Shown here: piece after piece, positions 1 to 36,710 of the stretch
How the letters are laid out: the number at the start of each line of letters is the position of its first letter
Position numbering within the stretch: the stretch's first letter is position 1
NCBI GenBank assembly: GCA_029551395.1
Contig: JAKPFN010000060.1
Coordinates: forward strand, 1-36,710
Reading direction: 5' to 3'
DNA length: 36,710 nt
Origin: Armatimonadota bacterium
GTDB taxonomy: Bacteria > Armatimonadota > UBA5829 > DTLH01
Made by a program: the position numbers and the translations under genes
Notes under the pieces: generated by a model
Databases searched by the model: none
Told to the model about the DNA's origin: nothing
The model's input: only the letters and a program-made list of their open reading frames with translations

Positions 1-409
1 TCACAACCGTGACTTTGCTGCTTGCGCTGTTATCGTTTCCGGCCATGACGAACCGAAGCATACCTTTGGCTGATTTTTCGATGAGGATTCCGTTCGAGTC
101 CGGATTTCCTATCTTGATTAGTTGGTGTCTTTTATTATCCGCTCCTTTCCAGTCCGGTTTGATCCAGAACTCGATCATCCCGTGCTCTTTGTTCAATACT
201 TGAGAGATGTCTGCAAGGTCAAAAACGTAGGCCGAAGCCGGATGGATACAATCGCCTATCGTTCCGTTAGGAACCTTTTTACCTTCGCCGAAAGTGTCTT
301 TATTCGGGATTGCGGAATTGGTGAACCAGGCGGCGGCTACTTTACCTGATATGGCAGCTTGAGGAAGCAGAACCGCGAGAGCAGCCAGAAACAATACACA
401 GTACTTCAT
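1..409 (-). CDS. Secreted LamG-domain protein, N-terminal part (cut by left edge)
   Basis: The reading frame is open from an ATG at 409 to the edge, about 136 residues with no stop. A GGGGG tract lies five bases before the ATG. The first 20 or so residues form a signal peptide. The rest matches the start of the large protein at 26615-29458: both have an AWFT segment just after the signal, then a [ES]FWIKP[DN]W block, an I[GR]-[NDG]P..NG segment and a GMLR[FY]VMA block. This is the start of a concanavalin-like LamG fold. The protein is therefore secreted or surface-bound and paralogous to the later gene. Whether it also carries the peptidase and PKD parts cannot be seen here. Paralogy is seen directly by comparing the two translations; the catalytic role is unknown. 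Confidence 0.8.
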   Translation of the reverse strand, partial: MKYCVLFLAALAVLLPQAAISGKVAAAWFTNSAIPNKDTFGEGKKVPNGTIGDCIHPASAYVFDLADISQVLNKEHGMIEFWIKPDWKGADNKRHQLIKIGNPDSNGILIEKSAKGMLRFVMAGNDNSASSKVTVV

Positions 410-820
410 CTATACCCCCGATAAGAATCCAAACTGCGAGCCTGAGACTGATACCAAGCAGGCAGTGGATTTACGGTCTCTGACTTGCCAGGATTAATTC
501 AAGTTTAATCTTCAGCCCAATGCTTTCATATTTATGTATGCCTGTCAAGTTAAATATCTATAGTTCTATATTATTCTGCGTAGAAATAGCATGTTTGCTT
601 GCAGAGGTGCCGGAATTGGTCAATTTATTGGGTCAAATGGCTGGTTCCTGCAGACGGGAAACAGGGTGTATGGTTTTGGATGGATTATGATAATTATACC
701 GTTCGGCTGCGGGAGCGCGGAGTATAGGAAAGCTGATGATTATTTGCCAAATCAGCTCCCGCAGCCTTTAATGGGCGATTGATTCCACACATCTGACTTT
801 GGTAACGGCATCTGCACAGG
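410..820. other. Intergenic region, 411 bp
   Basis: This gap separates the start of the left-edge LamG gene from the end of the DUF2314-type gene. It is AT-rich from about 480 to 600. A 63-codon frame on the plus strand at 591-782 has no convincing ribosome site and runs through the inverted repeat at 705-766, so I do not call it. A TTGACA lies on the minus strand at 548-543, but no good -10 follows at normal spacing. Confidence 0.6.
705..766. repeat. Long-stem inverted repeat downstream of the DUF2314-type gene
   Basis: A perfect 12-base inverted repeat, GGCTGCGGGAGC at 705-716 and GCTCCCGCAGCC at 755-766, encloses 38 bases. A second pair, GCTGAT at 732-737 and ATCAGC at 751-756, overlaps the right arm and would compete with the long stem, so two alternative folds are possible. 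It could end or process the minus-strand transcript of the upstream gene, but no U-run follows on that strand. On the plus strand only a short TTTAA follows. Confidence 0.6.
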
Positions 821-2119
821 TTACATATTCTCTGCTTCTTTCATCATCTGCCGGATAGCCTCGGGATTTTCGCGGACCATGTGGGCTGCTGCGGTGGACC
901 TGGGGTTGACCATCCCGACGGGCGTCATTATAAACCAGTCGCTTATCTGGTCTATCTGATACCGGCCGCGGTCGCCTTCTTTAATCCCTGAGACATTATA
1001 GGACTGGTTTAGCAGAGTGGCATCGATGTTGTCGTCGAACATCTCATGCACTTCAAACCACATGTGTTCCTTGTTTTGGCCATCGTCTGTGGTGATTCCC
1101 AGCTTTACACCATACATGAAGCCGAATTCGGTGAATTCTTCTCTTAAAGAACGAAGCAGCGGGTAAGTCTTTCTTGCTCTTTCAGCCATCAGATCATATG
1201 CAGCATTCGGGAAGCTGAACATGGGATTTTCCGGCACGCTCTTGCTTAGAAATACCGAAGGCCGAACAGCACTGCGCCCGAATAAGCGGCCAATAAACGT
1301 TCCACCCGGCTCGCATATAACCGAATGCCTCTGTATATGGTAATCATCCAGAAAGCCCTGGATCTTTGCTTTATACTGAGGTTCAGCGCAGGCTAAGAAA
1401 CGGCTCATTTCCACCATCTGAATATTCCCTCTTGGGTGAACTAGCTCAAACAGCGGCGTATTAGGCTGGATTGTGCCTTCCAAGATATGAAAAGCTATCG
1501 CACGGGCAAGGTCCCAGGAGTTCGACATAACCTCATCACATGGATCGATTATATCGAAGTCGAAATATCCAATTTCCTTCAGGCCATGTGAGTGCAGCCA
1601 GAAAACCTTGTTCTTTTCTTCTGCTATGACATGAAGGTTGATGATGTCTTCGACGTCCAGGTCAGCGTCATGGCAGAGTTCATCGTCAAGCTGTTCGCGC
1701 GTCCAAACACGGCCGCATAAGTTGTCCATAGCTACCAGTCCATCATCTCCCATCACTGCCCGCAGGAACCGGAGCATCATCTTTCGGTCGCGCAGCAAAT
1801 GCTCGTAACGGGAATTCATCTCAAGCATAAGGATGCTTTTACCTGACTCGGCAGCTTCGATATCTGCTTTGGGGATAAAGGAGAACCGGAAAATCTCTTT
1901 TGGAGGGGGTTTTAAGTCGTCTTCACAGATGAGATTCGCGCTGCCCCACTCGGGATGAACTAGGTCCATCTTCCATGACGTTCTACTTGCCCCTGGATGC
2001 ACCTTAACGTTTATACCAAGACCTTCGAGGAATAAAAATTCGTCCGGCTGAGGCGGAAGCTCTCCTCTGAACAGCACGGAACCAAAGAGCGGTAGTTTCT
2101 TTTTCCACCAAAGAGCCAT
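821..2119 (-). CDS. DUF4026/DUF2314-type protein
   Basis: This is a 432-residue protein without a signal peptide or membrane segment, so probably cytoplasmic. The last 100 residues carry a pattern I associate with DUF2314: an EHMWFEV block, an acidic stretch, a LLNQSYNV segment, a KEGDRGRYQ block and IDQISDWF. The longer N-terminal part resembles the DUF4026 proteins that carry this domain. Function is unknown for the family. The ATG is preceded by an AAAGGA site ten bases upstream. It lies 265 bp downstream of the dnaE stop on the same strand, far enough to suggest its own promoter, though I found no clear one. Family assignment is from memory of motif layout. Confidence 0.7.
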   Translation of the reverse strand: MALWWKKKLPLFGSVLFRGELPPQPDEFLFLEGLGINVKVHPGASRTSWKMDLVHPEWGSANLICEDDLKPPPKEIFRFSFIPKADIEAAESGKSILMLEMNSRYEHLLRDRKMMLRFLRAVMGDDGLVAMDNLCGRVWTREQLDDELCHDADLDVEDIINLHVIAEEKNKVFWLHSHGLKEIGYFDFDIIDPCDEVMSNSWDLARAIAFHILEGTIQPNTPLFELVHPRGNIQMVEMSRFLACAEPQYKAKIQGFLDDYHIQRHSVICEPGGTFIGRLFGRSAVRPSVFLSKSVPENPMFSFPNAAYDLMAERARKTYPLLRSLREEFTEFGFMYGVKLGITTDDGQNKEHMWFEVHEMFDDNIDATLLNQSYNVSGIKEGDRGRYQIDQISDWFIMTPVGMVNPRSTAAAHMVRENPEAIRQMMKEAENM

Positions 2120-2384
2120 TATGTTTATCCTTTCTCCACTAGCTTATGCCTAAAGCTCATAATCTGACGGATGTTCGGTATATGATGCAATATACACCAT
2201 CTCCTGCCGGATTTCCTTCATAGATTACACAGGTCTTCGAGTGGTTAGTGAATATGAGCAGTGGAAAGCAAATATAACAAGCGAATTCCGGTAGTGAAAG
2301 AGACTGCGGCTTCTCATCGTATTTATATTCCAGCCGGATAGATGATGCGTAGGCAGTGTTCTGAGATGGTTCTGTTATGAAACC

Positions 2385-5300
2385 CTATTCTGTCCAGACT
2401 CCTGCTGGGCCGACTATCTCTGTTACGGCTGCGAAGAATTGAGGGGATGGTGCAACGCAGCACTCGGTGTAAATCCGCATAAAGCCACCGTTTCTTGGAG
2501 CATGTATGTAAACAGGCAGTTCACCTGGGTGCTCGGAAACCACTGTTCTAAGGTCAGCAAGCGACTTGTGAAGCTCAGGTTTAATGCGGATATGCACAGC
2601 AGAAGTCCCTCCAAGCTCTATAGAAGGTCTTGAAGAGGTTTCCTCCTGCTCGGAAACCAGCCTTAACCGCGGCTTATGGCCGTTCCCACTGCCGTTTTTC
2701 AATTCCTCTATGCTTTCAGCAAGCACTTCTACCTGGTAAGACTTGTCATCTTCACCATTATTCGTGTTTATCAAACGTTCCCGATGGCTCGCCTTGCCTC
2801 TGATTACAACTACCTTGTCCTTGATAAGCTGGTCCTGGCACTGCTTGAACACAGAAGGGAAAACCGTCACGGAAATCGGGCCTGTAAGGTCTTCTATCTT
2901 GATGAATGCCATCCGCTCGTTGGACTTTTTGGTCATGTGATACTTAAGCTCGGTTATCAGCCCGCCGACAACACATTCCTGCGCGTCAGACAGCTCCTGC
3001 AGTTGGTCCGAGGTTATGGTTATCGTCTTCTCAAGTGCTTCCCGGACATGCTTGAGCGGGTGGTCCGAAACGTAAAGCCCCAAAAGGTCCCTTTCCATCG
3101 CAAGCAGTTCATCCCTGGTGAAATCGGATGCTCCTTCGAGGTCGATCTCCATCGGCATACCCAGGTCGTGTGTGTGCTCCTGAATACCACCAAAAAGCGC
3201 TGCCTGACCGTTCATCTTGTCCCGGAAGATGGCCGATGCCCTTGCCATAGCCTGGTCGAGCATCTCAAGCGCTACTTTCCGGTTCGGGATGATGGACGCA
3301 AATGCCCCTGCGCGAATCAGTGTCTCGATTGCACTCTTACCGACCTGACCGCTTTCCATCACTCTTACGCAGAAGTCCTGAAGCGACTTGAACGGCCCTC
3401 CGGCCTTTCTTGCTTCGATAATCGACTCAACTACACCCTTCCCGCAGTTCTTTATGGCTGCAAGTCCGAACCGGATTGCTCCATCCTGAACACAGAAATC
3501 AGCTTCACTCCGGTTGATGTCAGGCGGAAGCACTTCAATCCTGAGACGGCGGCACTCTTCGATGTAAAGCGCGACTTTGTCCTTGTTATCGAAGTGCGTG
3601 GCAAGAAGCGCTGCAAAGTATTCTACGGGATAGTTAGCTTTAAGATAGGCTGTCTGGTAAGCCACATGCGCGTAACAGACGGCGTGCGCTTTGTTGAACG
3701 CATAACCTGCGAATGGTTCTATGAGTTCGAATATCTCGATAGCTTTTTTCTCTGACAGCCCGTTCTTTTTCGCACCTTCGATGAAAGAGGTCTTCTGTTT
3801 AGCCATCTCCTCCTTCATCTTCTTGCCCATCACTCTGCGGAAGATGTCGGCCTGTCCCAGCGTAAACCCGGCTATAGCGCGGACGATGTGCAGGACCTGG
3901 TCCTGGTAAACGATGACGCCATAAGTTTCTTTGAGGATAGGCTCAAGCGACGGATGCGGATAAGTGATAGGTTCCTGGCCGAATTTGGACATGATGAACC
4001 TTGGAATATGGGCCATCGGGCCGGGACGATAAAGCGCGACCATAGCTGCAAGCTCTTTTACCGAGTTAGGCTTGAGGTCGCGGATGTTCTTACGCATTCC
4101 TGCGCTTTCAAGCTGGAAAACCCCGGTTGTGTCACCTTTTCCAAGCATCTCATAGGTCTTTTCGTCATCCAGTGGTATCTTGTGGATGTCTATTTCTATA
4201 CCCTGGGTGTGCTTGATGTTCGAAATGCTGCGGGCGAGAATGGTCAGGTTGGCAAGCCCCAGGAAGTCCATTTTGAGCAGCCCGACCTTTTTCAGCCCAT
4301 CCGCATCGTACTGGGTGACAATTTCACCTCTGGCACCTTTTTGAACTGGAACATGGTCTGTGAGCGGGTCATGAGAGATGATGATACCGGCTGCATGGAC
4401 GCTTGCGTGCCGGGATATGCCCTCAAGCTGCTTTGCGGTATCTATCATCCGCTTGATATCTTCCTGCTGATACAGGTCTTTAAGCTCAGGGACTTCTGAA
4501 AGCGCTTTATCGATTGTTATACCGACTGGGATTGTCGGGATAGCCTTACAAGTTCGGTCTATTAGTTGAGAATCTATGCCGAGAGTCTTGCCTACGTCTC
4601 TTATTGCGGCTCTGGCGGCAAGCGTTCCGAAGGTGACTATCTGCGCTACGTGGTCCTCTCCGTGTTTTTCCGTGACCCACCTGATGATATCTTCCCGGCG
4701 GTCGTCCTGGAAGTCCATGTCGATATCAGGCATCTCGATTCGCTCGATATTCAGGAATCGCTCGAATGTCAAATCGAACTCTATCGGGTCAAAGTCTGTA
4801 ATATCGAGGCAGTAGCACACAAGACTGCCGGCAGCGGAACCTCTGACGCCCATGAAGATATTGGAACTCCGCGCGAACTGAGCATATTCCCGGACAATGA
4901 GCATATAGCGCGGAAATCCGCACTTGTTGATTGTGTCTATCTCATAACGCAGGCGGTCTCGGTATTCCTGAGGCGCTCCAGGGTATTTTCTTTCAAGCCC
5001 TTCCCAGGCAAGAGCTTCCATATAAGAGCTGTCATCCATACCAGCGGGAATAAAAACCTCGGGAAGCTGCAGCCTTGAGAAGTCAAGTTCAACGTTGCAC
5101 CGTTCTGCGATTTCCAGAGTGTTCTCTATAGCTCCAGGGATGTGTCCGAAGAGTTTTGCCATCTGCTGGGCACTCTTCATAAAGAACTCCTGAGAGCCGA
5201 AGCGCAGGCGCTTGGGATCGTCCATCGTGGAACCGGTCTGGATGCACAACAGGATATCGTGCGCGGCGGCATCTTTTTGTCTTAAATAATGGATGTCGTT

Positions 5301-5918
5301 CGATGCAACAAGCGGGATATCGAGCTTTGAAGCCAGAGATATTACCCCTTCATTTGCCTGTTTTTGCTCCGGCAGACCGTGGTCCTGGATTTCCAGGTAG
5401 AGGTTATCTCTGCCAAAGATTTCCTGGTATGTTCTTACGGCAGCTTCGGCTTTGTCTGTCTCTCCGCGCAAAAGGAGCCTCGGGATTTCACCGGCAAGGC
5501 AGGCGGTCAATGCTATTAAACCTTCACAGTGAGCGGCCAGAAGCTCTTTATCGACTCTTGGTTTGTAGTAGAAGCCGTCGATATATGCTGTGCTGACCAG
5601 CTTGAGAAGGTTTTTGTAGCCTTTTTCGTTTTCAGCAAGGAGTACCAGGTGATGTTGTTCGTTATCCAGTTTAGGATTCCGGGAGTTGCGTGCCCTTGGA
5701 GCTACATAGACTTCACAACCGAGAATGGGCTTGATGCCAGCTTTCCTGCATTCTTGATAGAACGAGATGATGCCGTACATAACACCATGGTCGGTGAGTG
5801 CAACGGCAGGCATCTCGAATTCGGCAGCCTGCTTTACTATGTCTTTAATCCGGCAGGCGCCATCGAGAAGACTGAATTCAGAATGTGTATGAAGATGAAT
5901 GAAGCTGGAACTACCCAC
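2385..5918 (-). CDS. dnaE: DNA polymerase III alpha subunit
   Basis: Replicative polymerase of the DnaE1 type, about 1177 residues, close to the usual length, with no intein. Visible parts in order: N-terminal PHP domain (HLHTHSEFSLLDG, then LTDHGVMYG, and SNDIHY near its end), the polymerase core with PDIDMDF carrying catalytic aspartates, the finger region with FNKAHAVCYAHVAYQ, and an OB fold near the C-terminus (VVGGLITELKYHMTKKS). The PHP metal site looks intact: from memory E. coli has NDVRF where this protein has NDIHY, so PHP exonuclease activity is possible. I chose the GTG at 5918 because homologues start a few residues before the HLHTH motif, an AGAGGA site lies 11 bases upstream, and the predicted promoter would start transcription near 5995. 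The longer ATG frame from 5996 is then unlikely. Confidence 0.96.
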   Translation of the reverse strand: MGSSSFIHLHTHSEFSLLDGACRIKDIVKQAAEFEMPAVALTDHGVMYGIISFYQECRKAGIKPILGCEVYVAPRARNSRNPKLDNEQHHLVLLAENEKGYKNLLKLVSTAYIDGFYYKPRVDKELLAAHCEGLIALTACLAGEIPRLLLRGETDKAEAAVRTYQEIFGRDNLYLEIQDHGLPEQKQANEGVISLASKLDIPLVASNDIHYLRQKDAAAHDILLCIQTGSTMDDPKRLRFGSQEFFMKSAQQMAKLFGHIPGAIENTLEIAERCNVELDFSRLQLPEVFIPAGMDDSSYMEALAWEGLERKYPGAPQEYRDRLRYEIDTINKCGFPRYMLIVREYAQFARSSNIFMGVRGSAAGSLVCYCLDITDFDPIEFDLTFERFLNIERIEMPDIDMDFQDDRREDIIRWVTEKHGEDHVAQIVTFGTLAARAAIRDVGKTLGIDSQLIDRTCKAIPTIPVGITIDKALSEVPELKDLYQQEDIKRMIDTAKQLEGISRHASVHAAGIIISHDPLTDHVPVQKGARGEIVTQYDADGLKKVGLLKMDFLGLANLTILARSISNIKHTQGIEIDIHKIPLDDEKTYEMLGKGDTTGVFQLESAGMRKNIRDLKPNSVKELAAMVALYRPGPMAHIPRFIMSKFGQEPITYPHPSLEPILKETYGVIVYQDQVLHIVRAIAGFTLGQADIFRRVMGKKMKEEMAKQKTSFIEGAKKNGLSEKKAIEIFELIEPFAGYAFNKAHAVCYAHVAYQTAYLKANYPVEYFAALLATHFDNKDKVALYIEECRRLRIEVLPPDINRSEADFCVQDGAIRFGLAAIKNCGKGVVESIIEARKAGGPFKSLQDFCVRVMESGQVGKSAIETLIRAGAFASIIPNRKVALEMLDQAMARASAIFRDKMNGQAALFGGIQEHTHDLGMPMEIDLEGASDFTRDELLAMERDLLGLYVSDHPLKHVREALEKTITITSDQLQELSDAQECVVGGLITELKYHMTKKSNERMAFIKIEDLTGPISVTVFPSVFKQCQDQLIKDKVVVIRGKASHRERLINTNNGEDDKSYQVEVLAESIEELKNGSGNGHKPRLRLVSEQEETSSRPSIELGGTSAVHIRIKPELHKSLADLRTVVSEHPGELPVYIHAPRNGGFMRIYTECCVAPSPQFFAAVTEIVGPAGVWTE

Positions 5919-6292
5919 TACAACTGCTATCCTCTGCTGCCCAAGATGTGGCGTACAGATGGCGCAGGTAGACAACATCTTGTGCCTGCACGCCATCCAG
6001 TATTCTACATCATGCGGGCAGTGGTTTCAATGCAGCTGACGAGGTCGGTTCGATGAGTTTTTACCCATTGAGCAGGTAAAAAAATCGCCGATGGGTAGCA
6101 CTTCGTTGTGTTTGTCCACCGGCGCACATCAAGTAAATACAAAGCAGAAATCCGGCCTAGGTTTGCTTGGAAGGCCAAATCGCCACCTGGATAGTAATAA
6201 CTACCTCAGCCAAACAACCTGCCTTACAATTCCTATGACTCCTTTAGACGGGATTGTGTTCCTTATACCGGAATTGTAAATTTTCAGCTTTT
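5919..6292. other. Gap between the metzincin stop and the dnaE start
   Basis: Besides the dnaE promoter, this 374 bp gap holds two weak inverted repeats: TACCCAT/ATGGGTA at 6062-6068 and 6091-6097, and TTACAATTCC/GGAATTGTAA at 6224-6233 and 6270-6279. Neither is followed by a U-run on the minus strand. No open frame here is convincing. Confidence 0.5.
6002..6030 (-). promoter_or_regulatory. Predicted sigma70-type promoter for dnaE
   Basis: On the minus strand TTGAAA (6030-6025) is followed after exactly 17 bases by TAGAAT (6007-6002). Both boxes match consensus at five of six positions. Transcription would start near 5995, giving a leader of about 77 bases before the GTG at 5918. Confidence 0.65.
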
Positions 6293-7897
6293 CTATTTCG
6301 AATTTTGTATTCTGAAATCCGTTGCTGCAGGGTCACAGGTGCTGTAACTCACCCAGCAGCTTTCTTTGCCATCGGTTCTCCTGATTCTGTATTGCCAATG
6401 GTAAGCTCCATCCGGCAGGTTCATCTCTACATAGCCCATCACTGGCTCACCTTTATACTCAACAGGGTTGCCTGTGAAGTTTGGTCTGCCTGTAAACGGC
6501 TTGTTGACCGGCTGGACTTCCACTTCAGGTATAAGAGTGACGTCGTTATCGAGTGCTGTCATGGAGATTGCAGCGCGCATTTTGCCCGATTTTGACCAGC
6601 AGCCTGCCGGGAGGTCTTGCCAGTCGTTTCCTGCCGGACACTGCTGTGCGATGAAGTCAGGCACAGGAACCCAGACTGCCATCAGCGTGCGGTTGCCCTG
6701 ATTATCAAAGGAAAGAAGCTCAAGGGTATAGCTCTTCGGCTTCAGCTCTTCAAAAGGCACATCCATTGGCAGAATACTGAACTCAGCAATGCCTTTTTCG
6801 TTATATGGAGCGCTTTTTATTGTTGCCCATGGCGGGATGACGATAGCAAAGGCTTTGTAAAGCCCGCTGCCTGAGTCGCTGGCAGTCATTTTGATGTTGA
6901 TTTTCTTTCTTGCCTTGGACATCGGGTCTTCGACGACTACATCAGCCTTCTGTTTAGGCGGTTCGGTGTCTGTAAGTGCTTCTCCTGGGTTAAAGACTCT
7001 GAATACATTCAGCATCTCACAGTTTTCTTTGAGAATATGAGCGTATTCTCCAGGGAAGTTGCCGAAGTTACCTCTGAAGCCCTGATTGCCGCGTCCCATC
7101 AGGTCTCCGCCGATTTTTGGAGCCCAATCATCAGTGAAAACATGCGGCAGATTGAAGGCATGTCCGAGTTCATGGCCTGTGGCGCCGTGGCATGTGGAAG
7201 CATAGCTGCCTACAGTGCTGCCAGCAAAGCCGCCATAGGAGACCCCATGTTTGAGGGGATACGGTCCCAATTCAGGGAAAACAAGGCCATCGACAGGTCT
7301 TGTGTCTTCAAACAGCGCTGTATCAAGGAACGGGAAGCCATCACTGCCAAGGATAGCCATGCCGCCTGCGCCACCGGGAGCCTCACCGGCTGCACCAAGG
7401 CAGCTTGGCCCAGAAATTGTGCTGTCAGGATGGATTTTGCAGCACTCTGTCCAGACGATGAATGTGTCTTTTTTAGTATCGAACAGTTTTGACACTTCCT
7501 CGGCAACCATTCCGAACTGTGCCGGACCATCTTTGTATTCAACGTCAGTGAATTTGCCTCTGACGATGTGTACCAACGGCTCGCCGTTTTCGTCAGCTTC
7601 ATAGGCGAAGGTCTTTCCTTCAGTAGTTCCAGGTTTGTAGAAACCGTTGCGGGCCATTTCCATTGCGTAGTAATGCTGTATGGTCTTGATATAGTTTTTG
7701 ATACGCTGAATGGCCATATCCTGTGGTTCGCGATTTGTGGGTATGAAGTAGACAACTCTGAGCAGGTGGCCGCTTTTTGGTTGTGTTTCTGATTGGGCCA
7801 GGCAGGCTTGTGGCAGGATTAAGGCCAGTGCAAGGACGGATGCAATCGCAAGCCGCAGGAAGAGTTTTGTTCGGCCAGGCTGTGTGTGCATGTTCAT
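6293..7897 (-). CDS. Secreted metzincin-like zinc metallopeptidase
   Basis: A 534-residue secreted protein with a clear signal peptide ending near ACLAQS. The zinc site is HELGHAFNLPH at about residues 242-252, the spacing of the metzincin HExxHxxGxxH motif but with Asn in place of Gly. DLMG at about 265-268 would supply the Met-turn. A conserved block GFRGNFGNFPGE follows, then an Ig-like C-terminal region (ASDSGSGLYKAF, FDNQGNR). The whole protein aligns with the one at 34670-36710, which has the Gly form of the motif. Substrate is unknown. I chose the ATG at 7897 because AGGAG lies six bases upstream and the signal peptide begins there; an upstream frame to 7951 has no ribosome site and contains the promoter. 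It is divergent from the STN gene and shares a repeated operator-like element with it. Confidence 0.88.
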   Translation of the reverse strand: MNMHTQPGRTKLFLRLAIASVLALALILPQACLAQSETQPKSGHLLRVVYFIPTNREPQDMAIQRIKNYIKTIQHYYAMEMARNGFYKPGTTEGKTFAYEADENGEPLVHIVRGKFTDVEYKDGPAQFGMVAEEVSKLFDTKKDTFIVWTECCKIHPDSTISGPSCLGAAGEAPGGAGGMAILGSDGFPFLDTALFEDTRPVDGLVFPELGPYPLKHGVSYGGFAGSTVGSYASTCHGATGHELGHAFNLPHVFTDDWAPKIGGDLMGRGNQGFRGNFGNFPGEYAHILKENCEMLNVFRVFNPGEALTDTEPPKQKADVVVEDPMSKARKKINIKMTASDSGSGLYKAFAIVIPPWATIKSAPYNEKGIAEFSILPMDVPFEELKPKSYTLELLSFDNQGNRTLMAVWVPVPDFIAQQCPAGNDWQDLPAGCWSKSGKMRAAISMTALDNDVTLIPEVEVQPVNKPFTGRPNFTGNPVEYKGEPVMGYVEMNLPDGAYHWQYRIRRTDGKESCWVSYSTCDPAATDFRIQNSK

Positions 7898-7922
7898 CAG
7901 TGACTCCTGAAATAGTTTTATG

Positions 7923-7950
7923 CTAATGCAACCGCATGAATTTAATAGCA
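7923..7950 (-). promoter_or_regulatory. Extended -10 promoter and 12-base element for the metzincin gene
   Basis: On the minus strand TGC precedes TATTAA (-10, 7947-7942), an extended -10. The element CGGTTGCATTAG follows seven bases later (7934-7923), at about +2 to +13. The leader to the ATG would be about 38 bases. The identical element sits at the same place relative to the divergent promoter. Confidence 0.6.
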
Positions 7951-8007
7951 TGGAATGCAGCAGTACCTGTATCTGTTGAACGTGAGATATGTTCCCTTGT
8001 GAAATAC

Positions 8008-8033
8008 TGTTATAATGCTAACGGTTGCATTAG
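8008..8033 (+). promoter_or_regulatory. Extended -10 promoter and 12-base element for the STN/Met-rich gene
   Basis: TGTTATAAT at 8008-8016 is a perfect extended -10. CGGTTGCATTAG follows five bases later at 8022-8033, at about the predicted start site. No good -35 box is seen, as is common for extended -10 promoters. The leader to the GTG at 8261 would be about 240 bases; I saw no known riboswitch in it, only a 17-codon frame at 8057 without a ribosome site. Confidence 0.6.
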
Positions 8034-8260
8034 GACTATGGTGACAGTTTAAGAATATGGCAGAAAGGCAGATTGTGTCAAGAAGTAGAGAGAGATGCTG
8101 GGCTGAGTGAGCAAAGAAAAGTCCAAAGATTTTTTGAAGGAGTTAACAAAGAGGCTTTGCAAGGAGTCATAAAATCATTACAATGATACCAGTACCAGGC
8201 ATTACTTATATCGATTGCCTACCTAGCCATAGGTTCAATGAGGAATACAGGAGGAATAAA

Positions 8261-9205
8261 GTGAAACGTTTTAGTTATTTAGTAGTTTTACTGCTATTTT
8301 CGGTTATCGTAATGGCAGCAGATACTCCCGGTACATCAATCGAGCCGGTTACAGCGGATAAAACACCTGCTGCAACTACCAAAGAGCCAGAAAAGGCGAA
8401 AACAGTAACACTTGAAGCATCCGAAAAGCCAATAAGAGAGGCTTTGGCGGAATTGGCTAAGTCAGCAGGTGAGACAATCCTGGTGGAGAGTCTTGTTGAA
8501 GGCACTATCACGGCTAAAATTGAGAACGTAACGGTCGAGAAAGCACTGGATGTTGTCTGCAAAAATAGCAATATCCAATGGAGGAAGATTCTTGTCAATC
8601 CTTCTGCTGCCTATGCCAAGGATGCGGATGCTCTTGCTGCGCAAATGAGGACCGTTTTAGCGCTGAGACTTCCTGATATTGCCATCAGTTCAGCAGGTTC
8701 AGGCGGGTCTTATCTTCATGTGCAAAAGGAACTGACTGCAAATGAGGTTATAAAAGCCATTCCAGCTTCAGCAGGACTTACTACCGTATATCTGGTCACA
8801 GATGATGCAAAAGCTTATAAAAAAGAGCTGAAAGACCAGTCAAAGAAGAAGGTTGCTAAGTATATCGATGCACAGAGAGAGCTTACTGAGGAATTCCTCG
8901 AGATGACTCCTGAAGAGCGAAAAGAGGCTATGAAAGCGAGTCTGAACATGATGAACCAGCTCGGACCGGAGGCTATGAGAGATATGATGACCTCTATGTT
9001 CGAGATGGACCCCGATTATGTTTTCGAAATGAACCGCATGGGGATGCAGGCGATGTTTTCTATGACTCCTGAAGCCAGGAGAAATTTACTGCGGATGTCC
9101 ATGCGCCAGCAGATGGACGTTATGAACTCTCTCACTCCAGAGCAGTCTCAGCAGTTGATGGAAGATATTCAGGCCATAACTCAGGAAATGCAGAGCGGTC
9201 AGTAA
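8261..9205 (+). CDS. Secreted STN-domain protein with methionine-rich tail
   Basis: A 314-residue exported protein. A signal peptide ends near VMAADT. Residues of about 45-120 look like an STN (secretin/TonB short N-terminal) domain: VTLEASEKPIREALAELAK, then EGTITAKIENVTVEKALD. In secretins and TonB receptors this fold sits in the periplasm; no secretin or barrel domain follows. The last 110 residues are helical and hold about 20 methionines, with repeated [ML]TPE[EAQ] starts (MTPEERKEAM, MTPEARRNLL, LTPEQSQQLM). I chose the GTG at 8261 because AGGAGG lies six bases upstream and the signal peptide begins there; the ATG at 8183 has no close ribosome site. Function is unknown. The Met-rich part could bind copper or act as an oxidant sink, which is inference only. 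Confidence 0.8.
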   Translation: MKRFSYLVVLLLFSVIVMAADTPGTSIEPVTADKTPAATTKEPEKAKTVTLEASEKPIREALAELAKSAGETILVESLVEGTITAKIENVTVEKALDVVCKNSNIQWRKILVNPSAAYAKDADALAAQMRTVLALRLPDIAISSAGSGGSYLHVQKELTANEVIKAIPASAGLTTVYLVTDDAKAYKKELKDQSKKKVAKYIDAQRELTEEFLEMTPEERKEAMKASLNMMNQLGPEAMRDMMTSMFEMDPDYVFEMNRMGMQAMFSMTPEARRNLLRMSMRQQMDVMNSLTPEQSQQLMEDIQAITQEMQSGQ

Positions 9206-9216
9206 GAAAAGACTTC

Positions 9217-9241
9217 GGGTCCGGTCACCTTGGCCGGACCC
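9217..9241 (+). terminator. Hairpin after the STN/Met-rich gene
   Basis: GGGTCCGG and CCGGACCC form a perfect 8-base-pair stem with a 9-base loop, 11 bases after the stop codon. No U-run follows, so it may be a weak or factor-assisted terminator. Confidence 0.55.
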
Positions 9242-9573
9242 ATCTCTCCTCATCCAACAAATCAGCCAATATAAAGTTTTGCCAACAAAGCTCTTCCCGG
9301 TAAGAAAATTTATTTTTTGTGTTTAACTGCATTTGAGCATGGGTATAATTGCGCCGTAGTTGCTCAGGTTGGGCGGAATATTTCATTACCATCATGGTCA
9401 GATACCACGAGGAGAGGTAGAAATTCCATTGTGAGTGCCTCCAAAGGCGGTCTGTTGCGGTCTGGTTATTTCATTGTTGATGTGATACAGGCTAGTTGGT
9501 TATGCAGTTTGCTGAGTGTACTGCTGCCTGTGAATGCGCACGTGTCTTCTGACTACAATCGGGTGGCGCAACA
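9242..9573. other. Leader and promoter region of the PP2C phosphatase gene
   Basis: TATAAT at 9344-9349 is a likely -10; the -35 is poor (TTTAAC at 9322-9327, spacing 16). A 23-base motif at 9278-9300 is shared with the region upstream of the PAS-HATPase gene. The leader of about 218 bases shows no riboswitch I recognise. An 86-codon frame at 9317-9577 starts upstream of the -10 and is not supported. Confidence 0.45.
9278..9300 (+). promoter_or_regulatory. Motif shared upstream of two signalling genes (copy 1)
   Basis: TTTGCCAACAAAG followed by CTCTTCCCGG. It aligns without gaps, 18 of 23 bases, with the minus-strand copy at 18396-18374. Both copies are read in the sense direction of the gene they precede. 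Confidence 0.35.
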
Positions 9574-12500
9574 ATGAAATCAGCCCAGGTAGAAAACGGT
9601 TCCCACACTGGCATTGTTGCAGAACTGGCCAAAATCTCCCGTAAGCTTTGCCGCTATAACCCTCAGCGCATTGAAATTGCTGATGTCCTTCAAATACTAT
9701 GCACTGCCGTAGGTGCAGATATTGCGATAATGTATTTGGATTCCGGCCAGCAGTGGTCTACTGCTGAGTCCAAATATGTGGATGACGAGCAAATCGAGAA
9801 TGCACTGAAAAATCATCTTGCCATTTTCTCCGGCAGCATGGTTTCTCACTTGGGGAATAGTACAGACGGTGTGGAGGCTGTTGTATCATCTGACGGAGAA
9901 TCCTGCAGTTACTTGAGTGTTCCAATAAGTTCATGTGGTAAGGTACAGGGAGTTCTTCATGTTCGGTCTGACAAGCCCGAAGCTTTTACCTCAGAAGACC
10001 TCGATGTGCTGCACATTACAGCTTTTCAACTAGGCCCATATCTGAAGAACCTGGCAAGTCCAAATGTTCCAATCACCAGTATGAAACCTTTCTATGGGCA
10101 GGATTACTGTCACCATGCAATACTGCTTGATAGCTTAGCTGAGAGTATTTCCGTCAATCTTGCTTATTTGGACAGAGATTTTAACTTCATTTGGGTCAAT
10201 AGTGCTTATGCGGAAAAGTCTGGGTACAGCCGTGAGCAGATGATTGGGCGGAATCACTTTGAACTCTTCCCCAATGCAGAAAACCAGGCCATATTTGAGA
10301 AGGTAAGGGAGGCAGGGGAGCCATATGAAGCTATAGAGAAGCCATTTGTGTTTCCAAACCAGCCTGAGAGAGGCGTGACTTACTGGACCTGGACGCTTGC
10401 CCCAGTCAAAGATAAAAGAGAATCGGTAATTGGGCTTGCTCTGTCGCTTTGTGATGTTACTGATGATGTCCGTACGCGTCAGAAAATCTCAGCACTTCAA
10501 CTCGATGCTGAACGCAGGGCAGAGGAACTTCAAGCATCAGAAGAGCGTGCAGTAAGTGTTCTTGAAAGTATAAGCGACGGGTTCATGGCACTGGACAGTG
10601 AGTGGCGCTTTGTTTACATAAACCAGGAAGCTGAAACACTGCTGGGAATGTCTAGAACAGAATTACTTGGCAAGGTAATCTGGGAAGAGTTTTCCGAAAC
10701 AGCGAAAACCGACTTCTTCCTTGCTGCCAAAAGGGTAATGGACCAGAGACATCCTATGACAGTGGAGAGTTACTCGCCTGTAATTCAAAAGTGGATAGAA
10801 AGCCGGATTTTTCCTTCTGTTGATGGTATTTGTATTTATTTCCATGACATTACAGACCGCATACAGGCTCAGGAAGCACTTCGTATAAGCGAGGAGATAA
10901 ACCGTGCCATCATCTCTGCCATTCCTGACCCCATATTCCACGTAAATAAAGAAGGCGTATTCCTAAGCACTAACAGGCTGTATGGTTCAGGATTTCCTAT
11001 TCCAGCAGGCGAGTTCCTCGGCAAGAGTATTTGTGATGCATTACCAGAGCATTTAGCCAGCTTGACAACAGCCAATATAGCTAAAGCATTACGTACAAGG
11101 CTCGTCCAGACTTACGATTTCATAATTGAACTTCATGGCCATGAGTGCATCTACGAAGCTCGTGTGATTCCTGTCAATTCGGAAGAAGTACTTATCCTGC
11201 TGCGTGATGTAACAGACCTTCGAAAAGCAATAGAGTCACTTAAAGAGAGTGAAAGACTGTTCCGCACCATATTCGAATCTACCCAGGATGCAGTTGTAGT
11301 TGTTGATGATAAAGGATGTATTGTAGATGCTAATGAGGCAGCATCTGTAGTGTTCGGCCTGTCGCGCAGTCAACTTGCTGGACGTTCTGCTGGCGATTTC
11401 CTGCCCAACCTGCCTGATTTTAAGACTGTTTTGACTGGACTTGAAGAAAGTGGAAGGTTTAAGGGAGAGTATCAGATAAGTGACGCCCAGGGTGTGCCTA
11501 GAGATATTGAGTACTATGTTGTGACCAGCATTCTTCCTGGAAAGCACCTTGGAGTCCTCCATGATGTAACCGAACGAAAACGGGCAGAAGAGGACCAGAT
11601 TCGGTATATGTCCGGGTTGGACAACCTGATTCGGGTTACTGCTGAAGTTTTATCTGAAACCACTGAGGATGGTCTAGCCAGACGCATTGCAGAAGCAGCT
11701 CGCAAACTCACTGGCGCGAAGATGGCTATCTGCGGGCAGGTGTCGGCTGATGGTGGGATTAAGGTTGGCGGCATATCGATGGCTCCAGGTATCATATCAA
11801 GGATGAACTGTACTGAACCTAAAATACCGTCTTCGGGGGTATACCGGGAAGTCATTAGCAAAGGTATTGCTATTCGACTGACTAATAGTGAACTGCAGAG
11901 TCATCCAGCAAGGTGCGGCTTACCGGAAAACCATCCTAAACTACGAGGGCTGCTTGCTGTTCCATTGGTTGGTGAGGATGGCCGTCCGTCGGGGATGATT
12001 GCTGTGTCTGACAAAGAGGAAGGCGATTTTACAGCCGAAGATGAGGCGCTGCTTTCACAGCTTGCACTGCTGACTTCTCTTGGTCTAAGGCATATTGCAG
12101 CAAGAAACGATGCCGAGATGAGGGCGCAGGAAGCAGAGACAGGAAAAACAATACTGGATGCGCTTATGGAGCATGCGCCGGAAGGCATTACCATTGCTGA
12201 TGCCCCGGATGTACGGGTTCGGATGGTCAGCAGGCATGGACAGGAGCTTGTAGGTCGGCCTAAAGAAGTTCTGGAAGGTGTAGCTGTAGACCAGCACGCG
12301 CAGGTTTGGGGAATGTACAACGCTGATGGCAGCAGTCTTGCAGTTAATGAGGAACTCCCACTTGTTCGCGCTACATTGAAGGGAGAAGTTGTCAGGAACG
12401 AGGAATGGATGCTGTGCCGTCCTGATGGCAAAATGATAACTACTCTATGCAATGCGGGGCCGATTAGAGACAAACATGGCAAGGTCATCGGCGGAGTCTG

Positions 12501-13293
12501 TATGTGGCGGGACATCAGCACTATCCGCAAGGCAAGAGAGATTCTGGAAATTGCCTATGAGCGTGAACATCGTATTGCAGATGCTTTCCAGAAAGCATTA
12601 ATCCCTAAAGTAGACTTAGACCTGGAACATCTTAGAATATATGGCCGATATAAGGCGGCGTTTACAGAGGCCAGAGTGGGAGGAGATTTTTACGACCTGT
12701 TTAACCTGCCGGATGGCAAGATTGCGCTGGTCATGGGCGATGTTTCAGGCAAGGGACTGCAGGCAGCAGTGCATACGGCTACTGCTAAGTATATGCTGAG
12801 AGCATACGCGCATGAAGACCCGGAGCCAAGGCGAGTTATTGAAAGACTTAACCGGGCTATGTGCCAGTATACTCCAGAGACATTGTTTGTCACCTTGATA
12901 TATGGAGTGCTGGACCCGGAGAAGTGCAGCCTGCTCTATGCAAATGGAGGACATGATGAACCTCTGCATTACATTCATCGGCTAAAATGTGCTGTTCCGC
13001 TGGATGTAACAGGACGCGCGGTTGGGATTATTCCGGAGTCTGTTTACAGCCAGCGGATGCTTCAACTGGAACCGAATGACGTCCTCTTGATTTATACAGA
13101 CGGTATTACCGACGCACGCAGCCAGAGCAGATTTTTGGGGATAGAAGGGCTTATTGATATTCTGGTGCCGAATGTAGATAAAGACGAGCGGAGAATTGCT
13201 GAAGTTGTTTTTGATGAGGCAACAAATATGGCAGGCGGTAGTCTGCGGGATGACGCTGCTGTTTTGGTGCTTAAAGCAAAAGCGGGGGAGTAG
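9574..13293 (+). CDS. Multi-sensor GAF/PAS protein serine phosphatase (SpoIIE/RsbU type)
   Basis: A 1239-residue cytoplasmic sensor-phosphatase. Rough domains: GAF 20-165, PAS 187-305, PAS 323-436, PAS 438-556, PAS 558-674, GAF 683-840, PAS 857-991, PP2C/SpoIIE 996-1237. Several PAS units end in the usual D[IV]T[DE]R-type linker. The phosphatase keeps its metal-binding motifs: GGDFYD at about 1036, GDVSGKG at about 1055, YTDGITDA at about 1174 and RDDAA at about 1225. Such enzymes remove phosphate from a STAS-domain anti-sigma antagonist. The next gene, two bases downstream, encodes exactly such a STAS domain, so that is the likely substrate. No transmembrane segment is seen, so signals are probably cytoplasmic ligands. 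The start has only a weak upstream GGGTGG, but no better start is nearby. Confidence 0.93.
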   Translation: MKSAQVENGSHTGIVAELAKISRKLCRYNPQRIEIADVLQILCTAVGADIAIMYLDSGQQWSTAESKYVDDEQIENALKNHLAIFSGSMVSHLGNSTDGVEAVVSSDGESCSYLSVPISSCGKVQGVLHVRSDKPEAFTSEDLDVLHITAFQLGPYLKNLASPNVPITSMKPFYGQDYCHHAILLDSLAESISVNLAYLDRDFNFIWVNSAYAEKSGYSREQMIGRNHFELFPNAENQAIFEKVREAGEPYEAIEKPFVFPNQPERGVTYWTWTLAPVKDKRESVIGLALSLCDVTDDVRTRQKISALQLDAERRAEELQASEERAVSVLESISDGFMALDSEWRFVYINQEAETLLGMSRTELLGKVIWEEFSETAKTDFFLAAKRVMDQRHPMTVESYSPVIQKWIESRIFPSVDGICIYFHDITDRIQAQEALRISEEINRAIISAIPDPIFHVNKEGVFLSTNRLYGSGFPIPAGEFLGKSICDALPEHLASLTTANIAKALRTRLVQTYDFIIELHGHECIYEARVIPVNSEEVLILLRDVTDLRKAIESLKESERLFRTIFESTQDAVVVVDDKGCIVDANEAASVVFGLSRSQLAGRSAGDFLPNLPDFKTVLTGLEESGRFKGEYQISDAQGVPRDIEYYVVTSILPGKHLGVLHDVTERKRAEEDQIRYMSGLDNLIRVTAEVLSETTEDGLARRIAEAARKLTGAKMAICGQVSADGGIKVGGISMAPGIISRMNCTEPKIPSSGVYREVISKGIAIRLTNSELQSHPARCGLPENHPKLRGLLAVPLVGEDGRPSGMIAVSDKEEGDFTAEDEALLSQLALLTSLGLRHIAARNDAEMRAQEAETGKTILDALMEHAPEGITIADAPDVRVRMVSRHGQELVGRPKEVLEGVAVDQHAQVWGMYNADGSSLAVNEELPLVRATLKGEVVRNEEWMLCRPDGKMITTLCNAGPIRDKHGKVIGGVCMWRDISTIRKAREILEIAYEREHRIADAFQKALIPKVDLDLEHLRIYGRYKAAFTEARVGGDFYDLFNLPDGKIALVMGDVSGKGLQAAVHTATAKYMLRAYAHEDPEPRRVIERLNRAMCQYTPETLFVTLIYGVLDPEKCSLLYANGGHDEPLHYIHRLKCAVPLDVTGRAVGIIPESVYSQRMLQLEPNDVLLIYTDGITDARSQSRFLGIEGLIDILVPNVDKDERRIAEVVFDEATNMAGGSLRDDAAVLVLKAKAGE

Positions 13294-13295
13294 AT

Positions 13296-14042
13296 ATGCA
13301 GATTGTAAGGAGTGAAAAGAATCCTCCTCGTGTAACTGTGATGGGAGAGATCGATTTCTCAGCTTGCAGGCGATTGCGCAGTGAGTTAAACCATGCGAGC
13401 CAGGACGACTGCAAAATACTTGAGATAGATCTTTCAGGTGTGGATTTCATTGATTCCAGTGGAATAGTTGTGCTGCTTGATACTGCAAAAGCTCTTCGTA
13501 AACAAGGCAAAGAACTCCATGTGGTAATGTGCAGTGACAATGTGTACCGTGTGCTTTTCTCATGTGGAGTTGCAGAGGTATTGGGAGTTCCATCTGGTGG
13601 TCTGCGGACTGATCGCAATGACTATTCTGGCTGCGGAAAGCGGTGGCTGGTCTCTTCATTTACCGTACCAGCCAGTATGACATCACCAGGTATCATCAGA
13701 GACCGCGTCAGTCAGATTATCTCTGACTTGCAGTTATCGGATGATGATGTAGCTGATATCAAGCTTGCTGTTGGTGAAGCTGCTACCAATGCATTCAAGT
13801 ATGGGTGTACTGAGAGCAGCCAGAAGATTCATATTAAGTGTATTGCGGACAACTGCAGGCTGACTATAGAGATTACCGATCCCGGCTGTGGATTTGACCG
13901 TACGGCAGTCTGTCCTCCAGATTTTGCCAACCTTCCTACCGGTGGAATGGGAATAGCCATCATGGAAATGATTATGGATGAGGTAACATTCAGAGTAAAC
14001 GATGGAATGACTGTCCGAATGGTTAAACAGCTTCAGAACTGA
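13296..14042 (+). CDS. Fused STAS antagonist and RsbW-like HATPase (anti-sigma kinase)
   Basis: A 248-residue protein joining two partner-switching roles that are normally separate. Residues 1-105 are a STAS domain like RsbV/SpoIIAA with DSSG at 53-56, where one of the serines is the usual phosphorylation site. Residues of about 125-248 are a GHKL ATPase like RsbW/SpoIIAB: N-box E161 and N165 (VGEAATNA), G1 box DPGCGFD at 195-201, and G2 box PTGGMG at 214-219. It starts two bases after the phosphatase stop with a GGGGGAG site upstream, so the two are co-transcribed. The phosphatase probably dephosphorylates the STAS serine while the attached ATPase domain or another kinase phosphorylates it. 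The final target is not in the window. Confidence 0.92.
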   Translation: MQIVRSEKNPPRVTVMGEIDFSACRRLRSELNHASQDDCKILEIDLSGVDFIDSSGIVVLLDTAKALRKQGKELHVVMCSDNVYRVLFSCGVAEVLGVPSGGLRTDRNDYSGCGKRWLVSSFTVPASMTSPGIIRDRVSQIISDLQLSDDDVADIKLAVGEAATNAFKYGCTESSQKIHIKCIADNCRLTIEITDPGCGFDRTAVCPPDFANLPTGGMGIAIMEMIMDEVTFRVNDGMTVRMVKQLQN

Positions 14043-14060
14043 CCTGCGAAGTAACAGGTA

Positions 14061-14774
14061 TTAGACTGAGTCTTGGCATTTTACTATTTCTATTGGCGTA
14101 AATCCGGTATAATCGACAGATGCCAGATGGTAGTTTATACCTCCGACATTTCCTTGCAAGTATGACCCGGTGCCTCTATGTATATGTCCATAGACCAGAA
14201 TGTCTACATTGAACTCCTCGAGGATGTATCGAAAATCATTTGGCTGAAGGTTCAGGTCGAATGGCGGATAATGAAGCATTACGACCTTGACAGCAACATC
14301 CTCAGGCAGTGATTCAAGAGCGCGGCGCAGGTAGGCAAGCTCACGATGATAGATTTTTTCATCCTGTTGTTTTGGGCCTTCCAGTTCGTAGTCTTCGAGC
14401 CTCCATCCGCGAGTTCCTGCAACCCCGACACCATTCATTACAGTGCTTGTTCCCTGAAGTAGGATTATACTGGAATCTATCATTCTTTGTATTCTTGTTG
14501 TTGCCTGTCTGCTCCACCAGTAGTCATGGTTGCCTCGTATCAGGAGTTTTTTGCCTGGTCTGGCAGCCAGATATTCGAGGTCAGGCATTGCGTCTGTGAG
14601 GCGCATAGCCCATGAAGTATCACCTGCTACAAGTACGACATCATCTTCTGATACAATCTTATCCCAGTTCTCAGCAATCCGCTGCGGATGGTCTTTCCAC
14701 TGCGGTCCGAAAACATCCATAGGTTTCGGATTAGCAAAGGAAAGGTGCAAGTCTGATATGGCAAATACTGTCAT
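14061..14774 (-). CDS. Calcineurin-like metallophosphoesterase
   Basis: A 237-residue soluble phosphoesterase. All metal-site motifs are present: DLH at residues 8-10, GD at 51-52, GNHDYWW at 81-87, a LHYPP block and a GHIHRG motif near the C-terminus. Size and layout fit the predicted phosphohydrolases of the COG1768 type; substrate unknown. I chose the ATG at 14774 because GGAG lies four bases upstream and it starts two residues before the first beta strand; a frame from 14804 adds ten residues with no ribosome site. It is convergent with the STAS-HATPase gene, with an 18-base gap between the two stops. Confidence 0.9.
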   Translation of the reverse strand: MTVFAISDLHLSFANPKPMDVFGPQWKDHPQRIAENWDKIVSEDDVVLVAGDTSWAMRLTDAMPDLEYLAARPGKKLLIRGNHDYWWSRQATTRIQRMIDSSIILLQGTSTVMNGVGVAGTRGWRLEDYELEGPKQQDEKIYHRELAYLRRALESLPEDVAVKVVMLHYPPFDLNLQPNDFRYILEEFNVDILVYGHIHRGTGSYLQGNVGGINYHLASVDYTGFTPIEIVKCQDSV

Positions 14775-14913
14775 ACTACTCCAATCGAGCTTTGAATGTA
14801 ACAATGTCTATTTGTATGATGTGAAATGTCAAGCTTCAATTTGCCTTAAGTCAATATAATTGCTTGTCACAAAAGTGTATCCGAAAATTAAGTTTTTCGT
14901 TCCCGTTTTGTTC

Positions 14914-14942
14914 TTGTCTGTGCATTATTACTGGCCTATAAT
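14914..14942 (+). promoter_or_regulatory. Promoter of candidate small RNA
   Basis: TTGTCT at 14914-14919 and a perfect TATAAT at 14937-14942 are exactly 17 bases apart. Transcription would start near 14949. No plus-strand gene follows for more than 8 kb. Confidence 0.7.
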
Positions 14943-14948
14943 AGATAG

Positions 14949-15029
14949 TGAGGTTGAGATTGCTCTTATGAGTAACCTCAGTCTCCAGGTCGGGAAGTAG
15001 GCCAGGCTTCCCGACCTCTTTGTTTTCTT
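14949..15029 (+). ncRNA. Candidate small RNA of about 80 nt
   Basis: The unit has a promoter, a 5' hairpin (TGAGGTT 14949-14955 with AACCTCA 14974-14980, 18-base loop), seven unpaired bases, then an intrinsic terminator. No open frame with a ribosome site lies in it. The genes on both sides are on the minus strand, so neither explains a plus-strand promoter and terminator here. It lies just past the stop of the 5'-nucleotidase-like gene (15057) and would be antisense to the 3' end of that transcript. I do not recognise an Rfam family. The evidence is structural only; expression is not shown. Confidence 0.65.
14988..15029 (+). terminator. Strong intrinsic terminator of the candidate small RNA
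   Basis: GGTCGGGAAG at 14988-14997 and CTTCCCGACC at 15007-15016 form a perfect 10-base-pair stem with a 9-base loop, followed by TCTTTGTTTTCTT. On the minus strand no U-run follows, so it works for plus-strand transcripts. Confidence 0.88.
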
Positions 15030-15056
15030 AACATTTTCTGCAACGGCCTCTGCTTT

Positions 15057-16460
15057 TTACTCTTGTTTTTCCACCTTACTAGATTTCACTGACTTAAGGT
15101 AATTCATTACTACCTCAGATACCCGTCCATAGGTATTCTTTATCTTAATCTGTTTACCTTCTTCCCAGGAATCGACCAGGTAATCTTCAGCAGCGAGTAT
15201 ATACATCTCATCCGGATGGATTTGCCCCAAGCCGGCTACAGCAGGTTTAACTTCGGCAATGAAATCCAGCAGTTGTTTGCCTGTAAGCTCTACTGTAACA
15301 ACAAAGTTGTAGTACGGGTATACCTTCAGCACATCTAATCTGGTTACTTGTCCGCCGGGAAGGCCGGATTCAATCCCGCTTTCGCTGTGAGCGCCAATGT
15401 CTGCTCCGGTGACACTTCTTATAGCTTCTGCCGTCCACTTTGCCATCTGCTGTGCTGGTATCGGCTGGTCAAGCGTCCCAAGTGGTGTTATTAGTGGCTT
15501 TAAGTAAGGTTCCAACACCTGATTGATAGCAGAAAGCTCAGGTGTTTTATTATCTAAGGGGATTAATTGGTGCCTGAAATGTCTTACATCGTAATTGTTA
15601 TCTTCAGTTGGGCTGAAAACTAAATCAAGTCTGCTTAGATATGCTCCCCATTCGCCTGCGTGTACTATCAGAGGGTTGATTCTAGACCCTTTTTTCCCGC
15701 TGGTCGGTCTGAATGTCCAGGTGTGGGAATCTCCGCCAATGATGACATCTATTTCCGGCAGTTCGGCGGCAAGTTGAAGGTCTAAATTATACCCTATATG
15801 AGTCAGGGCGATTACCACATCGACCTGTTTGGCTAGTTTCGGGACTATTTCTCTTGCGGTCTCAATTGGGTCCGATATGACAAGCCCTTCAGCTTCGGGA
15901 TACTCCGCTACTCTTGGCGCAAGAAGTCCGATGATGCCGATTTTCAATCCCTGCACGTCCAATATTGTATAAGGAGCGACCAGTGGATTGCCTGAGCCTT
16001 TTTCGATGATGTTAGCGCACACAATGGGGAACTCCGCCTGCTGCAGCCGTGCTCTTAAAGCCTGTTGTCCTGCAAATCCCCTATCGCCTTTGAACTCATT
16101 ATTGCCAATGGTCATGACATCGCAGCCAAGGGCGTTCATGACAGCAAAATCAGGTTCTCCGAAGTATTCCTGCCCGAGTGGGCCGCGGTTAAACACGTCA
16201 CCTGCTTCCATCACGAGTACCGGGCAGTCAGATTCTTCTTTTATTTTCTGGATAAGACCTGCGCGGCGCGCTACTCCTCCAACATTTTTACAAGCTCCAT
16301 AATCAAAAGGCAGCAGATGGCCGTGCAGGTCGTTGGTGTGAAGAATTGTGAGCTTGAACTCACCAGGCAGTGAAGTTTCATCCAGGGCAAATGAGAACTG
16401 CAATGAGCTTGCCAGAATAACTAGAACAAGCCAAATAGTCCAGCGGTGTTTGATTGTCAT
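15057..16460 (-). CDS. Secreted 5'-nucleotidase (UshA-like) homologue with altered active site
   Basis: A 467-residue exported protein with a signal peptide at about 1-25. It has the N-terminal metallophosphatase domain (HTNDLHGH with D44 and H46, EAGDVFN with D88, LTHIGY with H221) and the C-terminal 5_nucleotid_C domain (LDVLKVYPYYNFVVTVELTG). Several key residues differ from the family. The usual GNHEFD is GNNEFKG, so the catalytic His and Asp (His117 and Asp120 of E. coli UshA, from memory) are N121 and K124. The usual GGHSH is GGDSH, with D244 in place of a metal-binding His. The NxGGIR substrate loop is SESGIE, losing the Arg. Overall length is normal. I chose the ATG at 16460 where the signal peptide begins. 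It may be inactive or act on another substrate. Confidence 0.88.
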   Translation of the reverse strand: MTIKHRWTIWLVLVILASSLQFSFALDETSLPGEFKLTILHTNDLHGHLLPFDYGACKNVGGVARRAGLIQKIKEESDCPVLVMEAGDVFNRGPLGQEYFGEPDFAVMNALGCDVMTIGNNEFKGDRGFAGQQALRARLQQAEFPIVCANIIEKGSGNPLVAPYTILDVQGLKIGIIGLLAPRVAEYPEAEGLVISDPIETAREIVPKLAKQVDVVIALTHIGYNLDLQLAAELPEIDVIIGGDSHTWTFRPTSGKKGSRINPLIVHAGEWGAYLSRLDLVFSPTEDNNYDVRHFRHQLIPLDNKTPELSAINQVLEPYLKPLITPLGTLDQPIPAQQMAKWTAEAIRSVTGADIGAHSESGIESGLPGGQVTRLDVLKVYPYYNFVVTVELTGKQLLDFIAEVKPAVAGLGQIHPDEMYILAAEDYLVDSWEEGKQIKIKNTYGRVSEVVMNYLKSVKSSKVEKQE

Positions 16461-16559
16461 ATCACTTTCACTCTTCCAGATTGGGACTTTGCCACAGCAG
16501 TGACATGACAACATTCGATACGAAGGCTGGTGTAACCTCCGATTTATAAGAAGAAAGGT

Positions 16560-18308
16560 CTACCAGATTTCGGGGAATGAATGAATTTCAACCTGTTCAG
16601 CCTTGTTGGTGATATCCATTTCTATAACTACCGATGTTCCGCCTGGACCCGTACAAAGTGAAACCTGGTCAGACAACGATAGTATGACCGCGTAGCCCAT
16701 TCCAAGTGAATGCCCTGTAGAATAACCCAGTTCCAATGTAGCACGCGGTAAAATAAGTGCATCCATACCAGGGCCATGGTCGCTTATGCGTGTCAGCAGT
16801 CGATTGTCATCACGCAGCAGGTCGACAACACCTCCGCCAGCATGTTTCAAGGCATTCGTTGCTGCTTCACCTACGCACAGCGCGAGGTTTTCAATCCTGG
16901 TCTCAGACATATTGAACTCCCTGGCATATTCATCAACAGAGCGTCTGACAATGCCGATATCCACAGGTTTTTTGATTTCCAAAGTTTCAAGTAGAGTGCC
17001 TGGGATTGTGGATATTTCTTCCGGTTCCAGAATCATCAATTTGCCGCCGGTTGCAGCCATGATAGTCTGCTTATAAAACTGCCTCTGCTGTTCTTTGAAG
17101 TATTCTTCCATCCGCCGTTTTGACTCTTCTGCCTGTTTTTCTGCAGTTACATCCCGACAGATGGCTAGAATTCCTGGAGAGTTGCTGCCTGGCAAGTCTA
17201 TAACGGAAAGCCGGGCTTCCATAATGAAGGTCGTAAGGTCTCTGCGAGCCTGAATAGTCTCTCCAACCCATCGCCCGGTTTCCAGTGTTTCTTTGAGAAT
17301 TCTCGCAGCTTCTTTAGGGCTTTGCATAAGGATAGAGCCAGGCTTACCTTCCAGTTCTTCCTGAGCGTAACCATGCATTGCAGCACAGGCAGGATTGATG
17401 TAAGCTATGGTTCCATTACTCTTAACAACAAGTATGCCATCGACGGAAGTATCTACTGCCTGTTTGAATAGGCAGAGTTCTTCTTCTGCCTTCTTCCGGG
17501 CAGTTATATCACGCAGCGCCGTCACTCGGGCTGGCTGGTCTTTATAGACCATGCTCCTGCCCTGAATCTCTGCAGTAAAAACTGAGCCGTCTTTTCTACG
17601 GATTGTGACCTCATAAGGCTCTTCGGAACCAGACAATATATGCTTCATAACTTCATTCGCTGATTCCGGAGTGAATATATCCACCCTTCTTTTCCCGATT
17701 ACATCAGAACGGTTATATCCGGTTGCTCTTGTAAAGGCTTCGTTTATCTCAAGGCCGACACCCTGATTATGGATCACGATTCCCTCAAATGCAGCATCTG
17801 AGAGGGCGTGGAATCTCTCTTCACTTGCTTTAAGTTGTTCTTCAGCGGCGAGTCTATCGGTATAGTCTTCATGTTGGATTACTGCATAATGAACACAATC
17901 GTCTTCCTGAGATTTAATTGGAAAAATGAAGACTCGGAGATACTTATGAGTAGCACCAGGTACGTTGACATGCCCGGCTCTGCTGAAGTCATAATCAAAG
18001 GTGCCTTCAAACGGGATTCCTTCATCAAATACCCGCTTTATTGCTGGGATCAGCCCCTGTTCTTGCAGCACCTGATCTGCAAAAAGATTATACTTGCCGA
18101 CAACCTGGTCATCTGAGTCGATACCGAACATTGCCCGGTTTGCAGCATTCTCAAAAATCAGAGTGCCTTCTTTATTTGCTACCCATGTGCTGATAGGGCT
18201 TTGAAGGATTATCTCTCTGAATACGGAATCGAGTGCCTCAAATCCTGTTTCCAGACCTTCTGCAGTCACATCAGTATTTGCCTTATTGATTGAGGTTCTT
18301 TCAGGCAT
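16560..18308 (-). CDS. Triple-PAS protein with RsbW-like HATPase domain
   Basis: A 582-residue soluble protein. Three PAS regions lie at about 28-155, 160-275 and 280-400, two ending in the usual D[IV]TA-type linker. A short linker follows, then a GHKL ATPase domain in the last 140 residues with N-box VGEAATNALKHAG, G1 box DHGPGMD and a G2-like STGHSLGMGYAV. There is no HisKA dimerisation helix with a phospho-accepting His. It therefore looks like a serine-kinase or switch protein of the RsbW/RsbT class rather than a histidine kinase. Its ATPase N-box closely matches that of the STAS-HATPase fusion at 13296-14042. A 99 bp gap separates it from the downstream nucleotidase-like gene on the same strand, so they may be co-transcribed. 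Confidence 0.88.
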   Translation of the reverse strand: MPERTSINKANTDVTAEGLETGFEALDSVFREIILQSPISTWVANKEGTLIFENAANRAMFGIDSDDQVVGKYNLFADQVLQEQGLIPAIKRVFDEGIPFEGTFDYDFSRAGHVNVPGATHKYLRVFIFPIKSQEDDCVHYAVIQHEDYTDRLAAEEQLKASEERFHALSDAAFEGIVIHNQGVGLEINEAFTRATGYNRSDVIGKRRVDIFTPESANEVMKHILSGSEEPYEVTIRRKDGSVFTAEIQGRSMVYKDQPARVTALRDITARKKAEEELCLFKQAVDTSVDGILVVKSNGTIAYINPACAAMHGYAQEELEGKPGSILMQSPKEAARILKETLETGRWVGETIQARRDLTTFIMEARLSVIDLPGSNSPGILAICRDVTAEKQAEESKRRMEEYFKEQQRQFYKQTIMAATGGKLMILEPEEISTIPGTLLETLEIKKPVDIGIVRRSVDEYAREFNMSETRIENLALCVGEAATNALKHAGGGVVDLLRDDNRLLTRISDHGPGMDALILPRATLELGYSTGHSLGMGYAVILSLSDQVSLCTGPGGTSVVIEMDITNKAEQVEIHSFPEIW

Positions 18309-18373
18309 TTACATCACATCATTAATGAAGCTAAGAATATTGATTTTCAGGTATTTATCTATACGGAAACTCT

Positions 18374-18396
18374 CCCGGAAGAGTTTTGCCAGCAAA
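18374..18396 (-). promoter_or_regulatory. Motif shared upstream of two signalling genes (copy 2)
   Basis: On the minus strand the site reads TTTGCTGGCAAAA followed by CTCTTCCGGG, 66 bases before the PAS-HATPase start. Its first part is a palindrome (TTTGC..GCAAA). It matches copy 1 at 9278-9300 at 18 of 23 positions without gaps. Confidence 0.35.
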
Positions 18397-18708
18397 GGTA
18401 ATGCACAAGCGCATTGTTAAAGGTAGTATATAAGTGTACTATAAGAGCTTATGGATGTTTGTTAACATCAATTAGCAAATCCCTATACATTATATCAGAA
18501 ATATCATTGACAAGGGAGAGATGATAATATTGCAGGTTAAATAATATAAGTATTCCTGTCAATTATCTGCTCCGTTATTATTAAAGTAGTTCAGAGTAGT
18601 TATTCACGGTTGTAAAAGGTCTAGTGAGCCATTTGCACCAAGTACTGCGTCATCCTGAGTTGCTTGGCCGCCACCCTTAATTCGTTTCATGGTCTTATGA
18701 TTGTTAAG

Positions 18709-18845
18709 AGATGCCGAAACAAGTTCGGCATGACGGTTCTACTTTGGCATGACGGTTCTGGTCCGGCAGAACATGGCAGGTTCGGCATGACATGTCGGGT
18801 CCAGCATGACAGGATGAGCGTCACACTGAACTTGTTTCAGTGTCT
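18709..18845. repeat. Palindromic intergenic repeat element with two inverted copies
   Basis: Two 26-base palindromic units face each other: 18709-18734 (read on the minus strand) and 18820-18845 (plus strand). Both read GTCA, a stem, GAACTTGTTTC, the matching stem and TCT. The three stem differences in the left arm are each matched by a compensating change in the right arm. Between them GGCATGACGGTTCT occurs twice (18727-18740 and 18746-18759), and GCATGAC twice more. This looks like a dispersed REP/MITE-type intergenic repeat family. Confidence 0.75.
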
Positions 18846-18926
18846 TGTGCATTGCGACAGCTAAGAAACGCACTTGGCGCTTTGCTGCTTTAATTGTCAG
18901 AACTAGAGATTTTAGTCAGTCCGACA

Positions 18927-19964
18927 TCAGTCCTTAGTGAATGGGTCGAAGTCCGGTTCAAGAATCAAGTCCTCAAGCGACTCATCGCCATTCGATGAGC
19001 TGGTTTTAGGTTTCGGCATTCCCTTAAATAATGGACGCTCAAAAACCCAATGTCTTTCTGTCCATATACTTGATTCATCTTCCGGAGTTTCGGAGCCTAC
19101 GGCTTGTTTGAAGGTGTTGATCTTGGCATCCAGATCATCGATGTGGTGCAGGATAATAGCTTCCAGGCTTTTGGGTCTTTTGGGGGATCCCCATTCTTTC
19201 TGACCGTGGTGTGAGAGGATTATATGCATTAGTATGAGCTTAAGAAGCGGGTCGAAGCCTTCTACGTGCTCTATAGCGTCTTTTATCATTTCCATGCCGC
19301 CTACTACATGCCCTACCAGATGACCGCAATCGGAGTATCTGATTGCCCCATCCCAGTAAAACTCCTCAATCTTACCGATGTCATGTAGAATCGCTCCAGT
19401 AACAATTAAATCCCGGTCGATATTACTGTAGCGAGATGCAACGATGTCGCACATTGTAGCAACAGCTAGAGAATGCTCTATCAGTCCACCAACATACGCA
19501 TGATGGATCTTTTGAGCGGCAGGAGCGGTGGAAAATCTAGATAAAAAGTCCTGGTCTTTGAAGAAGAAATCCAGTACTGCTCTGAGCTGCGGATGTTTGA
19601 TACTGTCAACTACCTCAAGTATCTCCGCAATCATCTCATCAATGTCTTTTTCGGAGCGTGGAAGGAAATCGCTGGGGTCTATTTTGTCCCTGTATGGCCT
19701 TATAGAGTCCATCCGTATCTGCAGCTTGCCGTTGTAAGTAGTCACTATCCCCCGGATACGGACGAATTCATCATTTGCAATCCCATTGCACAGGGCTTCA
19801 TTTGCATCCCATTTTATTGCATCTATTGTGCCGGTACGGTCTCCGAGTTTCATTCTGAGGAATGGCGATCCATCCTGTGTATAGCCTTGAGATTTACTGC
19901 ATACCAGGAATATGTCATCTACTCGTGTGCCGTCGCACAAACCAGATACGTATAAGCTCTTCAT
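18927..19964 (-). CDS. YhaM-like OB-fold/HD-domain 3'-5' exoribonuclease
   Basis: A 345-residue cytoplasmic protein. An N-terminal OB fold at about 10-95 (LRMKLGDRTGTIDAIKWD, FVRIRGIV) is followed by an HD domain with H and D of LHDIGK at about 194-195, GLIEHS upstream and HHIDDLDAKIN downstream. This is the layout of B. subtilis YhaM, a 3'-5' exoribonuclease, and length fits (about 314 there). Some HD relatives act on nucleotides, so exact activity is inferred. I chose the ATG at 19964 because a near-perfect promoter sits just upstream, inside the longer frame that starts at 20042. The leader would be only about 16 bases. The C-terminal tail is acidic and probably disordered. Confidence 0.9.
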   Translation of the reverse strand: MKSLYVSGLCDGTRVDDIFLVCSKSQGYTQDGSPFLRMKLGDRTGTIDAIKWDANEALCNGIANDEFVRIRGIVTTYNGKLQIRMDSIRPYRDKIDPSDFLPRSEKDIDEMIAEILEVVDSIKHPQLRAVLDFFFKDQDFLSRFSTAPAAQKIHHAYVGGLIEHSLAVATMCDIVASRYSNIDRDLIVTGAILHDIGKIEEFYWDGAIRYSDCGHLVGHVVGGMEMIKDAIEHVEGFDPLLKLILMHIILSHHGQKEWGSPKRPKSLEAIILHHIDDLDAKINTFKQAVGSETPEDESSIWTERHWVFERPLFKGMPKPKTSSSNGDESLEDLILEPDFDPFTKD

Positions 19965-19986
19965 GCGCTCTTTTTTCCCCAAAAGA

Positions 19987-20015
19987 ATCATATACTGGGA
20001 AGCAAGCACTGTCAA
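19987..20015 (-). promoter_or_regulatory. Strong sigma70-type promoter of the YhaM-like gene
   Basis: On the minus strand a perfect TTGACA (20015-20010) is followed after 17 bases by TATGAT (19992-19987). Transcription would start near 19980, 16 bases before the ATG at 19964, which settles the start codon. Confidence 0.82.
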
Positions 20016-20042
20016 GACCGATTCAAATGTGGAGTGTATCAA

Positions 20043-20070
20043 GTGCGGAATGCGGAGTGTGGAATGCGGA
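20043..20070. repeat. 14-base tandem repeat
   Basis: GTGCGGAATGCGGA at 20043-20056 is followed directly by GTGTGGAATGCGGA at 20057-20070, one mismatch. It lies just upstream of the YhaM promoter. Confidence 0.75.
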
Positions 20071-20125
20071 ATGATGGGAAGTTACGAGTTGCGAGTGATT
20101 AGTGATGATTGAGATTCATAACTGG

Positions 20126-20155
20126 GCGTCGGCGCAAAAAAACGCGCGCCGACGC
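20126..20155. repeat. GC-rich hairpin with A-tract loop, and 14-bp-spaced direct repeat
   Basis: GCGTCGGCGC at 20126-20135 and GCGCCGACGC at 20146-20155 are a perfect 10-base inverted repeat. The loop holds seven A residues (U residues on the minus strand). It lies about 100 bases past the antiporter stop. No U-run follows on either strand, so it is not a standard terminator. ACGCATATAA occurs at 20152-20161 and again at 20166-20175. Confidence 0.65.
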
Positions 20156-20256
20156 ATATAAATCCACGCATATAACTTTACACTTTTCACTCTACTCTTT
20201 CCACTTTCTTTTCCGCGTTGAATATCTTTGTGTGGTAGTGAGTGAAGATGCTTGTA

Positions 20257-21435
20257 TTAGGTAACTTGTCTGCGTTGTGAGAGTCTGTATTTAAGCCAGG
20301 GAGGAGTTATCAACGTTGTAATCAAGGCAACGAGCACTATTGCACCGTAGATACCTTCGTTGAGAATACCTATACGCCGACCGATTTCGGCAAATATCAA
20401 TCCTACCTCGCCTCTAGGAACCATACCAATGCCTACAGCCAGTTTATCAACATCACGCCGCACTGCTCCCAATCCAGCTACAACTTTGGTAGGAACTGAA
20501 ATCAGCAGAAGTAGTAATGCCAGTCCAAGAAATGGCCAACTCGAGCGGACAAATGGATTAAGCAAAGTCAGATCCACCTGCATACCTACAGTGGCGAAAA
20601 AAACAGGTGCGAAAATGTTAGCAACAGGCTGGATTCCTTCTGATATCTTCACCTTGTCATCAGTTGATGCAAGGGCAAGCCCTGCGGCAAATGCTCCAAT
20701 TATCGCCGCAAGTCCAAGCAATGAACTCATATATGCCAGGAAAATTACGAAGATAAATGCTGCAACTGCCAGCACTCCTCGTCCCTGCATCCTCCGAGTC
20801 AAGGCAATTAGAGATGGTGCCGCTTTGATTCCTACTACAATAGCGATGACCAGGAATGATATTGAAATAGCTAATGAGCCAACTACAGAGGCTGGTGTTA
20901 CTGCGTGTCCGGAGGCAATTCCACTTAGAACAGAAAGAACAAGCAATCCCAGAATATCATCTGCAACGGCAGCGCCAATTATAATGGTTGCCTCCTGGCT
21001 TTGGGCCTGGTTAAGGTCGTTTAGAACTCTTGCTGTGATTCCAATGCTTGTTGCAGTAAGAGTGCCGCCAAGGAACAGCGCTACATCAGACGAATAGCCC
21101 AACAGCCTAACCGCGCCAAAGCCGGCAATCAGCGGTAAAGCTACTCCAATCACCGCTACAAACGTTGATGGTAGCCCAACTCGCAGAAATTCGTCGAATT
21201 CGCTGTCTAATCCAACCTCAAAGAGTAGCAGGATGACACCTATCTCGGCTATAAAGAGGATTGCATCGCTTTCTATGGCAGGCCGGATTTGAGGTATTGT
21301 CCCAAGTAGCACGCCTGCAATTATTTCACCCAACACAGCAGGCTGCTTCAGCCGGATAGCTATCTCGCCGCCGATTCTTGCAGCAATCAGGATAAGCGCT
21401 AGAAAGAGTAAGGTTTGTGTCTCTGCTCCGTGCAT
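20257..21435 (-). CDS. Kef-type (CPA2) cation/H+ antiporter
   Basis: A 392-residue membrane protein with about 11-12 hydrophobic segments, the size of the Na_H_Exchanger domain alone. Recognisable blocks are LKQPAVLGEIIAGVLLG, the ATSIGITARVL region, VADDILGLLVL carrying the paired aspartates of the transport site, FFATVGMQVD, and PRGEVGLIFAE. There is no C-terminal TrkA-N domain, so it is a short antiporter rather than a regulated KefB/C channel. It exchanges Na+ or K+ for protons across the inner membrane; the ion cannot be told from sequence. The ATG has AAGGAGG four bases upstream. It starts 32 bases after the metallophosphoesterase stop on the same strand, so the two probably form an operon. 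Confidence 0.92.
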   Translation of the reverse strand: MHGAETQTLLFLALILIAARIGGEIAIRLKQPAVLGEIIAGVLLGTIPQIRPAIESDAILFIAEIGVILLLFEVGLDSEFDEFLRVGLPSTFVAVIGVALPLIAGFGAVRLLGYSSDVALFLGGTLTATSIGITARVLNDLNQAQSQEATIIIGAAVADDILGLLVLSVLSGIASGHAVTPASVVGSLAISISFLVIAIVVGIKAAPSLIALTRRMQGRGVLAVAAFIFVIFLAYMSSLLGLAAIIGAFAAGLALASTDDKVKISEGIQPVANIFAPVFFATVGMQVDLTLLNPFVRSSWPFLGLALLLLLISVPTKVVAGLGAVRRDVDKLAVGIGMVPRGEVGLIFAEIGRRIGILNEGIYGAIVLVALITTLITPPWLKYRLSQRRQVT

Positions 21436-21467
21436 CCAGCCTCCTTTTTACAATCCGCAAATGCAGA

Positions 21468-22862
21468 CTAAAACTTCTTTCGGGTTACAGTAAACTCGCC
21501 TCCCGGGCCAGATAGATTGATAAGGTCCACCGCAACAGTACGAACCTCAGGAGGTGCAGTGATATAAATAATAGCCGCTGTCATTGGCTGTGCTTTACTA
21601 TTTGTCAGATATCTTATGCCGGAAGCACCTGTAGATCCTGGTTTTACCCACACAGAACCGTTGATCCTTTTCACATCCAAAATATGATCATGCCCTGTTA
21701 CGATAATAGGTACTTTACCCTCAAATCCCTTTGCTACATCGGGATCATGCACAATCAGTATATCCGGCTGCTGCTTTAGTTTATCGAATGCGGTTTTAAG
21801 ATCCCTGTTTGCCTGCAGCAACTGTTTTGAGTCCGAGAGCAACGGTCTTATGCCAGTTTCTTCTGAGGCTGGATTGTGCTGCCCGAAAATTTTTACTTCC
21901 TTTACCTCGATTATATGTCCATGAGGCATTTTGGTGTTCTTTGTCCTTCTGAGAGCAGCGATTGTGGTAACGGAGTCGTGGTTACCGGATACAAATATAT
22001 GAGGTTTGTCAAAATTGCGGACTTGACGGGCGATACTACTCTCGAAATCGGTTCCGAAGTCAGTCAGGTCTCCAGCATTGAGTATAAAGTCCACGTCAAA
22101 CAACTGTGCAAGGTTATCTGCAAAAGACATCCCTACTGTGTTATTGTGAAGGTCTGATATGGCAAGTATTCTTAGTTGTTCTCTGGATTCTCCTGAAGAC
22201 ACAAGGCCGCTCAATGCGCTTTCAACCTTGTAAATGTTGGTGGCGGCCGTACGGACCTGGTTATCTACTTCCTCGATTTTGAAAACACCATCTTCCACGA
22301 GTTGAATGGCCCAGGGAGTAGCTTTAAGTGCGTTAGTCATGTGAGGCTGGCGGAATCCGGCTGTATCATACGTTGAGTATATAAATCCCAGCAGCCCACC
22401 AGTGGCGATTACTCCAGAGATACTGGCAAGCACTATATACCTGAACCTTCTAGTTGGTCCTGATACTAATGCAGCTACAGCTCCACCTATAGCAGCAAGC
22501 GCGAGCAGCCTGAGACCGTAATCTATAAGCGCCCGCCGAGCATCCCCGGTCATATCCGACAGAATTTCTTTGCCCTGAGGCCGGTTTATCAATATTGCCC
22601 GAAGTTCACCAACGCTGGCTTCTTCAACGGAAGCCTGGAGTGCTACAGGCGCCTTATGTGTTCGAGCTGTTATGCGTCCAAGCGGCGGCACGGACACTCG
22701 CGTCACGCCACTTTTAGCAGGCGACATAGAGAAACTGACTTTCAAGGCTCCAATGTTGTATGATTCCCTGCCAAACAGGCCTATTACGATTAATGAGCCA
22801 ACAATTCCTACGAGTACAGCTAGGAGCCAGGAAGAGCGTTTTGGTTTTTCAAACGAAACCAT
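21468..22862 (-). CDS. Membrane-anchored metallophosphoesterase
   Basis: A 464-residue protein. A membrane segment lies near residues 12-32, and two more follow a globular stretch of about 90 residues (LLALAAIGGAVAALV and IVLASISGVIATGGLLGFI). The C-terminal half is a calcineurin-like phosphoesterase with ISDLHNN, NAGDLTDFG, SGNHDS, LIVHDPD and VTGHDH, so the metal site is complete. The substrate is unknown. I chose the ATG at 22862, which has an AAAGGT site about nine bases upstream and starts just before the first membrane segment; the frame to 22892 adds ten residues. It is the first gene of a likely two-gene unit with the antiporter and is divergent from the repeat protein at 23164. Confidence 0.87.
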   Translation of the reverse strand: MVSFEKPKRSSWLLAVLVGIVGSLIVIGLFGRESYNIGALKVSFSMSPAKSGVTRVSVPPLGRITARTHKAPVALQASVEEASVGELRAILINRPQGKEILSDMTGDARRALIDYGLRLLALAAIGGAVAALVSGPTRRFRYIVLASISGVIATGGLLGFIYSTYDTAGFRQPHMTNALKATPWAIQLVEDGVFKIEEVDNQVRTAATNIYKVESALSGLVSSGESREQLRILAISDLHNNTVGMSFADNLAQLFDVDFILNAGDLTDFGTDFESSIARQVRNFDKPHIFVSGNHDSVTTIAALRRTKNTKMPHGHIIEVKEVKIFGQHNPASEETGIRPLLSDSKQLLQANRDLKTAFDKLKQQPDILIVHDPDVAKGFEGKVPIIVTGHDHILDVKRINGSVWVKPGSTGASGIRYLTNSKAQPMTAAIIYITAPPEVRTVAVDLINLSGPGGEFTVTRKKF

Positions 22863-23163
22863 CGAGTAACTACCTTTTCTTGTAACATACAATCTTTATT
22901 ATGATAACTCCTTCAGTATTTTGGAGCCGCATCTGCAGAGTCTGTTTGTCAACATATTGTCGCAACGTTTGCGTCCGCTCGTAAACTGGGTATGTTTTGC
23001 GTGCAAGAGCAGCATAGCAAGCGTCGCTTTATGAGTGGAAGGGGGTGGGCAGCACTTCCATCAGAGTATTACTGACTTAAGAGTTAATTTGTTTCGTTTA
23101 ACAATCTTATAACCGCCGCGATACATAGCGGAATACACGTACCTTACCTAAGGAGGGAGCATA

Positions 23164-24024
23164 ATGCGTTTGACAACACTGCTGTTGGTGTCAGTGCTAG
23201 CGTTAGCAGTTACATCTGTTTTCGCAAATGGTATTGGACCAACTGATGACACGGAAGTAATTACCCCGGAGACTGAGATAATTGTTCCGGAAACAGAAGT
23301 AATCATTCCGGAGACCGAGGTAATTGTTCCGCCTGTTGGCACTGGGCCTACTGCACCTGTGGTGACTACACAGGCTATGGTTTCAGAAGTTGAGATGTTC
23401 AACACCAATCTGGTAGTGACAACATTCAACGTAGACCGCTCGACTGTTGTAGCACTACGTCAGGCAGGTTGGTCATGGGGTGATATTCATCTGCTTGCGA
23501 ATATTGCAAGCAGGACAAATCGTCCCATAATCGAGATTGCCAACTGGCGCAGCCAGGGATTGACTTATGAGCAGATAGCGCAGCGCTACAACCTGACAAT
23601 GGCCCAGTTGATTACGCCGGATATGGTTCGCACCAGAGTGGCAGGATTTGTTACTGAGTACGGCTATCAGCCGCTTTACTACAGGACAGATCCATGGGGC
23701 AATCCGGTTCTGACTCGTTTTGAGGCAGAGAGGCTCATGAGACTAGGCTACGATTGGCAGAATATTGCTATTGCTGCTAACGTTTCTGCTGAGACTGGCG
23801 CAAATATCCGAGATGTATTGTCCTGGATCGACCGAGGCTACACCTGGGATCGGGTAGCCAGGGAGTACGGTCTGAACATAGACACGATCACGGACGTTCG
23901 TCAGTATCCGTTTGCAAGAGATTCGGGAACGATGATGATTCCGACAACTGCGCCGGTCACTCCGCCGACAGGTGCAGGCCCAATGGTGCCAGGTACAACA
24001 ACTGTACCGCCGCCTGTGTATTAA
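23164..24024 (+). CDS. Secreted protein with 7-residue repeats and duplicated helical domain
   Basis: A 286-residue exported protein; the signal peptide ends at about VFA-NG. Residues 30-57 are four heptads of the form TE[VI]I[TVI]P[EP]. A duplicated unit of about 55 residues follows: the first copy has LRQAGWSWGDIHLLANIA, a Trp-containing linker and GLTYEQIAQRYNL; the second has LMRLGYDWQNIAIAANVS and GYTWDRVAREYGL. This G.[ST][WY]..IA..[YL]..L pattern resembles a repeat seen in other bacterial secreted proteins of unknown role. The C-terminal 45 residues are rich in Pro and Thr. AAGGAGGGAG lies a few bases before the ATG, so translation is probably strong. No catalytic motif is seen; a structural or binding role is a guess. 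Confidence 0.82.
   Translation: MRLTTLLLVSVLALAVTSVFANGIGPTDDTEVITPETEIIVPETEVIIPETEVIVPPVGTGPTAPVVTTQAMVSEVEMFNTNLVVTTFNVDRSTVVALRQAGWSWGDIHLLANIASRTNRPIIEIANWRSQGLTYEQIAQRYNLTMAQLITPDMVRTRVAGFVTEYGYQPLYYRTDPWGNPVLTRFEAERLMRLGYDWQNIAIAANVSAETGANIRDVLSWIDRGYTWDRVAREYGLNIDTITDVRQYPFARDSGTMMIPTTAPVTPPTGAGPMVPGTTTVPPPVY
23251..23334 (+). repeat. Four 21-base coding repeats
   Basis: Four in-frame 21-base units encode TEVITPE, TEIIVPE, TEVIIPE and TEVIVPP. The units differ mainly at third positions, so the repeat is under protein-level constraint or is old. Confidence 0.85.
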
Positions 24025-24044
24025 CTAACAATGTAATATAATCG

Positions 24045-26309
24045 TTATGACTGTCCGGCAGATTCTGCCGGGCAAGCTTCGCTTGCTCTAGTGGGGGACG
24101 GGAGAGAAGACTCTCGTTCCCCATTTTCCAGTTTTGCTGATGAAGTCATTGCTGCTAATGTAACGGCAGTCCATATATAGATAAATGCAGTCGCTGCAGC
24201 AACTACACCTGAATCGTTGAATATCAACGCAGCAATCGAACCGATTGTTGCAGCAATGATGCCAGCCTGTATATGCCTGTTTTCTCTCAACTGTCCGATT
24301 GGGTTCAAGTGCCGGGATGACAGCAAGACGATTACAGCAGCAACGGAGGTGATAAGCAGTTTGCTCCACGCGCTGTTTTTGAGGAGCATAAGGTTCATGG
24401 AGAGTTTTCTGTCTATGATTGTAAGAGCCTGATTAAAGCCATCAGTAGTTATCAAGTGTACCGCGCGTCCCACATGAGATTGGGCAGCGCCTGGGCGTAG
24501 TTGATCGAGGCCGATAAGAATACCAATCATTATCAGCACTGAGGCAATTCCCAGAATAATATGCTTGCGATGGATTTTATGGCCAGACCAGAGCACCAGG
24601 CCAGTTGATACCGCTGCAGCTATGGATATAGCACCACCTGCATTTGATCCAAGTGGCCCGATTGTGACTATCACAAGCCCGAGCAGCGCAGTCAGCGATA
24701 TGATTCTTAGTGTTCTTCTTTCAGCCAGCACTGCTGCAAGAAATCCGGCTGCAATAACTCCGGCGCTGATGGCGCTGCCCATGTGCTCATTGCCGATGCC
24801 GTAGTATCTGGCTCCGTCCACCGGGCTGTAGCTCATTATAGAATCGCGCAGCAGGACAGCGCCGCGCATCATATCTGCTATGACCGTCAATATTACAGCC
24901 CCGCAAAGCCAGCCGAATGCTTTACCAGGTGAACGGAGAATAAACCATGCACTGACAAGAATCACAAACACCATCAGACCAAGCATTATAATCGATCCGG
25001 TCATTTCCAGGTTAGCAACGGCAGGAAGCCACAGAACGGAAAGGAACAAGGCAATGGGTAAGAGTACCAGCCACTTAGCAATTGGAGCAGGTCTGTTTCT
25101 CTGTTGTAGTATCCAAAACGACATTACAATTACGTAGAATATAAGAAAGCCCGCAATTCCGCGCATTGCAGGCTGTCGCTGGACTTGAAGGATTATACGC
25201 TGGTTAGTCTGCAGCAGGTCTTGTTTGGTGCCGATGGTTGTCTTAACAGGACTGCCGATGAATGAGTTCGGAGCTTCAATTCCAAAGAAATCCACTACAG
25301 AAGCTGCTATATCTGTGTTGGTGACTATACCTGACCTGCGCGTGGACCCGGATGTAAGCAAACCTTGACCTATTCCACTTCCGGCCATGATTATGGGAGG
25401 AAGGAAATTGTGTTCGTCTATCATCTGCGCAGATGGATTCGTTGAAACAACTGCAATCCTGTCTTTTGATAAGTCCAGGTCTTTCAGTATCTCTCCGATT
25501 ATATAATCAGCGTTTTCGATGGCGGTTCTTCGCAGACGTAATCCCTGTTCTTCGATGCAGTGCCGGGCATAATTAGCAGCTCTTGCTGTGTCTCCAACGT
25601 CCACTACCATAAAGTCAGCGTTTTTAATTGCTTTTCGGTAACTTGCGAGGAGCACTTCAGAGTTGGTGCGAATGCCATAGGGAGCTTCCGGGTCTCTCAT
25701 AACCAACTTGGAGCCTACGTATCCATAATCGATGATTCCCACAGCATCCGCTGCTATGATAGTAGCTTCTCTTCTGGGATCAAAATGGGTGTCGCTGTTA
25801 CCTACGGCTGCAGTTTTCAGTCCAGCGCTTCTAAGCGCTGTTCCGAGCGCACCAGGTTCGATTTTATACTTGGCTTCGGAGTTGATAAACCAAATCCGGT
25901 TCATGCCAAGGTGAAGCACTTCCGCCCGACGAGACGACTGGCCGTAAAGGCTCTCATAAAGTTGTCTCACGGGCCGGTTATCGACTATATCGCTCGCGTT
26001 GTATGCTTTTCTGGCATCGGTCGTGGCAGCAGTCCTGGTGCCTGCCCCTATGGTTGCACAAGCGCCTTCCATGGAATATTTGGTCACTACGATATCTTCA
26101 GATAGCCCTCTTACACTTGCCGGACGAGTGTTCATAACCCCAATCCCGCCTTTATCAATCAGGTAGGATATGTTCGGCAGTCCGGGGGCAGTGAGTTCTT
26201 CCAGGGAAACACTACTTATGGCTACAATTACAAACTTGCCTTCTGCCGCCGAGGCAGTACAAGCGGTAAGAAGGATTCCTATGGCAGCAAATATCAAGAA
26301 CCGATGCAC
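24045..26309 (-). CDS. Alkaline-phosphatase-superfamily-like ectodomain with polytopic membrane domain
   Basis: A 754-residue protein. After a signal peptide, residues of about 23-370 look like an alkaline-phosphatase/sulfatase-type fold: KFVIVAISSVS at the start, GNSDTHFDPRR, VVDVGDTARA, and the typical late block GIVTNTDIAASVVDFFGIEAP. Residues of about 380-715 hold about ten hydrophobic segments. The enzyme part would face outside the membrane. I could not place every metal ligand, so activity is uncertain. The start is a GTG at 26309 with GAGGT about seven bases upstream. The last 25 codons run through three adjacent palindromes (24055-24122), so the charged Ser/Pro-rich tail may come from inserted repeat DNA. 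It is convergent with the repeat protein, with a 20-base gap. Confidence 0.78.
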   Translation of the reverse strand: MHRFLIFAAIGILLTACTASAAEGKFVIVAISSVSLEELTAPGLPNISYLIDKGGIGVMNTRPASVRGLSEDIVVTKYSMEGACATIGAGTRTAATTDARKAYNASDIVDNRPVRQLYESLYGQSSRRAEVLHLGMNRIWFINSEAKYKIEPGALGTALRSAGLKTAAVGNSDTHFDPRREATIIAADAVGIIDYGYVGSKLVMRDPEAPYGIRTNSEVLLASYRKAIKNADFMVVDVGDTARAANYARHCIEEQGLRLRRTAIENADYIIGEILKDLDLSKDRIAVVSTNPSAQMIDEHNFLPPIIMAGSGIGQGLLTSGSTRRSGIVTNTDIAASVVDFFGIEAPNSFIGSPVKTTIGTKQDLLQTNQRIILQVQRQPAMRGIAGFLIFYVIVMSFWILQQRNRPAPIAKWLVLLPIALFLSVLWLPAVANLEMTGSIIMLGLMVFVILVSAWFILRSPGKAFGWLCGAVILTVIADMMRGAVLLRDSIMSYSPVDGARYYGIGNEHMGSAISAGVIAAGFLAAVLAERRTLRIISLTALLGLVIVTIGPLGSNAGGAISIAAAVSTGLVLWSGHKIHRKHIILGIASVLIMIGILIGLDQLRPGAAQSHVGRAVHLITTDGFNQALTIIDRKLSMNLMLLKNSAWSKLLITSVAAVIVLLSSRHLNPIGQLRENRHIQAGIIAATIGSIAALIFNDSGVVAAATAFIYIWTAVTLAAMTSSAKLENGERESSLPSPTRASEACPAESAGQS
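24055..24086. repeat. Tandem palindromes overlapping the 3' end of the membrane protein gene
   Basis: CCGGCAGA (24055-24062) pairs with TCTGCCGG (24064-24071), and GCAAGC (24072-24077) pairs with GCTTGC (24081-24086). A third, imperfect pair lies at about 24090-24122. Between two convergent genes they may act as a two-way terminator. GTCCGGCAGA at 24053 also occurs inside the repeat element at 18761. Confidence 0.6.
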
Positions 26310-26614
26310 AAATATACCTCTTTTGTCCGGTCAATCAGATTATAAACAGACTATAACGCTTCAGTTATTATAATACGTTCCGTGGCACTGGTGAGATATC
26401 CAGAAACTTCATTTTCAGCAGGATTACATTCGGGGAAAGAGTTGATAGAGGCCGTAAACTGCTGTAAGAATACGGACAAAATATCATTTCCTTCCCACGG
26501 TCACGCACGATTGTAGCATGTGCACTATGGCCCGTCAAACAGTAAGAATAAATGAAAAAGGGGCCGGATCAGCTCCAGCCCCAAGTTCAATTGCAGTTTA
26601 ATAGACGCCGTCTG
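26310..26614. other. Intergenic region, 305 bp
   Basis: A minus-strand TATAAT at 26344-26339 may be the -10 of the alkaline-phosphatase-like gene, but the -35 is poor. The rest of the gap, apart from the terminator at 26550-26582, shows nothing I can name. Confidence 0.5.
26550..26582 (-). terminator. Intrinsic terminator after the LamG/peptidase gene
   Basis: On the minus strand GGGGCTGG pairs with CCGGCCCC (one G-U pair) around a 7-base loop, followed by TTTTTCATTT. It lies 33 bases past the stop at 26615. Confidence 0.85.
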
Positions 26615-29458
26615 TTACTTTACTACCTTTACTTTTATCACAGCAGGCTCGCTCATACGGATACCGTCCATTACGTAGAGCATATATTCATACTCTCCAG
26701 GTTCTGAAGGAGCCTTACCTTTGTAAATAGCTGTCTGATTAAGTCTAGCGCGTTCAGTGCGGTGATAAGCGTCTCTCCATCTGTAGATGAGCGGCTGGCC
26801 TTCAGGGTCGCTGCTCTTGGAGCCGTCTATTGTAAACTCTTGACCGCATTTGACTGTAATCTCCTCAGGCGCAACAGCTATCGGCCTTAGATTCTTTCCA
26901 GGGTTACTTTTTTGAGCCTTCGGTTCGACTACAGGTGTAACCTTACCGGTAGATGCAAGGCTGGTGCGAATGGTATATGTGCCCTGCAATTTTTCACCCG
27001 AGAAAAACGCCTCGTTGAAAGTCGACTGCGGCAGCCAGTGCAATTCAGTCTGGTCTCCACTTACTATTTTTATGAGCAGCAGTCCTTCCAGCGACTCTAC
27101 ATTTGAAGTAAATGCCGTGTCGGTCTTAACGCGGCCAAACGGGTTCCATACGTAGATTTTCCCGTCTATCTCGTCCGTTTCAGGATCGTCCCAGGTGTCG
27201 CATGTTTCGTTAGGTATGACAAACCTGCCTTCTTCGTCCGTGTTGCCGATGAACTTCGGCACATCCGGGAAGTATTTGGCGCTGGCATCAGGAGGAGCCT
27301 GAGTGGTGTGATAAATGTATACCGCAGCACCTGAAAGCGGCTTATCATTGATGTCATACACCTTCAAGACATGTTTGAGAGCGGGCATCAGCCTGCCGTG
27401 GACTCCCCAGAAGTTATCACTGCGATAACGGGCGAAGTGCTGCACCTGGCCTGCACAGGCAGGTGAAAGCCACATGTGGCAGTAGCTCATCAGTGGGTCA
27501 TATCCGACTCCGCATGGCACGCCCTGAATCGACGCAAGCGGGAGCGTGTAGTAACCGAACAGCCAGCTTCCGCCGCCTCCGACTATCTCAGGGAACATCG
27601 AGGTTCCGGCATACAGCTTGCCGTTCTCATCCTTCAGGTATACGCTGTCAGCTCTGACTGGATAACCGTAAAGATCGGGAAGTGCAATACAGGTATGTCC
27701 TAATTCATGAATCAGACCGGCAGCTATTACCATCAGGTTGCCGCTTGGGTCGTCGTAGATAGGGAAACCACCATCGTAGTATTCGTATACCTTCTCATAC
27801 TCCTGAGCTTCAGGTGCAGCATCTGAAAGAGGGATGAAGTTATCTGTCCGAACGGCATCTTTGACACCATACGGGCTTGTTGTTGGATAAACCGCATCCT
27901 GCATGACCAGCGTCAAACGGTCCAGATGAGCATTGAACCAGTCATAGAGGCTGAATGAACCTACAAGGTTGATCTTGCGGTTAGCATAATCCTGCTTGAG
28001 CACTTTTTCCTTGTAACCCCATCGGCAGGCGCGGGCTACATTCAGCTCAGTGCGCTGGTTGTTTGCTTCGCACAGTTCGTCAATGTTTTCGTAAGGATCC
28101 AGCGTTACCCGAACCCATACCGGGTCGTTTGTCCAGTCCCAAGGGAAGGTTAGGGATGTCCTCTCGCCGGGAGCCAGTGGTTTATCGATGGTCTGAACGG
28201 CTGTGGAGATGAGTTTATCATCTGCATCTGCACGGAAGTTGCCGTTGGCATCGAGAATCAGATCGAATTTGACCACAGAACCGGACGGGACTGGCTTGTA
28301 GCCGTAGTTGCCTACATGCACGACGCTTTCAACCCTTTCTCCGTCAGCCGGCCACCACTTTTCGCTTTTTGAAGAAAACCTGGGCAGCCGTTCTACGTAG
28401 AGCAGGTCAAGGTCAGGCTGGTCTATCGGAATTACCTGGAGATCATACGCAGCTTTCATGCCTCTGAATTCGGCCATGAGAATGCACCTGCCGACCGATT
28501 TGCCTGTGACCATACCATCAGCATCCACAGTTGCTATTTTGCTATCTGAAGTGCTCCATTTGATGTAAGGTTTGGCGTCAAAATCACCCCAGTTGCCGTA
28601 TCCGTCAGTGAAATCAGTGATGCGGACCATCTCAGAGCCGAATTTTGCCTTAAGACCGAACTGTTTGGGGCAGCCGTTTACGACTCGGCTGTCCGAAGCT
28701 ATCAGACAAGGTTCGTGGTCTATCTCTATAGCCGTAAAAGGCGCTGTTCTGAAGTAATCACGGTGAACAATGGCTATCTGAGAATACCTGTCTTTTGGAT
28801 TCTCCTTCTGGATGTAGACATCAAACCAGTTGCGGAAGATAAGCTCGTCCATGACAGCATCGGAAGTCTCATCACCGAGCCACACCCGCTTGTCGGTCAT
28901 AGTTTTCGGGTTCAGGAACTCATTTCCTGATGCTATGGGGCCGTCAACGCAGGTTTTGTCTATCCAGAGAGGCGTGCCGATTCTAACGCCATTATCTGAC
29001 ATCCATGCAATAGCAATATGATGCCACTCACCAGCTTTCCAACCAGAAACATCAGCACGGGACACGGTTGTCTTCTTCGGTGAAGCCATTACATAACGGA
29101 GCATCCCGGAGTCCGACTTTTCTACCAAAAGACCGTTTACTGACGGGTCGCCAATCCTCAATATTCTGTGAGTTTTCCCATCATTTCCATTCCAGTTGGG
29201 TTTGATCCAGAAGCTTATCAGGCCATTTTCCTGAACAAGCAGTGGATTGTCTACGGGATATGGCCTGGCCAGTACAATCCCGCTTCCCGCAGTGCCGGGA
29301 ACTTCGGGAAGTGCATCAGCAGGTTTTGCTGCTCGGACACCATTTTGAATGGTCGCGTCCGTAAACCAGGCCAGGGCAGAACCAGGCTCAGAGTTTAAGC
29401 CTATACATTGTGTGCATAACACTGCACATAACAGCAGCACATAGGAAAAGAACTTCAA
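26615..29458 (-). CDS. Secreted multidomain LamG/CARDB/zinc-peptidase-like/PKD protein
   Basis: A 947-residue exported protein. Rough order: signal peptide 1-22; LamG-like domain 35-215 (SFWIKPNWNG); Big_2-like domain 240-335 (WSTSDSKIATVDADGMVTG); CARDB domain 340-465; peptidase-like domain 480-700; carboxypeptidase-regulatory-like domain 715-800; PKD-like domain 865-947 (DGSKSSDPEGQPLIYRW). The peptidase part has HELGH at 584-588 and LPDLYG with D595, like M6 immune-inhibitor-A peptidases (HExGHxLGLPD) but one residue longer, and DPLMSYC with M657 as a possible Met-turn. I chose the TTG at 29458: GGAGG lies five bases upstream and the signal peptide starts there, whereas the GTG at 29470 overlaps the ribosome site. 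It is last in a likely unit with the GH63 and GH31 genes and paralogous to the left-edge gene. Confidence 0.85.
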   Translation of the reverse strand: MKFFSYVLLLCAVLCTQCIGLNSEPGSALAWFTDATIQNGVRAAKPADALPEVPGTAGSGIVLARPYPVDNPLLVQENGLISFWIKPNWNGNDGKTHRILRIGDPSVNGLLVEKSDSGMLRYVMASPKKTTVSRADVSGWKAGEWHHIAIAWMSDNGVRIGTPLWIDKTCVDGPIASGNEFLNPKTMTDKRVWLGDETSDAVMDELIFRNWFDVYIQKENPKDRYSQIAIVHRDYFRTAPFTAIEIDHEPCLIASDSRVVNGCPKQFGLKAKFGSEMVRITDFTDGYGNWGDFDAKPYIKWSTSDSKIATVDADGMVTGKSVGRCILMAEFRGMKAAYDLQVIPIDQPDLDLLYVERLPRFSSKSEKWWPADGERVESVVHVGNYGYKPVPSGSVVKFDLILDANGNFRADADDKLISTAVQTIDKPLAPGERTSLTFPWDWTNDPVWVRVTLDPYENIDELCEANNQRTELNVARACRWGYKEKVLKQDYANRKINLVGSFSLYDWFNAHLDRLTLVMQDAVYPTTSPYGVKDAVRTDNFIPLSDAAPEAQEYEKVYEYYDGGFPIYDDPSGNLMVIAAGLIHELGHTCIALPDLYGYPVRADSVYLKDENGKLYAGTSMFPEIVGGGGSWLFGYYTLPLASIQGVPCGVGYDPLMSYCHMWLSPACAGQVQHFARYRSDNFWGVHGRLMPALKHVLKVYDINDKPLSGAAVYIYHTTQAPPDASAKYFPDVPKFIGNTDEEGRFVIPNETCDTWDDPETDEIDGKIYVWNPFGRVKTDTAFTSNVESLEGLLLIKIVSGDQTELHWLPQSTFNEAFFSGEKLQGTYTIRTSLASTGKVTPVVEPKAQKSNPGKNLRPIAVAPEEITVKCGQEFTIDGSKSSDPEGQPLIYRWRDAYHRTERARLNQTAIYKGKAPSEPGEYEYMLYVMDGIRMSEPAVIKVKVVK

Positions 29459-29476
29459 GATCGCCTCCACAAATAA

Positions 29477-29489
29477 TTTAACTGTTAAA
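29477..29489. promoter_or_regulatory. Palindrome upstream of the LamG/peptidase gene
   Basis: TTTAAC, one base, GTTAAA: a perfect 6+6 palindrome eight bases before the GGAGG ribosome site. A possible minus-strand promoter (GTGACA, 16 bases, TATTAA) lies upstream of it and overlaps the GH31 stop codon. The same half-sites occur upstream of the GH63 gene at 34483-34494. Confidence 0.45.
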
Positions 29490-29541
29490 AGATTTCCAGA
29501 TTATTGATTAAGACCAGTTAATATCGCTACTACATTGCTTG

Positions 29542-32500
29542 TCACCTCGCTTTGAACACCGCTATCTCAGACAGACCAGTGTTCACGTTCTTTTCGCCAA
29601 CTTCTGTAGCTGTGAACTTCAGCCATCGGACTTTTTTTGCAGGGAAGCTAAGCTCGACGCCATCGGAAGCATCGTTTGCCAGTTCGCCTACCTTAAGTGT
29701 CGTCCCATCGCTAAAGGTAATCTCACCCGATAAGATGTGGTCATCCAGGTTAGGACGGTCGAAGAGCCATATTCGGTCTATGGTGACTTCTTCGTCCCAG
29801 TCCAGCCTGATCCACGCGCCTGCCTGCTCTTTATTTGAAGCCCATTCATAACTGTGTGAAGCAGGATAGCCGCTGATTACGCCGTCAACAGCGCCATCAC
29901 TTATAGTGCCGCCTTGCAATGAGCTTACCGATACTTTTGCCTTCTGCGCCAGGTTGTTTTCTATACCTGCGAGGTTCCACCGCTGCCAAGGGCCGTAGAT
30001 ACTGAATGGTTGGCCTGAAAGCAGGATATCTGCCCGGACAGCACAAGTGCTTGTTTTGTCCAAAGGTTCAGATTTCGTAGTGGATGCAGGTATCGCAACG
30101 ATTGGACTGCCGGATGAATCGGTTGGTGGAAGTTCGATTGTTCGAGATTTATCGCCGCATCTTTCCTCGAGCTTCCAGGAGACTTGTTCTTTGTCTATCA
30201 ATCCAGCAGGGCAGAATAAGTAGGATATTTCATTGCTTGGGTAGCCATAAGCAGATTCATTTCTTGCTGAAATGCCTATTCCGGCTGATGTCAGGAGCAG
30301 GTTTGTGCTTTCACTGTCCAGCTTACCAGCAGCAGAGAACATTTCAGCCACAGATTTTGACTCTGCCGACTCAGGGATGCCTGCTCTGCGCGCTATGGCC
30401 TGAACTCGCAGCTTTTCATTATCAGCCAGTCCGGCCTTTACAACGATTTTCCTGCTCTGATTGACAGGTCTTGCAGGAATATGAATCCGGTTTGTCTGGG
30501 TTATCGGGTCATATTCCGATTGGACTGTCTTGCCATCAACCGTTACGGATAATGCTTCTGTGGTGCATGGCAGTTCAATGATGCACGCTCTTCTGGTGAC
30601 CTGCCCCTTGTAGCTGCCTTTTGCAGGTGAAACGGTGATGGTAATCTCATCTCCATTTCGAGAATAGGTTAGTTCCGTAGTGGCGAACTCACCTTTGGTG
30701 TAACCTGTGGTGATTCCGTCGTCTTCGTATAAGGTCGAGACACCTGTTTTTCTATCCTCACCGGGATAACATCGGATGACAAGCGTATCAATTGGAGTTG
30801 TAGTCATCCTGTCGGTATACGGCTGCATCGGTATCGGGACACCGCCGCGAGCAAAGAGCGGGAATTCGTTTATATCTGATGCTGCGAGTATCGTAGTAGG
30901 GCCGTCATACCTCTCGCCGGTGAAGAAGTTATACCAGATATCCTTTGGGAACCAGACTACCTGTGTAGCTACACGGTTCGGTCCGATGCCTGGGCTGGTA
31001 ATCGGCGCTGCAAGCAGGTTATCACCAAACATAAACTGCTGCGGGTTGATGTAAGCCTCTTCGTCTTTGGGATAATCGATATACATCGGCCTGTTAAGCG
31101 GTACGGACTCGCTGCAGGACTGGTAAACGCTCGTGTATATGTAAGGGAAGAGTTCTGAGCGTAAATGGAAGCTTGCCCTCATGGAATCTTCAGCCCACTT
31201 GGGATATGTCCACGGCCTGCGGTCAAGAGATTGGTCTCTGGTCGAGTGAGATCTGAGCGCAGCCGTGACTGCACCGAACTGGCACCAGCGAGTATAGGAT
31301 TCATCGTTCCGGGAGCCTGCATGACCACCGATGTCATGCGACCAGAAGAAGCATCCCACATTTCCTGCAGTTGAGGTAAACGGCACTTCAAAAGCAAGCA
31401 TCTTCCAATCGGTTGAGGCATCGCCTGAGAAATGTATAGGATGGCGGTGGTCTCCCCATCCAGCCCATCTGCTGAACGAAATCCCCCGGTTATCGTCCCT
31501 GCTGGTGTGTTTGTAGTAGTAATAGTTGAGCCATGCAAGGTTTGTCAGGTCTGGGATGCTGCGGGTAAACGGATACTGCTGCCAGTCCAGCCACCAAAAG
31601 TCGACTCCAGCAGCCTCCAGAGGCAGGTGTGTGTGCTTGAAAAGCGTATCGAGATACTTCTTGTCGCCTGCATCGAATGGCAGCGGTTCGTCCACAGCCG
31701 GGTCTTTGCCCATATCCCGCATGAAGGCCTCATACATATCTTCATGAGGCTGGATTCCATCGGCTGGGTGAACGTTCAGTGTTACAAAAAGCCCCTGCTG
31801 ATGGAACCATTCGAGCAGGTCTTCAAAGTCGGGCAGGAGTTCGCGGTTCAATGACCATCCTGTCCAACCTTCTTTATGCCAGTCCATATCCAGAACCATT
31901 ATGTCCAGCGGGAAGTCGTGTTCAGCGTATTCTTTGACTATCTGTTTGTAGTCTTCTGAGCTGTAAGGCCAGTAGCGTGAGTACCATGCCCCGAGCGCAT
32001 ACTTTCGCGGCATCGGGACAGGGCCGCTTACGGTGGTAAGCGCTTCAAATGCGCCTCGGTAGTTGGTCCCGTAGCCGAAAAGATACCAGTCCGTGCCGGC
32101 ATTGGCAGGTCTGGACTGTACCCAGTTGTTAACCAGCAGATGGCCCCGGGAATCGTCCAGCAAGTACCATCCATCACGAGATAGGATACCTTCTCCCAAA
32201 TCACCAGGGCCGCTCCAGCCATCAAGCGTTCGGACAGTCCCTCCAAGATTGCTGGTGTTCTTCATTCCAGGTGTCCAGGTGATGGTCTCATTGTCTTTGC
32301 GGATGACAGCCTGGAGGTTATCCGGGTTGAACGGCTGACCGTCGTTTTTGTAGGAAAGGCGAATGAAGCCGGTGTCAATGATAGTGGTATCCTGCTGCTT
32401 GTTTATAGTAAAGCGAGCGCCTGTCCTGCTGCGGTTGATAGCAAAGATGGATGGAGAATCGATGAATTTGCCATTCTCCGAGTATTCGAGCCTGACCAGG

Positions 32501-32643
32501 TTTGGCGTGATAACGGTAAAACGCGCTTTACCGAGGGTTATCATATTCGGTTGAGTGCTCTGACCTGTGCCTGGCAGTGAAAAGATAAAAACTGCCAGTA
32601 TCAAAAATATCAGGTTGATAATTATTTGCTTGCGGCTTTTCAT
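29542..32643 (-). CDS. Secreted GH31 alpha-glucosidase/xylosidase with discoidin-like C-terminus
   Basis: A 1033-residue exported glycoside hydrolase. The signal peptide (about 1-27) is followed by the GH31 N-terminal beta domain, the catalytic barrel at about 215-570, and beta domains. The nucleophile is D353 in WWLDWQQ and the acid/base is D408 in HFSGDASTDW; the FFWSHDIGGH and RSHS...RRPW blocks also fit GH31. GH31 enzymes release alpha-linked glucose or xylose from chain ends. The last 130 residues form a discoidin (F5/8 type C)-like domain that may bind sugars (DGAVDG, WIRLDWDEEVTIDRIWLFDR). I chose the ATG at 32643, with AGAGGTGG five bases upstream, over an upstream TTG. It lies 104 bp after the GH63-like gene and 83 bp before the LamG gene. 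Confidence 0.92.
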   Translation of the reverse strand: MKSRKQIIINLIFLILAVFIFSLPGTGQSTQPNMITLGKARFTVITPNLVRLEYSENGKFIDSPSIFAINRSRTGARFTINKQQDTTIIDTGFIRLSYKNDGQPFNPDNLQAVIRKDNETITWTPGMKNTSNLGGTVRTLDGWSGPGDLGEGILSRDGWYLLDDSRGHLLVNNWVQSRPANAGTDWYLFGYGTNYRGAFEALTTVSGPVPMPRKYALGAWYSRYWPYSSEDYKQIVKEYAEHDFPLDIMVLDMDWHKEGWTGWSLNRELLPDFEDLLEWFHQQGLFVTLNVHPADGIQPHEDMYEAFMRDMGKDPAVDEPLPFDAGDKKYLDTLFKHTHLPLEAAGVDFWWLDWQQYPFTRSIPDLTNLAWLNYYYYKHTSRDDNRGISFSRWAGWGDHRHPIHFSGDASTDWKMLAFEVPFTSTAGNVGCFFWSHDIGGHAGSRNDESYTRWCQFGAVTAALRSHSTRDQSLDRRPWTYPKWAEDSMRASFHLRSELFPYIYTSVYQSCSESVPLNRPMYIDYPKDEEAYINPQQFMFGDNLLAAPITSPGIGPNRVATQVVWFPKDIWYNFFTGERYDGPTTILAASDINEFPLFARGGVPIPMQPYTDRMTTTPIDTLVIRCYPGEDRKTGVSTLYEDDGITTGYTKGEFATTELTYSRNGDEITITVSPAKGSYKGQVTRRACIIELPCTTEALSVTVDGKTVQSEYDPITQTNRIHIPARPVNQSRKIVVKAGLADNEKLRVQAIARRAGIPESAESKSVAEMFSAAGKLDSESTNLLLTSAGIGISARNESAYGYPSNEISYLFCPAGLIDKEQVSWKLEERCGDKSRTIELPPTDSSGSPIVAIPASTTKSEPLDKTSTCAVRADILLSGQPFSIYGPWQRWNLAGIENNLAQKAKVSVSSLQGGTISDGAVDGVISGYPASHSYEWASNKEQAGAWIRLDWDEEVTIDRIWLFDRPNLDDHILSGEITFSDGTTLKVGELANDASDGVELSFPAKKVRWLKFTATEVGEKNVNTGLSEIAVFKAR

Positions 32644-32680
32644 CCTGTCCACCTCTTGATTCAATACTTGATGACTATTT

Positions 32681-32709
32681 TGAGGCCCGATTTATTAGAC
32701 CGGGCCTCA
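32681..32709. terminator. Hairpin between the GH63-like and GH31 genes
   Basis: TGAGGCCCG and CGGGCCTCA form a perfect 9-base-pair stem with an 11-base loop. On the minus strand AAAATAG follows, not U, so it is more likely an mRNA-stabilising or processing hairpin at the GH63 3' end than a terminator. Confidence 0.5.
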
Positions 32710-32747
32710 GATATTTCCACTGCAGTTGAATGCAGCAAAAAGCCTGA

Positions 32748-34454
32748 CTACATCAAATACTCCCACATAAAAATAAGGGCAACGGCAGCAGACCAGCTAA
32801 ATCCAATGGCCCTGTTGCCTTCACCATACTTGGGGTCAAAGTTTTCATAGTAACCGCCAGCTTGATACTTGATCATATCGCAGTATCTTCGGGCGATCTC
32901 CTTTGCCAGGTCTTCTCTGCCGCCTCTTTTGAGTCCATCCGCAATGAGGATTGTGGCAGGCGCCCAGATAGGCCCACGCCAGTAGCTGTCAGCTTCATAC
33001 TTCTTGCTTTTTGGATCTTCTGAGGCTATCCCGTAGTCGGTCAGGAACCGGCTTTCCAACTCAGCTACGCATTTATCGAACTTGTCTTTATCGAGTTCGC
33101 TGCCGAGCATTATAGGCATAAGCGGAAGCTGTGCAGTTGGCTCAGGATCGTATTCGTGAGTTCCTGTTGTCACGCAGACGAACCTGTCATTCTTCCAGAA
33201 GTGTTCGTAAAGAGTAGAAAGCTGTTTTTCCGCACGAGCATCCCAGGCAGCGGCCTCTTCTTCTTTGCCAAGTTTTCTGGCTACCATTGCAAGCGCTCTC
33301 ATTTGAAGCACCAGATAAGATGAAAGGTCAGGTGTTTCAAGCTTGGCGCCGACATCGAATACAGTAGAGTTATCCATTCCGCTGTCGCAACCGTCTTCGG
33401 TGTAGTTCGGAACACCGTCGCCGTCTTCATCACGCTCGTTGAACCAGTAGTCTGTCCATTTCACCAACTTTGGATAAAACCATTCGAGTGTTGATCGGTC
33501 AAGTTCCTGGATTTCCATCAGCTTGAGCAGTGTCCATCCGTGTACCGGAGGTTTAGTAATGCCCCAGAACTCGATATCTGGCGCTTTCCACATGTCGGGC
33601 ATTTTTCCGGTCTCATCCTGTCGGTAGAATGGCGCAAGGAATTGTTCTACGGCAGCTTTGAAGTCTCCCCTGGCTATTCCGAGCGCGTGAAAGCAGTGAT
33701 CCCATGACCATACAGCAGTCATGTAGTCTTTGTTTACGAACATGGTGTCGTGTGTCAGGTTTCCTTCAGCATAGACGAACGAGCACCAGATAACATGCCA
33801 CGCAGCTTCAGCCTCCGCGCGATACTCGGCAGGCACAGGCGGCATTTTGGCAAGAAACTTGTTCCATTCCTGTTCAGCAGCTTCAATATCCGCATCAACA
33901 TCAACTTTTGGAGTCTCTTGGGGGATGGTCTTGCCTATTCTGACCAGCACCAGTGCTTTTTCTCCATCAGGAGAGATGGTAAGGTTGTCCGTATGTTCCG
34001 CAGCCTTGCCCTGGAGGACATCAAAGATGGCAAAACTCTCGAACCTGATGTCAACGACCTTTCGTGTGTCGTTCGATTGCTCTTTTATGATTGGTATTTC
34101 CGGGAGTGTCCTGGGTTTACGCTTTCCCCACTTGGAATCGAGCGCCCGGAAGACCAGGTCCGGGCCTGTGGACTCTACTACAAAACCGTCATTGCCTTTT
34201 ATATAAACGCGGACTTCTCCAGCATAGGACCTTGCCGTAAGCACTGCAGGAGTTGCTTCCATACTGTGGCTGAGGTGCTGCCCGTTCGATGTAAACTCCA
34301 GCATCATTGCCTGGTCATTGCCGAAGATTTGTCTCACGTTGGTTATCTTAAGCGGTCCAATATTAGATGGAGATGTGATTGATATCCACGACCCATACTT
34401 ACTGAATGGTGTTTTCGTGATATCAATTCGTGTTTTCAGCATTGTCTTTGTCAT
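32748..34454 (-). CDS. GH63/trehalase-like (alpha/alpha)6 glycoside hydrolase
   Basis: A 568-residue protein with no clear signal peptide. The N-terminal 200 residues are beta-rich; the rest is an (alpha/alpha)6 barrel as in GH63, GH37 and MGH-type hydrolases. Typical blocks are WSWDHCFHALGIARGD, KPPVHGWTLLK, CDSGMDNSTVFD with D361 as probable acid, YWRGPIWAPATI, and GGYYENFDPKYGEG with E537 as probable base (assigned by analogy with E. coli YgjK, from memory). The substrate is likely an alpha-linked di- or oligosaccharide. I chose the ATG at 34454 because a good promoter lies at 34547-34519, within the longer frame, so the upstream start at 34547 cannot be used. It is the first gene of the likely GH63-GH31-LamG unit and is divergent from the second metzincin. 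Confidence 0.88.
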   Translation of the reverse strand: MTKTMLKTRIDITKTPFSKYGSWISITSPSNIGPLKITNVRQIFGNDQAMMLEFTSNGQHLSHSMEATPAVLTARSYAGEVRVYIKGNDGFVVESTGPDLVFRALDSKWGKRKPRTLPEIPIIKEQSNDTRKVVDIRFESFAIFDVLQGKAAEHTDNLTISPDGEKALVLVRIGKTIPQETPKVDVDADIEAAEQEWNKFLAKMPPVPAEYRAEAEAAWHVIWCSFVYAEGNLTHDTMFVNKDYMTAVWSWDHCFHALGIARGDFKAAVEQFLAPFYRQDETGKMPDMWKAPDIEFWGITKPPVHGWTLLKLMEIQELDRSTLEWFYPKLVKWTDYWFNERDEDGDGVPNYTEDGCDSGMDNSTVFDVGAKLETPDLSSYLVLQMRALAMVARKLGKEEEAAAWDARAEKQLSTLYEHFWKNDRFVCVTTGTHEYDPEPTAQLPLMPIMLGSELDKDKFDKCVAELESRFLTDYGIASEDPKSKKYEADSYWRGPIWAPATILIADGLKRGGREDLAKEIARRYCDMIKYQAGGYYENFDPKYGEGNRAIGFSWSAAVALIFMWEYLM

Positions 34455-34482
34455 ACGCCCCCAAATTCCGATAGTCTTTAGA

Positions 34483-34494
34483 TTTAACGTTAAA
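34483..34494. promoter_or_regulatory. Operator-like palindrome in the GH63 leader
   Basis: TTTAACGTTAAA is a perfect 12-base palindrome with a central CG, as in many LacI-family operators. It lies about 20 bases downstream of the predicted start site, where a bound repressor would block transcription. Confidence 0.5.
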
Positions 34495-34518
34495 ATTCTT
34501 GCTGAATTACATACATAT

Positions 34519-34547
34519 ATAATACTCTTTACAAGCAAGCTTATCAA
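34519..34547 (-). promoter_or_regulatory. Promoter of the GH63-like gene
   Basis: On the minus strand TTGATA (34547-34542) and TATTAT (34524-34519) are 17 bases apart; each matches consensus at five of six positions. The leader to the ATG would be about 58 bases. Confidence 0.72.
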
Positions 34548-34575
34548 GCTATGATTAGAGTTTGCTTTCTTAAGC

Positions 34576-34604
34576 TTGACAGCTGGAGATTATGGAGGTA
34601 AATT
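34576..34604 (+). promoter_or_regulatory. Possible promoter of the second metzincin gene
   Basis: A perfect TTGACA at 34576-34581 is followed after 17 bases by TAAATT, a weaker -10. A 10-base palindrome AATTGCAATT at 34601-34610 overlaps it. The leader would be about 60 bases. Confidence 0.45.
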
Positions 34605-34669
34605 GCAATTGGTTGTCGGTTAATGGCTCCTTGCCGGCAGGTAGAGGTAGTAAATTACGGAGGAACACA

Positions 34670-36710
34670 ATGAGGTTATCCAACCCCAAAACCTTAAGAA
34701 GCCTGCTGAACTGGGTCACATCAAAAATACTTCTGACTTTAATCGCTTTAGTACTTCTGATTTCTGCGCAAGTCTCTCAGGCATATAACCTTGATGGTGA
34801 CTATGAACGCCATGCTGAACTTCAGAGGGTGCTTGATGAGATAATGTCGACCATTCCCTCGACAGCGTCAGAACAACCTGCAGCAAGTACTTATCTGGTT
34901 AAAGTAGTTTATTTTATCCCCAAAAACCGTGTTGCTCAGCCTAATGCAGAACAGAAACTTAAAGACTATATTCTCCTTTGCCAGGAGTTTTATGCAAAGG
35001 AGATGGCTCGAAACGGATACTATAAACCTGGCAGCACTACGGAAGGCCAGACATTCGAGCTGGAAACAGATGAAAACGGGGAGCCAATCGTCCATATCGT
35101 AAACGGCAAATACAATGATGATTACTATAGAGCTGATATGTGGGGCCGTATTCTTAACGAAGTGCTTCCTGTCTATCCCGTCAACAGAGCCTGCCTGTTT
35201 TTAATGACTGAATGTCATAAGATGAATTCTGATGGCACTGTTTCGGGAGGATTCTTCGGCGGCGCTCAATGGTCTGCATCAGGCGGCTGGGGAGGTGTCG
35301 GGATGCTTGGAAGCGACACTATCTGGTTCCTTGGCCGGGATAAATTCTATGACAATAGACCTTACCACGGGCTTAGGATTCCTGAGTACGACAACATCCC
35401 GATGGTTCAGGACGTTACGTTCGCCTGGTTCCTTGGAACTACGGTCGGCTCGGTAGCATCGTCGTTCCAGGGAGGAATTGCCCATGAACTTGGACATGCT
35501 TTCGGCTTGCCGCATTGTTTTGTGAATGATAACAACTTTGCCGGCGACCTGATGGGTAACGGCCACCGGGGATTCCGTGGTAATTTCGGCAATTTTCCAG
35601 GTGAATGGGTCAGGATGCATATCTCACAAAGCGATATGCTGGTTAAATCCCGTTACTTTATCCCAGACAGCACTCTGACAGACACCTATGCGCCTACCCA
35701 GTCTGCTGTAATCACTGTCGAGGAGAAATCTCCAACCGGAAAGCGGATTCATGTAAAGGTAACGGCAAATGATTCGGGGTCTGGCTTATGGAGGAGCATT
35801 GCGTTGATAGACCCGCCCTGGTCTACCATCGACAGCGCACCGTTTAATGCTTCAGGAGTGGCCGATTATTATATAGATTCTGCTGAAGTACCCCAAAGCG
35901 GCGGATTGACGGCTCAAAGCTATAACTTTGAAGTCTTCGCAATAGATAACCAAGGTAACAGACGAATTAATAGCTATTGGGTGCAGGTACCTGGATCCAT
36001 GAAACAACAGGTGAAAATCAACGACAAATGGTATGACTTGATACATGGCGCGTGGTACCCTTCAACTAGTGTTCGTCTGTCGATGGATATGACTGCCAGG
36101 GAAACCGGCATAACACTGTATCCAGAGGTAGAGTTACAACCAATTGGGACTCCGTTTACCGGCACACCCAACTATATCAATTCAACAGGTTATGCCTATA
36201 ACGGCAGCCCTGTTACTGGATATATTGAAATGGATGTTCCGATGGGAGGATATCACTGGCGGTACAGGCTGCGCACCAGCACAGGGGTTTATAGTCAATG
36301 GGTTACCAAAGGTATGGATGACCCGAACGAACTGGATTTTGGGGTGGATACAACGCCGCCGAGTGTCCCTGTAGTTACAGACTCAGGTCAGTATTCGTCC
36401 AGTAAGACATCGCTTACAGCTTCATGGAGCGCATCTGATGATGAAAGCGGAATTGTCAACTACAGAGTAGCGGTTGGGACAACTCCTTATGACCCAGGTT
36501 CAGGTTATGTTAAATCATGGACTGTCTTTACTTCAACATCCGGTACAATAACAGGACTCAACCTTGTTGAAGGAGTCAGATACTATATCTACGTTAAGGC
36601 AATGAATCCAGTGCAGATGTTCAGTGTTTCAGGAGTGAGCGACGGCATTACAGTAAAGACTTCCTCACCGCAAGTTGTGAACATCAAGCAGGCTAAGGAG
36701 CTTGAAGACG
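34670..36710 (+). CDS. Secreted metzincin-like metallopeptidase with Fn3-like domain (cut by right edge)
   Basis: The frame is open from the ATG at 34670 to the edge, 680 residues, with no stop. GGAGG lies six bases upstream. An N-terminal hydrophobic segment at about 19-38 is a signal peptide or anchor. The zinc site HELGHAFGLPH at 272-282 is the full metzincin motif HExxHxxGxxH, and DLMG follows as a possible Met-turn. The blocks VVYFIP, EMARNG[FY]YKPG, GFRGNFGNFPGE and NDSGSGL match the paralogue at 6293-7897, and both end this region with a GYIEM/GYVEM...YHW[RQ]YR module. Here a fibronectin-III-like domain follows (about 565-665), absent from the paralogue, and the protein continues past the edge. 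Substrate unknown. Confidence 0.88.
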   Translation, partial: MRLSNPKTLRSLLNWVTSKILLTLIALVLLISAQVSQAYNLDGDYERHAELQRVLDEIMSTIPSTASEQPAASTYLVKVVYFIPKNRVAQPNAEQKLKDYILLCQEFYAKEMARNGYYKPGSTTEGQTFELETDENGEPIVHIVNGKYNDDYYRADMWGRILNEVLPVYPVNRACLFLMTECHKMNSDGTVSGGFFGGAQWSASGGWGGVGMLGSDTIWFLGRDKFYDNRPYHGLRIPEYDNIPMVQDVTFAWFLGTTVGSVASSFQGGIAHELGHAFGLPHCFVNDNNFAGDLMGNGHRGFRGNFGNFPGEWVRMHISQSDMLVKSRYFIPDSTLTDTYAPTQSAVITVEEKSPTGKRIHVKVTANDSGSGLWRSIALIDPPWSTIDSAPFNASGVADYYIDSAEVPQSGGLTAQSYNFEVFAIDNQGNRRINSYWVQVPGSMKQQVKINDKWYDLIHGAWYPSTSVRLSMDMTARETGITLYPEVELQPIGTPFTGTPNYINSTGYAYNGSPVTGYIEMDVPMGGYHWRYRLRTSTGVYSQWVTKGMDDPNELDFGVDTTPPSVPVVTDSGQYSSSKTSLTASWSASDDESGIVNYRVAVGTTPYDPGSGYVKSWTVFTSTSGTITGLNLVEGVRYYIYVKAMNPVQMFSVSGVSDGITVKTSSPQVVNIKQAKELED

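Follow-up and report, generated by a model that had tools for sequence, protein, structure and literature searches.

A predicted free-standing small RNA gene, most likely encoding a trans-acting regulator, conserved within one bacterial order

Positions 14914-15029 of the window, as the whole stretch of 36,710 nucleotides analysed is called here, appear from their sequence to be an independently transcribed small RNA, a free-standing gene whose product is most likely a trans-acting regulatory RNA. On comparative grounds it is highly probable that 14949-15029 corresponds to a real and conserved small RNA gene, and the complete explanation, in which an order-conserved regulatory RNA of about 80 nt acts through the pairing of its AGGCCAG loop, is slightly favoured. 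The features of the locus are the following:

14914-14919, plus strand: -35 box TTGTCT of a sigma-70-type promoter.
14937-14942, plus strand: -10 box TATAAT, after a 17-base spacer.
14914-14942, plus strand: the whole predicted promoter (TTGTCT/TATAAT), present as the same TTGTCTGTGCA...TATAATAGAT in the same-family genome G001.
14949-15029, plus strand: small RNA of about 80 nt (81-mer) with sequence-predicted ends, supported by its fold (z -5.3), a match to covariance model R2 and homologues.
14950-14985, plus strand: hairpin 1 at the predicted 5' end, variable in sequence, with the basal stem kept among relatives.
14987-15017, plus strand: hairpin 2, of 12 pairs, the last of which is U.G; terminator stem in this genome.
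14999-15005, plus strand: apical loop AGGCCAG, closed by U.G 14998-15006, the proposed active site.
15018-15029, plus strand: U-rich tail CUUUGUUUUCUU, absent or weak in G001, G002, G004 and G017.
Ending at 14061, minus strand: open reading frame of a metallophosphoesterase (calcineurin-like) neighbour.
Stop at 15057, minus strand: 5'-nucleotidase-like neighbour.

The sequence motifs taken by themselves are not above chance in the window, where the scans returned five promoters against 4.8 expected from shuffled sequence and two terminators against 2.1; the element stands above chance because of its fold and because ten other genomes conserve it, not because of motifs alone. In particular, the RNA starting at 14949 has a minimum free energy of -38.5 kcal/mol, and none of 200 shuffles was as good. 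A first-pass annotation had proposed a stand-alone small RNA at this place, and most of the anatomy it described was recovered: the TTGTCT and TATAAT boxes are present at the 17-base spacing, folding yields the 5' hairpin expected at the predicted +1, both flanking genes are read from the minus strand, and no credible gene follows on the plus strand until one starting at 23164, a distance of 8.1 kb that agrees with the 8 kb it had given. The terminator followed by a U-tract was likewise found, with a stem of 12 pairs instead of the 10 described. RNA polymerase would start at about 14949, hairpin 1 would cap and stabilise the 5' end, and transcription in this genome would stop at the U-tract after hairpin 2.

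The search for homologues began with a 136-base region as BLAST query against 101 relatives, and this gave a strong match in G001, which belongs to the same family as the window genome (E 9e-10), together with short matches of 86-90% over hairpin 2 in G004, G007, G012, G014 and G017. The loci found by BLAST share a common anatomy consisting of a -10 box, a hairpin, a gap of 1-2 bases and a second hairpin tipped by GUAGGCCAGGC. Covariance model R1, built from seven copies (the window and the six BLAST relatives) and run on 397 genomes, recovered G002 (E 6e-12), G005 (7e-9), G003 (1e-7) and, weakly, G011 (E 0.004), all of them outside its training set. The second model, R2, which matches the window at 14949-15022 with 64.1 bits, was applied with deeper scoring to the genomes that remained in the order and class, where it found no further member. 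The family amounts to 11 single-copy genes in one order, of which two are in family f1, seven in family f2 and two in family f3, and BLAST and the two models gave no credible copy in the sister families or elsewhere in the phylum. Eight other f2 genomes of the order hold no copy detectable by R1 or R2, so the small RNA is dispensable or has diverged there; G018, among the f2 genomes lacking a copy, is only 67% complete, and G015 is without one though the four other members of its genus carry it.

Several further matches were rejected. Those of R1 outside the order, with E up to 0.1, are weak, and the ones at L127, L128, L131 and L132 lack the loop or the fold; the weak model matches read in G006, G016 and G020 have no loop or lie in coding sequence. 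A match on a viral contig (L199) and loop matches at L012, L018, L023, L025, L068 and L109 occur without the two-hairpin fold and the promoter and are attributed to chance. The plasmid collection gave no match to the small RNA. As regards the window genome itself, it is probably an Armatimonadota MAG, because the neighbouring phosphoesterase has its closest named relatives in Armatimonadota MAGs, at 52-55% identity.

The comparison of the 11 members in the model-aligned set indicates that the structure is maintained by compensatory changes, as is characteristic of trans-acting small RNAs: 9 of the 17 pairs are changed on both sides and 96.8% of the cells hold standard pairs. Helix 1 has such double changes in three of its six pairs, with 92.4% of its cells paired; in helix 2 the figures are six of eleven and 99.2%. 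The covariation score is 0.447; shuffles give 0.229, and with the partners slid by 1-3 columns, a displacement that abolishes the signal, it does not exceed 0.186. Since the alignment had been fitted to the structure, each RNA was also folded alone; 10 of 11 form both hairpins, with z from -3.9 to -5.7, and G011, where a good -10 box is absent, has a weak fold (z -0.7). The promoter and its distance to hairpin 1 lie outside the covariance models, and 10 of the 11 members, among them G002, G003 and G005, have a -10 box that precedes hairpin 1 by 6-7 nt. Between the window genome (G000) and G001 the promoter is conserved, whereas the sequence of hairpin 1 is unrelated yet still folds.

The loop AGGCCAG is identical in all 11 members, between two variable stems, and is closed by U.G in ten of them and by U-A in G002. 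The U-tract is poor in G001, G002, G004 and G017, where the first 10 bases that follow the stem contain 2-4 T; as a consequence, neither termination nor the binding of Hfq to a U-tail is conserved, and the intrinsic terminator with U-tail typical of Hfq-dependent small RNAs is not found in all members. Hairpin 2 thus seems to be kept for its loop and not for terminator function: the terminator role assigned to it in the first-pass annotation fits the window, but the invariant loop and the missing U-tract of four relatives indicate that it is not only that.

The loop is considered the active part because it holds the only conserved unpaired bases. It would pair with complementary CUGGCCU sequences in target mRNAs, probably with the aid of Hfq, which these genomes encode, and the pairing would change the translation or the decay of the targets; this is the most likely mode by analogy with EcpR1, and such an action in trans is given an even chance. 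Hfq, recognised as a PF17209 match, is encoded in 10 of the 11 members, and the same search did not find it in G001 (92% complete). The targets were sought by sequence patterns only: CTGGCCT before GGAG and ATG gave 54 matches and its reversed pattern 34, and no enrichment over the reversed-pattern control was seen for the longer complement GCCTGGCCTA. Among 30 of the CTGGCCT loci that were read no orthologous target genes appeared, most of these loci being inside coding sequence or before no long open frame. At one locus, G000:C12:14343-14380 (L205), CTGGCCT immediately precedes what is credibly the ribosome-binding site for a secreted LamG-like protein, a candidate target, and the start of this protein resembles those of window ORFs 2-409 and 26615-29470.

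The same loop might be the site for an RNA-binding protein, which the RNA would titrate or modulate in the manner of CsrB or 6S RNA. A compact loop of 7 nt, closed by U.G or U-A and containing the sole invariant unpaired bases, would be readable by a protein, and the failure of the pattern searches to reveal a conserved mRNA target is in line with such a role. This reading is nonetheless rather unlikely: each RNA has a single loop of this kind and each genome a single gene, whereas titrating RNAs carry many sites, those of the CsrB/RsmY type having several loop GGA motifs; the single AGGCCAG loop is without the GGA motif for CsrA, and nothing 6S-like emerged from the Rfam search.

The GGCC palindrome within the 7-nt loop, unchanged in all 11 members, could also allow two RNAs to form kissing dimers, the dimer being the active or the storage state. 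Only four pairs would form, however, and the flanking A and AG are equally invariant although a four-base kiss does not need them; natural variants of the loop that would permit a comparative test are absent, and the dimer is regarded as improbable.

A more speculative view, considered rather unlikely, is that of an undescribed order-wide family in which the invariant palindromic loop is no ordinary mRNA seed but a dedicated element for recognition by a protein or by a kissing loop, and which has an operator of its own upstream. If this were true, it would represent a kind of signalling RNA unseen in model bacteria.

Upstream of the promoter, all four members of genus g3 have the direct repeat TTAAGG-N5-TTAAGG (L150-L152, L200-L203), some 50-70 bases ahead of the -10 box, and these genomes contain no other instance of it, as expected for a separately controlled gene. 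Its 11-base period is of the kind bound by regulators of the OmpR/PhoB type. The repeat may also serve the divergent folB. The looser pattern CTTAAG-N5-CTTAAG occurs, besides the small-RNA sites, only as isolated sites at unrelated genes, and was dropped as a clue to the regulator. TTAAG repeats 22 bases apart were seen by eye before the g7 copies (L111, L112).

Returning to the proposed trans-acting RNA, its independence from neighbouring genes is indicated by the -10 box that 10 of 11 members possess and by flanks that differ among f1, f2 and f3. The copy in G001 adjoins a gene judged acetylesterase-like by reading of its sequence, the f2 copies have folB on one side and, on the other, the pyr operon (g3 and, loosely, g9) or secDF (g7), and a histidine kinase adjoins the f3 copies. 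Such differences between groups argue for a free-standing, movable gene and not for a leader or a conserved antisense RNA. The first-pass annotation had named, as an outcome that would speak against it, stems not conserved in relatives that keep the flanking genes; the comparison did not give this outcome, the stems being conserved, though without the flanking genes. Since the promoter keeps its position, the stems covary, the flanks differ and no Rfam family matches, the proposal of a stand-alone small RNA is upheld.

In the window the RNA overlaps in antisense the expected 3' UTR of the nucleotidase gene, as the first-pass annotation had also noticed, and on this basis it could be a cis antisense RNA or a terminator for that minus-strand gene. 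The overlap is peculiar to this genome, so it cannot be the conserved function: the nucleotidase gene adjoins the small RNA in no relative examined, which already contradicts a conserved cis-antisense role, and the hairpin is not followed by a T-tract when read on the minus strand. Both variants are considered very improbable. It is equally improbable, and largely refuted, that the RNA serves a downstream gene as 5' leader or attenuator, or that it holds a tiny reading frame closed by the UAG of the loop. In favour of these readings, the RNA does precede the pyr operon with its PyrR sites in g3, and G000 and G001 have an ATG frame of 10-11 codons that stops at this UAG. Against them, the g3 operon has, after the element, a promoter of its own, the differing flanks and G015 (which keeps the pyr locus without the RNA) rule out a pyr leader, no same-strand gene follows in f1 and different ones do in g3, g7 and f3, so that no conserved gene lies directly downstream, and the small frame is not conserved, lacking a start codon in G005 or G011 and yielding no conserved peptide.

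The PyrR binding site (RF00515), which in g3 is close downstream of the small RNA, is a separate element with its own promoter and is not adjacent in f1, f3 and g7. Such sites precede the g3 pyr operon at L013 1725-1833, L016 1608-1718 and L014 1240-1339, two of the three scoring just below the Rfam gathering threshold, and similar leaders were noticed by eye before pyrR in other genomes (L154-L159, L162).

In relation to known systems, the kind of RNA is known, and the family is new as far as tested. At gathering threshold no Rfam 15 family matched the window, in accordance with the earlier statement that no known family fits, and a relaxed search produced one spurious match (E 8.7); of the covariance searches that the first-pass annotation had proposed as a check, that against Rfam was thus empty, and the custom models recovered homologues. 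The literature searched contained no description of a small or regulatory RNA from Armatimonadota. The closest parallel is EcpR1 (SmelC291 family) of Sinorhizobium and other Rhizobiales, a transcription unit of about 100 nt with two stem-loops, in which one stem is variable and the other stem-loop has a strongly conserved GC-rich loop (PMC4414408; PMC3927594) that pairs with the dnaA and gcrA mRNAs (PMC4414408). The RNA described here similarly has its own unit, two stem-loops, a conserved loop and a variable stem; in contrast, the loop UCCGCCGCAUCU in stem-loop 1 that marks the EcpR1 family is not found, AGGCCAG being in hairpin 2, no homology was detected and the phylum differs. As in Hfq-dependent trans-acting small RNAs, the RNA is short, with a free-standing promoter and, in the window genome, a terminator with U-tail, and Hfq is present; unlike them, four members miss the U-tail and no unpaired seed occurs beyond the hairpin loops.

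Other features of the window concern signalling proteins. At 13296-14042 (plus strand) one protein joins a STAS domain of the anti-sigma-factor antagonist type to a HATPase_c_2 kinase domain of the anti-sigma-factor type, an unusual fusion of parts that are normally opposed. It is directly preceded by a large ORF (9574-13293) whose end looks by eye like a PP2C/SpoIIE-type phosphatase, and a protein with PAS domains and HATPase_c_2 at 16560-18308 (minus strand) is a second possible partner-switching protein near the small RNA. The 359-codon open frame at 2676-3755 (plus strand), antisense to a dnaE-like gene, is probably a shadow frame.

The small RNA could be picked from raw sequence by the anatomy of promoter, hairpin and terminator and then confirmed by comparison. 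The Armatimonadota would thereby gain a small-RNA family with 11 members, a candidate active site and a covariance model, by virtue of which expression, Hfq binding and the identity of the targets become directly testable.
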